Below, one piece after another: positions 1-64,000 of a stretch of DNA of 64,000 nucleotides (positions are counted from its first letter, which is position 1; each line of letters opens with the position of its first letter). Source of the stretch: Chitinophaga sp. MM2321 (GTDB taxonomy: Bacteria > Bacteroidota > Bacteroidia > Chitinophagales > Chitinophagaceae). The notes under the pieces are model-generated. The model worked only from the letters and a program-made list of their open reading frames with translations. It was not told where the DNA came from and did no database searches. Position numbers and translations under genes: made by a program. The stretch covers positions 5,084,001 through 5,148,000 of the forward strand of contig NZ_OZ035533.1 of NCBI RefSeq assembly GCF_964033635.1. The letters are read 5' to 3'.

Positions 1-1207
1 CACCGAAGAAGGTAGCAAAGTTACTATTGATCCTGAATGCAGCTGCTACACCGGGCATAATACCTGCTATAGCCAGGAAAAATGCACCAGGCAGGGTTAT
101 ACGGTCCATTACTGCACCGATGTAATCGGCGGTAGATTTACCGGGTTTAACACCGGGAATGAACCCGTTATTACGTTTCATTTCATCCGCCATCTGGGTA
201 GGATTGAAGATCAACGCAGTATAAAAGTAGGTGAATACAACTACCAGTATGGCATAAATCAGGTTATACCAGGCATTTGTATGATCACTGAAGATACGTA
301 TGAAGCCGGACGCACTTTCAGAAGAAGTAGCGAAGCCTATTAAAGTAGCCGGAATGAACATAATAGCCTGGGCAAAGATGATCGGCATTACACCTGCCGC
401 ATTCACCTTGAGGGGAATGAACTGGCGTACACCACCATATTGTTTATTGCCTACAATACGTTTGGCGTAGTTGACCGGTATTTTCCGGGTACCCTGCACC
501 AGCAGGATAAGCCCCACCGTAATAATAATAAAGATGGCAATTTCCAGCAGGAAGAGGATCGGTCCACCCGCGTCACCTGCAACCTTGGTATAGAATTCTG
601 CAATTAACGCTTCTGGTAAGCGGGCAAGGATTCCCATCATGATGATGATGGAAGTACCATTACCGATACCTTTATCTGTAATCTTTTCACCAAGCCACAT
701 TACAAACAGGGTACCTGCAGTAAGTACAACAGTGGTAGAAAGCCAGAAGAAGAAGACGCCGTATTCAGGGATAATAGCGCCACCGGATTGATTACGCAGA
801 TATGCCACGTAAGCACTTGCCTGGAAGCCAGTTACCACTACCGTGAGGATACGTGTAAACTGATTGATCTTTTTGCGGCCGCTCTCTCCTTCCTTCTGTA
901 GTTTCTGGAAGTGAGGCACTGCTATCGTTAATAACTGGATAGCAATGGATGCGGAGATGTAGGGCATGATACCCAACGCAAAGATAGAGGCCCTTGAAAA
1001 CGATCCACCGGCAAACATGTTAAACAGCCCCAGGATTCCCTGATTGGAATTCTTTTCAAAGTCAGTGAGGGCGTTTGCATCAATACCAGGCAAAGCTATA
1101 TAGGATCCTATACGGTAGATGAGGACCAGGAGCAGGGTGGTTAAGATGCGATTACGCAAATCCTCAATACTCCAGATATTCTTAATCGTTTCGATAAATT
1201 TCTTCAC
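1..1207 (-). CDS. secY: SecY, protein translocase channel subunit (3' end outside window)
   Basis: Central pore of the Sec translocon in the inner membrane. It passes unfolded exported proteins and inserts membrane proteins together with SecE and SecG. The minus strand is open from a GTG at 1207-1205 to the window edge, 402 codons. The protein starts VKKFIETIKNIWSIEDLRNR and carries repeated hydrophobic segments, the IALPGIDA and GGSFSRAS stretches and a LGIMPYISASI segment typical of SecY. No ATG fits this position, so GTG is taken as the start, 78 nt after rplO. About 40-50 C-terminal residues should be missing. This is the usual last transport gene of the spc block, probably co-transcribed with rplO. 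Confidence 0.95.
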   Translation of the reverse strand, partial: MKKFIETIKNIWSIEDLRNRILTTLLLVLIYRIGSYIALPGIDANALTDFEKNSNQGILGLFNMFAGGSFSRASIFALGIMPYISASIAIQLLTIAVPHFQKLQKEGESGRKKINQFTRILTVVVTGFQASAYVAYLRNQSGGAIIPEYGVFFFWLSTTVVLTAGTLFVMWLGEKITDKGIGNGTSIIIMMGILARLPEALIAEFYTKVAGDAGGPILFLLEIAIFIIITVGLILLVQGTRKIPVNYAKRIVGNKQYGGVRQFIPLKVNAAGVMPIIFAQAIMFIPATLIGFATSSESASGFIRIFSDHTNAWYNLIYAILVVVFTYFYTALIFNPTQMADEMKRNNGFIPGVKPGKSTADYIGAVMDRITLPGAFFLAIAGIMPGVAAAFRINSNFATFFG

Positions 1208-1285
1208 AGGAAGATAAAGGTTTTATAGCGCTATTAAATATGAAAAGACGCACTACTCCGTAGGCGTCTCCTCAGTCGTAAAGTC

Positions 1286-1732
1286 TTATACCAGTTCTAC
1301 TGATCCACCTGCTGTTTCGATGGCCTGTTTAGCTTTCTCACTGATCGCGTTCACTTTGACAGAGACCTTGGTTTTCAGTTCGCCATTAGCCAGAATCTTA
1401 ACTTTGGCAGTTCTGTTAACCAAACCGTTCATAAACAGGTTTTCCATGTTGAAATCCTGGAGACCGTATTTTTCAACTAAGTGATCCAGTTGGCCCAGGT
1501 TGAAGATAGTGTATTCTTCCCGGTTATTATTTTTGAAGCCGCGTTTAGGCATACGGCGTTGGATTGGCATCTGGCCGCCTTCGAAACCTCTTTTGCTGGA
1601 ATAACCGGCACGTGACTGACCACCTTTGTTACCTTTGGTAGCAGTACCACCTTTACCGGAGGCTTCACCACGTCCGAGACGTTTCACTTTATGTACAGCG
1701 CCTTTTGCAGGCTTTAATGAATGCAGATTCAT
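1286..1732 (-). CDS. rplO: 50S ribosomal protein L15 (uL15)
   Basis: Late-assembly protein of the large subunit that contacts 23S rRNA. The 148 residues begin MNLHSLKPAKGAVHKVKRLG and contain the Gly/Lys-rich N-terminal arm (GRGEASGKGGTATKG, RAGYSSKRGFEGGQMP), the uL15 hallmark. The globular end is TAGGSVELV. Length matches bacterial uL15. It lies between rpmD and secY, the canonical spc order, with a 125-nt spacer to rpmD. Nothing odd. Confidence 0.98.
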   Translation of the reverse strand: MNLHSLKPAKGAVHKVKRLGRGEASGKGGTATKGNKGGQSRAGYSSKRGFEGGQMPIQRRMPKRGFKNNNREEYTIFNLGQLDHLVEKYGLQDFNMENLFMNGLVNRTAKVKILANGELKTKVSVKVNAISEKAKQAIETAGGSVELV

Positions 1733-1857
1733 GATTAATTGTTTTTACTTACGCGGAAATTAACCGCTCGCTTTAAATAAAAGTGTGTGTGATGTAAAGT
1801 TACAAATGTAAAAGTAAGATTATCACAGGACAATCCCACAGCAGTGTTACTTATTTA

Positions 1858-2043
1858 CTAAGCGTTAACTGTTTCTACTTTTACCAGGTGATCTACTTTA
1901 CGAACCATTCCCAGGATCTGAGGAGTTGCTTCTACTTCAACAGTAGCGTGCATTTTAGTCAGGCCCAGTGCTTTCAAGGTCAGTTTCTGCCTTTCGGAAC
2001 GGTCTATCCCACTTTTCACTTGAGTGATTTTAATCTTTGCCAT
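1858..2043 (-). CDS. rpmD: 50S ribosomal protein L30 (uL30)
   Basis: Small large-subunit protein, 61 residues, starting [20 protein letters not shown] and containing the [25 protein letters not shown] core of uL30, where the single alpha/beta domain binds 23S rRNA. Length is typical. It sits between rpsE and rplO as in most bacteria. The ATG at 2043 is 95 nt downstream of the rpsE stop, and an inverted repeat (TCCGCC..GGCGGA) lies just before it. Confidence 0.98.
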
Positions 2044-2138
2044 AAACCCCTATCCGCCTAAGGCGGAGTAATTTAATTGTTAATGAATTAGTTTCAAATC
2101 TCCCGGACAAATATTTTCGTTTCGGATGTCTGTGAGGA

Positions 2139-2657
2139 TCAACCGTTGAAAACTCTTTTCAGGGAAATGTTCCTGGTTCTGGCGATGCTGATGGGTTCGC
2201 GTAACATGCCCAATGCTTTAAAGGTAGCTTTTACCACGTTGTGCGGGTTAGCAGAACCTAAAGATTTAGCCAGAACGTCGGTAACGCCTACGCTTTCCAG
2301 CACAGCACGCATAGAACCTCCGGCGATTACACCAGTACCATGAGCAGCTGGTTTAATCAGTACTTTGGCAGCGCCTTCTTTCGCAAACTGATCGTGAGGA
2401 ATAGTACCGTGCATAACAGGAACCTTGATCAGGTTCTTCTTAGCATCATCTATACCTTTAGTGATAGCCTGCTGCACTTCTTTTGCTTTACCAAGACCAT
2501 GACCTACCACGCCGTTTTCATTACCTACTACTACCAGTGCGGAGAAACTGAATGTACGACCGCCTTTGGTGGTTTTAGTAACACGGTTGATAGCCACAAC
2601 TTTCTCTTTCAGCTCCAGATCACCGGCCTTTACTTTATTGAATGAATTCTTTGCCAT
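2139..2657 (-). CDS. rpsE: 30S ribosomal protein S5 (uS5)
   Basis: Small-subunit protein near the mRNA entry channel that affects decoding accuracy. The 172 residues carry the double-stranded RNA-binding S5 N-terminal domain ([18 protein letters not shown], then [13 protein letters not shown]) and the C-terminal domain ([19 protein letters not shown], then [13 protein letters not shown]). Length and motifs are normal. It lies between rplR and rpmD in the spc block. The start MAKNSFNKV is preceded by a 51-nt spacer after rplR. Confidence 0.98.
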
Positions 2658-2708
2658 TTTATTTTATAAGAATTACTTGTTCAGAATTAAAAATTAGGAC
2701 CCAGGTGA

Positions 2709-3062
2709 TTAAAACTGGAGACCACCTTCTCTTGCTCCGTCAGCTACGTTTTTCACGCGGCCATGATATAAATAACCACTTCTGTCGAAGATGCAACCGG
2801 TGATACCCAGTGCAACAGCTTTCACTGCTACTGCTGCGCCAACCAGTTTAGCCTTTTCAGACTTGGTTCCTTGTTGTGCTTTAATATCCTTGTCACGGGA
2901 AGAAGCTGATGCCAGGGTAGTACCATTGGTATCATCGATCAATTGCACGTAGATATCGCTGTTGCTGCGAAATACAGACAACCTTGGCGCTTGTGCAGTA
3001 CCGGAGATCTTTTTACGGATGCGGTAGCGGATCTTCTGTCTCCTGTTAACTTTTGTGCTCAT
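2709..3062 (-). CDS. rplR: 50S ribosomal protein L18 (uL18)
   Basis: Large-subunit protein that binds 5S rRNA and helps attach it to the central protuberance. The 117 residues begin [18 protein letters not shown] and include the [18 protein letters not shown] strand and the C-terminal [24 protein letters not shown] motif region of uL18. Length is normal. It lies between rplF and rpsE. The upstream spacer to rplF holds an almost perfect hairpin, described separately. Confidence 0.98.
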
Positions 3063-3109
3063 TTGAGTTTTATTTTATTACCCCGATACTGCCGGGATAT
3101 ACTGTTAAA

Positions 3110-3143
3110 ATTAGCTAATCAGCGGGATAGCTGACTAGCTAAT
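3110..3143. repeat. Intercistronic hairpin, rplF-rplR spacer
   Basis: Two 14-nt arms, ATTAGCTAATCAGC and GCTGACTAGCTAAT, pair with one mismatch around the loop GGGATA. There is no U-tract on the transcribed (minus) strand after it, so it is more likely an mRNA processing or stability element than a terminator. Confidence 0.7.
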
Positions 3144-3154
3144 TAAAGATTTTT

Positions 3155-3709
3155 TTATTTACCAGCTGATTTACCAGCTTTCTTACGTACCACTTCATCA
3201 CTGTAGCGAACACCTTTACCTTTGTAAGGCTCTGGTTTACGCAGGCTGCGGATCTTTGCAGCTACCTGACCCAGTAACTGGTTATCGATACCTTCCAGCA
3301 TGATCTTAGGGTTCTGACCTTTTTCTGTTAAGGTAGCTACCTTCAGTTCTTTTGGAATTTCGATAATGATATTGTGAGAGTAACCCAATGCGAGATCAAG
3401 TAACTGACCGTTGTTAACAGCTTTATAACCAACACCCACCAGTTCCAGTTGTTTTTTATAACCTACTGTAACACCTTCAACCATGTTAGCGAGTAAAGCG
3501 CGGTAAAGACCGTGCAGTGCTTTGTGACGAATCTGTTCTGTGGGGCGGATTACTGTTAATACGCCGTCTTTCACTTCGATCTTCATTTCCCGGTCGATGT
3601 CCTTTTTCAGTTCACCTTTTGGGCCTTTTACGGTTACTTCATTAGCAGGGGATACAGTAACTGTAACACCAGTTGCTAATTTGATAGGAGCTTTACCTAT
3701 ACGTGACAT
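3155..3709 (-). CDS. rplF: 50S ribosomal protein L6 (uL6)
   Basis: Large-subunit protein at the base of the L7/L12 stalk, near the sarcin-ricin loop and the elongation-factor site. The 184 residues show the duplicated L6 fold: N-terminal MSRIGKAPIKLATGVTV with VKGPKGELKKD, and the C-terminal signature KPEPYKGKGVRYSDEVVRKK. The usual family length is about 180. It lies between rpsH and rplR. The upstream spacer contains a perfect 15-bp hairpin. Confidence 0.98.
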   Translation of the reverse strand: MSRIGKAPIKLATGVTVTVSPANEVTVKGPKGELKKDIDREMKIEVKDGVLTVIRPTEQIRHKALHGLYRALLANMVEGVTVGYKKQLELVGVGYKAVNNGQLLDLALGYSHNIIIEIPKELKVATLTEKGQNPKIMLEGIDNQLLGQVAAKIRSLRKPEPYKGKGVRYSDEVVRKKAGKSAGK

Positions 3710-3798
3710 AACTTCTGTTTAAAGTTTATTTGAGATTTATTTACCGGTTATCCGTGTTCAGCGCCGTATAGAAAGCTTAATTGTCAGATAACTTATGT

Positions 3799-3833
3799 TT
3801 GGTTTATTGGTTGCATAACAACCAATAAACCAA
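3799..3833. repeat. Perfect 15-bp hairpin, rpsH-rplF spacer
   Basis: Arms TTGGTTTATTGGTTG and CAACCAATAAACCAA are exact complements around the 5-nt loop CATAA. It starts only a few bases after the rpsH stop. It may protect or process the polycistronic mRNA; a terminator inside this operon is unlikely because no long U-run follows. Confidence 0.8.
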
Positions 3834-3837
3834 TATA

Positions 3838-4236
3838 TTAATAGATGTAGCAAACTACTTCGCCACCTACATTTTGAGCTTTGGCTTCCTTATCGGTCAT
3901 TACACCTTTGGAAGTAGAAATGATAGCCACGCCTAAACCATTCTTCACACGTTTAAAATCTTCAGGTTTAGAGTACTGACGCAGGCCTGGACGGCTGATA
4001 CGTTGCAGATCTCTAATAGCGGGCACTTTAGTTAAGGGATCATACTTCAAAGCGATCTTGATAACGCCTTGTTTCGTATCTTCTTCGAATTTGTACTTCA
4101 GGATATAACCTTTGTCGTACAGAATTTCTGTAATGCGTTTTTTCAGCTTGGATGCCGGAATCTCCACGATCCTGTGGGTGGCCATTTGCGCGTTCCGGAT
4201 TCTTGTCAGGAAGTCTGCTATTGGATCAGTAACCAT
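3838..4236 (-). CDS. rpsH: 30S ribosomal protein S8 (uS8)
   Basis: Small-subunit assembly protein that binds helix 21 of 16S rRNA. The 132 residues open MVTDPIADFLTRIRNAQMAT and close with the S8 signature region GLGVAIISTSKGVMTD followed by GGEVVCYIY. Length is standard. In E. coli this protein represses the spc operon by binding rplE-region mRNA; whether that holds here cannot be told from the sequence. It lies between rpsN and rplF. Confidence 0.98.
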   Translation of the reverse strand: MVTDPIADFLTRIRNAQMATHRIVEIPASKLKKRITEILYDKGYILKYKFEEDTKQGVIKIALKYDPLTKVPAIRDLQRISRPGLRQYSKPEDFKRVKNGLGVAIISTSKGVMTDKEAKAQNVGGEVVCYIY

Positions 4237-4312
4237 TGTTGAAATAGTTTGATAATGTTTACAATGCGATATCCAATCGTATTAGATGGGAATCAAATAA
4301 CTTTCATTTTCG

Positions 4313-4370
4313 GATTTCTTGATTTTGTGATTTACGGATTTAAATTCCTAAATACGAAAATCAAAAAATC
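4313..4370. repeat. Long imperfect hairpin, rpsN-rpsH spacer
   Basis: Two AT-rich arms of about 29 nt, built from GATTT-like repeats, are inverted relative to each other with roughly five mismatches. The spacer between rpsN and rpsH is 148 nt and contains little else. The feature belongs to a series of inverted repeats in the spacers of this operon. Confidence 0.5.
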
Positions 4371-4384
4371 AAAAAATATTGATT

Positions 4385-4654
4385 TTACCAGCTGGCTTTA
4401 GTTACGCCAGGGATTTTGCCTGCGAGGGCCAGGTCGCGGAACATGTTCCTGCAAAGGCCGAAGTGACGCATGTATCCTTTAGGACGACCGGTCAGCTGGC
4501 ATCTGTTGTGCAGACGAACAGGGGAAGCGTTCTTAGGCAGTTGATCCAGTGCGCTATAGTCACCGGCAGCTTTCAGGGCAGCGCGCTTTTCAGCAAATTT
4601 TGCTACCATTGCTTCTCTTTTCCTTTGTCTGGCTTTTACGGATTCTTTTGCCAT
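4385..4654 (-). CDS. rpsN: 30S ribosomal protein S14 (uS14), zinc-free type
   Basis: Small-subunit head protein near the A and P sites. The 89 residues begin [19 protein letters not shown] and end with the uS14 signature [20 protein letters not shown] followed by [18 protein letters not shown]. The length (89, not about 61) and the lack of the paired CxxC of the short form place it in the C- type that does not need zinc. It lies between rplE and rpsH; the ATG is 20 nt after the rplE stop. Confidence 0.97.
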
Positions 4655-4674
4655 AATTATATTATCGTTTCGAT

Positions 4675-5250
4675 TTACTGATTATCTTTTTTCATGTTCC
4701 TGAACGGCATACCCAATTCTCTCAGCAGCTCGTAAGCTTCTTCGTTGGTTTTTGCAGTGGTAACAAAAGTGATATCCATACCGGACATTTTTGTTACTTT
4801 ATCGATATCGATTTCAGGGAAGATGATTTGTTCTGTGATACCCATTGTGTAGTTACCACGACCATCAAAAGCTTTTTCGTTGATACCTTTGAAGTCACGT
4901 ACACGTGGCAGGGAAACAGATACCAAACGATCCAGGAAGTCGTACATATTAGTGCTGCGCAATGTAACGCGTGCACCGATAGGCATGTTCTTTCTCAGTT
5001 TGAAATTGGAGATATCTTTCTTAGACATGGTAGCGATAGCTTTCTGTCCGGAAATACGGGACATTTCGTCTACAGCGATGTCTACGAGTTTTTTATCACC
5101 CACAGCACCATTGATACCCTGGTTGAGGCAAATTTTTACCAGACGGGGTACCTGCATTACACTTTTGTAATTGAATTTCTTCATCAGTGCACCTGCAACT
5201 TCCTGGTGATATTTAGTTTGCAGTCTCGGAGTATATTTAGAGTTAGCCAT
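4675..5250 (-). CDS. rplE: 50S ribosomal protein L5 (uL5)
   Basis: Large-subunit protein that binds 5S rRNA and contacts the P-site tRNA. The 191 residues contain the L5 signature region [16 protein letters not shown] and [15 protein letters not shown], and end in [19 protein letters not shown] few residues longer than E. coli L5, as is usual in this phylum. Its ATG shares one base with the stop of rplX (TAATG), so the two are translationally coupled. Confidence 0.98.
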
Positions 5251-5588
5251 TATTTAATTACCTCCCCTGATTTTTTAGCGATACGAATTAATTTACCATT
5301 ATCTCTCTGCCTGTTCACCCTGGTAGGTGCACCCGCCTTTGCATCCCACAACATTACGTTGGAAATAGCGATAGGCGCTTCCTGCTTTACAATACCACCT
5401 TTGGTATTCTGTGCGGTAGGCTTCGTATGTTTGGTAATAATGTTAACGCCTTCTACAAGAATGCGGGCCTTCACAGGATTTACTTCCAGCACTTTGCGTG
5501 CTTTGGTCCGATCCTTATCATCGCCGGCAATTACCGCAACCAGGTCGCCCTTTTTAATGTTGAATTTAGGCTTAAATCTAGTTTTCAT
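5250..5588 (-). CDS. rplX: 50S ribosomal protein L24 (uL24)
   Basis: Assembly-initiator protein of the large subunit that binds the 5' end of 23S rRNA. The 112 residues begin [20 protein letters not shown], which is the KOW motif ([22 protein letters not shown], here with ARKVLEVN), and continue [13 protein letters not shown]. Its stop overlaps the rplE start by one base. The 169-nt spacer before it, after rplN, contains a perfect 18-bp hairpin. Confidence 0.98.
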
Positions 5589-5698
5589 TACTTTGATTTA
5601 TTTATAAACGCCAAGCGAAACAGCTGTTTCGCTTGATTAATGTTTTGTCTCGTTTTGCAAACGGGCTGCAAAGATAAGAAACATTTATGAATTTTGGA

Positions 5699-5738
5699 AT
5701 TTTGGAATTTTTTGATGTAGATCAAAAAATTCCAAAAT
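5699..5738. repeat. Perfect 18-bp hairpin, rplN-rplX spacer
   Basis: Arms ATTTTGGAATTTTTTGAT and ATCAAAAAATTCCAAAAT are exact inverses with loop GTAG. The adjacent GAATTTTGGAATTTTG run is a short tandem repeat of the same arm sequence, suggesting local duplication. It sits just after the rplN stop in the transcript and before rplX. Attenuation or RNase processing are both possible. Confidence 0.8.
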
Positions 5739-5757
5739 CAGGGAATCCGTAAATCTC

Positions 5758-6126
5758 TTATAACACCTCAGGAGCCAGGGAGATAATTTTCATATAACCC
5801 TTGTCTCTCAGCTCACGTGCAACCGGACCGAAAATACGGGTACCGCGAGGTTCGTCTGAGTTGTTCAGCAGTACAACCGCGTTGTCGTCGAAACGGATAT
5901 AAGAACCATCTTTACGACGTAATTTGTTTTTGGTTCTTACGATTACGGCTTTCGTAACCATACCTTTTTTTACACCACCGCCAGGCATAGCATCCTTTAC
6001 AGTTACTACAATCCTATCGCCTACTTTAGCGTAGTCCTGGCCGGAGTTACCTAACACGCGGATGCAAAGAACTTCTTTGGCACCACTGTTATCAGCCACA
6101 CTCAGCCTTGATTCCTGTTGTATCAT
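5758..6126 (-). CDS. rplN: 50S ribosomal protein L14 (uL14)
   Basis: Large-subunit protein at the subunit interface, next to the factor-binding site. The 122 residues start [20 protein letters not shown] and include the L14 signature [20 protein letters not shown] and [20 protein letters not shown], ending SLAPEVL. Length (122) is exactly canonical. It lies between rpsQ and rplX. Confidence 0.99.
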
Positions 6127-6201
6127 CGTAATGAGTTTGAATTTGTTTAATCAGCGGCTGTAACCGGGGTTGCCGGATACAGCTTGAAACAAAATAAATA
6201 A

Positions 6202-6462
6202 TTATTTTACTTTAGCGATTACTTCTACCAGTCTCCAGCATTTGTTTCTGCTTAAAGGACGTGTTTCCGCAATTCTTACGGTATCCCCTATGTTACACTC
6301 GTTCTTGTCGTCATGCGCCATGAACTTGGTAGATTTTTTAACGAATTTACCATAGATGGGGTGCTTTACCTTACGCTCCACTTTAACAGTGATGGTTTTA
6401 TCCATTTTGTTGCTGGCAACCACACCAATCCTGGTTTTTCTTAATTTTCTTTCGGTCGTCAT
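6202..6462 (-). CDS. rpsQ: 30S ribosomal protein S17 (uS17)
   Basis: Early 16S rRNA-binding protein of the small subunit. The 86 residues carry the OB-fold with [20 protein letters not shown] and the signature [20 protein letters not shown]. Length is normal. It lies between rpmC and rplN. The spacer to rplN contains a GCTGTA..TACAGC hairpin at about 6157-6183. Confidence 0.98.
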
Positions 6463-6549
6463 TGTTGAAAGTATTTAACCCTCTTTTACAGAGGTCATAA
6501 ATGTGTTATACTAATGCTGTCTAGCAATCCCGGCGATGCCGGGGAGGAT

Positions 6550-6750
6550 TTAGAAGCCCAGTTGTTTTTTGCGCAATTCAGTTTGCATACGTGCAATATC
6601 GCGTCTCACGGAGCGGATGCTCATCGGATTTTCGATAGGCGTGATTGCATGACCGAATGTCATCTTCTTTAAGCGCAGTTCCTCTGCAGAGATTCTCTCT
6701 TTGAGGTCTTGTTCGCTCAGGCCTTTCAGATCCAGCTTTTCTTTTGCCAT
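6550..6750 (-). CDS. rpmC: 50S ribosomal protein L29 (uL29)
   Basis: Small helical protein by the polypeptide exit tunnel, where trigger factor and SRP dock. The 66 residues run MAKEKLDLKGLSEQDLKERI to ARMQTELRKKQLGF, two antiparallel helices typical of uL29. It lies between rplP and rpsQ. A CCCGGC-GAT-GCCGGG mini hairpin (about 6529-6543) stands in the spacer after it. Confidence 0.97.
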   Translation of the reverse strand: MAKEKLDLKGLSEQDLKERISAEELRLKKMTFGHAITPIENPMSIRSVRRDIARMQTELRKKQLGF

Positions 6751-6819
6751 TGTATTTAATTTGATTCAGTTTGCTACCGGAGCAGCTCACCGGATTTATT
6801 AGTTATTGTATACCTGTAA

Positions 6820-7239
6820 TTAAGCAACGAAATCGCGGCTGGTTACAAATTTTACTTTGATGGGCAGTTTCTGTGCTGCGAGTTCCATCGCTTCTTTCGC
6901 TACCTGTAAGGAAACGCCGTCTGCTTCAAATAAAATTCTACCTGGTTTAACTACTGCTGCCCAATGGTCAGGAGCACCTTTACCTTTACCCATCCTCACT
7001 TCCAAAGGCTTAGCTGTGATAGGCTTGTCAGGGAAAATGCGGATCCAAACGTTACCTTCACGTTTCATATGCCTAGTCAGGGCCACACGGGCAGCTTCGA
7101 TCTGCCTGTCTGTGATCCACTTAGGTTCTAATGCTTTAAGACCGAAAGTACCAAAGGAGAGGGTAGCGCCTCTTTTAGCGTTCCCTTTGATGCGGCCTTT
7201 GTGCATCTTCCTGTGTTTCGTTCTTTTTGGCTGTAACAT
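6820..7239 (-). CDS. rplP: 50S ribosomal protein L16 (uL16)
   Basis: Large-subunit protein that positions A-site tRNA near the peptidyl-transferase centre. The 139 residues begin [20 protein letters not shown] and include [20 protein letters not shown] and [20 protein letters not shown], both uL16 signatures. Length is normal (about 137-140). It lies between rpsC and rpmC in S10 order. Confidence 0.98.
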
Positions 7240-7296
7240 CGTCTATGTTGTTAATGTTAATAGTAATTGTTAATGTTTGCTTTACCCACAGATATA

Positions 7297-8091
7297 CTAT
7301 CTGCGGCCACCGCCACGGTTATCACCGCCTCTTCTGTCACCACCACCGCGGTGATTTCTGTCGCCATGATCTCTGCGTTCTCCACCATGATGATGTTCAC
7401 GACCACCGCCGCGGTTGTCACCTTCTTTGCCGGTTAACACGTTAGGGTTCAGATCGCGTTGACCCAGTACTTCACCTTTACAGATCCATACTTTGATCCC
7501 GATTTTACCGTAAACGGTTAAAGCGAAGAGGGAAGCGTAATCGATGTCCATACGGAAAGTGTGCAAAGGTACGCGACCTTGCTTCATTTCTTCTGAACGG
7601 GCGATTTCAGCACCACCTAAACGGCCGCTTATTTTCACTTTGATACCTTCTGCTCCCATTCTCAGTGCAGTAGCAATAGCCATTTTGATAGCACGTTTGT
7701 AGTTGATACGGCTTTCAATTTGTTTGGCGATTGTTTCAGCAACGATGTTGGCATCCATTTCAGGACGACGGATTTCGAGAATATTGATCTGTACATCCTC
7801 TTTACCAGTCAGTTTCTTCAGCTCTTCTTTGATGCGATCAACTTCTCCACCACCTTTACCAATGATGATACCTGGTTTAGACGTATGAACAGTGATGATC
7901 AACTTACCTAAAGTTCTTTCGATCACAACTCTTGAGATACCGCCTTTATTGATACGGGCGTTCAGATAAGTTCTGATCTTGTTATCTTCGATCAGTTTGG
8001 TAGCATAATCTTTTTTGCTGCCATACCAATTAGAGTCCCATCCTCTGATGATACCTAACCTGTTACCAATAGGATTTGTTTTCTGACCCAT
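7297..8091 (-). CDS. rpsC: 30S ribosomal protein S3 (uS3) with His/Gly/Arg-rich tail
   Basis: Small-subunit head protein forming part of the mRNA entry tunnel and helicase. The N-terminal KH domain ([20 protein letters not shown]) and C-terminal S3 domain ([20 protein letters not shown], then [18 protein letters not shown]) are complete by about residue 215. The protein then runs on to residue 264 in a low-complexity tail of GG, HHH, RRD and RGG units (about residues 225-264). Basic C-terminal extensions of S3 are known in several phyla, but this one is repetitive and histidine-bearing. It lies between rplV and rplP. Confidence 0.97.
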
Positions 8092-8152
8092 GTTCTGGTT
8101 ATTTGTCTATTAGTTTAATAGTTTTAATTTCTATCTCTGTGGTATGAAACGC

Positions 8153-8503
8153 TTATTGAGCACTTTTACCATCCACCACAATCGTAACGTGATTACTTCT
8201 CTTGCGGATACGGTAACCCCTTCCCTGTGGAGCCGGGCGCATTCTTTTCAGGGTGCGGCCGCCATCTACAAAAATGGTTTTTACGATCAGGTTAGCATCT
8301 TCAACCCTGGCACCTTCGTTCTTCACTTTCCAGTTTGCGATAGCAGATACCAGCAGTTTTTCTAAAGGTACGCTCGGGTGCTTTGGATGGAATTTCAAAA
8401 TATTCAAAGCCTTCTCCACATCCAGACCACGGATTAAGTCTGCCAGCAAACGCATTTTGCGGGTGGATGTCGGATTGTTGTTCAGCTTAGCTACTGCTTC
8501 CAT
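8153..8503 (-). CDS. rplV: 50S ribosomal protein L22 (uL22)
   Basis: Large-subunit protein whose loop lines the exit tunnel; loop mutations give macrolide resistance in other species. The 116 residues begin [20 protein letters not shown] and hold the signature [20 protein letters not shown] followed by [12 protein letters not shown]. Length is normal. It lies between rpsS and rpsC. The spacer before it contains a nested hairpin. Confidence 0.98.
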
Positions 8504-8530
8504 TGTTATTAATTTCTTTTATTATTTAGT

Positions 8531-8592
8531 GTCTGATGCCTGATGTTTGATGGATTGGTTTGAAACCTGTCTTCAAACCTCAAACGCCAGAC
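8531..8592. repeat. Nested hairpin, rpsS-rplV spacer
   Basis: Three stacked stems are visible: GTCTG/CAGAC (8531-8535 with 8588-8592), GTTTGA/TCAAAC (8545-8550 with 8580-8585) and GGTTTGAA/TTCAAACC (8557-8564 with 8572-8579). Together they make a long, interrupted cruciform filling most of the 95-nt spacer. Confidence 0.65.
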
Positions 8593-8598
8593 TATAAT

Positions 8599-8865
8599 TT
8601 ACATTTTCTTATTTACGTGACCTCTAAAGTTACGTGTGGGTGCAAATTCGCCCAGTTTATGACCAACCATAAATTCCGTTACATAAACAGGAATAAATTT
8701 GTTGCCATTGTGTACAGCGAAAGTGTGACCAACGAAATCAGGCGTAATAGTAGAACGGCGACTCCAAGTTTTGATAACTGTTTTCTTGGTGCCCACATTC
8801 ATTTTCTCCACCTTATTCTCTAGTTTCTGGTCTACGTAAGGACCTTTTTTTATGGAACGAGCCAT
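8599..8865 (-). CDS. rpsS: 30S ribosomal protein S19 (uS19)
   Basis: Small-subunit head protein that contacts S13 and the A-site side of the decoding region. The 88 residues begin [20 protein letters not shown] and carry the signature [20 protein letters not shown] and [20 protein letters not shown]. Length is normal. It lies between rplB and rplV. Confidence 0.99.
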
Positions 8866-8890
8866 GTCTTCTTATTTATGATTTTTCCAA

Positions 8891-8935
8891 TTTCGGATTC
8901 CGGATCTTTACTTTCCGGAATCCGAATTCCGAAAT
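8891..8935. repeat. Hairpin, rplB-rpsS spacer
   Basis: CGGATTCCGG (8894-8903) pairs perfectly with CCGGAATCCG (8915-8924); flanking AATTTC and GAAAT extend it less exactly. It fills the 71-nt gap between rplB and rpsS and lacks a U-tract on the transcribed strand. Confidence 0.65.
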
Positions 8936-8936
8936 A

Positions 8937-9770
8937 TTATAATTTTTTACCGTTTTTCCTGCTGATGATCAGTTTATCAGAGCTCTTCTGCGGTTTCCTG
9001 GTTTTCAGACCTTTCGCATATTTGCCTGTTCTGGATCTTGGATGGCCGCCGGAAGATTTACCTTCACCACCACCCATCGGGTGATCTACAGGGTTCATCG
9101 CCACACCACGGGTGCGGGGACGGATGCCTTTCCAACGGTTAGCACCTGCTTTACCTACGGATTGCAGTGCGTGGTCGGAGTTAGAAACAGTACCTACGGT
9201 AGCCATGCAAGTATTTAATACTTTGCGCAGTTCGCCGGAAGGCATTTTCAGTACGGCATATTTTTCTTCCTTGTTGGACAGCTGTGCGTAAGCACCGGCG
9301 CTTCTTGCGATAGCACCACCTCTTCCAGGTTGCAGCTCGATATTGTGCACAACAGTACCCAAAGGCATGTTTTTCAGGGGTAACGCGTTACCTACTTCAG
9401 GAGGAGCTTCAGCACCGCTTACAACGGTAGCGCCAACCTGCAGGCCCTGTGGGGCGATAATGTAACGTTTTTCACCATCCGCATAGTGCAACAAAGCGAT
9501 AAACGCGCTACGGTTAGGATCATACTCGATCGTTTTAACAGTAGCAGGAATAGTTGTTTTATCGCGTTTGAAATCTATGACACGGTATGCCTTTTTATGA
9601 CCGCCACCTATGTAGCGCATAGACATTCTACCTTGTGCATTTCTACCGCCGCTCCTTTTATTGGGCTCCAGCAGGCTTTTTTCGGGGGTATCCGAGGTCA
9701 GCTCCGCGTAAGCGTTGCCTATTTTCCAGCGGGTACCTGCCGTCATTGGTTTGAACTTCTTCAGTGCCAT
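8937..9770 (-). CDS. rplB: 50S ribosomal protein L2 (uL2)
   Basis: Core large-subunit protein needed for subunit association and peptidyl transfer. The 277 residues include [20 protein letters not shown], the OB and SH3-like folds, and the C-terminal signature [20 protein letters not shown], which contains the conserved histidine (VDHP). Length is normal. It lies between rplW and rpsS. Confidence 0.99.
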
Positions 9771-9858
9771 TACTTCCTAAAAAGTTAAATGTTATTGATA
9801 AATATTAATCGTGATCTGCATATACATCCACATCCCGGCTGTTCAGGCCGGAACGGCA

Positions 9859-10158
9859 CTACATGTTAGCATACAGATCTATAGTTTCACCTGATGCGAG
9901 GGTAATGATCGCCTTTTTGTAAGACGGTTTTTTCCCTGACACGAAACCGGCTTTTGTAAAGCGGAATTTTGCTTTACCCGGCATTACGGCAGTATTCACA
10001 TCTGCTACAGTCACACCGTAAAATTCTTCTACTGCTTTTTTGATCTCCAGTTTGTTGGCTTTTTTGTCAACAATGAAGTAGTAGCGGTTGAATTTTTCGG
10101 TGGCTTTATTCACCTTTTCGGATACTACCGGTTTGATTAAAACGTCTGAAAGTTTCAT
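9859..10158 (-). CDS. rplW: 50S ribosomal protein L23 (uL23)
   Basis: Protein at the tunnel exit and main docking site of trigger factor and SRP. The 99 residues contain VLIKPVVSEKVNKATEKFNR and KANKLEIKKAVEEFYGVTVA, the usual L23 core, and end ETIDLYANM. It lies between rplD and rplB. The spacer after rplD shows tandem AGCTATA/AGCTAACA units of unknown meaning. Confidence 0.98.
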   Translation of the reverse strand: MKLSDVLIKPVVSEKVNKATEKFNRYYFIVDKKANKLEIKKAVEEFYGVTVADVNTAVMPGKAKFRFTKAGFVSGKKPSYKKAIITLASGETIDLYANM

Positions 10159-10224
10159 CTTCTTATAGCTTATAGCTGTTAGCTGTTAGCCTTTAGCTTT
10201 GTTATTTAAATTGGTTTCAACGTC

Positions 10225-10866
10225 CTACGCTTCAGCCGGCTCTTCTTCTGTGAAGATTTTAGCTGCGCTTTCTGTAAACACAATGTAATTGCTGTTCATG
10301 ATATCATAAGTGTTGATATCACTCAGCATAGCACCGTCTACAGTAGGGATGTTTCTTAAAGACAGGTAAACATTGTCATTGTATTCCGGTGTGATGAACA
10401 TAGTCTTCTTACCGTCTACATTGATGTTCAGGTTCTTTAAAATACCAACGAATTGTTTGGTTTTAGGTGTTTGCAGGGCCAGATCTTCAATAATGATGAT
10501 GCTGTTTTCTTTAGCTTTTACTGACAGGGCGGAGATCTTAGCGAGATCTTTCACTTTTCTGTTCAGTTTAAAGCCCCAACCGTGCGGTTTTGGTCCGAAG
10601 ATGGTACCACCACCTTTATACAATGGGTTACGGATGTTACCTTTACGGGCGCCACCGGTACCTTTTTGTTTGTGCAGTTTACGGGAAGCACCTTGTACTT
10701 CAGCTCTGGTTTTCACTTTATGAGTACCCTGACGCTGAGCAGCGAGGTATTGTTTCACAGCCAGGTAAATTACGTGGTTGTTCGGTTCAACACCAAAGAT
10801 CTCCTCGGGAAGTTCAATTGACCTTCCGGTTTTCTTACCTTCTATATTTAAAATATCGACTTGCAT
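10225..10866 (-). CDS. rplD: 50S ribosomal protein L4 (uL4)
   Basis: Large-subunit protein with an extended loop in the exit tunnel; in E. coli it also represses its own S10 operon. The 213 residues hold the loop signature KQKGTGGARKGNIRNPLYKG and GPKPHGWGFKLNRKVKDLA. The C-terminal EEEPAEA tail is acidic. The ATG follows the rplC stop by one nucleotide, so coupling with rplC is likely. Confidence 0.98.
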   Translation of the reverse strand: MQVDILNIEGKKTGRSIELPEEIFGVEPNNHVIYLAVKQYLAAQRQGTHKVKTRAEVQGASRKLHKQKGTGGARKGNIRNPLYKGGGTIFGPKPHGWGFKLNRKVKDLAKISALSVKAKENSIIIIEDLALQTPKTKQFVGILKNLNINVDGKKTMFITPEYNDNVYLSLRNIPTVDGAMLSDINTYDIMNSNYIVFTESAAKIFTEEEPAEA

Positions 10867-10867
10867 G

Positions 10868-11485
10868 TTACTTCTGGATTAAAACGATTGAACCAATGTG
10901 GCCGGGAACGGAACCACTTACCAGGATATAATTCTTTTCAGGGAATATTTTCAGGATTTTCAGACCTTTCACTTTCACTCTTTCGTTACCTGTCTGGCCG
11001 GCCATACGCATACCCTTGAAAACGCGGGCAGGGTAAGATGATCCACCAACAGAACCAGGAGCCCTGCTTCTATCGTGCTGACCGTGGGTAGCTTCACCCA
11101 CACCGCTGAAACCGTGGCGTTTTACAACACCCTGGAAACCTTTACCTTTGGAAGTGCCTACAACGTCAATTGATTCGCCTTCTGCGAAGATTTCGCATGT
11201 GATAGATTCACCGAGGGCTTTCTGTACATCCGGGTTACGGAATTCTTTTACGAAACGTTTGGGAGAGGTGCTTGCTTTCGCGAAGTGATTACTTTCTGCT
11301 TTAGTGGTGTGTTTTTCTTTCTTCTCACCGAAAGAAACCTGTATTGCATTGTAACCGTCTGATTCCAGGCTTTTTACCTGTGTTACAACGTTGGGACCTG
11401 CTTCGATAATGGTACAAGCTGTTTGCTTACCATTGGACTCGAAGATACTGGTCATACCAATCTTTTTACCAATAATACCTTTCAT
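10868..11485 (-). CDS. rplC: 50S ribosomal protein L3 (uL3)
   Basis: Primary 23S rRNA-binding protein near the peptidyl-transferase centre. The 205 residues begin [20 protein letters not shown] and include the signature [16 protein letters not shown] and [21 protein letters not shown] methylation-site glutamine (GEATHGQHD) is present. It lies between rpsJ and rplD; the 192-nt spacer after rpsJ contains two GC-rich hairpins. Confidence 0.99.
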
Positions 11486-11508
11486 TTTTTATATGATTTT
11501 ACCCAGCG

Positions 11509-11572
11509 CCTGGGGGATTTCGAGCTATCCCCAGGATGGGCGGTTTAAATACATTTATTGGGCGGCCGCCCA
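11509..11572. repeat. Two GC-rich hairpins, rpsJ-rplC spacer
   Basis: CCTGGGGGAT (11509-11518) pairs with ATCCCCAGG (11527-11535) with one bulged G, and TGGGCGGCCGCCCA (11559-11572) is a perfect palindrome. They lie between rpsJ and rplC and could tune read-through from rpsJ into the rest of the S10 operon. No U-run follows either one on the minus strand. Confidence 0.6.
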
Positions 11573-11677
11573 GAAGGCGCGACCTATGTGACTTTGTTAA
11601 AATTGTTACTCACTGATAATCAGCAAATAACCATAAATCAATTAAAGGCGGGCCTTTTGCCCTGCCTTGCTGTTGTC

Positions 11678-11983
11678 CTATGCTTTAATTTCAACTTCTA
11701 CCCCAGAAGGTAAATCCAGTTTACTGAGTGCATCTACCGTCCTGGAAGAGGACGTGTAAATATCCAGCAAACGCTTGTGAGTACACAACTGGAACTGCTC
11801 GCGCGCTTTCTTATTTACGTGCGGAGAACGCAGTACCGTAAAAATTTTCTTCTCTGTAGGTAAAGGTATCGGACCTGTTACCACGGCGCCCGTGTTACGC
11901 ACGGTTTTGACGATCTTCTCAGCAGACTTGTCTACCAGGTTATGATCGTAGGACTTCAGCTTGATTCTTATTCTCTGAGACAT
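11678..11983 (-). CDS. rpsJ: 30S ribosomal protein S10 (uS10)
   Basis: Small-subunit head protein; also the NusE partner of NusB in transcription antitermination. The 101 residues begin [20 protein letters not shown] and include the uS10 signature [20 protein letters not shown] followed by [14 protein letters not shown] two codons upstream is in frame, but ATG at 11983 matches the family start and is preferred. In most Bacteroidota rpsJ directly follows fusA; here about 3.1 kb of other genes separates them, and rpsJ has its own promoter. Confidence 0.98.
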
Positions 11984-12027
11984 ATGCAATGAACTTCTTC
12001 GTTTTTTCCCTTTACAATTTGGGAGGG

Positions 12028-12058
12028 CAAAGGTAACCCCTTTTTTTTATTTGTCAAA
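12028..12058 (-). promoter_or_regulatory. Strong promoter for rpsJ / S10 operon
   Basis: On the minus strand TTTG (12058-12055), 19 nt, then TACCTTTG (12035-12028): an exact fit to the Bacteroidota consensus TTTG-N19-TAnnTTTG. Transcription should start near 12021, giving a leader of about 38 nt to the rpsJ ATG. The 16 bases at 12021-12036 are identical to those of the rpsL promoter at 24071-24086. Confidence 0.85.
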
Positions 12059-12138
12059 TTATTATCTGGAAAAAATAAAAGATACCGGGCAAAAGCTTGC
12101 CACAGCCGGGGAGAAGTTGGGGTATAAAATGCAATAAT

Positions 12139-12190
12139 CAAAAAATAAGGCCGTAGAAGAGATTCATTCTGTGGATGTTAAGCCTTATGT
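12139..12190 (-). terminator. Possible leader terminator or end of a short RNA upstream of rpsJ
   Basis: On the minus strand ATAAGGC (12188-12182) can pair with GCCTTAT (12151-12145), and the latter runs straight into a T-rich tract (12145-12139). The loop is about 30 nt, so the hairpin is weak unless the loop folds further. RNA from the upstream promoter at 12213-12243 would end here at about 65-70 nt. Either an attenuator or an sRNA end is possible. Confidence 0.35.
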
Positions 12191-12201
12191 TAAGTTAACA
12201 T
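12187..12201. promoter_or_regulatory. Palindrome at the start of the upstream rpsJ leader
   Basis: ATGTTAA-G-TTAACAT is a perfect 7-bp inverted repeat at roughly +5 to +19 of the distal promoter's transcript, and ATGTTAAG recurs 12 nt away (12175-12182). This placement suits a repressor operator, but no regulator can be named. Confidence 0.35.
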
Positions 12202-12212
12202 GCTCGTTTTGA

Positions 12213-12243
12213 CAAATATAGGAAAACAAAATTCAAAACCAAA
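12213..12243 (-). promoter_or_regulatory. Second, distal promoter upstream of rpsJ
   Basis: TTTG (12243-12240), 19 nt, TATATTTG (12220-12213) on the minus strand, again an exact consensus spacing. It lies just beyond the terminator of the first small-peptide gene, so it cannot be a peptide promoter. It would feed either rpsJ with a leader of about 220 nt or a short leader RNA. Confidence 0.65.
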
Positions 12244-12283
12244 AAAACCAAAAAAAATCTGAACATTTTTTATCCTGCGGCCG

Positions 12284-12328
12284 AAAAAAAGGGTTGTTCC
12301 CGGCAAAACCCGGAACAACCCCCTTTTT
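12284..12328. terminator. Bidirectional terminator after small-peptide gene 1
   Basis: GGGTTGTTCC and GGAACAACCC (12291-12300 and 12312-12321) form a 10-bp stem with extra GG/CC pairs, flanked by A7 on one side and T5 on the other. On the minus strand the stem is followed by T7, ending the peptide-1 transcript. Confidence 0.85.
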
Positions 12329-12366
12329 GAATAATTAAAACGATACCGGCATAACCGGCTCCCCTC

Positions 12367-12453
12367 TTACAGAGGTAAGCCGCCACCGATTCCGCCTAAT
12401 AATGATTTTACTAATCCTAAGACTAGTGCCAGTAATTGGTTGAGTAAATCCAT
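12367..12453 (-). CDS. Small amphipathic peptide 1 (28 aa), member of four-gene cluster
   Basis: ATG at 12453 to TAA at 12367. The peptide begins MDLLNQLLA, ends SLLGGIGGGLPL and is nearly all Leu, Val, Gly and Ala, with polar residues at 2, 5, 6, 16 and 17. That spacing of three to four puts them on one face of an alpha helix. The first nine residues match peptide 2 except Asp for Asn at position 2, and SLLGG is shared, so the two are paralogues; the reading frame is supported by that match. It has no signal peptidase site. The gene has its own conserved leader element 23 nt upstream, paired direct repeats further up and its own terminator. Function unknown; a secreted or membrane-active peptide or a type I toxin are the obvious options. 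Confidence 0.7.
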   Translation of the reverse strand: MDLLNQLLALVLGLVKSLLGGIGGGLPL

Positions 12454-12476
12454 TTTAAATAGGTTTTCATGTAATG

Positions 12477-12507
12477 CCTACTCTGTTCCTGGTTTTCGGC
12501 GATCCCA
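12477..12507 (-). promoter_or_regulatory. Conserved leader element, copy 1
   Basis: On the minus strand TGGGATCGCCGAAAACC, 6 nt, AGAGTAGG, ending 23 nt before the peptide-1 ATG. Four copies occur in 1.1 kb, one per peptide gene. The two blocks are nearly invariant while the gap between them varies, which fits an RNA leader element or a two-part protein site better than a rigid promoter core. Confidence 0.75.
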
Positions 12508-12569
12508 GCGGGTAATGAATATGGTTAACCCCAGGATTAAATTTAAAGGCAATACCTGGATTCCAGTTC

Positions 12570-12613
12570 GTTCATTTTGTTCATTCTCAATGCTTTTGAT
12601 CAGATTGTTCATT
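12570..12613 (-). promoter_or_regulatory. Paired TGAAC direct repeats upstream of peptide 1
   Basis: On the plus strand heptamers GTTCATT (12570), GTTCATT (12579), GATCAGA (12598) and GTTCATT (12607) stand at pitches 9, 19 and 9. The same geometry occurs upstream of peptide 4. On the transcribed strand they read AATGAAC. Tandem direct repeats are the usual target of LytTR-type regulators; the assignment is only a suggestion. Confidence 0.55.
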
Positions 12614-12722
12614 GTAACACCCTGGCGGATCAGAGAAGCGGGCGCGTGCATTTATCATCCCGATGAAGCCCCGATCTGCCGGAAGCAACCATTTATCAAT
12701 GAGAAGGGGATTTTGCGGCATG

Positions 12723-12750
12723 AAAAAGCTCCGGACACACTGCCCGGAGC
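12723..12750 (-). terminator. Terminator after small-peptide gene 2
   Basis: On the minus strand GCTCCGG, a 9-nt loop, CCGGAGC, then T5. Perfect 7-bp GC-rich stem, about 70 nt after the peptide-2 stop. Confidence 0.85.
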
Positions 12751-12818
12751 CATAGAGATTGTAAGGGAGATAGCACGCTTAAAAAGGCTGAATCGTCCCC
12801 TTACGGATGAAGAGCTGA

Positions 12819-12887
12819 TTACAGTCCTCCCAGGAGCGATTGCAGCAGGGCAACAAGCGTTGCCAGCAGTTGGTTGAGTAAATTCAT
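12819..12887 (-). CDS. Small amphipathic peptide 2 (22 aa)
   Basis: ATG at 12887 to TAA at 12819. The peptide begins MNLLNQLLATLVALL and ends QSLLGGL. Polar residues at 2, 5, 6, 10, 16 and 17 fall on one helical face; there is no charge apart from the termini. Clearly paralogous to peptide 1 in the first nine residues and in SLLGG. The conserved leader element ends 24 nt upstream, paired repeats stand at 13002-13046, and a strong terminator follows. Length, clustering and amphipathicity recall phenol-soluble modulins (20-25 residue leaderless peptides in staphylococci), an analogy and not a demonstrated homology. Confidence 0.72.
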   Translation of the reverse strand: MNLLNQLLATLVALLQSLLGGL

Positions 12888-12911
12888 AAGATGGTTTTAC
12901 TACTGGTTATA

Positions 12912-12945
12912 CCTACTCTATTAAATTTGGTTTTCGGCAATCCCA
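12912..12945 (-). promoter_or_regulatory. Conserved leader element, copy 2
   Basis: TGGGATTGCCGAAAACC, 9 nt (AAATTTAAT), AGAGTAGG on the minus strand, ending 24 nt before the peptide-2 ATG. The upstream flank TATATATAAGCTTTG is AT-rich and could contain the promoter -7 region. Confidence 0.75.
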
Positions 12946-13001
12946 AAGCTTATATATACAAGCATCCGCTAAAAGTAAAGGCTATTCAGAAAAATCCGTT
13001 C

Positions 13002-13046
13002 GTTCATTTTATTCAATCAGGATTACTACTATCCTGTGCGTTCATT
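13002..13046 (-). promoter_or_regulatory. Paired TGAAC direct repeats upstream of peptide 2
   Basis: Plus-strand GTTCATT (13002), ATTCAAT (13011) and GTTCATT (13040) are seen, with a weak fourth copy near 13031. Pitches are 9, then 29 between the second and last clear copies, one base more than in the peptide-1 and peptide-4 arrays. Confidence 0.5.
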
Positions 13047-13121
13047 CCGCTGAAGGAAGGGGTTTCAGCGATTGCTGCTGCACGAAAAAACACCGGCAGC
13101 GGATGCATTTTCAGGTATGCA

Positions 13122-13150
13122 CAAAAAAACTCCGGTATCACTACCGGAGC
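13122..13150 (-). terminator. Terminator after small-peptide gene 3
   Basis: On the minus strand CTCCGGTA, loop GTGA, TACCGGAG, then T7: an 8-bp perfect stem with an ideal U-tract, about 25 nt after the peptide-3 stop. Confidence 0.9.
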
Positions 13151-13172
13151 AAAACAACCCGAAATAACTGGT

Positions 13173-13247
13173 TTATATCCCCCCGAGGGCAGACATCAGT
13201 AATGCCAGTAAACCTTTCAAAAAGGTATTTAATGCGTCAGTGATCAT
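13173..13247 (-). CDS. Small amphipathic peptide 3 (24 aa)
   Basis: ATG at 13247 to TAA at 13173. The peptide begins MITDALNTFLKGLLALL and ends MSALGGI. Asp4, Asn7, Thr8 and Lys11 mark a polar helical face opposite a Leu-rich face; the S-x-LGG end matches peptides 1 and 2 in style. The leader element ends 22 nt upstream. Unlike the other three units, no TGAAC repeats precede it. Instead a 10-bp inverted repeat lies between the leader element and the terminator of peptide 4, suggesting different control. Confidence 0.68.
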   Translation of the reverse strand: MITDALNTFLKGLLALLMSALGGI

Positions 13248-13269
13248 AATATGCTGTTTAAAAAATCTG

Positions 13270-13301
13270 CCTACTCTTTTATATGGTTTTCGACAATCCC
13301 A
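13270..13301 (-). promoter_or_regulatory. Conserved leader element, copy 3
   Basis: TGGGATTGTCGAAAACC, 7 nt (ATATAAA), AGAGTAGG on the minus strand, ending 22 nt before the peptide-3 ATG. One substitution from copy 2 in the long block; the short block is identical. Confidence 0.75.
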
Positions 13302-13334
13302 TCAGCTGAATGTGGCTACTATCAATGGTAGAAT

Positions 13335-13386
13335 ATGCTGTAATTCCGTGAGGATAACAAGTATGTCATCAACCGTATTACAGCAT
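13335..13386. promoter_or_regulatory. Inverted repeat upstream of peptide 3
   Basis: ATGCTGTAAT (13335-13344) and ATTACAGCAT (13377-13386) are perfect inverses 32 nt apart. They take the place occupied by TGAAC repeats in the other units. They could be two half-sites for a dimeric or looping regulator. Confidence 0.4.
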
Positions 13387-13398
13387 TATTCCATGCAT

Positions 13399-13425
13399 AA
13401 AAACGCCGGTCCTGCACCGGTGTTC
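13399..13425 (-). terminator. Terminator after small-peptide gene 4
   Basis: On the minus strand ACACCGGT, loop GCAGG, ACCGGCGT with one mismatch, then T-rich. It separates units 4 and 3, so each peptide gene appears monocistronic. Confidence 0.8.
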
Positions 13426-13451
13426 CTATAAGGTTACTGTCAGCCAGGCAC

Positions 13452-13514
13452 TTACAGCGCGCCGGTTACCGTGTTCAGAAACTTAATAATTGCCAGGAGA
13501 ATAGTGTCTAACAT
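13452..13514 (-). CDS. Small amphipathic peptide 4 (20 aa)
   Basis: ATG at 13514 to TAA at 13452, 20 residues, beginning MLDTILLAIIKFL and ending NTVTGAL. Asp3, Thr4, Lys11, Asn14 and Thr15 lie on one helical face; the rest is Leu, Ile, Phe and Val. It is the most divergent of the four but carries the same leader element 25 nt upstream, the best-formed set of four TGAAC repeats, and its own terminator. Those shared non-coding parts are the main reason for calling such a short frame a gene. Confidence 0.65.
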   Translation of the reverse strand: MLDTILLAIIKFLNTVTGAL

Positions 13515-13539
13515 AAGGGAGTGATTGATGGATGTGAGG

Positions 13540-13570
13540 CCTACTCTTTTATTGGTTTTCAGCAACCCCA
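13540..13570 (-). promoter_or_regulatory. Conserved leader element, copy 4
   Basis: TGGGGTTGCTGAAAACC, 6 nt (AATAAA), AGAGTAGG on the minus strand, ending 25 nt before the peptide-4 ATG. Two substitutions from copy 2 in the long block. Confidence 0.75.
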
Positions 13571-13628
13571 TTGACTAAGCCAGTTTAGTCATGCCTCTAA
13601 AATAAATGCTTCCGTTTAAAAAATGTCT

Positions 13629-13672
13629 GTTCAATTGGTTCATTCTCACACTCCCTGTTCATTTTGTTCAGC
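13629..13672 (-). promoter_or_regulatory. Paired TGAAC direct repeats upstream of peptide 4
   Basis: Plus-strand heptamers GTTCAAT (13629), GTTCATT (13638), GTTCATT (13657) and GTTCAGC (13666), pitches 9, 19 and 9, identical in spacing to the peptide-1 array. The array ends about 58 nt upstream of the leader element. Confidence 0.6.
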
Positions 13673-13710
13673 AGGCTACCAGCGCCCCATCCCTTAGTGA
13701 GGAAGCCTAA

Positions 13711-13760
13711 TTAAAAAGGTTCCGAAGCAATTTATCATTGCTACCGGAACCTTTACTTTT
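13711..13760 (-). terminator. Terminator after the outer-membrane protein gene
   Basis: On the minus strand AAGGTTCCG...AGCAA, loop, TTGCT..CGGAACCTT followed by T-rich sequence. A long stem with one interruption, about 20 nt after the barrel-protein stop. A-rich sequence on the other side makes it potentially bidirectional. Confidence 0.75.
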
Positions 13761-13780
13761 TTACTTGCCAGTTCAACTAT

Positions 13781-14395
13781 TTATTTACCTCTTTCTTCTT
13801 TATAAATCTGTTTTGCTTTGGCAGATGGCAGATAGATCTGGAAACCTATACCCAGACTCAACTGACTGGCAGTCGTAGAATTACCTCCACCAACGGTAAG
13901 GTCATATTTCAACAATCCTTCCAAACCAATATTAGGGGTAATAAAATAAGAAATACCAGGCCCGATCCCAATATTAAAACCGTTGGTAGAAGCCGCACTG
14001 GCAGGGTTTTTACCAGCAAATCCTACATTGCCTTCTGCAAAGAAGCGGACTCTCTTGGAAAATTCCAGTTTCCTTACATTTTTATCTTCCACAAAATAAC
14101 GGGCAAAACCACCAATGCCATAATTGGTGCTGGATGTTTTTACATCCGTAGTCTTATCCTTTGTGGTAGCCAATCCGAAATCAACATACGCACCAATAGC
14201 CAGCCCGTCTTTAATAAACCAGCCCACCTTCGGGGAAAGGTTTAAATTGAAAGCATTCCCTTCCTTCTGGAAAATGAAGTTAATATTTGTGAGATCGGCG
14301 CCCACCATAATATTACCTTTCTGAATCTGTGCCTTAACGGTTGACCCCAATAATAATGCTACTGTAACGAGGGTTAATAGACGAGTTTTTTTCAT
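13781..14395 (-). CDS. Small outer-membrane beta-barrel protein
   Basis: 204 residues from ATG 14395 (an in-frame upstream extension exists but the signal peptide begins here). A Sec signal MKKTRLLTLVTVALLLGSTV-KAQ is followed by alternating strands (GNIMVGADLTNINFIF, VGWFIKDGLAIGAYVDFGLA, GIGGFARYF, GIGPGISYFI, QLSLGIGFQIYL), the pattern of an eight-stranded OmpX/OmpW-like barrel in the outer membrane. Glycine and aromatic residues alternate as usual. It sits upstream of the small-peptide genes on the same strand but is separated from them by a terminator. Role unknown. Confidence 0.8.
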   Translation of the reverse strand: MKKTRLLTLVTVALLLGSTVKAQIQKGNIMVGADLTNINFIFQKEGNAFNLNLSPKVGWFIKDGLAIGAYVDFGLATTKDKTTDVKTSSTNYGIGGFARYFVEDKNVRKLEFSKRVRFFAEGNVGFAGKNPASAASTNGFNIGIGPGISYFITPNIGLEGLLKYDLTVGGGNSTTASQLSLGIGFQIYLPSAKAKQIYKEERGK

Positions 14396-14886
14396 AGTGT
14401 GATTTTTAGTTTTAACAATTAAACATGCTGAATGAATACTAATAAGCAAGGCAAAACGGCCATGACAATTACTCTTTGCGGCTATGGCAGCATTTTCGCT
14501 ACCTGGTAATGAACTGATTTAATAGAGGCAGGGGGATAATGGGTAGTCTTCGAAACTTCAAACAATCACAAACATTTTTAAACAGCAAACCTGCTGATGA
14601 AGCAAAACTACTGAAAATGAACGTAATAAGTATTCATCTCTCTAAAAAAAATATATAAAAAATCATACTGTACAAGCGTAGTCTTTCCGTTTTATAACCC
14701 TATAACATTCACAACTTCCATGTTGTTGTATAAAAAAAGGTGCTGACCCATTATTTTTTCCGGAACACTTTTCCCAGGCATATTAATTCCGCTTTATCCG
14801 GCCCTTGCATTGCTTGTTTTAAGCCAGGCAACACCTCATCCATCCGATGGCTGATACAGGGATTATGCGCCCCTTACAGGGTAAAA
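14396..14886. other. Gene-poor spacer upstream of the barrel-protein gene
   Basis: About 490 bases, AT-rich, without a convincing coding frame. Its proximal part must hold the promoter of the barrel-protein gene, but I could not place TTTG/TAnnTTTG boxes with correct spacing. A short ACAAC..GTTGT inverted repeat (about 14711-14728) is the only other structure seen. No copy of the small-peptide leader element occurs here. Confidence 0.5.
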
Positions 14887-14915
14887 TAAAAAAAGGTCCT
14901 GTTGGAACAGGACCT
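14887..14915 (-). terminator. Terminator after the 21-residue ORF
   Basis: On the minus strand AGGTCCTGTT, loop CC, AACAGGACCT, then T7: a perfect 10-bp stem and ideal U-tract. It lies about 120 nt beyond the fusA terminator, so an independent transcript should end here. Confidence 0.9.
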
Positions 14916-14935
14916 GGCATCTCGCAAAAAGTAAA

Positions 14936-15001
14936 TTACAGTATGTAGGTTATCAGCACCGAAAATATCGAAAAAAGTTTTCCCGGCAATAGCATGTTCA
15001 T
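14936..15001 (-). CDS. Possible fifth small hydrophobic peptide (21 aa)
   Basis: ATG at 15001 to TAA at 14936. It reads MNMLLPGKLFSIFSVLITYIL-like, hydrophobic with one Lys. It lies between the fusA terminator hairpin and a strong terminator of its own. It lacks the TGGGATTGCC leader element and has no clear sequence match to peptides 1-4, so it may only be part of the fusA 3' untranslated region or of a small RNA. Low confidence. Confidence 0.3.
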   Translation of the reverse strand: MNMLLPGKLFSIFSVLITYIL

Positions 15002-15033
15002 GTGAAGACTTTCCCGGATGTTCCTTAAAAGTA

Positions 15034-15067
15034 GAAAGGTTGCTCTGCGTGAGCAGAACAACCTTTC
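15034..15067 (-). terminator. Terminator-like hairpin after fusA
   Basis: GAAAGGTTGCTCTGC and GCAGAACAACCTTTC form a 15-bp stem with one mismatch and loop GTGA, 18 nt after the fusA stop. The U-tract is poor (CTACTTTT), so read-through into the downstream segment is likely. Confidence 0.65.
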
Positions 15068-15085
15068 CTATAAAAGAAGCTATGA

Positions 15086-17230
15086 TTAAGCGTTTACTTT
15101 GCCTTTCACTTTAGCTACCACTTCTTCCGCCACGCTGGTTGGAGCCGGAGCATAGTGGGAGAATTCCATGATAGAGCTTGCACGACCGGACGACAGTGAA
15201 CGCAGCTGTGTTACATAACCGAACATTTCGCTCAGTGGCACTTTAGCTTTGATTACCTGTACACCGTTTTTGGAGTCCATACCTTCCAGCATACCACGAC
15301 GACGGTTCAGATCACCTGTCACATCACCCATGTACTGGTCTGGTGTTAATACTTCCACTTTCATGATAGGCTCCAGCAATACTGGTTTAGCTTTGCGGGC
15401 TGCTTCACGGAAAGCCGATTTGGCACACAATTCAAATGACATCGCATCAGAATCCACCTGGTGGAAAGATCCGTCGAACAGACGTACTCTCAGGTTCACC
15501 AGCGGGAAGTTTGCCAGTACACCCTGGCTGAGCGACTGTTCAAATCCTTTCTGTACCGCAGGGATGAATTCTTTAGGGATAGATCCACCAAAGATATCAT
15601 TTACGAACTGGAATGATTTGCCTTCGTTCTCTTTCAGCCATTCAGCATCGGCAGGTCCGAGTTCTATCTGGATGTCAGCGAATTTACCACGACCACCGGT
15701 TTGTTTCTTAAATACCTCACGGTGTTCAACTTTAGCGGTCAGGGCTTCCTTGTAAGCAACTTGCGGAGCTCCCTGGTTAACTTCTACCTTAAACTCGCGA
15801 CGCATACGGTCAACGATGATTTCCAGGTGAAGTTCACCCATACCACTCAGGATGGTTTGGCCGGTTTCTTCGTCAGTTTTTGCTTTCAGGGTAGGATCTT
15901 CTTCTACCAGTTTAGCGATAGCCATACCCATTTTATCAACGTCTGCCTGCGTTTTAGGCTCAATGGCGATGTGGATAACGGGTTCCGGGAAGGTCATGAT
16001 TTCCAGTACGATCGGATGCTTCTCGTCGCACAGGGTATCACCTGTTTTGATATCTTTAAAACCAACAGCAGCACCGATATCACCGGCTTCGATGAATTCG
16101 AGTGGGTTCTGCTTGTTAGCGTGCATCTGCATAATACGGCTGATACGCTCGTTTTTACCGGTACGGGTGTTCAGTACGTAAGAACCAGCATCCAGGTGAC
16201 CAGAGTAAGCCCGGAAGAACGCCAGACGACCTACGAAAGGATCGGTCATGATTTTGAAGGCCAGTGCAGCGAATGGTTCCTTTGCATCTGGTCTGCGTAA
16301 AACTTCCTCACCGCTGTCGGGGTTGGTACCTTTTACGGCTTCGATGTCCATTGGAGAAGGCAGGTAACGGCAAACCGCATCCAGCATTTTCTGAACACCT
16401 TTATTTTTGAAGGAAGAACCGCACATCATCGGAATGATAGCGATATCGATGGTAGCCTTACGGATAGCTTCGTGGATTTCCGCTTCAGAGATCGTATTTG
16501 GATCGTCGAAGAATTTCTCCATCAGTTTATCATCATATTCAGCTACTGCTTCAACCAGGTTAGCTCTCCATTCTTCTGCCTCAGCTCTCATGTCGGCAGG
16601 AATTTCAATTTCCTGGTAAGTAGCGCCTTTACCTTCTTCGTCCCAGATGATTCCTTTCATGGTGATCAGATCTACCACGCCTTTGAAAGACTCTTCAGCG
16701 CCGATAGGCAGTACTAAAGGAACGGGGTTTGCACCCAGCATTTCTTTTACCTGCTTAACAACGTTCAGGAAGTCGGCACCGGAACGGTCCATTTTATTTA
16801 CGAAACCGATACGTGGTACACGGTAGCGGTTAGCCTGACGCCAAACGGTTTCAGACTGTGGTTCAACACCGGATACGGCGCAAAACAATGCCACCAGACC
16901 GTCCAGCACACGGAGAGAACGCTCTACCTCTACGGTAAAGTCCACGTGACCTGGCGTATCAATGATGTTGAATTTATATTGCTTGGTATCAGGTTGTACT
17001 TTACCCTGCAGGGTTGGGAAATTCCAAAAACAAGTGGTAGCAGCAGATGTGATGGTAATACCTCTTTCCTGCTCCTGTGCCATCCAGTCCATGGTAGCAG
17101 CACCCTCGTGCACCTCACCAATCTTGTGGGATTTACCTGTATAATACAGGATACGCTCTGTGGTAGTGGTTTTACCCGCATCAATGTGCGCCGCAATACC
17201 AAAGTTCCTTTGAAATCTTAAGTCTGCCAT
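15086..17230 (-). CDS. fusA: Elongation factor G
   Basis: GTPase that drives tRNA-mRNA translocation and, with RRF, ribosome recycling. The 714 residues begin [20 protein letters not shown], giving the P-loop [12 protein letters not shown], switch [22 protein letters not shown], and G4 NKMDRSGAD. Domain IV shows [10 protein letters not shown], and the C-terminus [12 protein letters not shown] with RRRGMLEGM and [19 protein letters not shown]. All EF-G landmarks are present, so this is a full factor and not a tetracycline-protection paralogue. Normally it stands between rpsG and rpsJ; here both neighbours have been displaced by inserted genes. Confidence 0.98.
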
Positions 17231-17265
17231 AATATTAAAATGACTAAATAATGCAATTTGGGGGG

Positions 17266-17273
17266 CAAAGGTA
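17266..17273 (-). promoter_or_regulatory. Likely fusA promoter -7 box
   Basis: TACCTTTG on the minus strand, 36 nt upstream of the fusA ATG and in the same context (GGGGGCAAAGGTAA) as the rpsL and rpsJ promoters. No TTTG is present at 19 nt, so the -33 element is degenerate. Confidence 0.55.
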
Positions 17274-17778
17274 ACTTTTTTTTGCCAATAAATCTAACGA
17301 CAATAGATTGCCAAATTGTTATTTCTTTTTAACAAACGTAGTTGTCTTATTACATTAAACTTAATCCAAATAAGTATAATGGCTCCCAACCAGTTTTTGC
17401 CTGGTCTCTACCATTTTCTCAATAAATACTGCCAGCCACTAATTAATCATTTAAAATTTATATTAATTATTGTAGTTTGGTATAAGTATTCAGTGATACC
17501 TGAGTATTTTTCCCATAACATAAGAGAGCTTCTAAAGCTGCTGTCATATAGTGCTGTTTTGTTATCGCAGGTTATTGTTCCTGTATTGTTATCCTTCCCC
17601 ACCAGGGTTCAGATCAATAAATACCTAAAATTAAAACCAGATGATTATGAATGAAAAACTGTACTTATTACCTATTATTTATCCAGTTATTTATCCAGGA
17701 CCATAGCTGTATTTCCTTCCTGAAAAAGATGAACACAGTTCCATAAATCCAGCATCGTTACATATTTAACCAATCTAT
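17274..17778. other. Spacer between fusA and the T9SS-cargo gene
   Basis: About 500 AT-rich bases. It must hold the divergent promoter of the plus-strand genes. A plus-strand frame from ATG 17379 to 17654 (91 residues, hydrophobic centre LKFILIIVVWYKYS) overlaps no other gene but has no recognisable family, so I do not call it a gene. Nothing else is seen. Confidence 0.4.
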
Positions 17779-18285
17779 ATGAACTCATTTATTTCTAAAT
17801 GCGTGTTGGCGCTATTAGTGCTGACAGGACTATGCATTACAGCCAGCGCGCAGGTTGTCCTGAACAGACAGGTAGTAGCCAGCAACGGCGGCAGCGGTGT
17901 TATCAACAACATCCAGTTCCAATATACAATAGGAGAAGCAGTGATCATGCCCATTACAGATGGGCGGGTATTGCTTACCCAAGGCTTCCAGCAACCGGAA
18001 GAATCGCCCAAGATACCGCCGGGGAGCAGTCCTGTTAAAAACTATATCCTCTTCCCAAATCCGGCGGTATCCAATGTGAAGGTTCAGTTCGACCTCCTAA
18101 CAAATGCCAGTGTAACCATCGAGGTTATCAACCCCGCCGGGCAATCACTTTACAATCAATTCCAGGAAATGGGGGCTGGCAAAACAACCATTGTATTGCC
18201 TGTAAACCGTTTTGCTGCGGGCATTTACACGGTTGTACTCAAAGTAAATGCAAGTATCTACTTCGAAAAACTCGTCATACAATAA
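17779..18285 (+). CDS. Small secreted protein with type IX secretion sorting tail
   Basis: 168 residues. A Sec signal (MNSFISKCVLALLVLTGLC..ASAQ) leads into a short region with QYTIGEAVIMPITDGRVLLTQGFQQPE, the usual stem of many Bacteroidota surface proteins. The last 80 residues form a type A T9SS C-terminal domain: VKNYILFPNPAVSNVKV, VEVINPAGQ-like, GIYTVVLKVN and final EKLVIQ. The protein is therefore exported by Sec, passed through the type IX channel, cleaved and attached to or released from the surface. It has almost no effector domain of its own. The next gene is porV, which escorts such cargo. Confidence 0.88.
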   Translation: MNSFISKCVLALLVLTGLCITASAQVVLNRQVVASNGGSGVINNIQFQYTIGEAVIMPITDGRVLLTQGFQQPEESPKIPPGSSPVKNYILFPNPAVSNVKVQFDLLTNASVTIEVINPAGQSLYNQFQEMGAGKTTIVLPVNRFAAGIYTVVLKVNASIYFEKLVIQ

Positions 18286-18331
18286 CACTTCAGGCAATAG
18301 TAACCAGCTCACTATTTTAAACGCCGAAATC

Positions 18332-19501
18332 ATGAAACAAAGTTATACTACTATACTCTTTACAGGCATACTACTGATGGCTGCTCTCCCACTGGCAGCG
18401 CAAAAAAACCAACAAAAACCACCTAATATCGGCGCCAGCTTTTTGCTGGTAAACCCCGATGCCAGGAGCAGCGGCACAGGAGATGCTACCACCGGGCTGG
18501 ACCCGGATCCCAATGCCCTGTTTTCCAATGCAGCGAAAATAGTTTTTGCAGGAGACTGGGGCGTGAGCGCCAACTATTCTCCCTGGATGTGGGAACTGAA
18601 TAACAATCAATCCAACATGGCATATGTATCTGCCTACAAAACATGGAATACCACGGAGGGAATAGGTGTATCCATGAAATATTTCAACTACGGCCAGGTT
18701 ACATTCCGGGATGATAACGGCACCGTTATGCAGGATTTTAACCCCAGGGAATTTGCCATTGATGCCGCTTATGCACGCAAGCTGGGAGAACATATGTCGC
18801 TGGCAATTACGGCCCGCTATATACGTAGCCAGCTGGGACAGGGTTCCTTTAATAGTTTACAGCAAAAACCTGCTTCAGCAGTAGCTGGAGATGTTAGTTA
18901 TTATTATCAGAACAGTGTAGATAAACTGGATTTCGGTAATCGTTATAGTTTAGGCGTGAGCGTTACCAATATCGGCACCAAACTTCAGTATACCGATGAC
19001 AATACCCGCAAGAGTTTTCTGCCGATGAACCTTCGTATCGGTGGCGGCTATACGTTTGTGCATACACACGAACATGAATTCACCATTGCAGCAGATATTA
19101 ATAAGCTGATGGTGCCTACACCACCCACCTATGTACTGGATGCAAATGGCAATGAAACCAGCCAGATTCTGAAAGGGAAAGATCCCAACAGGGGTGTGGT
19201 AGATGCCATCTTTAGTTCTTTCGGAGATGCGCCGGGAGGATTTAATGAAGAAATCAGGGAATACACCATCGGTTCCGGTATTGAGTATGCTTACAAGCAG
19301 GCCTTTTTTGTGCGTACCGGTTACTTCTACGAGCACCCCAATAAAGGCTACCGGCAACATTTTGCAGCAGGTCTGGGTGTGCGCATATCCGACATTGGAC
19401 TGGACATTGCCTACCTGATTCCTACAGATGGCAGTTTACGGGAAAAGAAAACGCTCAAATTTTCACTGGTATACAATATTGGCAAAGCGGTACAACCATA
19501 A
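18332..19501 (+). CDS. porV: PorV-family type IX secretion outer-membrane protein
   Basis: PorV is an outer-membrane beta-barrel that takes cargo from the SprA channel by its C-terminal domain and delivers it to the PorU sortase. The 389 residues from ATG 18332 carry a signal peptide (MKQSYTTILFTGILLMAALP..AAQ), then NPDARSSGTGDATTGLDPDP and NALFSNAAKIVFA, then FNPREFAIDAAYARKLGE, VPTPPTYV, FGDAPGGFNEEIRE and GYFYEHPNKGYRQHF, all typical PorV positions. PorV usually sits beside porU; here it stands between a T9SS cargo and a small secreted protein, so it may be a paralogue dedicated to this cluster. An in-frame extension upstream of 18332 lacks a signal and is rejected. Confidence 0.88.
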   Translation: MKQSYTTILFTGILLMAALPLAAQKNQQKPPNIGASFLLVNPDARSSGTGDATTGLDPDPNALFSNAAKIVFAGDWGVSANYSPWMWELNNNQSNMAYVSAYKTWNTTEGIGVSMKYFNYGQVTFRDDNGTVMQDFNPREFAIDAAYARKLGEHMSLAITARYIRSQLGQGSFNSLQQKPASAVAGDVSYYYQNSVDKLDFGNRYSLGVSVTNIGTKLQYTDDNTRKSFLPMNLRIGGGYTFVHTHEHEFTIAADINKLMVPTPPTYVLDANGNETSQILKGKDPNRGVVDAIFSSFGDAPGGFNEEIREYTIGSGIEYAYKQAFFVRTGYFYEHPNKGYRQHFAAGLGVRISDIGLDIAYLIPTDGSLREKKTLKFSLVYNIGKAVQP

Positions 19502-19538
19502 TCAATCATCATTTATGCACCTATTAATACGCAATCAT

Positions 19539-19973
19539 ATGAAATCATTGATCTTATTTTTATTTCTCCTGGTTGCAGGAGCAATCCCCTATGCAGCTGC
19601 ACAGGTACAGCCACAGCCTGCAAATAACACGGTAAAAGAGGGCCAGGATATAAGAAAAACTATGTTCCCTGATTTACAGCGGGATATATCAAACCTGCAG
19701 GCCAGGGAAATCAAGCCCAAGCCTGACCAGTCCATCATTTCCGCTCCTGTTGAAAACCGTCTTTTTACCAATTACAGGCCACCCGTTTCAAGAACGAATG
19801 CAAACGCGCGTTCAGTAAAACCTGCGGCGGCGGCTACTTCTCCATCCGATATATCGGTGAAAGAAGCGATGGAGAAACTAAAAACAGCGCAGGCGGCGCA
19901 CCCGGTTAAGCCAGTTGCAATACCTGCACAGGGCGATGAAGTCAATAACGTACCTGCAAAGAAAAAAAACTAA
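19539..19973 (+). CDS. Small secreted protein of unknown function
   Basis: 145 residues from ATG 19539 (MKSLILFLFLLVAGAIPYAA-AQ signal peptide). The mature part is charged and low in structure: VKEGQDIRKTMFPDLQRDIS, a Pro-rich stretch, PAAAATSPSDISVKEAMEKL and a Lys-rich end (PAKKKN). No family recognised. It starts 37 nt after porV and 32 nt before the collagen-repeat gene, so the four genes from 17779 probably form one transcript. A periplasmic or linker role is possible but not shown. Confidence 0.65.
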   Translation: MKSLILFLFLLVAGAIPYAAAQVQPQPANNTVKEGQDIRKTMFPDLQRDISNLQAREIKPKPDQSIISAPVENRLFTNYRPPVSRTNANARSVKPAAAATSPSDISVKEAMEKLKTAQAAHPVKPVAIPAQGDEVNNVPAKKKN

Positions 19974-20005
19974 GCCCGCAATAAAATATTTCAAAAATGA
20001 CTATT

Positions 20006-22960
20006 ATGAAAAAGATATTCTACCTGATAGTGCTTCTAACGATATCATTTCAATATGCAAGTGCTCAGAGCGGGCTTGCCGGAACTAACTACCAGGCTGT
20101 GGCACGTAATACGAATGGCCTTGCTCTCGGAAATCAGGCGCTGACGGTGCGTTTTTCTATACTGGGTGGCTCCGCCTCCGGTCCTGTACAATACCAGGAA
20201 ACACATAGTACCACAACTAATAACGTAGGTTTGTTCACTTTACAGATAGGTAAAGGTGATCCACTAACCGGTACTTACAGTGCTGTGCCCTGGGCAAATG
20301 CCAACCAGTATCTGAAAGTAGAAGTATCCGTTAATGGCAGCAACTACAGCGAGCTAGGTACCTCACAATTAATGAGTGTGCCGTATGCGTTATATGCGGC
20401 CAACGGTGTAGCGGGACCGGCAGGGCCGGCGGGCACCAAGGGAGATCCGGGTGTAGCAGGGCCACAGGGTCCTACAGGCCCCGTTGGGCCAGCAGGTATA
20501 CAAGGCGCTAAAGGTGATCCGGGTATAGCTGGGCCGGCAGGCATTATGGGGCCCATTGGACCAGCGGGCATACAGGGTGCCAAAGGTGACCCGGGTGTGG
20601 CAGGACCGGCGGGCGTTACAGGTCCTGTTGGACCAGCAGGACCAGCGGGTATACAGGGACCTGCCGGCATTATCGGTGGTACGCCTGCCGGTGGAGATCT
20701 GGCCGGAACTTATCCTGATCCGCAGGTAGCAGGATTGCAGGGCAAACCAGTAAGTAATGTAGCCCCCACAGCTAACCAGATCCTTAAATATGATGGTACC
20801 AAATGGGTAGCCGGGGCAGCGCCAGGTGGCGGGCTTACCCTTCCTTTTGTTGCCACTGAAAATAATGCTGCTACCCTTTTCAGTATCACTAACCAGGGAG
20901 ATGGCACTTCGCTGGAGGGCGTCAATAATTCCACTACGTCCAGTATTTCAGCAATTCTTGGCACTGTTACCTCCACTTCTCCCGGTGGCTTTTCATCTGC
21001 GGTGAAAGGTATTAACAATGGTACAGGGGGGTTAGGTATCGGGGTATGGGGTTCTCAAAATGGCTCCGGATGGGGCGTTTATGGTGTAACGCCTAATGGA
21101 ATTGGTGTATACGGCAACTCCAGTGGAGCAGGGTATGGCGTATTTGCCAACAGCAATACCGGTACCGGCTTGTTTGCCACCAGCAACAATGGTATACCGG
21201 CCAATATCACTATTTCCAATAATGCAAATGCCAATGATGTGCTTACTGCCAGTACATTGGGCAGTGGAACGGTGGTTACAGCCACAGCCGGAGGAACCGG
21301 TTATGGGGTAAATGCCAGCAGTGCCAGTAATACGGGTGTACAGGGCACTACTGCTGTACAAACTGCAGCTGGTGTAATAGGTAATAACAATGGCGGGGGT
21401 GAAGCCGTCGTAGGACGTACTATCAGCGATATTGCAGGCGCTGTAGTGGGCCGTAATGATGGTGGCGGATATGGGGTGAGAGGCTTTGTTGCGACCAATA
21501 ATACAGGCACTGCCATAGGTGTATTTGGTCAGATAGGACTATCCGGCAGTACCGGTAGCTCCGGGCGTTTTGAAAATAATAATGTGGACAATGCTTCTGA
21601 TAACATGGTGGCCTATACTGTCACTAAAGGAGATCCGGGTATTGTTGGTGCAGGGGCTGCGGGAAGTTTTGAAGTAAACAATACCAATTCCGTATCGCCC
21701 GCTGTTAAGGCCAAAGTCAATACCATATTTGGCAACTTTGGCGCCAGCGGTATCTTCTCTGAATCTGCCGGTACCGGCGGTTTTGCGGGATTATTTTATT
21801 CTTCCAATACTAGCGGTAACGGGAATACGCTGGTAGCACTGAATAAAGGCAACGGCGATGCCATTGTAGCCAATGTTTCTAAAGATGGCAACGGCGTGGA
21901 GTCTAGTGTAAATGGAACCGGTAAAGCAATATATGGCTGGGTTCCTACTTTTGGCCTGGGTCAGGCAGCAGATTTTCAAAATTTCAATGATGCCAATACG
22001 AATACCGTGCTTACTGCCAAAACAGTTGCCAGGGCTACCGCCGGCTACTTTGAGGTAGACAATGTATCAGGTATTAACCCGGCAGTGCATGGCAAAGTGA
22101 ATTCACAGTTTGCCAATTTTGGTACTGCGGGCATATATGGCGAATCTGCCGGAACAGGAGGGTTTGGAGGGCTATTCTACGCCTCCAACCCCGCAGGGAA
22201 TGGACCGGCGTTGATAGCTCTTGCAAGCGGCAACGGCAATGGCATTACGGCCAATGCCGCCAAAGGCGGCGATGGCGTGGAGGCCACGGCAAATGGCACT
22301 GGTAACGCAATTTATGGCTGGATACCTAATTTTGGTACCGGTCGCGGCGGCCGTTTTTCCAACTTCAATGCCGCAAATTCCAACGAGGTGTTATTGATCA
22401 GTAATGCCGGTACGGGTACGGGGTTATTAATTAATCATACCGGTGCTTCCGGTAATATCGCCGTTTTCCAGAGTGCCGCCGCCAATGTAGCCCGTATTAA
22501 CAAAGCCGGACGAGGTTTCTTTAACGGCGGCACACAGAACAGCGGCGCGGATGTGGCAGAATCATTTGCCGTAACCGGGCAGCGTGACGCCTACGAGCCG
22601 GGCGATGTACTGGTGATCGCTACGCATACGGACCGTATGGTAGAAAAATCTTCCGAAGCCTATTCTACCTTGGTAGCAGGCGTATTTGCTACTAAACCGG
22701 GTTTACTATTAACCGAAGATAATATTGATACGGACCTTTCCGCGGAAGTGCCAATGGGTATGGTAGGGGTTATTCCTACTAAAGTTTGTGATGAGAACGG
22801 GGCGATCCGCCGGGGCGATTTGCTGGTTACCTCCGGCAAGGCTGGTTATGCAATGAAAGCGGATCCGGATAAAGTAAAGCCGGGGCAGGTAATTGGAAAG
22901 GCTTTACAGGAATTCAGCGGTACAACCGGAAAGATCAAGGTGCTGGTAAACGTGAAATAG
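20006..22960 (+). CDS. Large secreted protein with collagen-like repeats
   Basis: 984 residues from ATG 20006. A signal peptide ([21 protein letters not shown]) is followed by an N-terminal domain ([43 protein letters not shown]) common before collagen repeats in Bacteroidota. Then come about 30 Gly-X-Y triplets ([20 protein letters not shown] and similar, about 20415-20670). Next are long Gly/Asn/Ala-rich modules, among them two copies of a unit with NFG(A/T)(S/A)GI(F/Y)(S/G)ESAGTGGF about 135 residues apart. The tail reads [21 protein letters not shown] and KVLVNVK. It is probably a fibrous surface adhesin or matrix protein. It lacks a T9SS tail of the usual kind, so its export route beyond Sec is unclear. 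Confidence 0.85.
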
Positions 22961-22981
22961 GACCAGGATTAGCTGGATTAT

Positions 22982-23032
22982 AAAGGATTCCAGGGATTTA
23001 ACTGTTGTTGTTAATCCCTGGAATCCTTTTTT
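22982..23032 (+). terminator. Terminator after the collagen-repeat gene
   Basis: AAAGGATTCCAGGGATT and AATCCCTGGAATCCTTT pair over about 17 bp with a loop of about 13 nt and are followed by T-rich sequence. It ends the plus-strand cluster and, being flanked by A and T, may also work on the minus strand. Confidence 0.88.
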
Positions 23033-23063
23033 ATTAATTTATTTTATTGGGTATGGTAGGCAC

Positions 23064-23099
23064 AAAAAGGCAAACAGCTCCGGAAAGGAACTGTTTGCC
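23064..23099 (-). terminator. Terminator after rpsG
   Basis: On the minus strand GGCAAACAG, 13-nt loop, CTGTTTGCC, then T5, about 33 nt after the rpsG stop. It shows that the rpsL-rpsG transcript ends here and does not continue into fusA. Confidence 0.88.
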
Positions 23100-23131
23100 A
23101 AAATATATTGAGTTGCCCGTTGGGGCTATAA

Positions 23132-23599
23132 CTATACTCTGAAGTGAGAGAAAGCTTTATTCGCTTCCGCCATACGGTGAGTATCTTCTTTCTTTTTGAA
23201 TGCTGCGCCTTCACCTTTGCTTGCTGCTACGATTTCATTCGCCAGCTTATCAGCCATACTCTTACCGTTTCTTTCGCCAGCGAAGCGAACCAACCACTTG
23301 ATGCTCAGGGATACTTTTCTATCAGGACGAACTTCCGCAGGAATCTGGAAGGTAGCACCACCGATACGGCGGCTTCTAACTTCAACAGCAGGAGTAACAT
23401 TGGTTAATGCTTTTCTCCAAACCTCGTAACCGTTTTCACCGGTCATCTGGCTTACCTTATCCACAGCATCGTAGAAAATTTTATAGGCAATGCTCTTTTT
23501 TCCTTGTTCCATTACGTTGTTAACAAAGCGGGTTACCAGTTTGTCATTAAACCTTGGATCCGGAGACAGAGGCAATTTTTTTGCAGCTTGCTTTCTCAT
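23132..23599 (-). CDS. rpsG: 30S ribosomal protein S7 (uS7)
   Basis: Primary 16S rRNA-binding protein that nucleates the small-subunit head. The 155 residues begin MRKQAAKKLPLSPDPRFNDK and contain VTRFVNNVMEQGKKSIAYKI and VRSRRIGGATFQIPAEVRPD, the S7 signature. It follows rpsL by 29 nt. Downstream, where fusA is expected, a terminator and four unrelated plus-strand genes are found instead. Confidence 0.99.
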   Translation of the reverse strand: MRKQAAKKLPLSPDPRFNDKLVTRFVNNVMEQGKKSIAYKIFYDAVDKVSQMTGENGYEVWRKALTNVTPAVEVRSRRIGGATFQIPAEVRPDRKVSLSIKWLVRFAGERNGKSMADKLANEIVAASKGEGAAFKKKEDTHRMAEANKAFSHFRV

Positions 23600-23628
23600 T
23601 TATTGAAAATTACGACTATTTATAATTG

Positions 23629-24009
23629 TTATTTCTTAGCCTTTTCCTTCTTAGTACCATATTTGGAACGGCTCTGCTTTCTGTCTTTCACACCAGCAGT
23701 ATCCAGGGAACCGCGAACGATGTGGTAACGAACACCTGGTAAATCTTTTACCCTTCCACCACGGATCAGTACGATGGAGTGCTCCTGCAGGTTATGACCT
23801 TCACCGGGGATGTATGCAATCACCTCAATTTTGTTGGTCAAACGCACCTTTGCAACTTTACGCAAAGCGGAGTTAGGTTTCTTTGGCGTGGTAGTGTACA
23901 CACGTGTACAAACACCGCGACGCTGAGGGCAGCTATCCAGTGCCCTGGACTTAGACTTAGCCCGGATAATTTCTCTTCCTTTTCTTACTAATTGTTGTAT
24001 AGTAGGCAT
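23629..24009 (-). CDS. rpsL: 30S ribosomal protein S12 (uS12)
   Basis: Decoding-centre protein; changes at its conserved lysines give streptomycin resistance or dependence in many species. The 126 residues begin [20 protein letters not shown] and hold [20 protein letters not shown] (the wild-type lysine of the PKKPNSA motif is present) and [20 protein letters not shown]. The tail [12 protein letters not shown] is Lys-rich. It is the first gene of the shortened rpsL-rpsG operon. Confidence 0.99.
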
Positions 24010-24077
24010 TCTTTACCTAGTTTTTTTATGTCGGTTTACAATGACATCCAAATTTCCCATATGGGATTTTGGGAGGG

Positions 24078-24108
24078 CAAAGGTAAAACTATAAGTGTGA
24101 ATAACAAA
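24078..24108 (-). promoter_or_regulatory. Promoter for rpsL-rpsG
   Basis: On the minus strand TTTG (24108-24105), 19 nt, TACCTTTG (24085-24078): exact consensus. Start expected near 24071, about 60 nt upstream of the rpsL ATG. A second CAAAGGTA at 24209-24216 lacks a -33 box at the right distance. Confidence 0.85.
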
Positions 24109-24238
24109 ATTGTTTCGAATATTTTTTACCGGTATGTTTTCCTGTTTAAGACAGGAACTGGTTTACTTGCTATTCTGGTATAAACATAGAATACCAAAAA
24201 CCGGATTGCAAAGGTATGATTTCCGTTAGAAACTACCA

Positions 24239-24270
24239 TAAAAAAATAGGATCGTTTTACCGACCCTATT
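24239..24270 (-). terminator. Terminator after ilvE
   Basis: On the minus strand AATAGGGTCG, loop GTAAAA, CGATCCTATT (10 bp, one G-U pair), then T-rich, about 30 nt after the ilvE stop. Confidence 0.88.
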
Positions 24271-24301
24271 GTAACTCTTATAATAATATGTAAAATGCTT
24301 A

Positions 24302-25399
24302 TTATCTGCCAACTAGATAATTCCAATGGCGTGTATCAGCTGCACGGCCGGTACGAATCGCATCCAGGCGGCGGATCACTTCAGCTCCTATTTCATATTT
24401 GGTGCTATCCATACGGATCTGTAGATCTTTATAGTCCAGCTCTTCCACATAGGCAACACTGGCAGCAGTTCCGGTACCAAATACTTCACGTAGCGTACCT
24501 GCTTTATAGGCAGCAGCAATTTCATCGATAGAGATAGGTCTTTCTTCCACGGTAAGGCCCATATCTTTCAATACCTCCATTACACTGGATCTGGTAACCC
24601 CTTCCAGGATAGTTCCCTGGGAAAGGTCCGGCGTAATCGCTGTATTGCCGATAATGGCAAATACGTTCATCGTACCACACTCCTGCAGGTATTTATGTTC
24701 AAAGCCATCTACCCACAGAATCTGGTCATAGCCCTGCTTTTTAGCCTGCATGGTAGGATACATGGTGCCGCCATAGTTACCGGCCGCTTTTGCAAATCCT
24801 ACGCCGCCGGGGAAGGCGCGCACAAACTTATCCTGTACCAGTAATTTAATAGGCTGATTGAAATAAGGACCAGATGGAGAGTTGATAATCATGAATTTAT
24901 ACGTTTCAGAAGGTCTTACTCCGATATATTCGTCTGCCGCAATCATAAAAGGACGCAGATAAAGGGAACTACCTTCGTTCGTAGGTATCCAGTCGCGGTC
25001 CAGGTCTATCATCAAATCCAGTCCGCCCACAAACAGCCACTCAGGCACTTCTACCATCCCCATCCTTTCAGCAGACAGGTTCAGGCGTTTGTAGTTGTCG
25101 TATGGCCTGAAGATCATGGGATTACCCTGGGGATCTTTATAGGCCTTGATCCCTTCAAAAATAGCCTGACCATAATGCCATGCAGCATTGGACGGGCTTA
25201 CAGACAGGTTCTGGAAAGGCAGGATCTCTGCATTTTTCCATTCCTTTCCATCAAAATCAGCAACCAGCATATGGTCGGTATATGTTTTACCAAATGCCAG
25301 GTTATTAAAATCCACTTCCCCCAACCTGCTGTGGGCTGTTTTGGTGATTTTAATCCTCTTTAATGCTTCTTCCTTTACTGTTGATTTATCTACCATCAT
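24302..25399 (-). CDS. ilvE: Branched-chain amino acid aminotransferase
   Basis: PLP enzyme that interconverts Leu, Ile and Val with their 2-oxo acids, using 2-oxoglutarate/glutamate; cytosolic, last step of branched-chain synthesis and first of breakdown. The 365 residues show fold-type IV features: WHYGQAIFEGIKAYKDPQGN, RPYDNYKRLNLSAERMGM, the PLP lysine region GFAKAAGNYGG, and QECGTMNVFAIIG with TILEGVTRSSVMEVL. The length of about 360 fits the eukaryotic-like BCAT-type subgroup. Two adjacent ATGs (25399 and 25396) are equally possible starts. It is monocistronic with its own terminator. Confidence 0.95.
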   Translation of the reverse strand: MMVDKSTVKEEALKRIKITKTAHSRLGEVDFNNLAFGKTYTDHMLVADFDGKEWKNAEILPFQNLSVSPSNAAWHYGQAIFEGIKAYKDPQGNPMIFRPYDNYKRLNLSAERMGMVEVPEWLFVGGLDLMIDLDRDWIPTNEGSSLYLRPFMIAADEYIGVRPSETYKFMIINSPSGPYFNQPIKLLVQDKFVRAFPGGVGFAKAAGNYGGTMYPTMQAKKQGYDQILWVDGFEHKYLQECGTMNVFAIIGNTAITPDLSQGTILEGVTRSSVMEVLKDMGLTVEERPISIDEIAAAYKAGTLREVFGTGTAASVAYVEELDYKDLQIRMDSTKYEIGAEVIRRLDAIRTGRAADTRHWNYLVGR

Positions 25400-25525
25400 G
25401 GTTAATCAATTTTATCTCAATATTTTTACATTTTATTGCTAAGTTCATCCACCTTCGCGGATGGCTTTGCAAATAAACTGATTTTTCCCCACGACGGGGA
25501 ATTCATAAATTAAATATTTAAAAAT

Positions 25526-26023
25526 ATGTCGCTCGAGCAATTGGAACTGGATCCGTATTTTCTGGCTAAAATATATACCCAGCCAATCATTCCCGGTAAA
25601 AGCACCCCTGTTGCGGCGGAGCAAAAAACGGCCCCCAAAGTTAAATATTTAGGAGAAAATCAAAAAAACATTGCGCTCTTCATACAAAATGAAAACGAAG
25701 CGTACTTAAACGAAGAATTATTCAACCTGCTCACCAATATATTAAACGCCTGTAAACTGGGTATGCAGGATGTATCACTTATCAATGTGTCGCACTACCC
25801 TCAGCTGAGCTTTCCCGACTGGCAAACTGCCGTAAAAACGGAAAAGGCCGTCGTATTTGGTACCGCACCCGCACAGCTCGGCCTGAACGACATTCCCATG
25901 TACCAACTGGTAACAGTAAACGGAACAACCTTACTGCTATCTGACGAGTTGCAGCTGATTGGTACCGATAAAGTACTAAAAGCCAAACTATGGGCAGGAT
26001 TAAAACAATTATTGGGTATCTAA
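25526..26023 (+). CDS. Conserved-looking protein of unknown function
   Basis: 165 residues, no signal peptide or membrane segment. The first 50 are Pro/Lys-rich and likely disordered (IPGKSTPVAAEQKTAPKVK). The rest looks like a compact alpha/beta domain: QNENEAYLNEELFNLLTNIL, VVFGTAPAQLGLNDIPMYQL, LLLSDELQLIGTDKVLKAKL, ending W-AGLKQLLGI. The FG-x-AP-x-LGL turn followed by an end of the LW..LKQL type resembles the small domain of DNA polymerase III psi subunits, but that is a weak impression. It precedes rdgB by 15 nt and probably shares its transcript. Confidence 0.6.
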   Translation: MSLEQLELDPYFLAKIYTQPIIPGKSTPVAAEQKTAPKVKYLGENQKNIALFIQNENEAYLNEELFNLLTNILNACKLGMQDVSLINVSHYPQLSFPDWQTAVKTEKAVVFGTAPAQLGLNDIPMYQLVTVNGTTLLLSDELQLIGTDKVLKAKLWAGLKQLLGI

Positions 26024-26038
26024 AACAATGGTGAAAGA

Positions 26039-26620
26039 ATGACATTAATATTTGCGACAAACAACGAAAACAAGGTAAAAGAATTCCGGTCGCTGCTGGG
26101 AGACGAATGCAAGATCATTACCCTGCTGGAAGCCGGTATCGACATTGATATACCGGAACCACACGATACACTGGAAGCCAACGCCCGCGAAAAATCAGTT
26201 ACCATCCACCGGATGACAGCACAGAACTGTTTTGCAGAAGATACCGGCCTGGAAATCGCTGCACTGAATGGGGCACCCGGGGTACTAAGCGCCCGGTATG
26301 CCGGCGAACAAAAGCTGGCAGCAGACAATATTGCGAAGGTATTGGAAGAAATGGCCACAGTAGCCGACCGCAGCGCCCAGTTCCGTACAGTCATCTCCCT
26401 GATACTGGATGGAAAAGAATACCAGTTTGAAGGAATCAGCAAGGGGCAAATCTCTACCGAACTAAAAGGTGGTAAAGGCTTTGGCTACGATCCGATCTTT
26501 ATACCGGAAGGAGCAACACGCTCATTCGCCGAAATGGATCTCACAGAAAAAAACCAGTACAGTCACCGGGCCAGGGCCTTCAAAGAATTTGTAGCGTTTC
26601 TTAAAACAATACCTGTTTAG
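26039..26620 (+). CDS. rdgB: XTP/dITP pyrophosphatase (RdgB/HAM1)
   Basis: House-cleaning enzyme that hydrolyses dITP, dXTP and ITP to monophosphates, keeping deaminated purines out of DNA and RNA. The 193 residues start MTLIFATNNENKVKEFRSLL and contain AEDTGLEIAALNGAPGVLSA with RYAG, the central GKGFGYDPIFIPEG motif, and SHRARAFKEF at the end. All active-site signatures are intact and the length is standard. It follows the unknown gene by 15 nt and precedes a thioesterase by 20 nt. Confidence 0.96.
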   Translation: MTLIFATNNENKVKEFRSLLGDECKIITLLEAGIDIDIPEPHDTLEANAREKSVTIHRMTAQNCFAEDTGLEIAALNGAPGVLSARYAGEQKLAADNIAKVLEEMATVADRSAQFRTVISLILDGKEYQFEGISKGQISTELKGGKGFGYDPIFIPEGATRSFAEMDLTEKNQYSHRARAFKEFVAFLKTIPV

Positions 26621-26640
26621 CATCTCCCTAAAAAATAATA

Positions 26641-27081
26641 ATGGCAAGAATAAAAATAGATTTACCTGCACAATTCCCTTTCAACACACAGATCCCGGTA
26701 CGTATCCAGGATGTTAACTACGGCGGACACGTGGGCAACGACGCTATCCTGTCTGTAATGCATGAAGCCAGGATTCAATACCTGGTCAGTATCGGTTATA
26801 AAGAACTGGATCAGGAAGCCGGCACCGGCCTGATTATGTCTGATGTAGCAATAGCCTACAAAGGCGAAGCTTTTCATGGCGATACTTTTACCATAGCAAT
26901 AGCAGCCGGCGAATACAGTGCTTTCGGTTTTGAACTGTTTTACCGGATTACCACGCAACGCGACACCAAAACCATCACCATTGTGGAAGCTAAAACCGGT
27001 ATGGTATGTTTTGATTATAAAAACCATAAAGTGATGAAACTTCCCGCAGAGATGAAAGCTGTGATGGAGCAGGGAGCATAA
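26641..27081 (+). CDS. Hotdog-fold acyl-CoA thioesterase family protein
   Basis: 146 residues with the 4HBT pattern: PVRIQDVNYGGHVGNDAILS near the N-terminus (D..Y.GHVGN replaces the usual D.D..GHVNN), a long helix SVMHEARIQYLVSIGY, then strands EAFHGDTFTIAIAAG and TITIVEAKTGMVCFDYK. Such enzymes cleave acyl-CoA or related thioesters in the cytosol; the substrate cannot be read from sequence. It lies in a probable four-gene run, unknown-rdgB-thioesterase-nitroreductase. Confidence 0.85.
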   Translation: MARIKIDLPAQFPFNTQIPVRIQDVNYGGHVGNDAILSVMHEARIQYLVSIGYKELDQEAGTGLIMSDVAIAYKGEAFHGDTFTIAIAAGEYSAFGFELFYRITTQRDTKTITIVEAKTGMVCFDYKNHKVMKLPAEMKAVMEQGA

Positions 27082-27095
27082 AAACTAAAAAAATA

Positions 27096-27689
27096 ATGAT
27101 GGAATTAAATACAACCGTTACCAACATCGATAAAATAGTAGCCGCGCGCCGCACGGTAAAACCAACCAGCATGAACGGCCGTAAAATAGCAGATGAAACG
27201 ATACAACATCTGCTACAGATGGCCGACTGGGCGCCTACACACGGACATACAGAACCCTGGTACTTTATCGTTTACAGTGGTGACAAGACACAACAATTCT
27301 GTGCTGATCATGCTGATCTATACAAACAATTCACACCGGCAGACAAATACATTTCCGGTAACTACGAAAAACTGAAAAACCAGGGTAACCTGGCCTCCCA
27401 TGTGATTGCCATTTGCATGAAGCGGGGTAACAATCCCAAGGTACCGGTAACAGAAGAGATTGCCGCCGTTTCCTGCGCCGTACAAAACATGTGGCTGGGT
27501 GCTACCGCCCACAATCTTGCCGCCTACTGGGGCTCTGGTGGCATGACCTACCACTTTGCCATGCAGGATTATTTAGGTTTGGGAGATGAAGACCAGGTAC
27601 TTGGATTCTTTTACCTGGGCTATACCGATGAACCCGTACAACCAGGACGCCGGTTAAAGCCACTGGGAGACAAGGTGAAGTGGATGTAG
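27096..27689 (+). CDS. Nitroreductase family protein
   Basis: 197 residues of the FMN-dependent nitroreductase fold. It begins with the KIVAARRTVKPTSM-type motif (the usual RRS-x-R replaced by RRTVKP), then MADWAPTHGHTEPWYFIVYS, AVSCAVQNMWLGATAHNLAA and a C-terminal LGFFYLGYTDEPVQPGRRLK. It probably uses NAD(P)H to reduce quinones or nitro compounds; the substrate is unknown. Last gene of its run; it ends only 8 nt from the convergent glpD stop. Confidence 0.9.
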   Translation: MMELNTTVTNIDKIVAARRTVKPTSMNGRKIADETIQHLLQMADWAPTHGHTEPWYFIVYSGDKTQQFCADHADLYKQFTPADKYISGNYEKLKNQGNLASHVIAICMKRGNNPKVPVTEEIAAVSCAVQNMWLGATAHNLAAYWGSGGMTYHFAMQDYLGLGDEDQVLGFFYLGYTDEPVQPGRRLKPLGDKVKWM

Positions 27690-27697
27690 GTTTTGAT

Positions 27698-29266
27698 CTA
27701 ATCCAATAAGTAGGCGCTTGCTTCCTTGGTAAAGCTTTCTATCTGATCTGCGATCCATTGGTCATCCCTGTTTAATTCTGCGGCCATGATAGCGGCTACG
27801 GCAGGGGCTATACGTAAAGCTTCCCGTGCATCCAGGAAAAGGAGGCGTATGCGGCGGGCCAGGAAATCTTCTGTATTACGGGCCATTTCTTCTCTTACCG
27901 CCCAAACTACCTGCGCTTTAATGACATGATATGTTGCGCTGAGCACTTCCTGTAAATCGGGTTGGGTGGCCACCATCTGGTGGATATGCAGCTTATCACT
28001 GCCATAGAAATACCAGGGATCATCCCAGTTTACAACATTAGCGGCGCCGTGTATTTTCAACTGATGCGTTACGGAAGACGTTTCTTTCCAGTGAAGCGCC
28101 TGTTCCAGCCGGTGGATCACATCTTCTGCCATGCGACGGTAAGTTGTCCATTTGCCACCGATGATCGTCACCAGCCCCGAGCCGGCCACCATGATCTTGT
28201 GACTGCGGGAGATTTCTTTGGTTTTATGTCCTTCTGCCTTGGGAGCTGCCAATGGGCGCAGGCCAGCCCATACACTGCGTACATCGCTGCGTTGCGGCTG
28301 GTGTGCGAGGTATTGACCGGCAGTACGCAGGATGAAATTTATTTCCGCTTCCAGTGCACGCGGCTCCAGGCTGATATGATTAACAGGCGTATCGGTAGTT
28401 CCCACCACCACTTTATTATGCCAGGGCACCACAAAGAGTACGCGGCCATCACTGGTAGCAGGGATCATGAGCGCATTGTGTCCGGGTAGGAAAGTGCTAT
28501 CCAGTACCAGGTGTACACCCTGACTGGCAGCGATAGATCTGGGCGCCTGCGGATTATCCATTTCCAGAATATCGTCAGCAAATACACCCGTGGCGTTGAT
28601 AACAGCACGGGTAGCGAGATGCAGCTCCTCTCCCCCATTCAGTGTATCCTTCACCGTTACACCGCTGATCTTTCCCTTTTCATCTTTACGCAGTCCTGTT
28701 ACACGCATATAGTTAAGCACCGTACCGCCTTTGTCTGCAATGGTTTGTGCGAGGTTTACCGCAAGGCGGCTATCATCGAACTGGCCATCGTGGTACAATA
28801 CACCGCCGGTGAGGCGATCCGGTTTCAGTGCGGGCAGCCGTTCAAGCGTGGCTGCTTTGGAAATATGAAGCGACTTGCCCAGGCTGAGATGTCCGGCGAG
28901 CCAATCGTACATTTTGAGGCCGATGGTATACTTAAAATTTTCCCATAAGCTAAAGGTAGGGATTACAAAGGCCAGGTTGCGTACCAGGTGTGGGGCGTTG
29001 TGGGTGAGCAAACCACGTTCAATGCTGGCTTCACGTACCAGGGCAATATCGCCCTGCGCCAGGTAACGAACGCCCCCATGTACCAGTTTCGTGCTTTTAC
29101 TGGAGGTGGATTTTGCAAAATCCGTTTGTTCCAGCAATAAGGTGCGGTATCCCCTGGTTACCGCTTCCAGTGCGGCTCCCAGGCCAGTGGCTCCGCCACC
29201 TATCACAACAACATCCCAGGGCTTAAGGTCTTCCTTTAAGATAGTAACAATAGCTTCTCTTTTCAT
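27698..29266 (-). CDS. glpD: FAD-dependent glycerol-3-phosphate dehydrogenase
   Basis: Membrane-associated flavoenzyme oxidising sn-glycerol 3-phosphate to dihydroxyacetone phosphate and passing electrons to the quinone pool. The 522 residues from ATG 29266 (a TTG two codons earlier is less likely) show the FAD motif VVVIGGGATGLGAALEA, then TSSKSTKLVHGGVRYLAQGD, NATGVFADDI, FVVPWHNKVVVGTTDTPV and IIGGKWTTYRRMAED, all GlpA/GlpD signatures. The C-terminal helical DAO_C domain is present. No glpF/glpK neighbour is seen. Confidence 0.94.
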   Translation of the reverse strand: MKREAIVTILKEDLKPWDVVVIGGGATGLGAALEAVTRGYRTLLLEQTDFAKSTSSKSTKLVHGGVRYLAQGDIALVREASIERGLLTHNAPHLVRNLAFVIPTFSLWENFKYTIGLKMYDWLAGHLSLGKSLHISKAATLERLPALKPDRLTGGVLYHDGQFDDSRLAVNLAQTIADKGGTVLNYMRVTGLRKDEKGKISGVTVKDTLNGGEELHLATRAVINATGVFADDILEMDNPQAPRSIAASQGVHLVLDSTFLPGHNALMIPATSDGRVLFVVPWHNKVVVGTTDTPVNHISLEPRALEAEINFILRTAGQYLAHQPQRSDVRSVWAGLRPLAAPKAEGHKTKEISRSHKIMVAGSGLVTIIGGKWTTYRRMAEDVIHRLEQALHWKETSSVTHQLKIHGAANVVNWDDPWYFYGSDKLHIHQMVATQPDLQEVLSATYHVIKAQVVWAVREEMARNTEDFLARRIRLLFLDAREALRIAPAVAAIMAAELNRDDQWIADQIESFTKEASAYLLD

Positions 29267-29467
29267 AGTCAAGGTTTTCGGTAATCTGTCAATACAAAAA
29301 CAAATTACAAGGGGTAATATCTCCGGCGTAAAGCTACGGATGATTGCTTCAGCAAAATTAACGGCTCAGCAGGATAAATGTTTGAAATACTGCAACATTT
29401 AGGCACAAAAAATGTTCCTGAATAAGGAAATCCGTTTTCAGCGGATAGCTAAACCATATTAAACCAT

Positions 29468-32017
29468 ATGTCCATTCAGGTTATATTGAGATATCAGCGT
29501 TTATGGTACTTTCTGCTACCGTTGTACCTGATCCTTGCCAGCCTCCCTTCAGATGCACAGCGCAGGAAAAGCAATGTTGTACCGGACACCCTGCACCTGG
29601 TAGCTGTAGACAGTGCTACCATCAGTAAAAATATCACCAACCTGGCTAAAGATACTTCGAAGGTAAAAAAATCGGATACTTCGGTGGCCATCCTCATCAT
29701 CCGGATAGAAGGCTATACCATGCTGCTAAACCGGTTAATGACCTCCCTCAAACGCGGCTTTGACTCCAGCCGCATCAGCGAAGGTGTGCCATTGGTAGAC
29801 ACCTCGCTGGAACTCATAAAATATAATATTGCAGGGCTGGGGCGCACCCCTAACATCAACGATATTTATACCAACAAGGTGATGCTGGAGCAGCTGGAAC
29901 GTAAGCTGAGTTCCTGGCAGAGCAATCTTTTTTCCTATTACGATCAGCTGGTAAACATCGATGATACCATCCATAGCCTGCGCCGCGACACCTCCATGCA
30001 CAGCATCCCTGCAGAAGATGAGCTGTATGGATCTTATGTAGGTCAGTTGACACGACTTATTATTAAATATCGGGCGGTAGACAGCGCCAACAGGGCCAGT
30101 CTTATCAAGATGGGATTACTACAGAACAAGGTTGCCAACCGTTATATTGAGGTATCCAACCTGCTGGAAGATATGGACTACCGGCTGGATCAGTTTTCGG
30201 CACATATGTTTTATCGCGATTACCGTTATATCTGGAGGCCACACCGCGACAGTATCAATCCGCTCGAATTTATTCCTGTTGTAAAAAACTCACTGCATAA
30301 AAGTGCGCGTGTACTGGCTATCTTTTTCTCCATTCAATGGCCGGTATTTATTATCTGGCTACTGGTAGCAGCTGTATTTGCATGGTGGGTACTGAATAAT
30401 ATCCGGCGTATCCGACAAAATCATCCTGCCGAAGAAGGTGAAGCTATTCTGCAGCATGCTCGGTATCTGTACCGCTTCCCCATCGCCTGCACAGTGGTAT
30501 ATATCACTACCCTATCGTCTGTTTTATCGGTGCGCTACCCGATCCTTTTTACTGAAATCAACTGGGCGCTGACAATGATCGCCCTAACATTTATATTTCG
30601 TTCTCATCTCCCTAAAACATTATTCAGGAAATGGCTGTTGCTGATGGCGTTATTCTCCGTATACTGTTTAAATAACCTGCTCATAGAAGCTACCTATGTG
30701 GAACAATGGGGATTGTTGATATGCGCTGTACTAGCCATTATACTGGGATATAAATTTTTACAGGAGACCGCACTCACTACTTTCGCCCAACCGAAATATA
30801 CCCGACCGGTAATAAAGCTATTTATCGGCACCAGCGCATTGTCGCTCCTGCTGGTCATCCTGGCGCGGGTAGGCACGGCAAAGATCATAGGCTCCAGCGC
30901 CGTAGTAAATACCGTGATGGCGCTCAACCTGTTTGTGTTGATAAAAATATTACTGGAAGCCGTTTACCTACAGGTAGAAGCGAATAAAAATTCCAGCACT
31001 TTTATTTCTTTCATGGACTACCAGGATGTACAGCGAAAGCTGAAAACTTTCCTGACAGTTATGGCTACCATTGCCTGGCTGGTGATTGTTTTACGCAACC
31101 TTTATGTCTATGATGCTATTTATGAAGTGATCAGTGACTTCCTGTCGACCAGCCACCATATTGGTAATTCAGACTTCACCTTTAGCAGTGTCATTATTTT
31201 TTTACTGGTAATATGGGTATCCTTTGCAGCCTCACAACTGATTGCGTATATGTTTGGCAGCACGGGTCAGAGTACAGCGCCCGCCACAAAAAGCAAACTC
31301 GGATCTGTGCTGCTGCTCCTTCGCCTGGCAGTGCTGGGAGGTGGTGTACTACTGGCTTTCGCCGCCTCCGGCATACCGATGGATAAACTCACCATCGTTA
31401 TAGGAGCCCTGGGTGTAGGTATCGGCTTCGGCTTGCAGAATGTAGTCAACAACCTCGTATCAGGTGTGATACTGGCATTTGAAAAGCCCATAGAAGTAGG
31501 AGACGTTATAGAACTGGGTACCCGCTCCGGTGTAGTAAAAGAAATCGGTATCCGCTCCAGCAAAATATCCGCCTATGACGGTTCCGTAGTAGTAGTCCCC
31601 AACGGTGATCTTATCTCCCAGCAGCTGGTCAACTGGACCATGACCAACCGCACCCGCCGGGTAAACTTCACACTCGGTGTAGCCTATGGCAGCGATATTC
31701 AACAGGTGACCGACATCATAAAAAGTGCATTCACCAACCACGAAGGGATACTCAGTGTGCCTGAACCTATAGTACAACTCTACCGGTTTGGCGACAACTC
31801 CGTAGATTTTCAGGTATATTTCTGGATCCCGGACCTCGGCACAGCAGGCACGAAACAAAGCGAAGTACTCACCTATATTTATGCAGAACTGAACAAAGCA
31901 GGGATCGATCTACCTTATCCCCAAAGGGATCTGCATATTAAGTCCGTAGATGCCGATATACTCCGGAACATGAAGCCCGACAACAGATCCGGAGAGGAAG
32001 AAGAAAAAAAGTTATAA
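29468..32017 (+). CDS. Large MscS-type mechanosensitive ion channel
   Basis: 849 residues. The N-terminus has a signal-like hydrophobic stretch, then a long helical periplasmic region (about residues 40-280) with coiled-coil character. Several membrane helices follow (for example WPVFIIWLLVAAVFAWWVL, then a run from about 340 to 560). The MscS core lies at about 600-830: FAASGIPMDKLTIVIGALGV, GFGLQNVVNNLVSGVILAFE, KPIEVGDVIELG, then DGSVVVVPNGDLISQQLVNW and LPYPQRDLHIKS. Gly/Ala-rich pore helix and beta domain are intact. It belongs to the large YbdG/MscK-like group and releases solutes on hypo-osmotic shock. Monocistronic. Confidence 0.93.
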   Translation: MSIQVILRYQRLWYFLLPLYLILASLPSDAQRRKSNVVPDTLHLVAVDSATISKNITNLAKDTSKVKKSDTSVAILIIRIEGYTMLLNRLMTSLKRGFDSSRISEGVPLVDTSLELIKYNIAGLGRTPNINDIYTNKVMLEQLERKLSSWQSNLFSYYDQLVNIDDTIHSLRRDTSMHSIPAEDELYGSYVGQLTRLIIKYRAVDSANRASLIKMGLLQNKVANRYIEVSNLLEDMDYRLDQFSAHMFYRDYRYIWRPHRDSINPLEFIPVVKNSLHKSARVLAIFFSIQWPVFIIWLLVAAVFAWWVLNNIRRIRQNHPAEEGEAILQHARYLYRFPIACTVVYITTLSSVLSVRYPILFTEINWALTMIALTFIFRSHLPKTLFRKWLLLMALFSVYCLNNLLIEATYVEQWGLLICAVLAIILGYKFLQETALTTFAQPKYTRPVIKLFIGTSALSLLLVILARVGTAKIIGSSAVVNTVMALNLFVLIKILLEAVYLQVEANKNSSTFISFMDYQDVQRKLKTFLTVMATIAWLVIVLRNLYVYDAIYEVISDFLSTSHHIGNSDFTFSSVIIFLLVIWVSFAASQLIAYMFGSTGQSTAPATKSKLGSVLLLLRLAVLGGGVLLAFAASGIPMDKLTIVIGALGVGIGFGLQNVVNNLVSGVILAFEKPIEVGDVIELGTRSGVVKEIGIRSSKISAYDGSVVVVPNGDLISQQLVNWTMTNRTRRVNFTLGVAYGSDIQQVTDIIKSAFTNHEGILSVPEPIVQLYRFGDNSVDFQVYFWIPDLGTAGTKQSEVLTYIYAELNKAGIDLPYPQRDLHIKSVDADILRNMKPDNRSGEEEEKKL

Positions 32018-32034
32018 AAAAACGCATCATACAT

Positions 32035-32066
32035 TTTGAATTTTCATTTATAAGCCGTTATCTTTG
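32035..32066 (+). promoter_or_regulatory. Promoter for tRNA-Met
   Basis: TTTG (32035-32038), 20 nt, TATCTTTG (32059-32066); start expected near 32073, about 33 nt before the mature tRNA 5' end. Confidence 0.75.
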
Positions 32067-32105
32067 CACTCCCGTTTTGGGGACGCGCGTTGTAGAAACG
32101 CAGAT

Positions 32106-32179
32106 GGCGAGGTAGCTCAGGTGGTTAGAGCGTTGGATTCATAACCCAAAGGTCTCGGGTTCAACTCCCGATCTCGCTA
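32106..32179 (+). tRNA. tRNA-Met (anticodon CAT), elongator-like
   Basis: 74-nt cloverleaf. Acceptor GGCGAGG pairs with TCTCGCT (two G-U pairs), followed by discriminator A and no encoded CCA. The D-arm is GCTC...GAGC, the anticodon loop TTCATAA gives CAT, and the T-arm is TCGGG-TTCAACT-CCCGA. The 31-39 pair is A-C. CAT can also be a tRNA-Ile(k2C) precursor; the Met reading is favoured by overall shape but is not certain. It marks the left border of the accessory zone. Confidence 0.9.
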
Positions 32180-32184
32180 CAAGG

Positions 32185-32229
32185 AAAAAGGCCGCAAATT
32201 CTTGATAAAAGAGTTTACGGCTTTTTTGT
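32185..32229 (+). terminator. Terminator after tRNA-Met
   Basis: AAAGGCCGCAAATTCTT and AAGAGTTTACGGCTTT form an imperfect long stem followed by T6 (32222-32228), immediately after the tRNA. Confidence 0.75.
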
Positions 32230-32644
32230 TTGGGTGGGGTAGTCGGTTTGGTGGTCAGATTAATTGACAGCCCCCAATTATACTCTTTCCACACCTGTTA
32301 ATAACTCTCCTCATTCCCCTTATTTAGAATAGCTAATTTGTCTCTCATTATTAGCCTCACCCTAGTCATTCATAGATGCCAAAATAGATTATGAATACAA
32401 TTTTTTGGCGTTTGTTAATTTATTGGATTGCTTAAATCATATCAAAACAGACGACTATAAAACATATTTAATTAAAATAATATACGAAAAAAAGAATAAT
32501 CACTTATCAGCAAACCTCAAGTAATAAAAAACATCATTGAATCACCATTATTTTCAAAAGATGATTTTAACGGGATAACTATAATGGTCCCCGAAAAAAG
32601 GTCCGGTATTTAAGATATAAAAAATCATCTTAAATTGCCAAGTA

Positions 32645-32932
32645 ATGACAAAAAAGAGCAGACGTAAATTTACCGGGGACTTCAAAGCAAAAGTAGTATT
32701 AGAAGCCCTCAAGGAGCGCAGCACAATTGAGGAGCTGGCGAAGAAGTATGAATTACACCCAACACAAATAAACACGTGGAAGCGGGAGGCGGCCGCGAAA
32801 TTGGCTGGAGCATTTGACTCTGATACTCCCACAAGCACTAGTGAAGACCAGGAGGCCCAAATGGAGAAACTATATGCCCAAATTGGTCAGTTAAAGGTGG
32901 AGAATGATTTTTTGAAAAAAAAGTTGCGTTGA
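32645..32932 (+). CDS. IS3-family transposase OrfA
   Basis: 95 residues: MTKKSRRKFTGDFKAKVVLE starts a helix-turn-helix of the transposase_8 type (TIEELAKKYELHPTQINTWK) that binds the IS ends. A leucine-zipper-like coiled coil (EKLYAQIGQLKVENDFLKKK) follows. The frame closes at TGA 32930-32932. The run of eight A and a G at 32915-32923 is a classic A-AAA-AAG slippery site, where a -1 shift joins this frame to orfB. Confidence 0.95.
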   Translation: MTKKSRRKFTGDFKAKVVLEALKERSTIEELAKKYELHPTQINTWKREAAAKLAGAFDSDTPTSTSEDQEAQMEKLYAQIGQLKVENDFLKKKLR

Positions 32933-33771
32933 AGTCATTAGTCTCCCGTAGGGGAATGATTGAATCTTCAAATCCATTGATAAGTGTTCGGCAACAATGT
33001 AGGTTATTAAGCCTGCATCGCAGTGGATTGTACTACCAACCGCTTGCCGAAACGGAGGAGAATATGACCATTATGCGCTTGCTTGATGAGCAGTACTATA
33101 AGACCCCGTTTTTCGGGGAACGGAAGTTAAAGATCTGGTTGCGTGGCCTGGGATATTTCGTCAACCGCAAGCGGCTTCGCCGCCTAATGCAGCTAATGGG
33201 CTGGGAGACACTATATAAAAGACCAGGTACGAGTGATCCGAATACATCGCATAAGGTATACCCCTATCTACTTAAAGGGTTAGCGATTACGAGGGCCAAT
33301 CAGGTATGGGCAACAGACATTACTTATGTGCCTATGCGTAAAGGCTTCATGTACCTTTGTGCGGTAATTGATTTGCATACCCGGTACGTAGTAAATTGGA
33401 GTGTCAGTAATACGATGACCGCAGACTGGTGTAAAAGCGTAGTTGAAGAAGCAATAACGACAAGTGGTAAACCTGAAATATTCAATACTGATCAAGGGAG
33501 CCAATTCACCAGCGAGATATTTACCGGCATGCTGAAAAATCATGAAATACAGATCAGTATGGATGGGAAGGGCAGAGCGATTGATAATATTTTCATTGAG
33601 CGGTTATGGAAAAGTGTTAAATATGAAAATATTTATTTGAACGTATACGAAGACGGAGTAAGTTTGTATCAAGGATTGCAACAGTACTTTGAGTTTTATA
33701 ATACGGCGCGCTTCCATCAATCACTGGGATACAAAACGCCAGCGGATCTTTATAAAACGATTGCTGCCTAG
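32929..33771 (+). CDS. IS3-family transposase OrfB (DDE integrase), made as OrfAB by -1 frameshift
   Basis: About 280 residues in the -1 frame relative to orfA. An HTH_21-like region (GLYYQPLAETEENM, FFGERKLKIWLRGLGY) precedes the rve integrase core. The first catalytic Asp is in VWATDITYVPM, the second in EIFNTDQGSQFTSEIF and the Glu in AIDNIFIERLWKSVKYENIY, followed by YNTARFHQSLGYKTPADLY. All three DDE residues are present. The frame opens with TTG and has no strong start of its own, so expression through the slippery site is the likely route. Confidence 0.94.
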   Translation: MKSLVSRRGMIESSNPLISVRQQCRLLSLHRSGLYYQPLAETEENMTIMRLLDEQYYKTPFFGERKLKIWLRGLGYFVNRKRLRRLMQLMGWETLYKRPGTSDPNTSHKVYPYLLKGLAITRANQVWATDITYVPMRKGFMYLCAVIDLHTRYVVNWSVSNTMTADWCKSVVEEAITTSGKPEIFNTDQGSQFTSEIFTGMLKNHEIQISMDGKGRAIDNIFIERLWKSVKYENIYLNVYEDGVSLYQGLQQYFEFYNTARFHQSLGYKTPADLYKTIAA

Positions 33772-34673
33772 CCCCTGGTGGGGCTGGTGCTTACAAAACA
33801 GATGCGCAAGCGCATCTATTTTGTAAGCACTTGATAAAGCTTAGATCGACAAATTATCGGTCCTGACATTGGGGACCATTATAAACAGTCTACGTAGTAG
33901 GAGAAGTAAAAAATCAGAAACTATTTATTCCTTCACGAAAGATGTTTTAAATACTTGCTTGAAATTAGCACAAAGAGAAAAAGTTGGGAATCAAGAAATT
34001 TATGAATTGTTAGGTCATAATGAACTCCTTCTTGCTCAAAAAAGACTAGCAGATGATAAAGCCGGTATGGTACCTCTTGCTTCTTATCAAAGTGCCGTTG
34101 TGTATTTTAAACATGCCAAAAATGAGGCTAAGCATCAAGAAGCAAGAAATCTATATGCTGACCAAAAAGAGAAAGTTGTACTTCAAAAAGTCAGCATAGA
34201 AATATCGGACTTACCTACTAAGAGGTATTTTAATGAAATAAAGAACTTAATAGATCGGCTACTGGACCAAGAACCCACGTTTCCTTATGTTTTCCTTGTT
34301 CACAATAAAGAATTTTTAAAACCTGAAGAAGAATTACCTTCGGATGATAACGGAACATCCTCAATGTTCCGGGTTAGTATTTTTGATAAGAATAATAACA
34401 GTAAAACTTTACAATCTGAGAAAGAACGAGAAACTCATAGTAAATTTCGCGCACTTGCTTTTCAGTTGCAAACGTTTATACTTCCCCTAATGGAAGGGTT
34501 ATTTAGAAAAGCTAACCAAAAGGGCCGAATGGATTGTGCAGAAGTCCTTAGCTTCTTTAAGTACCTGGTTCTCCCAATGTTTAGAAATTTCAAATGATGA
34601 AGATAAATTATCCTTTTCATGCATAGAGTTATTAGGCAATGGTATTAAGCAATTAGCATGGGGGAAACAATAA

Positions 34674-35081
34674 ATATGACTTAAAGGATTGCACAGATGC
34701 TGAATAACTTTATAGGGATCATTTACTCTAAAACATCAGCAGAGCTTCACCATCCTATTACTTATCTACTCTGAGAGTTGAAGGTAGCACCAGGATATTA
34801 ACTAACTTTGATTAGCGTATGTCGACAAGGTATGGAATGCCTATCTTTTTTTAACCAGCTCCCTACCTAATAGTTTATTAGATACAATGCGTTTACAATC
34901 AGGAGGGAATGCTCTTTGAATTTCTCCATCTATAAAATTTAAAAAATTCATTACTTTAAGTTATTTCGCTACTTGATGAAATAATGCAAAGCAGACCCAT
35001 CGAGGCCATTATAGGAATTATTACAATACAGTCTCTGCTACCAAGGCCAGAATCATACAGATCCCTAGCGCATTTATTTAG
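34674..35081. other. AT-rich spacer without a gene
   Basis: About 400 bases between the decayed gene and the lipoprotein gene. Only short frames occur on either strand, and no repeats or RNA-like folds were recognised. It could be further remains of decayed genes. Confidence 0.5.
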
Positions 35082-35663
35082 TTACTTGAATTTGGCAGGC
35101 TTCCAGCCGTCGTTGGTTTTCACTACACCAAATTTTCGTTGCTGAATAGTATCCGGCATTTTCTTATCTTCATCCAGGTAGTAGTTCCAAAATGGTGTAA
35201 AACTATGCCGTTTTACTGTGTAGGTAATATCTGCAGCATTGAAAGCAGGAATTTCCTGTATGCTTTCAACTTTATTAAAGTCGACTTCACAGGTCTTAAA
35301 CCTGCTATTATACATAAATTCACCCGTATTCCCCTGTTTACGAGGATTGTTGTCTTCCTCAGTTATAAATTTCTTTGCTTCTGGTGTCGGAGTAACCCGA
35401 AAACGATAGTTGATAACAAACAAGCCACCAGAACCCAGATATTCAACCTTAAACATTCCCTTTTCTTGTAAAACATAATAAAAGCTGGGCAATGAATCCT
35501 TATCATAGGCAATAAACCCATATTCAATATTCACATCGTTGATTTCGGGAAAGGTAGAATGTTCTTTGATCATTTTTTCAGCCTTACCAGTGCTCAACTT
35601 ATCACTACAGCTATAAAGAAGAAACAATAAACACGTAATCAGGAGGTGGTTAACAGTTCTCAT
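35082..35663 (-). CDS. Putative lipoprotein of unknown function
   Basis: 193 residues with a type II signal: MRTVNHLLITCLLFLLYSC, lipobox LLYSC, Cys19. The mature protein is polar with several beta-rich segments (PEINDVNIEYGFIAYD, MFKVEYLGSGGLFVINYRFR, NAADITYTVKRHSFTPFWNY) and ends DGWKPAKFK. No family recognised. Probably anchored in the outer or inner membrane facing the periplasm. Isolated gene in the AT-rich zone, nearest neighbours more than 400 nt away. Codon use is more AT-rich than in the housekeeping part. Confidence 0.75.
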   Translation of the reverse strand: MRTVNHLLITCLLFLLYSCSDKLSTGKAEKMIKEHSTFPEINDVNIEYGFIAYDKDSLPSFYYVLQEKGMFKVEYLGSGGLFVINYRFRVTPTPEAKKFITEEDNNPRKQGNTGEFMYNSRFKTCEVDFNKVESIQEIPAFNAADITYTVKRHSFTPFWNYYLDEDKKMPDTIQQRKFGVVKTNDGWKPAKFK

Positions 35664-35756
35664 ATGTGGTATTTTGTTTGCATTCTAATATAACAAATTC
35701 TCAAAGATTAACAAACTACAATTGCGCATATAGTCTTTAGTACAGGTCAAAGTCCT

Positions 35757-35858
35757 TTATAGCATTTGCTTCTCTGCTCGTTTTATAAAATATGTAATAA
35801 GTTCAATTTGGGATTCAACAGTAGAATCTGAAAGTTTAGTTATAATATCATCTCTCAT
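35757..35858 (-). CDS. Possible small ORF (33 aa)
   Basis: ATG 35858 to TAA 35757; charged helical peptide beginning MRDDIITKLSDSTVE and ending KRAEKQML. It follows another small frame on the same strand by about 50 nt. It may be the remnant of a decayed gene. No family recognised; weakly supported. Confidence 0.25.
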   Translation of the reverse strand: MRDDIITKLSDSTVESQIELITYFIKRAEKQML

Positions 35859-35910
35859 TTAATACAAAAATTTTGGTCAGTCAGATGTCTAACAATTACT
35901 TAAGGATTTT

Positions 35911-36051
35911 TCAAGCCTCCTTATATGAAGAGAACAAGTAGATATGTTCCACTATATCTATTATTTCCTCTTCTTTTAAACTCATTTTTTCCGAATTCAA
36001 GTAGATATAACATAAACTGATGTAATTAAACCGGTTCATTTCATCGGTCAT
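35911..36051 (-). CDS. Possible small ORF (46 aa)
   Basis: ATG 36051 to TGA 35911; begins MTDEMNRFNYISLCYIYL and contains KMSLKEEEIIDIVEHIYLF, an amphipathic helical composition. Same strand and adjacent to the 33-residue frame. Supported only by composition. Confidence 0.28.
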   Translation of the reverse strand: MTDEMNRFNYISLCYIYLNSEKMSLKEEEIIDIVEHIYLFSSYKEA

Positions 36052-36198
36052 TTCATGGTGCCGTTACGACTGTTATAAAAAAGAGATTCTACATCTGAAA
36101 AACGAAAAGATCACGATTTAAATTTTGCTAAATTATAGGTATATTGATATAATAATACCATACAATTTTTAGTACTACTACTCTATCAAATAATTCAT

Positions 36199-36978
36199 AT
36201 GTATCAAATTCATGCAGATATTTTTAGGAAAATCGCTTTATACGTAAATATTACCAGGCAGTTCAAAGATGATATAAAGGGAATTAACGTGAGTAATGAG
36301 ATTGAAGAACATTTCGGTAAGACATATTGCAGGGTATATATTAATATTGAATTAAAAGAAGATTCAACAAATAGCTACAAATTGTACCAATCAATTCAGA
36401 ATGATTTTTATAGATATGGAGAGAAAGACTACTTTTCCTTCCACCTTAGGACAGGCTGGAGGGATAGTGAAGAGCTTCTGCAAAACATTAGGGAGCATAC
36501 TCATTATGATTATATTTGGAACCTGCTATATTGGCATCTTCAAAAAGATGGCATTAAGGTAAAAGAAGAGATGTTTAAAAGCCAATGGCATTTAAGGAAT
36601 AAACGGCAGGAACAAGATGAAAAATGGCAGCAGAAAAGAAATCTTATCGAAGACGCCGTGGATACAGTGTCTCCTGAAGTTGGCCAACTTATTGCGACAC
36701 GACAATGGAGAGGTAGTCCGCTGAGAATTGGCATAGTCGAAAATGTGATCGTGCCCAATAAACGTCAATCGTTTTCACTAGAGCTATCCGAGCTTAAAAA
36801 GGATTTAACACCTGGAAAAATAAAAATGATCCTTGGGTCTAAAACAGAAATATATGCTATTGTGCGCCCCCATGAACTACCAAATGGAATCGGGAAGGCC
36901 GAGCTACTGGCATCTATTGAGCGAGGTGATGATATAAGAGGATTAATGTGGAGAAGACCTCATGAACTTTGGGAGTAG
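36199..36978 (+). CDS. Orphan protein of unknown function
   Basis: 259 residues, no signal or membrane segment, probably cytosolic. The N-terminal half has alternating strands and helices (GKTYCRVYINIELKEDSTN, KDYFSFHLRTGWRDSEELLQ). A charged helix of about 40 residues rich in Gln, Lys and Glu (RNKRQEQDEKWQQKRNL) marks the middle. The C-terminal third (GSPLRIGIVENVIVPNKRQ, GSKTEIYAIVRPHELPNGIG) looks like a second domain. The frame is well formed and AT-rich like its surroundings, which suggests horizontal acquisition. No family recognised. Confidence 0.65.
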   Translation: MYQIHADIFRKIALYVNITRQFKDDIKGINVSNEIEEHFGKTYCRVYINIELKEDSTNSYKLYQSIQNDFYRYGEKDYFSFHLRTGWRDSEELLQNIREHTHYDYIWNLLYWHLQKDGIKVKEEMFKSQWHLRNKRQEQDEKWQQKRNLIEDAVDTVSPEVGQLIATRQWRGSPLRIGIVENVIVPNKRQSFSLELSELKKDLTPGKIKMILGSKTEIYAIVRPHELPNGIGKAELLASIERGDDIRGLMWRRPHELWE

Positions 36979-37590
36979 CCTTTTGTAAATCTTGAATACA
37001 TTATGAATCGTCCTAAAAAAAGTTGACGGTTAAAATTACACTCGATTATCCTCTGCACTTCAGACAATAATAAAATTACAAGTTCCAAATCCATCTAGTA
37101 GCCTCACAAGAAAGAGGTTCTTCCAACTCAATTTGAAGCCCCTCTTATCGAGCTGTCCTTTTGGGGTTCGTATTTTTTAAGTGTGGATTCTACCAAAGGC
37201 TCTTCAGAGGTACCATTACATTATCCTTTTCCCTTTAGCCCCTAGACAGTAATTCCCACATTATATTTTTAAGTTTGCTTCAGGTATAAATTATAAAACC
37301 AAAAATCACAAAATTCACAAAATCAACTTCCCTTATAATCCATTGAATATTAATTTATTGTGAATAATTCAAATCTAACTCCCCACCAACTTATATTTAA
37401 TTTCACTCAAATTAACTTATAATACTCTTATTATCAATTGTTTAGAATGTTTTTATTTTATTTAAACAAAATATATTGTAAATTTTTATATAAGTTATTG
37501 AAAACCGGCTTGCATCTGCTGTTTTAATCTATTTATTTTCAAAGAGTTATAAAATAATGTATGGGTCCTGGGTTCGAATCCTTTCTAAAA
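36979..37590. other. AT-rich spacer; possible tRNA scar
   Basis: About 600 bases with no credible gene. Near its end, GGGTTCGAATCC (37571-37582) matches a tRNA T-loop with part of its stem, but the opposite stem and the other arms are missing. It may be the remnant of a tRNA 3' end left by an integration event, or chance. Confidence 0.3.
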
Positions 37591-37689
37591 TTAAAAATGA
37601 GTACTTTTTAGATAAGGAGCTAATTGGTCGTAGATGTAGCTCGAAAGAAGATTAAAAATAATTCCGAGAATAATTTCTGTAATACTCAT
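37591..37689 (-). CDS. Small membrane peptide A (32 aa), paralogue of peptide B
   Basis: ATG 37689 to TAA 37591. It begins MSITEIILGIIFNLLSSYIY, one hydrophobic segment, and continues DQLAPYLKSTHF. It matches the frame at 39065-39169 at M..(E)..I.GI..N.LSSYIY..L, and DNA identity extends over about 85 nt including the upstream ATTCAAATATAATGA. Differences are spread as expected for diverged coding copies. The short length, single membrane segment and Tyr-rich end resemble type I toxins or detached N-terminal anchors. It lies 51 nt after the 387-codon orphan gene, on the same strand. Confidence 0.5.
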   Translation of the reverse strand: MSITEIILGIIFNLLSSYIYDQLAPYLKSTHF

Positions 37690-37739
37690 TATTCAAATAT
37701 AATGAATTATAGAAAACCATGTATCTCCTATAAACATCT

Positions 37740-38903
37740 TTACTTTTCCCTATGATCAACTTTAGTTCGATCAAGTTCGAACGGTCTATATTTTAACTTC
37801 ATTTTTCTTTTTGACATCCATTTCTCCAAAAGCGATAGATGTTTGACCTGGATTGTATTTGTGTATTCTAAAAAGTCATGCCCTTTAAGAATATATAAAA
37901 TGTCTCCGGTGCCTATAATTCTTGTTCTTTCTCCAGCTTGCAAATTGTTTTTGAGAATTGCATATCTTATATTGATTACATTCTGCTGAACAAATAATAC
38001 CGAGTCTACTATCACTATCCGCATGTCCTTCAGCTGTAGTATATCTCCTTTCTGAATAATGAAATGCTCTAAAAACTCTGATTGCTGGTAATTGATATTT
38101 TTTATTTTCTCTGATAGTAAATAGTTATCGTATATATATATAAATAATTCCTTATAAATAAGTTTATTATGTCCATACTCACTTTTGATTTCCTTTTCAA
38201 GGGCTTCAACAAATTTTCCTATATGAATATGAATCTCATCAATTGTTTTGGCACCTTTAATTTTAATAGGTACATCACAACTCAACAATATAAATCGAAT
38301 TGAACACAGTTTTAATCCAAATAATTTATTTATTTCGATATCCGTTATGCTAAATAGTTTCTTTTCTCTTGCATATATTCTTCTTGATTTGTCAGCCAGT
38401 TGATGTAGATTGAGAAATTGTGCTACATCCAATTCAAAATCGGAATGCATAACACTTTTATATTTGCCCCCTAAATCTGTAAGAAGATATTTTTCTGCAT
38501 AATTTGCCTCCGGCCACAAATCTATCCCCTTAATTTTAATCGAAGTTTCAGGATTTAAATATCTTTCAAATTGTATTACTGCATATGATGCAAGACTTTC
38601 GTAAAGATGCCTGAACTCTATGATACGTAGTAATCTTTTCTTTTCATCGTACCTTTCTCTGCCTCTATTTGTTGATAATGAGAACGTATAATTCGGTGGC
38701 TTTTGAAAAAGGGTTTGTTGTTTGTTGTAAGTCAATCCATCAAAAATTTCATTGCACAAAATACTATAGGAAATTCGTATATATTTATTCCCATAAGTCT
38801 CAGAATATTCATAACCAATATTAACTTCTGCTATATATTCTTTATAATCAATTGTTTCGTGTATTCTATCAAATAAAAAATCTGCTAACTTTAACGAATC
38901 CAT
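37740..38903 (-). CDS. Orphan protein of unknown function, flanked by two small membrane peptides
   Basis: 387 residues, no signal peptide, mixed alpha/beta, basic. Visible parts: an N-terminal half with VNIGYEYSETYGNKYIRISY and a middle helix-rich region (YESLASYAVIQFERYLNPET, DVAQFLNLHQLADKSRRIYA). The C-terminal beta-rich segment (EFLEHFIIQKGDILQLKDMR, RIIGTGDILYILKGHDFLEY) is probably a small barrel. The end is very basic (KWMSKRKMKLKYRP). No family recognised. Small peptide B lies upstream and peptide A downstream on the same strand, so the three could be one transcript. Strongly AT-rich, consistent with recent acquisition. Confidence 0.65.
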   Translation of the reverse strand: MDSLKLADFLFDRIHETIDYKEYIAEVNIGYEYSETYGNKYIRISYSILCNEIFDGLTYNKQQTLFQKPPNYTFSLSTNRGRERYDEKKRLLRIIEFRHLYESLASYAVIQFERYLNPETSIKIKGIDLWPEANYAEKYLLTDLGGKYKSVMHSDFELDVAQFLNLHQLADKSRRIYAREKKLFSITDIEINKLFGLKLCSIRFILLSCDVPIKIKGAKTIDEIHIHIGKFVEALEKEIKSEYGHNKLIYKELFIYIYDNYLLSEKIKNINYQQSEFLEHFIIQKGDILQLKDMRIVIVDSVLFVQQNVINIRYAILKNNLQAGERTRIIGTGDILYILKGHDFLEYTNTIQVKHLSLLEKWMSKRKMKLKYRPFELDRTKVDHREK

Positions 38904-39064
38904 GTTGTAAATAGTTAATAATCAATTTTTTTGTAGAAAAACATCTTAGAGTCCGTTGTAATTATAACGTCAATATAAGTAGAATGTAATTATACCCAAA
39001 GAATAAAGTAATGAATATCAGTGTATTACTAAGCGGAGAGAAGAGGTATGAGCATCTGATTCTT

Positions 39065-39169
39065 TTATTTCAAAAAGAGCACTTTTTTTCGAAATTGTGA
39101 TAATCTTTCGTAAATGTAACTGGAAAGAAAATTCAGGAGAATTCCGAAAATCATCTCTTTAACGCCCAT
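39065..39169 (-). CDS. Small membrane peptide B (34 aa), paralogue of peptide A
   Basis: ATG 39169 to TAA 39065. It begins MGVKEMIFGILLNFLSSYIY, one transmembrane-length hydrophobic stretch, then a basic end ERLSQFRKKVLFLK. Paralogous to peptide A. On this strand TATATTTG stands 4 nt before the ATG; if used as the promoter -7 box the mRNA would be essentially leaderless, but no -33 box is seen. A plus-strand gene begins at 39182, so the intervening 12 bp must serve both starts. Confidence 0.5.
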   Translation of the reverse strand: MGVKEMIFGILLNFLSSYIYERLSQFRKKVLFLK

Positions 39170-39181
39170 GATTCAAATATA

Positions 39182-39778
39182 ATGATTAGTCAAAAAGAAA
39201 TACGTGTGTTGCTAAGAAAGGCTGAAAACAAATTCATTTCAAAAAATATGGCCTCACAGATCTTAAAGCTGGATGGTAAAAAAACCATTGAAACACTAAC
39301 TTATTTAGAAACCCAGGGCTTTATTGAAAAAGTAGGAAACATACAACTCTGGCAACAATCGTTTAAAGGTAAATTATTATCTAATAAAAGATTTACTCAG
39401 GAATTTAAGGTGGATACTTTGAGAAAACATTTAAAAGAGCTTATAGAAAGAATAGAGATAATTAATTCTTCGAAACAGTATCCTGATTATGTGGCTTATA
39501 TAAAGATAACCAGCGAATATCCCATTGAGAACAGAAGCGATGGCATTCATGTTGCTTATTCCTTAAACCGGAAAAAAATTACAAATAAAGAATATCGTTC
39601 AGCATCAAACAAACTGAGACAACAATATAGTGGCACTTTGGGAAATATCGTTGAATATCATTCTTATCCTCACGAGGCCATCAGAGCTTTTCTAAAGTCA
39701 GGAAGCCATGTTTTAAAATTAAGAAAATATGAGAAGGATGAAATAGTACAAATTGAAGGTTATAGCCTGGTAGGATGA
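39182..39778 (+). CDS. Winged-helix N-terminal protein of unknown function
   Basis: 198 residues. The first 60 look like a winged helix-turn-helix (EIRVLLRKAENKFISKNMAS, KKTIETLTYLETQGFIEKVG) with the wing ending QLWQQSFKGK. The rest is basic alpha/beta (HLKELIERIEIINSSKQYPD, NRKKITNKEYRSASNKLRQQ) and reminiscent of antitoxin-like nucleotidyltransferase folds, without the GS..D motif. It is divergently placed 12 nt from small peptide B and could regulate that promoter. It lies 130 nt upstream of the Fic gene. A transcriptional regulator or toxin-antitoxin component is plausible but unproven. Confidence 0.6.
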   Translation: MISQKEIRVLLRKAENKFISKNMASQILKLDGKKTIETLTYLETQGFIEKVGNIQLWQQSFKGKLLSNKRFTQEFKVDTLRKHLKELIERIEIINSSKQYPDYVAYIKITSEYPIENRSDGIHVAYSLNRKKITNKEYRSASNKLRQQYSGTLGNIVEYHSYPHEAIRAFLKSGSHVLKLRKYEKDEIVQIEGYSLVG

Positions 39779-39812
39779 AAATAATTTTACCCGAATGAAA
39801 TTTCATGGCCCT

Positions 39813-39911
39813 ATGCGGAGATTAGAAGACTTATTCTCCGCATAATTTGCGGGTATTACCTGACTTTTGCGGAGAATAAGTAGTATATTCGACGCAAAGA
39901 ATGCGGAGAAT
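39813..39911 (+). promoter_or_regulatory. Inverted and repeated operator in front of the fic gene
   Basis: ACTTATTCTCCGCA (39829-39842) and TGCGGAGAATAAGT (39868-39881) are a perfect 14-bp inverted repeat 25 nt apart. Two further TGCGGAGA copies stand at 39814 and 39902, the last overlapping the first possible fic ATG. The layout suits cooperative autorepression, perhaps by the winged helix at the Fic C-terminus or by the preceding gene product. Confidence 0.6.
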
Positions 39912-41034
39912 GAACCGAATATATATATACCAGCAGCCCCAGTGGCCTGATTTTCAATGGGATGAGCAAATTATAAGTTCTCTCCTGGCTGATATACGTT
40001 ACCGTCAAGGGCGGCTGCTTGGCCGCATGGAAGGTCTTGGTTTTAGTTTGAGAGCCGAGGCTAGTCTTCAAACCCTTACACTTGATGTTCTTAAATCCAG
40101 TGAGATCGAAGGCGAAATTCTCAACCCTGATCAAGTCCGCTCATCCATCGCCCGCCGTCTGGGAATGGACGTTGCCGGGCTTGTTCCTTCTGACCGTCAT
40201 GTGGATGGCGTTGTTGAAATGATGCTGGATGCAACCCAACAATATCAGTTACCGCTTACAGATGACCGTTTATTCGGCTGGCATGCTGCTTTATTTCCGA
40301 CGGGAAGAAGCTGGATGTATAAAATCGTTGTAGGTGGCTGGCGAGACAATACCAAAGATGATCCCATGCAGGTTGTTTCTGGTTTCATGGGAAAAGAGAA
40401 AGTGCATTACCAGGCTCCTGATTCAGCATTACTGGATAAAGAAATGATCCGGTTTTTAAATTGGTTTAACGCTAAAAAAAATATAGATGCAGTCTTAAAA
40501 GCAGCAATCGCTCATTTATGGTTTGTAACAATCCACCCCTTTGACGATGGTAACGGTCGTATTGCCCGTGCAGTTGCAGATATGCAACTTGCCAGAGCAG
40601 ATAACAGTGCCCAGCGTTTTTACAGCATGTCCACACAAATCAAGGCGGAGCGTAATGCTTATTACGATATACTAGAGAAGACCCAAAAAGGTTCTTTAGA
40701 TGTAACGAAATGGCTTGAATGGTTTTTGCAATGCCTGGCCAGAGCTTTAGCTACTACAGATGAAACACTTGCTGGTGTCATGAAAAAAGCACGTTTCTGG
40801 GAAAATCCGTTAGCAGCAACTTTTAATGACAGGCAAAAATTAATGTTGAATAAATTGATGGATGGTTTTGATGGAAAACTCACATCTTCTAAATGGGCAA
40901 AGATTGCCAAATGTTCTCAGGATACAGCTACACGCGATATACAGGATTTAATTGCAAAAGATATTCTCATGAAAGAACCTGCTGGCGGCAGAAGTACAAG
41001 CTATATCTTAAAACAGGAAGAGCCGTCTTTGTAA
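39910..41034 (+). CDS. Fic/DOC family AMP-transferase with N-terminal inhibitory motif
   Basis: 374 residues from ATG 39910 (ATG 39901 is also in frame but lies in the operator). Fic enzymes usually transfer AMP from ATP to a hydroxyl of a target protein. The N-terminal region (IYIYQQPQWPDFQWDEQIIS) is of the DUF4172 type. Ser63-x3-Glu67-Gly68 (SSEIEG) is the class II inhibitory helix whose Glu blocks ATP binding. The active-site loop HPFDDGNGRIAR starts at about His209. A winged helix at the C-terminus (SSKWAKIAKCSQDTATRDIQ) probably binds DNA. Intact catalytic His and Arg; target unknown. Regulation of host or defence genes is possible. Confidence 0.93.
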   Translation: MNRIYIYQQPQWPDFQWDEQIISSLLADIRYRQGRLLGRMEGLGFSLRAEASLQTLTLDVLKSSEIEGEILNPDQVRSSIARRLGMDVAGLVPSDRHVDGVVEMMLDATQQYQLPLTDDRLFGWHAALFPTGRSWMYKIVVGGWRDNTKDDPMQVVSGFMGKEKVHYQAPDSALLDKEMIRFLNWFNAKKNIDAVLKAAIAHLWFVTIHPFDDGNGRIARAVADMQLARADNSAQRFYSMSTQIKAERNAYYDILEKTQKGSLDVTKWLEWFLQCLARALATTDETLAGVMKKARFWENPLAATFNDRQKLMLNKLMDGFDGKLTSSKWAKIAKCSQDTATRDIQDLIAKDILMKEPAGGRSTSYILKQEEPSL

Positions 41035-41100
41035 ATTGATACTTGAACAACATCCAATACATCAACTTACGGATAATCATCCTTTCATAACTACCAAGTG

Positions 41101-41149
41101 CCTGCAAACGAAGAAAGCTGCCTTATCGGCAGCTTTCTTCGTTTGCAGG
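41101..41149. terminator. Perfect 22-bp hairpin after fic
   Basis: CCTGCAAACGAAGAAAGCTGCC and its exact complement surround the loop TTATC, about 65 nt after the fic stop. No T-run follows. It is longer than most terminators and may be a REP-like palindrome or a bidirectional transcription barrier between fic and the convergent susD. Confidence 0.6.
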
Positions 41150-41301
41150 ACAGCATTTCAACAATCTTACTTTCCCGGCATATATTCCAGGTAAAACCTC
41201 TCAAATGAAGTGGTTACATGAAAATCGGGCTTGGGTGTACCGAGGTTGACCCACTGAATAAAAAATAAAACCTGCTTTTTATGTTCTCTTCAATTAAATT
41301 T

Positions 41302-43047
41302 TTACCAGGGTTTCCCTGTACCTTGAATCAACCACATCTTCGACCATTGATCATCTACGGCCGGTTGCAGGTTTTGTATGGCAGCATTCACATTATCGCC
41401 GTTGAAATTCTTCTCATTGGCGCCATAAAAAAACCTCACGGGTATTTTCTCTCCCTGCGGACCGCTAACTATATTTTTGCCCAGGTTGGGATAACCTGTT
41501 CTTCTCCAGTTAAACCATGCTTCTACTGAAGTGAAATCTGCTACCCACACCTGCTCCATGATGGGCAGTATTTTATCCGGTGCATTATTAAAAGCAGCGG
41601 CTGCCTTGGCCAGAAAACCGTTCTTATCGAACGCTTCGATCTGATGAGTTCCGGGGTTATACACTTTGTTATCACCATCGGAAATTTTATATTGGCTAAA
41701 GGATGCGCTGATACCTTGTGTGTAATAATTAACTGCCGAACCGGATATCCATCCTCTTACCGCCGCTTCAGCCAGGGTGAAATTGACCTCACTCGCAGAA
41801 ATGAATACAACAGGCAGGTTGGTATTTGTATTATCTCTAAACATGCTTGCCAGGTAGGAAACAAACGGATTGGCTGCACCCGCTGTATAAATAGAAGGAT
41901 CCAATGTTTTAACCGTATTCACGGCAGCAGGTGTTTTTTTATTGTAGGTGTCCGGGTTGGGCAGGGCAACTTTAAGGCCCACATACAGGGAAGTGTCCAC
42001 TCCTTCCTGGTAAGTCTTCAGGAAACGTTTTACTTTCCCATCGGTATCTTTCATGATCACTTCATCGGCACCTGCATCCCTGATGATGGTTGGCACATCC
42101 ACTGGTTTGAACCACACAGTCAGTCTTGGATCATGGTTATTCTTTAAGAAGTTAACGATCGGCTCGCCGGGTTTCAACCTGTAATACACAGATGGATCGG
42201 GTTGGTTAAAAGAACCCAATGGCCAGCTATCCAAAGCAGAAGTGCCCGGAAAATAAACAGCTGCGTTGTCGCTGCTGTTTACGATAAGAGGATAATTAAC
42301 CGGGTCTGCAACGATCTTGTTAAACTCCGACTTTACATCGACCCCTATTGCCTGCATATCGTTTGTTTTTTCGGATAACCGCATCAGGAACCTGATATGC
42401 AGAGAATTGGCAAAGGCCCTCCATTTCTGCACATCTCCTTTAAACAAAATATCAGCCGATTGGGTGAAAGTAGTTACGGAAGTGGCCTTCTTAAAAGTAG
42501 CGTTAGCCGTTTCCAAATCATTCAATATACCCTTGAATACATCCTTCTGATTGTCATAAACGGGTTTCAACACACCTTCAGTTCCTTTCATCGCTTCGCT
42601 GAAGGGAATATCTCCCCAGCTCGAAGTATAATATCCGAACCAGTAAGATTTCATGACAAGCGCAACTCCCCGGAAAAAAGCAGAATCCGCTGCTCCTGTC
42701 GCACGCGTTTCCAGATAGGCCGCATTGGACAGGGCCAAATAAAATTGCCTGTATGCCCAGTCACCCGACTTCCAGCCGAATGTGTTCGTGATGGCAATCC
42801 CTGAAAAATCCTGCTGGACATATTGCATCGCCGCCGAAAGCACACTCTGGGTGGTATTTCCTGCAAACTCTGTCAGCCCCATCGTCATGGTAGAACCCGA
42901 AATAACCTGGGTCATGATAAATGCGGGATTTACCTGCTCAGCCAATAATGTGTTAGGACTTATATTGGTATCTGTCAGCGTTTTTCCGCAACCCGAAAGG
43001 ACGAATAAAAAAAGAATCCCTTTATAAAATAGATGTAATGATTTCAT
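41302..43047 (-). CDS. SusD/RagB-like outer-membrane lipoprotein
   Basis: 581 residues. Lipoprotein signal MKSLHLFYKGILFLFVLSGC with Cys20. The rest matches the SusD-like (RagB) group with NISPNTLLAEQVNPAFIMTQ, NAAYLETRATGAAD, YTSSWGDIPFSEAMKGTEGV and a C-terminal WADFTSVEAWFNWRRTGYPN. SusD lipoproteins cap a SusC barrel and capture the ligand at the cell surface. It follows the SusC gene by 11 nt. Substrate unknown; no glycosidase is next to it, so a peptide, siderophore or other ligand is as likely as a glycan. Confidence 0.94.
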   Translation of the reverse strand: MKSLHLFYKGILFLFVLSGCGKTLTDTNISPNTLLAEQVNPAFIMTQVISGSTMTMGLTEFAGNTTQSVLSAAMQYVQQDFSGIAITNTFGWKSGDWAYRQFYLALSNAAYLETRATGAADSAFFRGVALVMKSYWFGYYTSSWGDIPFSEAMKGTEGVLKPVYDNQKDVFKGILNDLETANATFKKATSVTTFTQSADILFKGDVQKWRAFANSLHIRFLMRLSEKTNDMQAIGVDVKSEFNKIVADPVNYPLIVNSSDNAAVYFPGTSALDSWPLGSFNQPDPSVYYRLKPGEPIVNFLKNNHDPRLTVWFKPVDVPTIIRDAGADEVIMKDTDGKVKRFLKTYQEGVDTSLYVGLKVALPNPDTYNKKTPAAVNTVKTLDPSIYTAGAANPFVSYLASMFRDNTNTNLPVVFISASEVNFTLAEAAVRGWISGSAVNYYTQGISASFSQYKISDGDNKVYNPGTHQIEAFDKNGFLAKAAAAFNNAPDKILPIMEQVWVADFTSVEAWFNWRRTGYPNLGKNIVSGPQGEKIPVRFFYGANEKNFNGDNVNAAIQNLQPAVDDQWSKMWLIQGTGKPW

Positions 43048-43058
43048 TGTCGATAGTT

Positions 43059-46000
43059 CTAGAATTGAACATTTAGTTTAAGACCCATTACCGCTGTCCA
43101 TGGAGCCATGTTTGCACGATCATACCCAAGTTCATAAGGAGCTCCAGGATCCGTTTTGAAATATCCTGCAGACTCAGGGTCAATATTATTTTTGGCTTTG
43201 GTCCACACGATCAGGTTTCTCATGAAAACAGAAAGCGATAACGCCTGCGCCTTTATGCTGCTTGCTATTGCAGGGGAAAAACTATAGGCAACGGCCAGTT
43301 CTCTCAGCTTTATAAAGGAAGCATCGTACATCCAGGTTTGAACACCCTGATCCCAATATCCGGAGCCACCGGCTATATTATCGGCAGCAAAATATTTGGT
43401 ATCTGCACCACCGAAATTCTCGACGTATCCACCGTTACCATCCGAGCGGACACCTGGGAAAAACGCACCGTTGGAAAGTCCTGTACTGGCCAGGGGAAAT
43501 CCACCCAGGTTCTCTGTTCTTCCACCTACCCACGTAAGGCCATTGGTTGCATTGTATTTCGACGGGTTGTTTTTAATTTCCTGGGCCAACTGGTCTTTGT
43601 TGCCACTGAAAGAATTATTGCTGAGGATTCCGGTAAATGTGCTTGAACCATCGCCTTTGTACCAACTTTCCTGACGTCCATCCCTGGTCATGCGCAGCAT
43701 ACTTTCAGAATAATATTTACCTCCTTGCCTCCAGTCTAAGCTGGCAGAAACGGTAAACCTTTTATATGAAACGTTTGTCTGAAACCCTAATGTGAAATCA
43801 TTGATGACATTTCCTATTTTCTTCAGCACTGGCTCGCGCTGAACATACCCGTTTCCGTCCAGCACTGGCCAACCCTTGTAAGGCCCATCTGCTACGCGAA
43901 CCACATCATTTCCCCAAACATCTCCTATATTATCGCCCACCTGGGTCTGGTTGTATGCATTCTGAGCGGCCCAGAACTGAAACACTGATATTCCTTCAGG
44001 AAGGGTCTTTAGCTTGCTGCGGTCCCTGGTGTAAACGAGATTAACATCCCAGGTAAGCGACTTGGTTTTCACAGGCACGCCGTGAAGCCCGATCTCTACG
44101 CCACTATTGCTCACCACACCCGCGTTGACATTTGCAAAAGTATACCCCGTCGTAGAAGGTGTGCTTACATTCATGATCTGGTCTTTGTCGTCAACCTTGT
44201 AGTAAGTAATATTAAACCCTAACCTGTCATTAAACAGAGACAAGTCAACTCCCGCTTCTGAAGAGACAATACTTTCAGGCTTTAAATTGTTGTTTGCCAT
44301 AGTCGTTTGCAGGGAATAAATAGTGTTTGCTCCCCAGGTGGATTTGACAAGTGTTTGAGACAGTTGATAAGGATTCGTATCCTTTCCCACCTGTGCCCAA
44401 CCGCCACGGAGTTTCAACAACGATACGAATGAAGGCAAACGAAGCATATCAGAGATAATGAGGCTCAGCGAGGATGACGGATAAAAATAGGACCTGTTAT
44501 TTTCCGGCAGTGTGCTGGACCAATCATTTCTGCTGGTCAGATCGAGGTAAACCACTTTTTTATAGTCCAGTGAGGCCACGCCATACAAGCTGTTTATCCT
44601 TTTTTTATAGAAAGAGCTACCATAATTTACGAAGCCCTTGTCCACATTACTTGACGTATATAATCCCGGCAACACAAGGTTCTGGCCTCCTATGGAAGAA
44701 CTGGAACCATGCTGGTACAATAAGTTACCACCGCCGGATAAATTCAGGGAAAAATTACCGAACCCTTTTTTATAGGTCAGCAGAAAATCCGCATTTGTTT
44801 CCTGGTTATTGCTTGAAGCATAATTATAACTTCCCTGGCGGTTTCGCACTTCTGACCAGCCGTGCTGGGATTGAGTTATGTAGGTTTGACTAAACGTACC
44901 TATGCGCGCCATAAGGCTTAATTGCGATGTAATGGTCCAGTCAAATTTGATATTCCCGTAAGGATTTACTTTCTGGAATTTATTGACGTCCACATAAGCC
45001 GTAAACCATGGGTTATTGAAATGATCATCCCATACATTCTGTTGTATGTCATCCACTTTCCAATAATCCTTAACGTCGTTAACGTTAATATAATTAGGCA
45101 TAAAATAAATATCTTCAAACGGATAATTATCCCAGCTCTGTGATCTGAAGTTGTCTGATCCTGAATATGAATAATTAATATTGGTACTTACTTTTACTTT
45201 CTTGGTGATGTTGTACGATCCGGAAAAAGCGATGGCATCCTTTTTCAGTTCCACGCCCGGGTAGGTGCCAGTTGCCCTGGTGTCGGTCATAGACAAACTA
45301 AAATTGCCTTTTTCATTAGAACCGCGAACGCTCACATCATTAATAAAGCTGTTACCCGTTTGCGTAAAATTCTTTACGTTGTCAGGATAAGCCTTTAAGG
45401 GAACTGCCTGCCCGTTGGAATTCCATTGGATCGCAGGCGTGCCCATGGCGGGCCCCCACCATCCTGTTTGTGCTGCATCAAATGCACCATTGCTACCATT
45501 GGCGAACTGATTCTGCTGCCGCACGAAGTGATAGGGTACGCTTGTAGCGTAGGAAGAATTTACGGTAACGCCTATTCCTCTTTTTATACCCGATCCATTT
45601 TTAGTGGTAACCAGCAATACGCCGCTTCCGGCACGGGATCCATACAGTGCCGCCGCGCTGGGGCCTTTCAAAACAGAAACGCTCTCAATGTTATCGGCGC
45701 TCAGGTTGGACAATACACCTGCATCGTTGCCGGTGGGCAAACCATCTACGACAATAAGCGGCGCATCATTTCCTGAAAGCGATTTTATTCCACGAATAAC
45801 GACCTGGGGATCGCTGTTTATATCCATACCTGGATTGCTGATCTTAAGACCGGCTACTTTGCCCGTGAGCGCATTCACGACATTTTCCTGCGGCACCTTA
45901 GACATTTGCTCACTTTTTACTTCGCCTACCGAATATCCAAGCGATCTTTTCTGCCTTCCGATTCCCAGGGCAGTCACTACAATTCCACTCAGTTCCTTTT

Positions 46001-46640
46001 CCCGCGGTGTAAGCTCCACATTAAGCGGGCCGTTACTTCTAATTACAATCTCTCTGGATTGGAAACCAACATAACTGACAACAATTGTTTCGCCGACGGC
46101 GGCCCTTATTTTAAAATTCCCTTCCTCATCCGTAACCGTTCTGGAGTTATTACCCTTTACCGTCACTGATGCCCTGCCCAGCGGCAAGCCATCGGCAGAA
46201 AGGATCTTACCAGTAATGGAAGTATCCGCAATATGCTGGTCCGAAATAATTTTCTTTGGCGCAGACCGGCTATCCGTTTTAACATAAAGCATTATAGTCT
46301 TGTCTTCAATGGTATAGCTTAAAGACTGGTTTTTGAGAACGATTTCCAGGAAATCGCCCAAGTACATATTATACGCGGAGACCGATACGGGAACCGTACC
46401 ATCCAGGTCTGAGGTATTGTAAAAAACAACGTGGCCGGTTTGTTTTTTTATGGCCGAGAAAATCTTTTTTAGCTCCACATTTTTACCGGAAAAGGTAATA
46501 GTTTGGGAAACGGCACTGGCGTGCGCATTCAGTAGAGCAGCGAATAATAAAATAAGAGCTAGTTTCATCACTAACAGTGTTTTGGTAAGATACCGGGACC
46601 TCCACCAGGCAGCCCGGTGCCCATGAACAGTTTTTTGCAT
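43059..46640 (-). CDS. SusC/RagA-family TonB-dependent transducer
   Basis: 1193 residues from ATG 46640 (an in-frame GTG lies three codons upstream). After the signal region come an STN domain at about 50-110 (VELKKIFSAIKKQTGHVVFY), which contacts the anti-sigma factor, and a carboxypeptidase-D-like domain at about 135-210 (GLPLGRASVTVKGNNSRTVT). The plug with ALTGKVAGLKISNPGMDIN and PLIVVDGLPTGND follows, then a 22-strand barrel to the final LKLNVQF. The STN domain plus upstream FecR and sigma genes define a trans-envelope signalling receptor: ligand binding outside induces its own operon. TonB and proton-motive force power uptake. Confidence 0.95.
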   Translation of the reverse strand: MQKTVHGHRAAWWRSRYLTKTLLVMKLALILLFAALLNAHASAVSQTITFSGKNVELKKIFSAIKKQTGHVVFYNTSDLDGTVPVSVSAYNMYLGDFLEIVLKNQSLSYTIEDKTIMLYVKTDSRSAPKKIISDQHIADTSITGKILSADGLPLGRASVTVKGNNSRTVTDEEGNFKIRAAVGETIVVSYVGFQSREIVIRSNGPLNVELTPREKELSGIVVTALGIGRQKRSLGYSVGEVKSEQMSKVPQENVVNALTGKVAGLKISNPGMDINSDPQVVIRGIKSLSGNDAPLIVVDGLPTGNDAGVLSNLSADNIESVSVLKGPSAAALYGSRAGSGVLLVTTKNGSGIKRGIGVTVNSSYATSVPYHFVRQQNQFANGSNGAFDAAQTGWWGPAMGTPAIQWNSNGQAVPLKAYPDNVKNFTQTGNSFINDVSVRGSNEKGNFSLSMTDTRATGTYPGVELKKDAIAFSGSYNITKKVKVSTNINYSYSGSDNFRSQSWDNYPFEDIYFMPNYINVNDVKDYWKVDDIQQNVWDDHFNNPWFTAYVDVNKFQKVNPYGNIKFDWTITSQLSLMARIGTFSQTYITQSQHGWSEVRNRQGSYNYASSNNQETNADFLLTYKKGFGNFSLNLSGGGNLLYQHGSSSSIGGQNLVLPGLYTSSNVDKGFVNYGSSFYKKRINSLYGVASLDYKKVVYLDLTSRNDWSSTLPENNRSYFYPSSSLSLIISDMLRLPSFVSLLKLRGGWAQVGKDTNPYQLSQTLVKSTWGANTIYSLQTTMANNNLKPESIVSSEAGVDLSLFNDRLGFNITYYKVDDKDQIMNVSTPSTTGYTFANVNAGVVSNSGVEIGLHGVPVKTKSLTWDVNLVYTRDRSKLKTLPEGISVFQFWAAQNAYNQTQVGDNIGDVWGNDVVRVADGPYKGWPVLDGNGYVQREPVLKKIGNVINDFTLGFQTNVSYKRFTVSASLDWRQGGKYYSESMLRMTRDGRQESWYKGDGSSTFTGILSNNSFSGNKDQLAQEIKNNPSKYNATNGLTWVGGRTENLGGFPLASTGLSNGAFFPGVRSDGNGGYVENFGGADTKYFAADNIAGGSGYWDQGVQTWMYDASFIKLRELAVAYSFSPAIASSIKAQALSLSVFMRNLIVWTKAKNNIDPESAGYFKTDPGAPYELGYDRANMAPWTAVMGLKLNVQF

Positions 46641-46821
46641 AAATTGCACTTGTTTGGTTGATAACGATTGTTGTGAAAGACGAGATTTTCTTCAACCGAA
46701 TGTCTTGCCGGAAGTGCTTCACCATTTCCGGCTTTTTTTTTCAGCTGATCAATAAAAAACTACAGATTCTTCGTTCTCATGGTTAAGGATTTTTAATGAT
46801 GAACAAAACACATTTAGCCGG

Positions 46822-48018
46822 TCAGGGCATTACGATCAACCGCCGGCCCTCTTCTATCCGGAAATGGACGCCTGCTTTTCCCAATCCGTTAAGCAGTCCG
46901 GCCAAACTTACATTTTTGCTGACCTCTCCACCAAAATTCATCTCCGGAATACCTTTTTCATATACCACCTCAATGTTGTACCACCTTTCCAACTGCTGCA
47001 TCACTTCCTGCAGGCTGGCATTTTCAAAATTGAACAGTCCGTTCTTCCAGGCCATGATCTTTTCAACGTCAACATTGCTGACTACTTTCATTTTTTCGGA
47101 TGGTCTGATCTGTGCTTGCTGGCCTGGGTCCAGGATTACCGCCATTTCGTTTGTATGAAGAGGAAGCACCCGCACACCACCTTCCAGTAATGTTGCGTTC
47201 AGGCTATTTTCCTCCGTATAGGCATTTATATTAAAGCTGGTTCCCAGCACTTCAATTTCCATCCGGTCCTTCACAGTTACCCGGAAAGGCATTTCCGCAT
47301 TCTTCACCACTTCAAAGTAGGCTTCGCCTGTAAGCTCCACCCTACGTTCCTTTCCTTTAAAGGCAGTGGGGTAGCGTAAAGAAGAAGCTGCATTCAGCCA
47401 TACCATGGACCCATCCGGCAACTGCACCCTGAAATTGCCGCCACGCGGTGTAACCAGGTTATTATAACTAACGGCCGTGTTGCCATCATGTACATCATAC
47501 ACTAACTGGCCACCTGATTGCTTGATGGTGGTGGCGCCCTGTGTGATCGTCTGGTTACCTGCACTATCAAGTGTAACAGAAGAACCGTCCGCCAGGTTAA
47601 GAATGGCTTTGTTGGTACCCGGGGCAATATCTATTGCCAGGTAACTGGTGTCCTTTACCGGTATATGATCCCTGCTATGTTGCCACCAGAAATAAATTCC
47701 GGCTGAAAACAATACCATAATAGATGCAGCCGCCCAGCCCCATCCACGCAGAAAATGCAAACGATGTATGCGTACAGGTGATACTACCTGCAACGGATGC
47801 GGCTTGTCTGTTTGGGTAGCCCGCTGCAATAAGGGCAGCAAGGTTTCGTCCATAACATCCGCCGTATATACATCTCCGGTCAGGGTTTCCAATGCGGCTA
47901 TCATCTCAGCGGAGTACTCCTCATCCTGCAACAAGGAATAAAATTCCTGTTGCTCCAGAGGGCTCAACTGACCTGCTATAAATTTCCGGACTAAGTGATA
48001 TGTTTTTGGTTGATCCAT
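46822..48018 (-). CDS. FecR-family anti-sigma factor
   Basis: 398 residues, one membrane segment at about 100-118 (WGWAAASIMVLFSAGIYFWW). The cytoplasmic N-terminus (LVRKFIAGQLSPLEQQEFYS) holds the ECF sigma factor; the periplasmic part has the FecR domain (NLVTPRGGNFRVQLPDGSMV, LNAASSLRYPTAFKGKERRV, LTGEAYFEVVKNAEMPFRV). The DUF4974 C-terminus (LQEVMQQLERWYNIEVVYEK) receives the signal from the STN domain of SusC. It stands between the sigma gene and the SusC gene, as usual. Confidence 0.95.
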   Translation of the reverse strand: MDQPKTYHLVRKFIAGQLSPLEQQEFYSLLQDEEYSAEMIAALETLTGDVYTADVMDETLLPLLQRATQTDKPHPLQVVSPVRIHRLHFLRGWGWAAASIMVLFSAGIYFWWQHSRDHIPVKDTSYLAIDIAPGTNKAILNLADGSSVTLDSAGNQTITQGATTIKQSGGQLVYDVHDGNTAVSYNNLVTPRGGNFRVQLPDGSMVWLNAASSLRYPTAFKGKERRVELTGEAYFEVVKNAEMPFRVTVKDRMEIEVLGTSFNINAYTEENSLNATLLEGGVRVLPLHTNEMAVILDPGQQAQIRPSEKMKVVSNVDVEKIMAWKNGLFNFENASLQEVMQQLERWYNIEVVYEKGIPEMNFGGEVSKNVSLAGLLNGLGKAGVHFRIEEGRRLIVMP

Positions 48019-48098
48019 GTTCCTTTATAAAGATGCAACTGATAGCAGCATTGTCATGCCCGGTAGCCATATTTTTTTAAAAAAAGTGGGAAACCGGC

Positions 48099-48683
48099 TT
48101 AAAACCGCAATGCCAGGAATAAAACGGTCAAATAAACAACTAATTCCAGGTGCTCCCGGATGCTTTTAACGGCGATACTCAATGAATTTCTGACATGCCC
48201 GTAAGACAAATTCATTTTTGCTGCTATTTCCATGGTGGAAAGACCTTCTATCCGATTCAGTTCAAAGATAGTTCTCCGTTGTTCGGGCATGCGCTTAATA
48301 AATTCACCAACACGCTGCTGCAGTTCTTTGACCCCGAGGGATTGCAGGGCCCCATTTTCTATATATTCATGGAATGTTAAGGCAGACAGACGTTTGTCAT
48401 AAGCCGCATTTTTCCGGATGTATATCAGCGATTCGTTGAGCGTTATCTTTTTTAACCATGCCCGTAAGAAATGGACCTCTGGTAGCTGATCGCGGTGCAA
48501 CCATAACTTGATAAATACTTCCTGTAATACATCCTGTTTTGCAGCTTCATCCTGGAGTACTTTATTGGCTAATGCCCCCAGCGAGGTTGAATATTGACTA
48601 AAAAGGGCCGTGAAGGCCGATTCATCACCTTCTGATACCCGTTGTAGTAGCTCCTTTTCCTCGTAAGTATGCCTGGTCGACAA
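48099..48683 (-). CDS. ECF RNA polymerase sigma factor
   Basis: 194 residues. Sigma region 2 (ESAFTALFSQYSTSLGALAN, QDVLQEVFIKLW) and region 4 (RMPEQRRTIFELNRIEGLST, MEIAAKMNLSYGHVRNSLSI) are complete; region 3 is absent, as in all ECF factors. The last 17 residues (ELVVYLTVLFLALRF) are hydrophobic, a feature common in Bacteroidota FecI-like factors. It is kept inactive by the adjacent FecR and should activate the fecR-susC-susD set. Confidence 0.95.
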   Translation of the reverse strand: MSTRHTYEEKELLQRVSEGDESAFTALFSQYSTSLGALANKVLQDEAAKQDVLQEVFIKLWLHRDQLPEVHFLRAWLKKITLNESLIYIRKNAAYDKRLSALTFHEYIENGALQSLGVKELQQRVGEFIKRMPEQRRTIFELNRIEGLSTMEIAAKMNLSYGHVRNSLSIAVKSIREHLELVVYLTVLFLALRF

Positions 48684-48973
48684 TGAATTAATGAGTTTAA
48701 ATATCCATCACAAACTATAACAAAAAATTGTAGCAACGTAGTACGGGTGCTAAATTATAGTACAGACACACATTTTAAAACAAAAGGAATAAAGATCATT
48801 GACGTGAAACTCAATTCCCTTCAGCATTTGCGTGCTTACAGGGGTAAATATATTAACAATAAGATCATCCGGGCAGATGATAGCTGGGGAGAGAATTGAA
48901 GTATGTTATGAACAAATGCAGGAAGCGCCAAAAACGCGATCAAGGCATTAGCGCAATACCTGATAAAAAGCAG

Positions 48974-50125
48974 TTAAGGATAACAGTATTCCACCACGAT
49001 AGCACTTGCGCCACCACCACCATTGCAGATAGCGGCCACGCCTATTCTGCCACGCCGTTGTTGCAGCACATGCAGTAAAGTAGTGATGATCCGGGCACCG
49101 GAGGCGCCCAGCGGATGTCCTAAAGCGACAGCTCCTCCATTCACGTTTACTTTATCAGCATCCAGGTCCGACAATTTATTGTTGGCCAGTGCTACCACAG
49201 CAAAGGCTTCATTGATCTCGTAGTAGTCTACCTGGCTGGCAGTAAGCGCAGCATTTTTAAGTGCGAGGGCAATGGCTTTCGCGGGGGCGGTTGTAAACCA
49301 TTCAGGGGCCTGTTGTGCATCGGCATAGGATAGTATGCGGGCCATGGGTTTCAGGCCAGATCTGTCCGCCTGTTCTTTGCTCATCAATACCAAGGCGGCG
49401 GCCCCATCGCTCAGGGAAGAGGCGTTGGCGGCGGTAACAGTACCTCCTGCTTTAAATACAGCCCGCAGGTGAGGGATCTTTTCGAATTTTACATTTTTAA
49501 TCTCTTCATCTTCCTTCACCCCTACCTCCACTATTTCTGCATCAAACTTCCCGGCTATCTGTGCTTCCTGTGCGCGCCGATAGGAGGAAATAGCATATGC
49601 ATCCTGCGCTTCACGGCTTATGTTGAAGGTTTCCGCACACAGTTCTGCCGCTACGCCCATATGATAATCGTGGTAAACATCCCACAGGCCGTCTTTGATC
49701 AAACCATCAACGATCTTATCATGGCCTAACCGGTAGCCATTCCGGGCTTTATCGAGGTAATAGGGAACATTGCTCATGCTTTCCATGCCACCCGCCACAA
49801 CAGTTTCCTGCTGACCCAATGCGATACTCTGTGCGCCCAGCATGATCGCTTTCATTCCGGAAGCACAAACTTTATTGACAGCTGTAGCAGGCAAGTCAGG
49901 CAGACCAGCCAGTTTTGCAGCCTGTGTAGCCGGCGCCTGCCCTGTATTGGCAGACAATACATGGCCCATAAAAACTTCCTGTACGAGTGCGGGGTCTATA
50001 TTTATCCGTACTACCGCCGCTTTAATAACAATGCCTCCCAGCGCGGGTGCAGTAAATGAAGCGAGGCTTCCGCCAAAACTTCCGATCGGCGTACGTACTG
50101 CCGACATAATATATACATCTTTCAT
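48974..50125 (-). CDS. atoB: Acetyl-CoA C-acetyltransferase (thiolase)
   Basis: Cytosolic thiolase that splits acetoacetyl-CoA plus CoA into two acetyl-CoA. The 383 residues from ATG 50125 begin MKDVYIMSAVRTPIGSFGGS. The nucleophilic Cys is in NKVCASGMKAIMLGAQSIAL, the first His in NGGAVALGHPLGASGARIIT and the second Cys in GVAAICNGGGGASAIVVEY. It is the last gene of the ketone-body operon; its ATG follows the scoB stop by 5 nt. An in-frame TTG at 50134 would overlap scoB and is less likely. Confidence 0.94.
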   Translation of the reverse strand: MKDVYIMSAVRTPIGSFGGSLASFTAPALGGIVIKAAVVRINIDPALVQEVFMGHVLSANTGQAPATQAAKLAGLPDLPATAVNKVCASGMKAIMLGAQSIALGQQETVVAGGMESMSNVPYYLDKARNGYRLGHDKIVDGLIKDGLWDVYHDYHMGVAAELCAETFNISREAQDAYAISSYRRAQEAQIAGKFDAEIVEVGVKEDEEIKNVKFEKIPHLRAVFKAGGTVTAANASSLSDGAAALVLMSKEQADRSGLKPMARILSYADAQQAPEWFTTAPAKAIALALKNAALTASQVDYYEINEAFAVVALANNKLSDLDADKVNVNGGAVALGHPLGASGARIITTLLHVLQQRRGRIGVAAICNGGGGASAIVVEYCYP

Positions 50126-50130
50126 AAAAA

Positions 50131-50790
50131 TCAATCTAACTGCATTTCAGGAATATCCCCTTCCACGATCAGCCTGCCCGCTGTAGCGGCTCTGATCATT
50201 TCTACGGTAACACCGGGCGCACGCTCCAATAACCGGAAACCACCTTCCGGTAAAATATCGAGCACCGCTAATTCCGTGACGATCTTTTTTACACATCTTA
50301 CACCGGTTAAAGGAAGGGTACAGCGGTGTAAGAGTTTACTCTCCCCAGCTTTGTTGACATGCTGCATCGCAACAATGATATTTTTTGCTGATGCCACCAG
50401 GTCCATTGCACCACCCATGCCTTTGACCATTTTCCCCGGAATTTTCCAGTTGGCGATATCGCCGTTTTCAGCGACTTCCATGGCGCCTAAAATGGTGAGG
50501 TCTACTTTCTGTGAGCGGATCATTCCGAAACTCATGGCAGAATCAAATATCACAGATCCCGGTAAAGTGGTAACGGTTTGTTTGCCTGCATTAATCAGGT
50601 CGGGGTCTTCTTCTCCGGCGAAAGGGAAAGGTCCCATGCCTAGCAGGCCGTTCTCTGACTGTAGTACCACGTTCATCCCTTTAGGAATGTAATTCGCCAC
50701 CAGCGTGGGTATCCCGATACCGAGATTTACATAAGAGTTGTCCTTTATTTCTTTTGCGATCCGTTTCGCAATACCTGTTTTATCTATCAT
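50131..50790 (-). CDS. scoB: 3-oxoacid CoA-transferase subunit B
   Basis: Catalytic subunit that moves CoA from succinyl-CoA to acetoacetate, forming acetoacetyl-CoA for the thiolase. The 219 residues include [17 protein letters not shown], the active-site [12 protein letters not shown] with the covalent Glu, [18 protein letters not shown] and [20 protein letters not shown]. Length fits two-subunit SCOT enzymes. Its ATG overlaps the scoA stop by four bases (ATGA), so the two subunits are translationally coupled. Confidence 0.95.
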
Positions 50791-51479
50791 CTTGTAGTTC
50801 GCTGTTCAATACGTTTTTCATATTTATCTCCCTGGAAAATCCGGTGTACATAAATGCCGGGCGTATGAATCTGATCCGGATCAAGTGTACCCACCGGTAC
50901 GAGATGTTCTACTTCCGCAATGGTGATCTTACCTGCCATGGCCATCAGTGGGTTGAAGTTCCGGGCGGTAGACCTGAATATAAGGTTACCGGTTGTATCA
51001 CCTTTCCATGCTTTTACGATGGCAAAATCTGCATCGAAAGCATATTCCATGAGGTAATCTTTTCCTGAAAAGTTCCTGATTTCTTTACCGTCCGCCACTT
51101 CAGTGCCTACACCTGCGGGGGTAAAAATAGCCGGCATGCCGTAACCGGCGGCCATACAACGGGTAGCCAAAGTACCCTGCGGGATGAGCTCTACTTCTAA
51201 TTCTCCGCTCAACAGCTGGCGTTCAAATTCCGCATTTTCACCCACGTAAGAAGCGATCATTTTTTTTACCTGGCGGTTTTCCAACAGCATTCCGATCCCA
51301 AAACCATCTACACCGGCATTGTTGGAAATACAGGTAAGACCACTGACCCTTTTCTTCACGAGTGCAGCAATGCAGTTTTCCGGAATGCCACATAACCCGA
51401 ATCCCCCGATCAGGAGCGTCATACCGTCGCTGATATCTTTGATGGCTTCGGTTACATTTGCAACAACTTTATTGATCAT
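50787..51479 (-). CDS. scoA: 3-oxoacid CoA-transferase subunit A
   Basis: 230 residues. The CoA-transferase family I fold shows [20 protein letters not shown] (Gly-rich CoA loop), [54 protein letters not shown] and [20 protein letters not shown]. It pairs with ScoB, in that order, and forms a heteromer. It follows the dehydrogenase gene by 23 nt. Family is certain; choice of succinyl-CoA as donor rests on the operon context. Confidence 0.95.
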
Positions 51480-51502
51480 ACTTTTTATTTAGCTATACTG
51501 AA

Positions 51503-52276
51503 TCATTGTGCAGACCAGCCACCGTCCACAGGTAATGCAACGCCGGTGATGGTGGTGGCTCCTTCCGATGCAAAGAGCAGGGCCGTGTCTGCGATCACTT
51601 CTACCGGCACAAAGGATTTAACGGCCTGTTTGGCCAGGAAAATATTTGCCGCTACTTCGTTTTCAGGGAGGTGGTGTGCTTTTGCCTGGTCTGCTACCTG
51701 TTTTTCTACCAGTGGTGTTTTTACATAACCCGGGCAAATAGCGTTGCAGGTAATGTTATGCGGCGCACCTTCCAGGGCGATGGTTTTGGTAAGACCGATC
51801 AATCCGTGTTTGGCTGCCACGTATGCACTTTTAAATTCGGAGGCGAATAGTCCGTGTGCCGAAGCAATATTGATGATCCGCCCGAATTGCTGCGCCTTCA
51901 TAAGCGGCCATGCTGCCTTGATCAGGTGAAAGGCGGATGTGAGGTTGATAGCAATAATATCATTCCATTTATCTTCCGGAAAATCTTCTATGGGAGATAC
52001 ATGTTGAATACCGGCATTATTGATTAACACGTCAACCGTTCCGAATTGCGCCGCTGCTTCCTGTACCAGTGATCTCAGGGATGCCGGATCAAGCATATTG
52101 GCAGGTGAGTAAAGATGCTCCACCTGGTGGAATGTTGCCACCTCTGCTGCGATGGCCGCGCCATTCTTTTCAAGACCGTTGAAAATAATATTATAGCCTT
52201 TCCGGGCAAACCCGTTGGCGATACCCAGCCCGATCCCGCTGGTACTGCCAGTTATAAGTACTGTTCGCTTTTTCAT
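51503..52276 (-). CDS. 3-hydroxybutyrate dehydrogenase (SDR family)
   Basis: 257 residues. NAD-dependent short-chain dehydrogenase with TGSTSGIGLGIANGFARKGY, NNAGIQHVSPIEDFPEDKWN, Ser in IINIASAHGLFASEFK, the catalytic Tyr-x3-Lys in SAYVAAKHGLIGLTK and CNAICPGYVKTPLV. The HVSPIEDFP, CPGYVKTPLVEKQ and final GVALPVDGGWSAQ features are those of bacterial D-3-hydroxybutyrate dehydrogenase. It oxidises hydroxybutyrate to acetoacetate, the ScoAB substrate. It lies between gntP and scoA. Confidence 0.93.
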   Translation of the reverse strand: MKKRTVLITGSTSGIGLGIANGFARKGYNIIFNGLEKNGAAIAAEVATFHQVEHLYSPANMLDPASLRSLVQEAAAQFGTVDVLINNAGIQHVSPIEDFPEDKWNDIIAINLTSAFHLIKAAWPLMKAQQFGRIINIASAHGLFASEFKSAYVAAKHGLIGLTKTIALEGAPHNITCNAICPGYVKTPLVEKQVADQAKAHHLPENEVAANIFLAKQAVKSFVPVEVIADTALLFASEGATTITGVALPVDGGWSAQ

Positions 52277-52278
52277 AT

Positions 52279-53673
52279 TTATACAATTCCGGTAAGATAA
52301 TAGAGCGCGATAACCAGGAATACGGCCATCGTTTTGATAAGGGTCATCACAAAAATATCGATATAAGATTGTTTATGCGTCAATCCTGTTACCGCCAGCA
52401 ATGTGATGACTGCGCCATTATGTGGCAGGGTGTCCATACCACCGCTGGCCATCGCAGCCACCCGGTGTAATACTTCCGGGCTGATGCCTGCTTTCGCGGC
52501 CTGCGCCAGGTAGGTTTCGCTCATGGTGGCCAATGCAATGCTCATACCACCGGAAGCGGAGCCGGTAATACCAGCCAGCGCAGTAGTGGTTACCGCTTCA
52601 TTTACCAGCGGATCTTTGATGGCAGATGCCAGCCCCGTATTGATATGCCGGAACCCTGGCAAAGCGGCGATAACGCCGCCGAAACCATATTCCGATGCCG
52701 TGTTTAAAGTGGCCAGCAACGCGCCGCTAATGGAAATATTAATACCGGATTTAAAATTTGTTTTTATCCGTTTGAAAGAAGTCAGCAAAACCAATGTTAT
52801 CCCTGCCAGCAGTGCCGCTTCTACGGCCCAAATGGCCGCCAGTTTTGGTATTTCAACAGGCGCCACATTACTGATGCCGATGCTGGTAAAATCAAAGCTC
52901 AATCCATAATGCCGGGTAATCAGTACGGTAAATATCTTATTGCAGATACCTACCAGTAATAAAGGCAAGATGGCGAGTAATGCAGGCGGCAACTTTTCAT
53001 GGTTTACTTCCGTTGTTCCGGAACCTGATGTATCACCGTACCCCTCTCCTTTTTTCCGGGCTTTTCTTCTCCGCCATTCGAGATAAGACATCCCGATGAT
53101 GCCTATAAAAATACTCCCGATCAGCCCCAGCCAGGGCGCTGCCCAGGTATCAGTTTTAAAGAAGGTGGTGGGAATGATATTCTGGATCTGTGGCGACCCC
53201 GGTAAAGCATCCATGGTGAAAGTAAATGCACCCAGTGCAATCGTGCCCGGGATCAGCCGCTTGGGAATGTCTGCTGCTTTGAATAATTCTGCTGCAAACG
53301 GATATAACGCAAACGCCACTACGAAAAGCGACACGCCGCCATACGTCAGTACCGCCCCCACAAATACAATAGCGAGCATTGATTTGTTTTCCCCGATCAC
53401 ATTGATAATAGCCCGCGTAATAGATGTTGCGAAGCCTGACATTTCAATCACTTTACCAAAGATGGCGCCCAATAAAAAAACGGGAAAATACAGTTTGATA
53501 AACCCCGCTACTTTTTCCATGAAGATGCCAGAGAAAAAAACAGGCACATGGTCAGGACTGGTCATTAATACGGCAAACAACGCGGCTACCGGTGCAAACA
53601 AGATCACGCTGAAACCCCTGTAGGCAACAAACATCAGGAATAATAACGCCAGTAATATAATGATGATGTCCAT
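52279..53673 (-). CDS. GntP-family permease, probably for 3-hydroxybutyrate
   Basis: 464 residues with about 12 hydrophobic segments (IIIILLALLFLMFVAYRGFS, MLAIVFVGAVLTYGGVSLFV, SINISISGALLATLNTASEY). GntP signatures include GAFTFTMDALPGSPQIQNII and the final MASGGMDTLPHNGAVITLLA. GntP carriers import gluconate or similar hydroxy acids with protons. Placement two bases before the hydroxybutyrate dehydrogenase gene points to short hydroxy acids as the substrate. That inference is from context, not from residues. Confidence 0.9.
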   Translation of the reverse strand: MDIIIILLALLFLMFVAYRGFSVILFAPVAALFAVLMTSPDHVPVFFSGIFMEKVAGFIKLYFPVFLLGAIFGKVIEMSGFATSITRAIINVIGENKSMLAIVFVGAVLTYGGVSLFVVAFALYPFAAELFKAADIPKRLIPGTIALGAFTFTMDALPGSPQIQNIIPTTFFKTDTWAAPWLGLIGSIFIGIIGMSYLEWRRRKARKKGEGYGDTSGSGTTEVNHEKLPPALLAILPLLLVGICNKIFTVLITRHYGLSFDFTSIGISNVAPVEIPKLAAIWAVEAALLAGITLVLLTSFKRIKTNFKSGINISISGALLATLNTASEYGFGGVIAALPGFRHINTGLASAIKDPLVNEAVTTTALAGITGSASGGMSIALATMSETYLAQAAKAGISPEVLHRVAAMASGGMDTLPHNGAVITLLAVTGLTHKQSYIDIFVMTLIKTMAVFLVIALYYLTGIV

Positions 53674-53679
53674 AAATAA

Positions 53680-54609
53680 TTATTTAAGATCTGCTTTCAT
53701 AAAGCGGATTAATTCAGTCTCTCTTTTGGTATTCATCATCTCCGCAAAAGCAGTATTCCATTGGTAATAGCCTTCACCGGATTTAATACCGAATTTTTGC
53801 GCTGCCACTAATTTTTTTAAAGTAGGGAATGCGCCGGTAGCATTACTGAGATCCTGGAACAGGTAATCTGAAATAGCTGCAAAAATATCCAGTCCGCCCA
53901 TATCGGCAGAAGCAAGCGGACCGGTAACCGGCAGCCGGCGGCCAATACCATAAACAACAGCAGCATCAATATCTTCTTTAGAGGCTACGCCTTCTTCCAG
54001 CAGGAATTGCGCTTCCCTGAGCAAAGCAGCTTGCAGGCGATTGCCTACAAACCCGGGGATTTCTTTTTTTACTTCAATCGTTTTTTTATGCATCTGGTCT
54101 AACAGGGTCAGTACACGTTCCATCACAGCATCCGTTGTTTTTTCATGACGGAGTACTTCTACCAGGGGGGTGAGGTGTGCAGGGTTCCAGAAATGCGTCA
54201 CCACAAACCGTTGCGGATATTGCATTACGCTGGCAATGGCAGCCGGACTAAGCCCGGAGGTATTACTGGCCAGGATCACAGTATCATCGCAAAGGGTATC
54301 GAGGTGTTTGAAAAGCTCCTGTTTCAGTTCCATATTTTCAGGGATCGCTTCAATCACAAAGGTGGCTGTGCTCACCGCATCCTTCACCGAAGTAGTCACC
54401 TGGATCCGGTTCATGATCACCGCGCGATCTGTTTCCTGTAACAGTTCATTTTTTATCAGCACATCCAGCTTTGACTGGATGCCGGCGTCGGCGAGTCTGA
54501 GATCACTTTGACTGATACCATGCAGTTGCACGGAAATCCCCGCCCAGGCGGCATTCAAGGCAATAGAATGCCCCATGGTACCACAGCCGATTATCGTTAA
54601 TCTTTCCAT
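53680..54609 (-). CDS. 3-hydroxyacyl-CoA dehydrogenase family protein
   Basis: 309 residues. Rossmann motif LTIIGCGTMGHSIALNAAWA, FVIEAIPENMELKQELFKHL, ASNTSGLSPAAIASVMQYPQ, active-site VTHFWNPAHLTPLVEV (His with the Glu of the pair) and IPGFVGNRLQAALLREAQFL. It should oxidise 3-hydroxybutyryl-CoA or a related hydroxyacyl-CoA with NAD. The PaaH/Hbd type is most likely, but lambda-crystallin-like enzymes acting on free hydroxy acids share this fold. Its ATG shares one base with the stop of the upstream glycosidase gene (TGATG), tying the catabolic and hydrolase halves together. Confidence 0.88.
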   Translation of the reverse strand: MERLTIIGCGTMGHSIALNAAWAGISVQLHGISQSDLRLADAGIQSKLDVLIKNELLQETDRAVIMNRIQVTTSVKDAVSTATFVIEAIPENMELKQELFKHLDTLCDDTVILASNTSGLSPAAIASVMQYPQRFVVTHFWNPAHLTPLVEVLRHEKTTDAVMERVLTLLDQMHKKTIEVKKEIPGFVGNRLQAALLREAQFLLEEGVASKEDIDAAVVYGIGRRLPVTGPLASADMGGLDIFAAISDYLFQDLSNATGAFPTLKKLVAAQKFGIKSGEGYYQWNTAFAEMMNTKRETELIRFMKADLK

Positions 54610-57600
54610 CAGTTACTTTTTATATTACAGGATTGCGCCAATGCAGTTGCAGATAGCGAATCAGATACAAGATATACGGGAGAGATGTCCAGCGCGATTT
54701 TATTACCGGTCCTGATCGGCGCTCCCATGATGTTGTAAGCCTTCACGCCTTCCGGTATGTCAAGGCTCAGTTGACGGGTTTCTTTTTCTGTAACCCAGGC
54801 AATCAGTACGGCCTTATTACCACACTGAAAAGAATATCCTTGTACACTATCTTTTTCAATGGCGGCGGCATACTTAAAATCAGGGCCTATCATCTTTGCC
54901 ATTACCGCCTGTGCGGGATACAGTTTGCGAGGTTCCCCGCCTTCTCCCAGCAATGCGAATTCCAGGTGCGGTGATGCATCGTTTACAAATCCTTCCCCTC
55001 CCTGGTGATAGAATATTTTCTCTACGCCACGGGCCAGCATGATGGCGTTATAACGAATGGACCAGTCGGCACATTGCTTTTCATTGGAAAGCAAAAGATT
55101 AGCGGAGGAGTGATGTGGCGGTGCTACCCAGGGGCTCCAGGGCAGGTTGTCTGCTGCATAATAGGAATACTCCGTAATCCATATCGGCTTACGGGGACCC
55201 TGCCGCTCCATTTGCGCCAGCAGCGTATCCATTTCATGGATAAACGATTCCGGTGTTCTCAGCATACCATAGTTATGAATGTTGAGGATATCTATACTCT
55301 TCATACCACCGGCATCAAAAAATGTTTTCATATAGCGCCAGGGTTCTGCACTGAATCCTCCGATAACCTGGCAGGTGGGATCTGCCTTTTTCATCACGAG
55401 GTAAGCTTCTTCCAATAACCCAATATAATCTTCGGGAACATAAGCTGCACCGGGAAGTTTATATGCCTCGTTCGGCAGACAGAATTGTGTCCACACCGGT
55501 TCATTCAGAAATTCAAAATATCGAATCCTTGACTTATAATGTCCAATTGCTTTACTGATAAAATCCATAAGGCCCGCACGTTCTTTGGGCATATAAGACA
55601 TCCGCTGCCAACCAACATTCTTCACCGAATCGGGCGCAGTAGAACCCCATGCGGGAGCGGGCAATGGTGGCATCAGCGCAAGTACATTATAGCCTTCCGC
55701 CTGTTCCCGGTCTACCTGCTCGTCGGCAGGCGCGAAGGACAGTTGTCCTTTTACCGGTTCCAGTAATCCCCAGTTGATAGACCAGTTACGCGCCCAGGTA
55801 ACGCCTGCCTGGTGCAATGCTTTACCCGCCTCCTTTGTGGTGGGGGCGTGATTAATGCCAAAAGCAGCATGCGGGCTGTTATAAGGGTCTATTACGGCCA
55901 TGCGGAGGATACGTTCTTGATCCAAGTTATTAAAACGCCAGGAGAATTTCACCTGGTAATATCCATTGTCTGTTAAAGCAAGCGGCCACTCCATTTCCTG
56001 CGAGCTACCTCCGCTGATCCGGATATTTTTGGTAACAGCAGATACCTGCTTTCCAAAATAATCACTGATCTCCGCCGTTACCGGAACGGTCACCGGGCGT
56101 TTTGTACGATTAGCTGCTACCAACCAAACTTTCGCGGCTGAAGGAGTATGAAAAATATTGCCGAACGCCTTGGAGCTGACACCCAATTCCACGGCTTCAT
56201 TTATAACAAACGAAGTAGCTTTTGCCCCCTGCTCCAGTTGTATGGCATCTATCCATACCACTGCTTCATCATCATCCCGCAACAGATTAGGTCCAACGGC
56301 CACGTACAGGTCCTGCTCTATGGCAGTAACGGTGAAGCTATAACGTGCCCATTTTTCGGTCAGCACCACTTCCTTTGACACCTGCGTAGGATGGTAGCCC
56401 AAGCTTGGTTCGAGACCACGGGAGAAAAGCAGTTTTGCTGGAACGCCGGCGCGGTCAGCACGCATCCAGGCGGACAGCGTATATTCGTTTCCGGGGATGG
56501 CATTCACCCAACCAATGTTGGCTGCCAGCGGGGCATTCTGTACATTACGAGCTATAGGCCATACATCGTAAAAAGTAACCGGGGTTTTTCCGGGTCCGAG
56601 TTCAATCCGCAAACTATGTTTTCCATCGTGGGCTTCATCGCTCACGACATCGCCGTAAAGACCCACCAGGTCTCCTCCCCAACCGGTATATTTTCCCATG
56701 GAAGACCAGCCTGCTGGTCCCGCTTCAAAGGATGCATTCGGCAGCAGGTTCTTTGCCCCGGTGTACAACACCCGGGGATTACGCCTTGGTATAATAGAAT
56801 CTTTTGCCGCCCTGGCATACATCGTTTTTTTATCGATCACATTCCGGATCATAAACCCTTTGCCGGTTCCTGCCAGTATAACAACAGAATCTTTTGTATC
56901 CATACTAATCCCATGATCCAACCAATCGCCTTCGGCTTTTGTTGGAACGGGGCCGATGTCCTGCCAGTCTTTTCCGTAATTTAATGAAACGTACACGGAT
57001 CGTTTATCTGTGTACGTTGAATAGTATACCACCCCTTCTCCGGCATGAATAAAATCATCCGCCGCACCGTTCAACATGCCGGTCTTATGCCAGCTATTAC
57101 CGTGATCACGGCTATTGTAAATATTGCCTGCCTGATCCGCCTGCAGTAACGCAGCCCCACTCAAAGAAGTGGTTGCGAATAAGGCGGAGGTGCTGAGCGA
57201 GCCTGTTTTTCTCCAGTTAAGCCCATCATCTGTACTTTTATATACGTTGCCATCAAAGCCATTTACGATCACCCCGTCCGCTGTTTTTTCCAGACGGTAT
57301 AATGCATTGTCGCCGATTTTTCCGAGGTCGGTCCAGGTGTTGCCTTTGTCGACTGAACGGTAGATATGTCCGCCGTCCGAATCGGTGTCTGTCACCAGAA
57401 GGGTACCTTTCACCGTATAAAAAATTGCATAGGCTGCTTGTGCACCATCGCGGTTTTTATTGGTAGTCAGTGTAGTGAGTTTTTTCCAGGACCGGCCACC
57501 ATCCTTTGTACCAAGTACTTCCGCATTGCCGGTGAGGATATAAAACTCGCGCCGGTTACCGGTTTCCCCTATGCAGGTAATTTCGGATGTTGTAGGCTTC

Positions 57601-57839
57601 GCCAGAAATTTCCAGCTACGTCCGTAGTTTTCACTGATAAATAACATCCCCCTGTTTTGCCCACGGGTGGCACAGAGTACTACCGGCCCTTCCAGTGCAC
57701 GTATGGCATCGATCCTTCCGCCTTTAACTAACTCCGTGGTTGTCCAGTTACTGAATACAGCAATATCCTGCGCAATGGCAGGATATACACTGGTGAAACA
57801 TAACAGTAACGTGAAATAAAATCTTCTTTTTATAATCAT
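54609..57839 (-). CDS. Multidomain secreted glycosidase-like protein (BNR propeller, CBM, TIM barrel)
   Basis: 1076 residues with a Sec signal (MIIKRRFYFTLLLCFTSVYP..AQ). Residues about 30-335 are BNR/sortilin-like propeller repeats (ISENYGRSWKFLAKP, TKDGGRSWKKLTTL, RDHGNSWHKTG). About 365-545 is a CBM4/9-like jelly roll (LLPNASFEAGPAGWSSMGKY, EYTLSAWMRADRAG). About 550-660 is an Ig-like linker. About 665-960 is a clan-A TIM barrel with acid/base Glu in YFEFLNEPVWTQF (about 779) and nucleophile Glu in PIWITEYSYYAADN (about 889). This resembles GH39/GH5-like retaining enzymes; exact family and substrate are unknown. Fusion of a propeller to such a barrel is uncommon. Confidence 0.78.
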   Translation of the reverse strand: MIIKRRFYFTLLLCFTSVYPAIAQDIAVFSNWTTTELVKGGRIDAIRALEGPVVLCATRGQNRGMLFISENYGRSWKFLAKPTTSEITCIGETGNRREFYILTGNAEVLGTKDGGRSWKKLTTLTTNKNRDGAQAAYAIFYTVKGTLLVTDTDSDGGHIYRSVDKGNTWTDLGKIGDNALYRLEKTADGVIVNGFDGNVYKSTDDGLNWRKTGSLSTSALFATTSLSGAALLQADQAGNIYNSRDHGNSWHKTGMLNGAADDFIHAGEGVVYYSTYTDKRSVYVSLNYGKDWQDIGPVPTKAEGDWLDHGISMDTKDSVVILAGTGKGFMIRNVIDKKTMYARAAKDSIIPRRNPRVLYTGAKNLLPNASFEAGPAGWSSMGKYTGWGGDLVGLYGDVVSDEAHDGKHSLRIELGPGKTPVTFYDVWPIARNVQNAPLAANIGWVNAIPGNEYTLSAWMRADRAGVPAKLLFSRGLEPSLGYHPTQVSKEVVLTEKWARYSFTVTAIEQDLYVAVGPNLLRDDDEAVVWIDAIQLEQGAKATSFVINEAVELGVSSKAFGNIFHTPSAAKVWLVAANRTKRPVTVPVTAEISDYFGKQVSAVTKNIRISGGSSQEMEWPLALTDNGYYQVKFSWRFNNLDQERILRMAVIDPYNSPHAAFGINHAPTTKEAGKALHQAGVTWARNWSINWGLLEPVKGQLSFAPADEQVDREQAEGYNVLALMPPLPAPAWGSTAPDSVKNVGWQRMSYMPKERAGLMDFISKAIGHYKSRIRYFEFLNEPVWTQFCLPNEAYKLPGAAYVPEDYIGLLEEAYLVMKKADPTCQVIGGFSAEPWRYMKTFFDAGGMKSIDILNIHNYGMLRTPESFIHEMDTLLAQMERQGPRKPIWITEYSYYAADNLPWSPWVAPPHHSSANLLLSNEKQCADWSIRYNAIMLARGVEKIFYHQGGEGFVNDASPHLEFALLGEGGEPRKLYPAQAVMAKMIGPDFKYAAAIEKDSVQGYSFQCGNKAVLIAWVTEKETRQLSLDIPEGVKAYNIMGAPIRTGNKIALDISPVYLVSDSLSATALAQSCNIKSN

Positions 57840-57891
57840 TAATTGTACTTAATTCTTCCCTTGAATAAATAGCGGGTATGTCTGCTTTTCA

Positions 57892-59220
57892 TCAACGCTT
57901 ACTTTTTTTCCCTTTAGTACGGGGAGCGAGTTGCAGCATTTCTCCTTTGAGATAAGTAACTACAGCTTCTTTCAAATCACTGTCAGCAGCCGGCGTAAAG
58001 GATGACACGGTTGGCTCATAGCCCCCACGTTCCCATTCTTTCTCCGAGAGTAAGTATCCCATCCATCCGTTGGCATATCCAAAATAGAAGGTGAACGGAA
58101 AAGGAGAACGATCTCTTATTTCATTAGATATTTCGCAGAACAGTTCCAGCGGAGCGTTCCAGATAGCCACATCATCATTGATCTTGAAAAAGCGGATGGG
58201 AAGTAATACCATATTCACACCAGCTTTGGTGGTGCGCGTGTATTTGGCCATATTCACAGGCCAGCCCATATCCTTGCGCCTTGGTGTTTCTACCGTGAGT
58301 GCACCTACGTTCAGCGTAATGTCGGGAGAGGTGACGATCTTTTTGTTGGCATCCAGGATCTTATCACCTAGCATAACATTGAACTGCGTGAGTACGGATG
58401 TGTTGATACCGCTGTACAGTGGCGCCAGGTTGCCGGCAGCACCGTTAATATATAACATGGGCGCGCCCGATTGCTTTTCTACATATTCGGATACAATTCC
58501 CTGCACATCTCCGCTGATGGCCATGTTGTTGCCACCCAGCACGGTACCGTGCATGGCATAATTAGCAATAGTAGCCAGCAGGGAACCATCGGCATTGTCG
58601 ATACGGATCATGCCTATGCGGCGGTCCACCGGCCCGTCCGGGTCCATACCAAGAGAGGATTTCCCATCCATGTTCTGTGCACGGCGGTTGATGTTTGCCT
58701 GTGAGTATCCCCAGCCTGTGCCGAGGCGTGCTGGTTTTAAGTTCTTTTGTGCTTCTCTCACACCATCTATCAGTAGTTGTTCTGTCATATCTGTATACAC
58801 CGTATCGAATGCATGCAGATATCTTTCGGCCATGAACACCTGGGTAACATCAGGTGGCCCGAATTCAGGGGCGGAGTGTGTATGTGTGGTGGTCCACCAT
58901 ACACTCAGCGGATCAATGCCCAGTTCTTTTTTAAGGCGGGCAGTGGTTTTATCATATTGATAGGGAGAGAGAATACAGATGTCTGTAGAAATGAGGTAGA
59001 ATTGAGTTATACCATCATCCATGGCCACAATACGGTGATAAATGCTATCATGTATGCTAGTGGATTTCCGCGCCTGGTAACCGAGCAGTTGCTGGGAGTT
59101 GGAAGGTGTGATGTTCTTCTTTACCACAGAAGCGCGGAATTGTTGCTGGGAGAAAGCATCATTTCCCAGTAGCAGTGTAGTTGCTACCAGGAAAATGCTT
59201 ATACTTTTATTCAATATCAT
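57892..59220 (-). CDS. Neutral/alkaline ceramidase-family hydrolase
   Basis: 442 residues with a Sec signal (MILNKSISIFLVATTLLLGN..FSQ). The domain is the ceramidase_alk N-terminal amidase: VSVWWTTTHTHSAPEFG-like zinc histidines, NYAMHGTVLGGNNMAISGDV (third His), GAAGNLAPLYSG and the YFGYANGWMGYLLSEKEWER loop. Classical neutral ceramidases (about 650-750 residues) cleave the amide of ceramide and have an extra C-terminal domain that is missing here. Many short homologues occur in planctomycete- and Bacteroidota-type catabolic loci with unknown substrates. Exported; it sits between the PVC-type dehydrogenase and the glycosidase. Confidence 0.85.
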   Translation of the reverse strand: MILNKSISIFLVATTLLLGNDAFSQQQFRASVVKKNITPSNSQQLLGYQARKSTSIHDSIYHRIVAMDDGITQFYLISTDICILSPYQYDKTTARLKKELGIDPLSVWWTTTHTHSAPEFGPPDVTQVFMAERYLHAFDTVYTDMTEQLLIDGVREAQKNLKPARLGTGWGYSQANINRRAQNMDGKSSLGMDPDGPVDRRIGMIRIDNADGSLLATIANYAMHGTVLGGNNMAISGDVQGIVSEYVEKQSGAPMLYINGAAGNLAPLYSGINTSVLTQFNVMLGDKILDANKKIVTSPDITLNVGALTVETPRRKDMGWPVNMAKYTRTTKAGVNMVLLPIRFFKINDDVAIWNAPLELFCEISNEIRDRSPFPFTFYFGYANGWMGYLLSEKEWERGGYEPTVSSFTPAADSDLKEAVVTYLKGEMLQLAPRTKGKKSKR

Positions 59221-59237
59221 CGCTTATTCTATTATCG

Positions 59238-62200
59238 TTAGTTTTCTTTAAGGAATGTAAGCAGGTCTGCCATTTCCTGCTTGTTGATTTTCTTTTCAAG
59301 ACCTGGCGGCATAGCGGACATATTCATAGCTCTCAACACAACGATATCCTTACGGAGGATATTTTTTTCTACCCCCGGTGCAGTGCGTAAGGTAATGGTG
59401 GTAGGTGTTTCAGAGGACATGATCCCTTGCAACGATTCTCCGCCATTCAATTCCACTGTCCAGAGATCAAAGCCGGGAGAGATAGATAATTGTGGCGCCA
59501 GCAGGTTATCCATGATTGCTTTGGCTGACCAGTTGTGCACAGTGCCGAGATCCGGCCCATAGCTGATTCCATTGGCACCGCGCAATTGATGGCAAAGCGC
59601 GCAGTTATCGGCAAATACTATTCTTCCTTTTTCTATATCTCCTTTTAGTTCCAGCGACTGCTCATATTCTTTACTCAGAGCTACGTTATCGCTTTTTACA
59701 AACAAAGGTTTGGCACGGCTACGGATCGTTGAATCAGGATGACCCAGCAATTGTTGTGTACGGGGCCAGCCCAGGCTTGTTGGCAATACTTTGCCGGATT
59801 CAATGGCGCCCAGCAATAAAGCAGATCGCTCTGTATTGGCCATGAACAGGCCAAGAGAGGCATCCTGTAAAGCAGGGGTGAGTACTTCCCATTGTTTCAA
59901 TAAATAATTACATACAGAAAGATCGGGTATAGCGCCGAGTGTGCGCAATGCCGCGAGTTGTATCGATAATTGTTCCTGTGGAACGATCAGTCCTTTTAAG
60001 AGATCAACATGTGGTGCAGGATTACGTAACGTAATAAAATCTACTGCTTCAGCGCGTTTATCATCCGGTAAACTACGGTTACCGATAATCGCAACCGCTC
60101 TTTGTACGGCTGTAGCAGCCTGCTTTTCATCCGGTACACCAATTGTCTTTAATAAACGGAAAGCCGCTTTTCTCACTTGACCGGAAGGATGTTCAAAACT
60201 GGTATTGATCAACAATGCCTGTTCTCCTTCATATACCGAAGTCAATGTTTTCAATCCCTGTGCAATCCCTTCCAGCACAGCTGCCTGCCAGATGCCCTGT
60301 TCTTTGGACCCTGCTTTTGTTGACTTCTCCACCAGTGTACGGATAATTTTCGGATCGCCGCCGGTGCCCACCATCGTAGCAAGGCGCTGAATCAGCGATG
60401 CATAGGCAGGAACATCCGGTTTGAATTTTTCCATCACTACATTTAACAGGGAAGCTGTTTGAGAAGCAGAAGCAGACAAAGCCGCGATCTGCACCCATTT
60501 ATCTTCCACATCCTGTAACAACAATTTATTCCTTACCGCAGCAGCTTCGGGTGTATTGATAAATCCGAGGGTACAAAGTAATTGGAAACGCACTTTTACA
60601 TTGTTGTCATTTTGTAAGGGTAGCAATGCTTTGGCCAATTCAGGCGCCGCTGATAAATGCAGTTCTGCCAGTTTGATGGCATTTTCCCGTACACCTGCAA
60701 CGGAGTCTTTCAATGACTGTAAGATGAGGTCCGGTGTAAGGGCTCCCATACCTTCCAGTGCCCACAGGGCATGGAGGCGACCAAAAGGAGACGCAGTATT
60801 CCGCGCCATTTGTGCCAGCGCAGGCACAGCGGCTTTATCTGCACGATCCACGAGCAGACGTTGTGCATTCATTCTCCACCAGATATTCGGATTAGCCAGT
60901 TCTTTGGTCAATTCTTCATTGGAAGCATCACCGAGTTTCAGGTTTTTCGTCCAGTCGGTTGGTTTTGCATCTGTTCTTGAAATACGATAGATACGTCCTT
61001 TATCGGTACCATTATAAAGCTCACCGGATTTGATCACATCATCGCCCATCCATTCGGGGTGTTCAATGATCTGGCGGTAGTAGTCTACTATGTATAGCGC
61101 GCCATCCGGTCCTATATAAATATTTACAGGACGGAACCAGGCATCTGTAGAGGTAAGAAATTCTTTTCTTGCCTGCAGGCGGCTGGCTATAAAGCTGGCG
61201 CCATGATCTTTCAACCTGTCAACGTGTACCAGGTTACTCACCGGTTCCGCTACAAAAGTGATGTCGTTATTATTATAAGCATCGGGGAAAGCGCCGCCAA
61301 GATAAGTAGTGATACCACAGGCAGAAGTGATGACGCCTGCATCTGTGAGCAGTTGGTTCTGTGGATTTTTGGTGGTAGGAAATACTTCACAGGCATCCGC
61401 ATGATCAGAAATGGACTGTGTAGCATTTGGTACCGCCTGATCAGGATTACGGTTAAGGTAAGTAGCCGCTATCACTTCCTGGAAGACGTGATTGGCATTG
61501 CTTACCAGCAACCGCCGGCCCCAGGCATCGAACGTATGCCCAAACTGTGTGTTGCTGGAAGTCGTTTCCAGCAGGCGCTGATCGGGGCGGAAGCGGACGG
61601 TACGACCATCTGCATTCTTTGACAACCGGGGCGCATCCGGATGAGCCGGGAACATAATTTCCCGGCCCTGATCTCCGAATTCCTCTTTGTAATCCCTCGT
61701 TGCCACAGCTCCTTCATGCCCTAAATAGATCCAGTTATCCAATCCATACACAGGGCTGTTTACATTATGTTGCGGATTGGATAATGCGAAGCCGGTCAGC
61801 AGTGTATCGCGTACATCTGCCTTGCCATCTCCGTCAGTATCTTCAAAATATAAAAGGTTGGGGGAATCTGTTACGACAATACCTTTCTTCCAACGCATTA
61901 AGCTGTTGGGCAGATTTAGTCCATCTGCGAATACGGTACTTTTATCCATCTTTCCATCCCCATCTTCATCGGTCAGTAATTTCACTTTACCGGTACCGCT
62001 CTGATCCAGCGGGTATCCGTGCATTTCCACCACGTACATCCTGCCGTATTCATCAATCTCCATATCCGTAGGATCGGCTACCAGCGGCTCGCTGGCCACC
62101 AATTCTATCTTGAACCCCGGTTCCAGTTCAAATGTTTTTAACGCTTCTTCCGGTGTTAATCCCGCTTGCAATCCTGATTTACTGTTACAGCCTGCACCAA

Positions 62201-62273
62201 CCATCAGTATAGCAAGCAAAAGAGCAGCAGTCTGTTTCGCGGTGAATTCTTCGGCAAATATTCTTCTCTTCAT
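59238..62273 (-). CDS. PVC-type membrane-bound dehydrogenase with HEAT repeats and cytochrome c domain
   Basis: 1011 residues. Lipoprotein-like signal with VGAGCNSK. Residues about 40-420 form the six-bladed propeller of the membrane-bound dehydrogenase family (GFKIELVASEPLVADPTDME, DGKMDKSTVFADGLNLPNSL, GPDGALYIVDYYRQIIEHPE). HEAT repeats follow (about 450-830), then a C-terminal heme-binding domain with the single CxxCH site NCALCHQLRGANG (about residue 887) and the end MPPGLEKKINKQEMADLLTF. Such proteins probably oxidise sugars or polyols outside the cytoplasm and pass electrons to cytochromes. Substrate unknown. Confidence 0.88.
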   Translation of the reverse strand: MKRRIFAEEFTAKQTAALLLAILMVGAGCNSKSGLQAGLTPEEALKTFELEPGFKIELVASEPLVADPTDMEIDEYGRMYVVEMHGYPLDQSGTGKVKLLTDEDGDGKMDKSTVFADGLNLPNSLMRWKKGIVVTDSPNLLYFEDTDGDGKADVRDTLLTGFALSNPQHNVNSPVYGLDNWIYLGHEGAVATRDYKEEFGDQGREIMFPAHPDAPRLSKNADGRTVRFRPDQRLLETTSSNTQFGHTFDAWGRRLLVSNANHVFQEVIAATYLNRNPDQAVPNATQSISDHADACEVFPTTKNPQNQLLTDAGVITSACGITTYLGGAFPDAYNNNDITFVAEPVSNLVHVDRLKDHGASFIASRLQARKEFLTSTDAWFRPVNIYIGPDGALYIVDYYRQIIEHPEWMGDDVIKSGELYNGTDKGRIYRISRTDAKPTDWTKNLKLGDASNEELTKELANPNIWWRMNAQRLLVDRADKAAVPALAQMARNTASPFGRLHALWALEGMGALTPDLILQSLKDSVAGVRENAIKLAELHLSAAPELAKALLPLQNDNNVKVRFQLLCTLGFINTPEAAAVRNKLLLQDVEDKWVQIAALSASASQTASLLNVVMEKFKPDVPAYASLIQRLATMVGTGGDPKIIRTLVEKSTKAGSKEQGIWQAAVLEGIAQGLKTLTSVYEGEQALLINTSFEHPSGQVRKAAFRLLKTIGVPDEKQAATAVQRAVAIIGNRSLPDDKRAEAVDFITLRNPAPHVDLLKGLIVPQEQLSIQLAALRTLGAIPDLSVCNYLLKQWEVLTPALQDASLGLFMANTERSALLLGAIESGKVLPTSLGWPRTQQLLGHPDSTIRSRAKPLFVKSDNVALSKEYEQSLELKGDIEKGRIVFADNCALCHQLRGANGISYGPDLGTVHNWSAKAIMDNLLAPQLSISPGFDLWTVELNGGESLQGIMSSETPTTITLRTAPGVEKNILRKDIVVLRAMNMSAMPPGLEKKINKQEMADLLTFLKEN

Positions 62274-62288
62274 AAAAAAATTATAGTG

Positions 62289-63380
62289 TTAATTTTTGGG
62301 CACTACCCTGAAATTGCACATGGCGTAGTTGCTTTCCCTTGACTCACCATCAGAGTATATCAGGCTGATATAAGAGTTATCATCATCCGGATGTCCCACC
62401 AGGCTCATAGGAAGTGCCATGGTTACCCATTCCCCTTTGGTATCCAGTGTTGGTCCGAAATAATTATAAGGCCAGCGGTAATAATTGCTGGGGCCTATGT
62501 TGAATATGATATCTCCTTTTGTAATAGGTTGCTTCGTATTCATTTCAAATTTCAGTACGTAATCAGACCTGTTAGCACCTTTCGCTGCAGCTGGATAATC
62601 GATATAGGTCGAGAAAAAAGCATCCCATCCCCAGGCGGCATAAGGGCCACTTTTTATAAAAAACGGTGCAGGATTTTTCGGAAAATCCGGGCTGGATGTT
62701 ATCAGGCCGGTAGCAGGCACCAGTATCGGCTGATTGATGATCTGGTTGCGGTTGTCTTTATACCAGCTGCTGTTGGTGACGATTTCGGAGTTTAAAGGTT
62801 CAGGACCTTTAATGGTAAGCGGACCTACACCAGCACCGGCAGGCACCACTACTTTCATGTAGCTGGCGCTAAAACCCGCCAGGTTGGCGGTTTTACCACC
62901 GGTAAAAGTTACCACGGTTCCTTCTTCTTTAAAATACAGGTCGAAGAAATCACCGAGGATCACGAGGGTATCTCCTTCTGGTGTAAATTCATTTTTTAAA
63001 CCTATAAAAGTGAAGGGAGGTGTATTCAGTACAAAATCATAACTGGCCGTACCACCCGGTGTTACCACGGTAATTTTATTGGTAACCTGTGCAGGTATCT
63101 GTCTTGGAATCTTTACTGTTAAGGAAGAATCTGTGGAATAGATGTCTTTCTGCACCACTTCCAGGTCGCTGAAGAACACAGTGGTGGCGCCTTTCAGATT
63201 AGCCCCGATAATAACGATCCATTGGTTGATATCACCATTGGAGAGATCAGCATTTTGGTCCACGGAAAGTGCGACCCTGGAAATGCTGGGTGTCCCAGCC
63301 ACCTCATTTGTTTCCTTTTTACAGGAAACAAATGTGGCCAGTAACAGTATAGCGATCAAAAATATAGTATTCCTTTTCAT
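62289..63380 (-). CDS. Surface glycan-binding lipoprotein (SGBP, IPT/TIG domains)
   Basis: 363 residues from ATG 63380. Lipoprotein signal MKRNTIFLIAILLLATFVSC, Cys20 in the lipobox. One or two IPT/TIG immunoglobulin-like domains (about 35-200: GDINQWIVIIGANLKGATTV, PEGDTLVILGDFFDLYFKEE) lead to a C-terminal ligand-binding region rich in Trp and Tyr (YAAWGWDAFFSTYIDYPAAA, NIGPSNYYRWPYNYFG). This is the architecture of SGBP-B proteins encoded right after SusD in polysaccharide loci. It supports a carbohydrate as the ligand. It lies 38 nt after susD. Confidence 0.88.
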   Translation of the reverse strand: MKRNTIFLIAILLLATFVSCKKETNEVAGTPSISRVALSVDQNADLSNGDINQWIVIIGANLKGATTVFFSDLEVVQKDIYSTDSSLTVKIPRQIPAQVTNKITVVTPGGTASYDFVLNTPPFTFIGLKNEFTPEGDTLVILGDFFDLYFKEEGTVVTFTGGKTANLAGFSASYMKVVVPAGAGVGPLTIKGPEPLNSEIVTNSSWYKDNRNQIINQPILVPATGLITSSPDFPKNPAPFFIKSGPYAAWGWDAFFSTYIDYPAAAKGANRSDYVLKFEMNTKQPITKGDIIFNIGPSNYYRWPYNYFGPTLDTKGEWVTMALPMSLVGHPDDDNSYISLIYSDGESRESNYAMCNFRVVPKN

Positions 63381-63418
63381 GCTGTGCTGTATTAATGATG
63401 GAATGATATTGTGTACCA

Positions 63419-64000
63419 TTACCAACCGGGGTTATTCACCTCCATGGTGGTATTTGAATTGATTTCAGAAAGCGGGATAGGTAATAACTGTGACCGGTTG
63501 TCCCTGGCCTTTACGATATTGAACCTGTCTACATTCATAAAATTCATGACACCCAGATAAATGCCCCAACGCAGCAGGTCGTAACGCCGGTTGCTTTCAA
63601 AGAGGAATTCCCTGCCTCTCTCTTCAAGTATAAAAGAGCGGAGTGCATCCTTGTTCATCCCTCCAGGGGCATCCAGTGTTTTAGCGCGTCTGCGTATAGC
63701 ATTCAGCGAAGTATAAGCATCCCCTGAGTGGCCTAATTCGTTATTGGCTTCCGCATTGATCAGGTAAGCATCTGCCAGGCGCATGATGGGATACCGTGCA
63801 TTACCGGCGCCCAATACCTTTTGCGCTACATCATCATACTTGGTGGTATAGGCTTTATCTTCTTCTTTACGCCAGCTATATCCATCCGTAGCATATTCCA
63901 GGTCCTGTTGGGGGAAATAGAATTTACCGAGGATGTCCGGCCGGTGATTAATACCATACAGCGCCCTTTCATCCTGTTTGATACCTTCGTTGAGATAGTT
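63419..64000 (-). CDS. SusD/RagB family lipoprotein (5' end outside window)
   Basis: C-terminal 193 codons visible, open to the window edge. SusD signatures: RYPIMRLADAYLINAEANNE, SGDAYTSLNAIRRRAKTLDA, SFILEERGREFLFESNRRYD and the closing LLPIPLSEINSNTTMEVNNPGW-type end. The upstream part (FYFPQQDLEYATDGYSWRKE) continues the same frame. It is the ligand-capturing partner of a SusC barrel that should lie just outside the window at the right. It heads the visible part of the 48974-64000 gene run. Confidence 0.93.
   Translation of the reverse strand, partial: NYLNEGIKQDERALYGINHRPDILGKFYFPQQDLEYATDGYSWRKEEDKAYTTKYDDVAQKVLGAGNARYPIMRLADAYLINAEANNELGHSGDAYTSLNAIRRRAKTLDAPGGMNKDALRSFILEERGREFLFESNRRYDLLRWGIYLGVMNFMNVDRFNIVKARDNRSQLLPIPLSEINSNTTMEVNNPGW

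Follow-up and report, generated by a model that had tools for sequence, protein, structure and literature searches.

Upstream of the ribosomal gene rpsJ of Chitinophaga sp. MM2321, between fusA and rpsJ, lies a minus-strand array of four micro-ORFs that are, by the substitution pattern among their relatives, under purifying selection, i.e., selected as protein. The observation of four micropeptide genes at this place, made in an earlier note, is confirmed. Tentatively, and with somewhat less than an even chance, we read the array as making activator-driven, likely exported, surfactant-like peptides that would work like the phenol-soluble modulins (PSMs), with no detectable sequence relationship to them. 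At the level of sequence, this reading draws on frames selected as protein, a covarying pseudoknot in the leader RNA, DUF805b, and a direct repeat that precedes the majority of units in groups A, B, and D. The window referred to below is the whole stretch of DNA analyzed, 64 kb in length.

Micropeptide families in the genus

The genes, all on the minus strand, encode micropeptide A (12367..12453; 28 amino acids, MDLLNQLLALVLGLVKSLLGGIGGGLPL; group A), micropeptide B (12819..12887; 22 amino acids, MNLLNQLLATLVALLQSLLGGL; group B), micropeptide C (13173..13247; 24 amino acids, MITDALNTFLKGLLALLMSALGGI; group C), and micropeptide D (13452..13514; 20 amino acids, MLDTILLAIIKFLNTVTGAL; groups D1 and D2). 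The coordinates of A, B, and C agree with those first proposed. For D, a mechanical ORF call opens at 13571, within the leader, and yields 39 amino acids; we take 13514 as the start because it matches the spacing of the family and is kept in relatives. A and B are the two peptides that have MxLLNQLLA and SLLGG in common, as the earlier note had reported.

At least one unit is present upstream of rpsJ in 58 of 79 Chitinophaga genomes (173 units in total), with one to six units per genome in those 58 and three or more in 43 of the 79. B is duplicated in some species. C. pinensis and C. filiformis are among the species that have the array. A beta-barrel gene and rpsJ bracket all units in 55 of the 58 genomes; in the remaining three, the beta-barrel gene is outside the stretch fetched. 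A pattern for the A/B N terminus gave 68 matches in 43 of the 79 genomes and none in a reversed control. In 42 of the 43 genomes, every match lies at most about 2.1 kb upstream of the mapped rpsJ; in the other (G071), rpsJ was not found, but the matches share their contig with the beta-barrel and fusA genes. A profile of A/B found nothing outside Chitinophaga, matching 4 of 294 genomes and 1 of the 101 genera of the family.

Selection was assessed within each group. The ratio pN/pS is 0.26 for group A (57 genes, a few D-like ones included), 0.25 for group B (59 genes), 0.245 for group C (15 genes), 0.455 for D1, and 0.447 for D2, ratios that are approximate because pS, at 0.54 to 0.74, is close to saturation. 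Third codon positions account for 47 to 58% of changes. The earlier note had held that loss of the frames in relatives, with the noncoding element persisting, would speak against peptide genes; the frames are kept and change is mostly synonymous, while five array leaders (G032, G067, G039, G064, and G030) have no intact frame. Together with the 21 of 79 genomes that have no unit in the stretch fetched, these five leaders mean that the peptides are dispensable. The persistence of DUF805b in the same five leaders would also suit functional RNA units whose micro-ORFs are merely regulatory leader frames or by-products. We regard this as scarcely probable given the substitution pattern: across the 173 units with complete frames, amino acids are conserved, synonymous change is free, and amphipathicity is kept.

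The micropeptides are predicted to be amphipathic helices, as had been proposed for these peptides of 20 to 28 residues. Over the first 18 residues, the fraction of 5,000 composition shuffles of each peptide that reached the observed moment was 0.0016 for A, 0.0018 for B, 0.0006 for C, and 0.0106 for D, and the moment is maximal at 95 to 100 degrees, as expected of an alpha-helix. The property is conserved within the groups, with mean amphipathicity z scores across the genus of 2.92 (A), 2.93 (B), 2.83 (C), 2.65 (D1), and 2.15 (D2). No signal peptide is apparent by eye.

No family was matched by the four peptides in Pfam (E up to 1) or NCBIfam (E up to 10), libraries that contain PSM or delta-lysin profiles and in which very short queries limit sensitivity, and a PDB profile search gave no matches at E up to 10. 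The literature searched, with most subscription papers outside it, contained nothing joining Chitinophaga with phenol-soluble modulins, nothing on Chitinophaga small proteins by ribosome profiling, and nothing on Bacteroidetes amphipathic small open reading frames with a riboswitch; on Chitinophaga with gliding, swarming, and biosurfactants together, it contained a paper on biocontrol. Among the matches listed for Chitinophaga and amphipathic, no title or abstract opening names such peptides.

Leader RNA, direct repeat, and expression units

The leaders of the array are not new: covariance-model scores place them in Rfam family RF02914, already known as DUF805b. There is one element per gene, as claimed in the earlier note, all on the minus strand. 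The leaders of B (12910..12947, 35.9 bits), C (13268..13303, 37.6 bits), and D (13538..13572, 36.1 bits) exceed the gathering cutoff of 35.6 bits, and that of A (12475..12509, 35.4 bits) falls 0.2 bits below it. The start codon follows 18 to 32 nt past the leader (median, 25; 170 units). The stem and the AGAGUAGG pseudoknot arm covary: among 209 distinct elements, 208 have a standard pseudoknot pair, versus a shuffled mean of 173, and P1 pairs 0, 2, and 3 exceed all 10,000 shuffles, with pair 1 invariant and pairs 4 and 5 unsupported, the shuffles being ones that do not remove the relatedness of the elements.

DUF805b, classed by Rfam as cis-regulatory, occurs in 91 of the 101 genera of the family (Chitinophagaceae) and was reportedly first described by Weinberg and colleagues in 2017. 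To our knowledge, it is an orphan RNA with no function known. The literature searched (most subscription papers lie outside it) contained no paper on DUF805b or on a DUF805 RNA motif in Bacteroidetes, and among the matches listed for DUF805 or the 224-RNA study, no title names DUF805b. In relatives, the element also occurs at 4 to 39 nt past the end of a preceding micro-ORF, which makes an action at the level of RNA or translation likely.

A direct repeat before the array units, TGAAY-N4-TGAAY, is a new finding of this analysis. On the minus strand, it stands before A (12570..12583, a predicted activator site), before B (13002..13015), and before D as an inner pair (13629..13642) and an outer pair (13657..13670). 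In the form TGAAY-N4/5-TGAAY, it precedes 121 of 173 array units versus 0 of 60 other DUF805b genes; by group, it is carried by 44 of the 57 A units, 46 of the 59 B units, and all 29 D units. It is missing from all 15 C and all 9 E2 units, from 2 of the 4 E1 units, and from 13 units each in groups A (of 57) and B (of 59). Minus-strand −7-like boxes were read against a profile with TTA at +37..+39 and TT at +42..+43, giving TTTAAATTTA for A (12538..12547), at a conserved distance from the repeat, TTTACTTTTAG for B (12969..12979), and TTTATTTTAG for D (13597..13606); the repeat-to-box distance is fixed in 91 aligned units. Four of the five occurrences of the repeat in the window fall at the array. 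A search allowing one mismatch gave 14 matches and its control 2, and some of these matches are put down to chance because MNKMN-type start codons mimic the repeat. Sigma-70-type promoters were rejected, numbering 9 versus 6.0 ± 2.8 in shuffles.

The consensus of LytTR-type binding sites resembles the reverse complement of the TGAAY repeat. We leave LytTR as a lead only, since the commonest spacings of the repeat, 9 and 28 nt, differ from the 21 to 22 nt of LytTR.

The four genes had been taken for independent expression units, each with a strong terminator. Minus-strand terminator-like hairpins are clear after B (12727..12751, 11 bp by scan) and C (13129..13150, 9 bp by scan), whereas the one after D is short (13406..13420, 5 bp by scan), and after A, a hairpin with a T-run read from the sequence (12284..12322) is set against a weaker hairpin only (12345-12359) in the scan. 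Overall, the scan found 5 hairpins versus 3.3 ± 1.4 in shuffles, and a hairpin with a T-run occurs in 119 of 173 units of relatives by a loose scan without a shuffled control. Independence is only partly borne out: C lacks the repeat in all 15 genomes, and its leader starts 20 to 39 nt after the preceding micro-ORF in 8 of the 15; full independence is unsupported.

Some units are overlapped by long frames on the plus strand, such as 12440-12877. These antisense ORFs are not conserved at A, B, and C, since an antisense stop-free stretch spanning the whole micro-ORF is missing in 21 of 57 A, 31 of 59 B, and 4 of 15 C units; for D, it is missing in just 1 of 17 D1 and 0 of 12 D2 units. A mobile origin of the array was rejected: neither the 50,697 phage records nor the 72,556 plasmid records contained a match to the array stretch.

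Likeness to type I toxins, which the earlier note had raised, found no support. Membrane-toxic peptides checked by antisense RNA would account for the size and hydrophobicity of the peptides, their structured leader, and their several copies, but a search of the 173 units for an antisense promoter, covering the form TTG-N17-23-TANNTTTG only, found none. The chromosomal locus is moreover fixed, with no phage or plasmid match, and the leader is common to many clearly nontoxin genes, making a toxin-antitoxin function very improbable.

Candidate roles of the peptides

The repeat is found beyond the array. A stricter form has 72 exact sites in 51 of the 79 genomes and none in a reversed control, and 30 of the 72 were fetched for comparison of neighbors. 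By BLAST, 8 of the 30 hold a homologue of the N terminus of a giant protein (two of these matches being weak, at 30 to 31% identity), 6 hold a KGG homologue, and 16 hold neither, one of the 16 being an array unit. In Chitinophaga sp. MM2321, a PorP/SprF gene follows that of the giant protein, which itself has a T9SS type B sorting domain. The repeat thus recurs upstream of genes for a giant protein sorted by the type IX system and for a KGG stress protein.

This common promoter repeat lends indirect support to the functional analogy with PSMs, which we consider plausible. Production of the peptides is probably induced by some cue, and their site of action may be membranes or surfaces, as for the staphylococcal modulins. 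In such a scheme, an activator binding the TGAAY repeat would turn on the array along with the genes for the type IX-sorted giant protein and the KGG stress protein, and DUF805b would set the translation or stability of each message, inside operons too. The peptides would probably be released with no signal peptide to guide them, ending up outside the cell or on its surface. There, they could act on membranes and surfaces in spreading, biofilm, or competition, as PSMs do. No exporter was recognized among the ORFs of the window, and no Gram-negative precedent for the export of PSMs is known to us. A bolder version, which we hold to be doubtful, would give Chitinophaga a modulin system of its own, a signal-less helix quartet switched by an activator with the giant and stress proteins, with DUF805b elements as portable translational switches in 5' and intergenic positions.

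The peptides could instead be antimicrobial, leaderless-bacteriocin-like weapons against competitors, the array forming a multipeptide set. DUF805b also leads a lantibiotic dehydratase gene and short precursors with GG-type leader ends (by eye), GG-type short frames lie near 2 of the 30 fetched repeat sites (by eye), and paralogous sets suit cooperative pore formers. Yet the four window peptides have a net charge of 0 and are not cationic (D peptides of relatives reach +2), and no immunity or transporter gene was recognized among the window ORFs from fusA to rpsJ, so we judge this role unlikely. Also unlikely, in our estimate, is that the peptides stay inside as a regulatory or structural helix on the cell's own inner membrane in stationary phase or stress. 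SpoVM is a precedent for an amphipathic helix at the producer's inner membrane, and the apparent lack of a signal peptide, the conserved amino acids, and the similar repeat before KGG stress-protein genes are all consistent with it, but with as many as six units in a genome and with B duplicated in some species, the numbers look more like a matter of dose or of a mixture than of one structural partner.

Significance and comparison with known systems

Peptides of 20 to 28 residues fall under the length usual for gene-finder calls. A whole class of conserved peptides may therefore have been overlooked, even though it sits at a core ribosomal locus in a soil genus that is widespread. The array offers a compact test bed for the orphan DUF805b, with tiny reporters, natural intercistronic copies, and natural covariants. 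It also makes testable whether a Gram-negative phylum has evolved gene-encoded surfactant-like peptides in parallel to the staphylococcal modulins.

The array leaders are like other DUF805b elements by covariance model and in the covariation of stem and pseudoknot, but differ in also standing after a preceding micro-ORF and in leading micropeptides. Type I toxins (Ldr, Ibs, TisB, and Fst types) have in common with the array peptides their tiny size, their hydrophobicity, and a structured 5' region; the array differs in its fixed locus, its amphipathic peptides, a leader used by a large nontoxin set, and the absence of antisense promoters of the one form searched for. Leaderless bacteriocins are small, signal-less, amphipathic, and often several together, as are the array peptides, which differ in their near-neutral charge and in having no recognized immunity or transport neighbor in the window. 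PSMs are small and without a signal peptide, and their hallmarks are export by a dedicated ABC transporter and surfactant or cytolytic activity. PMC5056675 describes PSMs as amphipathic small peptides that affect colony spreading in Staphylococcus aureus. Although the array peptides have no Pfam or NCBIfam match, belong to another phylum, and are regulated through a pseudoknot leader and TGAAY repeats, they resemble PSMs and delta-toxin in being short, amphipathic, and present as several paralogues.

A conserved array of micro-ORFs upstream of rpsJ

On the minus strand of the window, four micro-ORFs, D (13452-13514), C (13173-13247), B (12819-12887) and A (12367-12453, nearest rpsJ), follow one another in that order from a gene for an outer-membrane beta-barrel protein (13781-14398; its PF13505 score of 28.3 bits falls slightly short of the 28.7 cut-off) to rpsJ (start 11980); fusA lies at 15086-17230. 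Start codons are 25 (D), 22 (C), 24 (B) and 23 nt (A) past the last G of the leader element. In A, an additional ATG 6 nt past the leader begins a short reading frame that is out of frame with the micropeptide and overlaps its start (12475-12453; MKTYLKWIYSTNYWH). Such an overlap is seen in 18 of the 57 A units; in 4 the upstream ATG gives an in-frame extension instead, and 29 lack an ATG there.

The earlier note took these tiny ORFs for genes, and two of the comparisons it proposed, a search of relatives for the leader followed by an ATG frame and a count of synonymous versus nonsynonymous changes, bear this out. We mapped rpsJ in 78 of 79 Chitinophaga genomes and compared 79 rpsJ-upstream stretches, the window's own included. 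Of these, 76 span about 3.56 kb; the other three measure 3,343 bases (G063), 3,000 bases (G071) and 2,500 bases (G073). Distances for G071 are approximate because rpsJ was not mapped on its contig, which does carry the array. The scan required an ATG frame of 15-60 codons starting 14-39 nt after the element and assigned units by a score of at least 36 against seven reference peptides. It recovered 173 units in 58 of the 79 genomes, with three or more in 43 of the 79; two low-scoring frames (G024, G030) were excluded. In 55 of these 58 genomes all units are flanked by the beta-barrel gene on one side and rpsJ on the other, and in the remaining three (G019, G076, G077) the beta-barrel gene falls outside the stretch compared. 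Nine element matches had no qualifying frame: five are array leaders whose frame is broken, missing or very short (G032, G067, G039, G064, G030), and the remaining four (G028, G057, G026, G073) appear fortuitous, three lying in sequence that resembles the beta-barrel gene. A shared-N-terminus pattern matched 68 times in 43 of the 79 genomes, at most about 2.1 kb upstream of rpsJ wherever rpsJ was mapped; its reversed control matched nowhere in the 79.

The units were sorted by best score into four groups, A, B, C and D (sub-types D1 and D2), and a fifth type, E; the labels mean no more than that, and at least three upstream units labelled A (in G055, G015 and G071) resemble D. Substitution counts over distinct DNA sequences gave pN/pS of 0.25 for B (58 sequences), 0.26 for A (50), 0.245 for C (15), 0.455 for D1, 0.447 for D2, 0.44 for E1 and 0.38 for E2; pS in A-D is near saturation (0.54-0.74), so the ratios are rough and their direction plain. 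The frames are almost certainly translated and under selection, and the array represents a genuine family of peptides conserved at a core locus.

Type E peptides (27-47 aa, e.g., MSFEEFIRLLLRLLACHCHHRDDDDDDDRGGCKPRG) sit behind the same leader and combine an amphipathic start with a Cys/His/Asp-rich tail that looks metal binding. The 13 type E units occur in rpsJ-upstream stretches of eight genomes: L103 (G018), L136 (G061), L107 (G019), L108 (G077), L109 (G013), L119 (G064), L137 (G031) and L143 (G076). Two type E peptides scanned had no Pfam or NCBIfam match, and a 43-residue one had a single match in a database of 5.8 billion entries, a 41-residue protein identical in letters to the E peptide of G077.

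A profile built from 18 A and B peptides matched 4 of 294 Chitinophagaceae genomes, all Chitinophaga (1 of 101 genera); six Chitinophaga genomes were among the rows listed in that search, two of which (G022, G056) are also array-less by the rpsJ-upstream scan. The leader-plus-frame pattern found 24 stretches in the named GTDB genome collection, 22 titled Chitinophaga; the others are from [Flexibacter] sp. ATCC 35208 and a metagenome bin labelled Flavihumibacter.

The DUF805b leader

The earlier note gave each gene its own leader. An element does precede all four, and it is an already known orphan RNA, DUF805b (Rfam RF02914), with three copies over the curated cut-off and that of A 0.2 bits under it. 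DUF805b is spread far more widely than the peptides: it turned up in 151 of 195 Chitinophagaceae genomes (91 of 101 genera) and, in a count over the genus, in 77 of 79 Chitinophaga genomes. Across 209 distinct elements from the array and 61 other loci (counted before duplicates were removed), the third pseudoknot pair, joining the base that precedes CC to the one that follows GG, is standard in 208 (shuffled mean, 173). P1 pairs 0, 2 and 3 exceed all 10,000 shuffles, pair 1 is invariant, and pairs 4 and 5 have no support against shuffles in this set; the shuffles leave relatedness among elements in place.

Within the array, eight C leaders start 20-39 nt past the end of another micro-ORF, and for four B leaders this distance is as short as 4-8 nt, positions not easily explained by a role confined to 5' ends or embedded in a promoter. 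Because these leaders so closely follow a micro-ORF, we infer that DUF805b acts on translation or RNA fate.

We examined 62 DUF805b loci, one of them an array unit. Pfam scans of eight led proteins identified a PixA inclusion-body protein and, below cut-off, a ricin-lectin-like protein, with no match for four of the eight. The leader also precedes a bacteriorhodopsin-family gene (L194 by Pfam, L195 by sequence likeness), a lantibiotic dehydratase gene (L017 by Pfam, L019 by sequence likeness) and, by eye, genes for small proteins whose starts are signal-like and for peptides resembling GG-type precursors. Tandem paralogous small-protein genes with one leader each occur in four stretches from Chitinophaga and other genera (L254, L255, L256, L262), and duplication of leader plus small gene looks like a habit of DUF805b. 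In another genus of the family, DUF805b leads a lone 35-aa Leu/Gly-rich peptide (L198:1376-1480 and L259; MINVNLDLSKLIATLFGSLSGLLGGLDLGGGLGGL), the sole complete frame under 60 residues among 29 other-genus DUF805b loci.

A direct repeat at the array and elsewhere

The repeat TGAAY-N4/5-TGAAY recurs upstream of units, mostly about 70 nt before the leader, in 46/59 B, 44/57 A, 29/29 D, 2/4 E1, 0/15 C and 0/9 E2 units; farther out, in the distal 1,200 nt of the same regions, its frequency is 0.016 per 140 nt. A gapless alignment of 91 units, selected because their repeat has a 4-nt spacer and lies 55-85 nt upstream of the leader, shows TTA 37-39 nt after the first base of the repeat (the three letters being present in 68, 89 and 90 of 91 units) and TT at +42 and +43 (90/91 and 89/91), letters that window units A, B and D carry at those offsets. 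Four of the five occurrences in the 64-kb window are at the array, and the repeat precedes none of 60 other DUF805b genes (one of 61 was dropped for too little upstream sequence); it therefore goes with the array rather than with DUF805b genes in general.

With at most one mismatch, ATGAAYRAAATGAAYG has 14 sites in the MM2321 genome (control, 2), several of them start codons within genes. Two sites 263 nt apart, in a locus with tandem TGAAC repeats (L222:5256-15421; G000:C1:6311754 onwards), precede a gene for a 3,212-residue protein that carries a T9SS type B sorting domain; next to it come a PorP/SprF gene and a gene with an OmpA domain. The stricter form AATGAAYAAAATGAAYRGA occurs 72 times, in 51 of the 79 Chitinophaga genomes (reversed control, 0). 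Of these 72 sites, 30 were fetched and homologues called by tblastn: eight have a homologue of the giant protein's N terminus (identity 44-52% in six, 30-31% in two) and six a KGG stress protein homologue. The other 16 include one array unit, two sites with GG-type short frames by eye and three where, by eye, a long frame opens with a similar start but has no significant match; none of the rest was assigned. We infer an activator common to the array, giant protein and KGG genes.

Peptide character and proposed function

Helical hydrophobic moments over the first 18 residues of the four window peptides are 0.40-0.44 (shuffled means, 0.17-0.19), and the amphipathicity first noticed there is conserved in relatives, with mean z of 2.15-2.93 across groups A-D at a best angle of 95-100 degrees; type E is less amphipathic (1.34 and 1.72). 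Net charge is 0 in all four and ranges from -3 to +2 in relatives for A, -1 to +1 for B and C, and -1 to +2 for D. The window peptides matched no family in Pfam (E up to 1) or NCBIfam (E up to 10), nor did the A/B profile match the PDB (E up to 10), leaving the family without a match in the libraries searched.

Coding, amphipathicity, leader identity and pairing, the promoter repeat and synteny are seen in the sequence. As a mechanism, we propose that an activator would bind the direct repeat, the DUF805b leader would work on translation, and the peptides would be released from the cell and show surfactant or membrane activity. A role in surface behavior is the most economical guess because of the putative coupling of the array to a type IX-sorted giant protein. 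Our confidence that the peptides function as surfactant-like, phenol-soluble modulin (PSM)-like molecules is modest, somewhat short of even. The earlier note's likeness to PSMs is plausible as a functional analogy, but the peptides did not match the PSM family profile, so we do not claim membership. The PSM group of staphylococci is the nearest functional analogue, and its members, according to PMC5056675, alter colony spreading in S. aureus.
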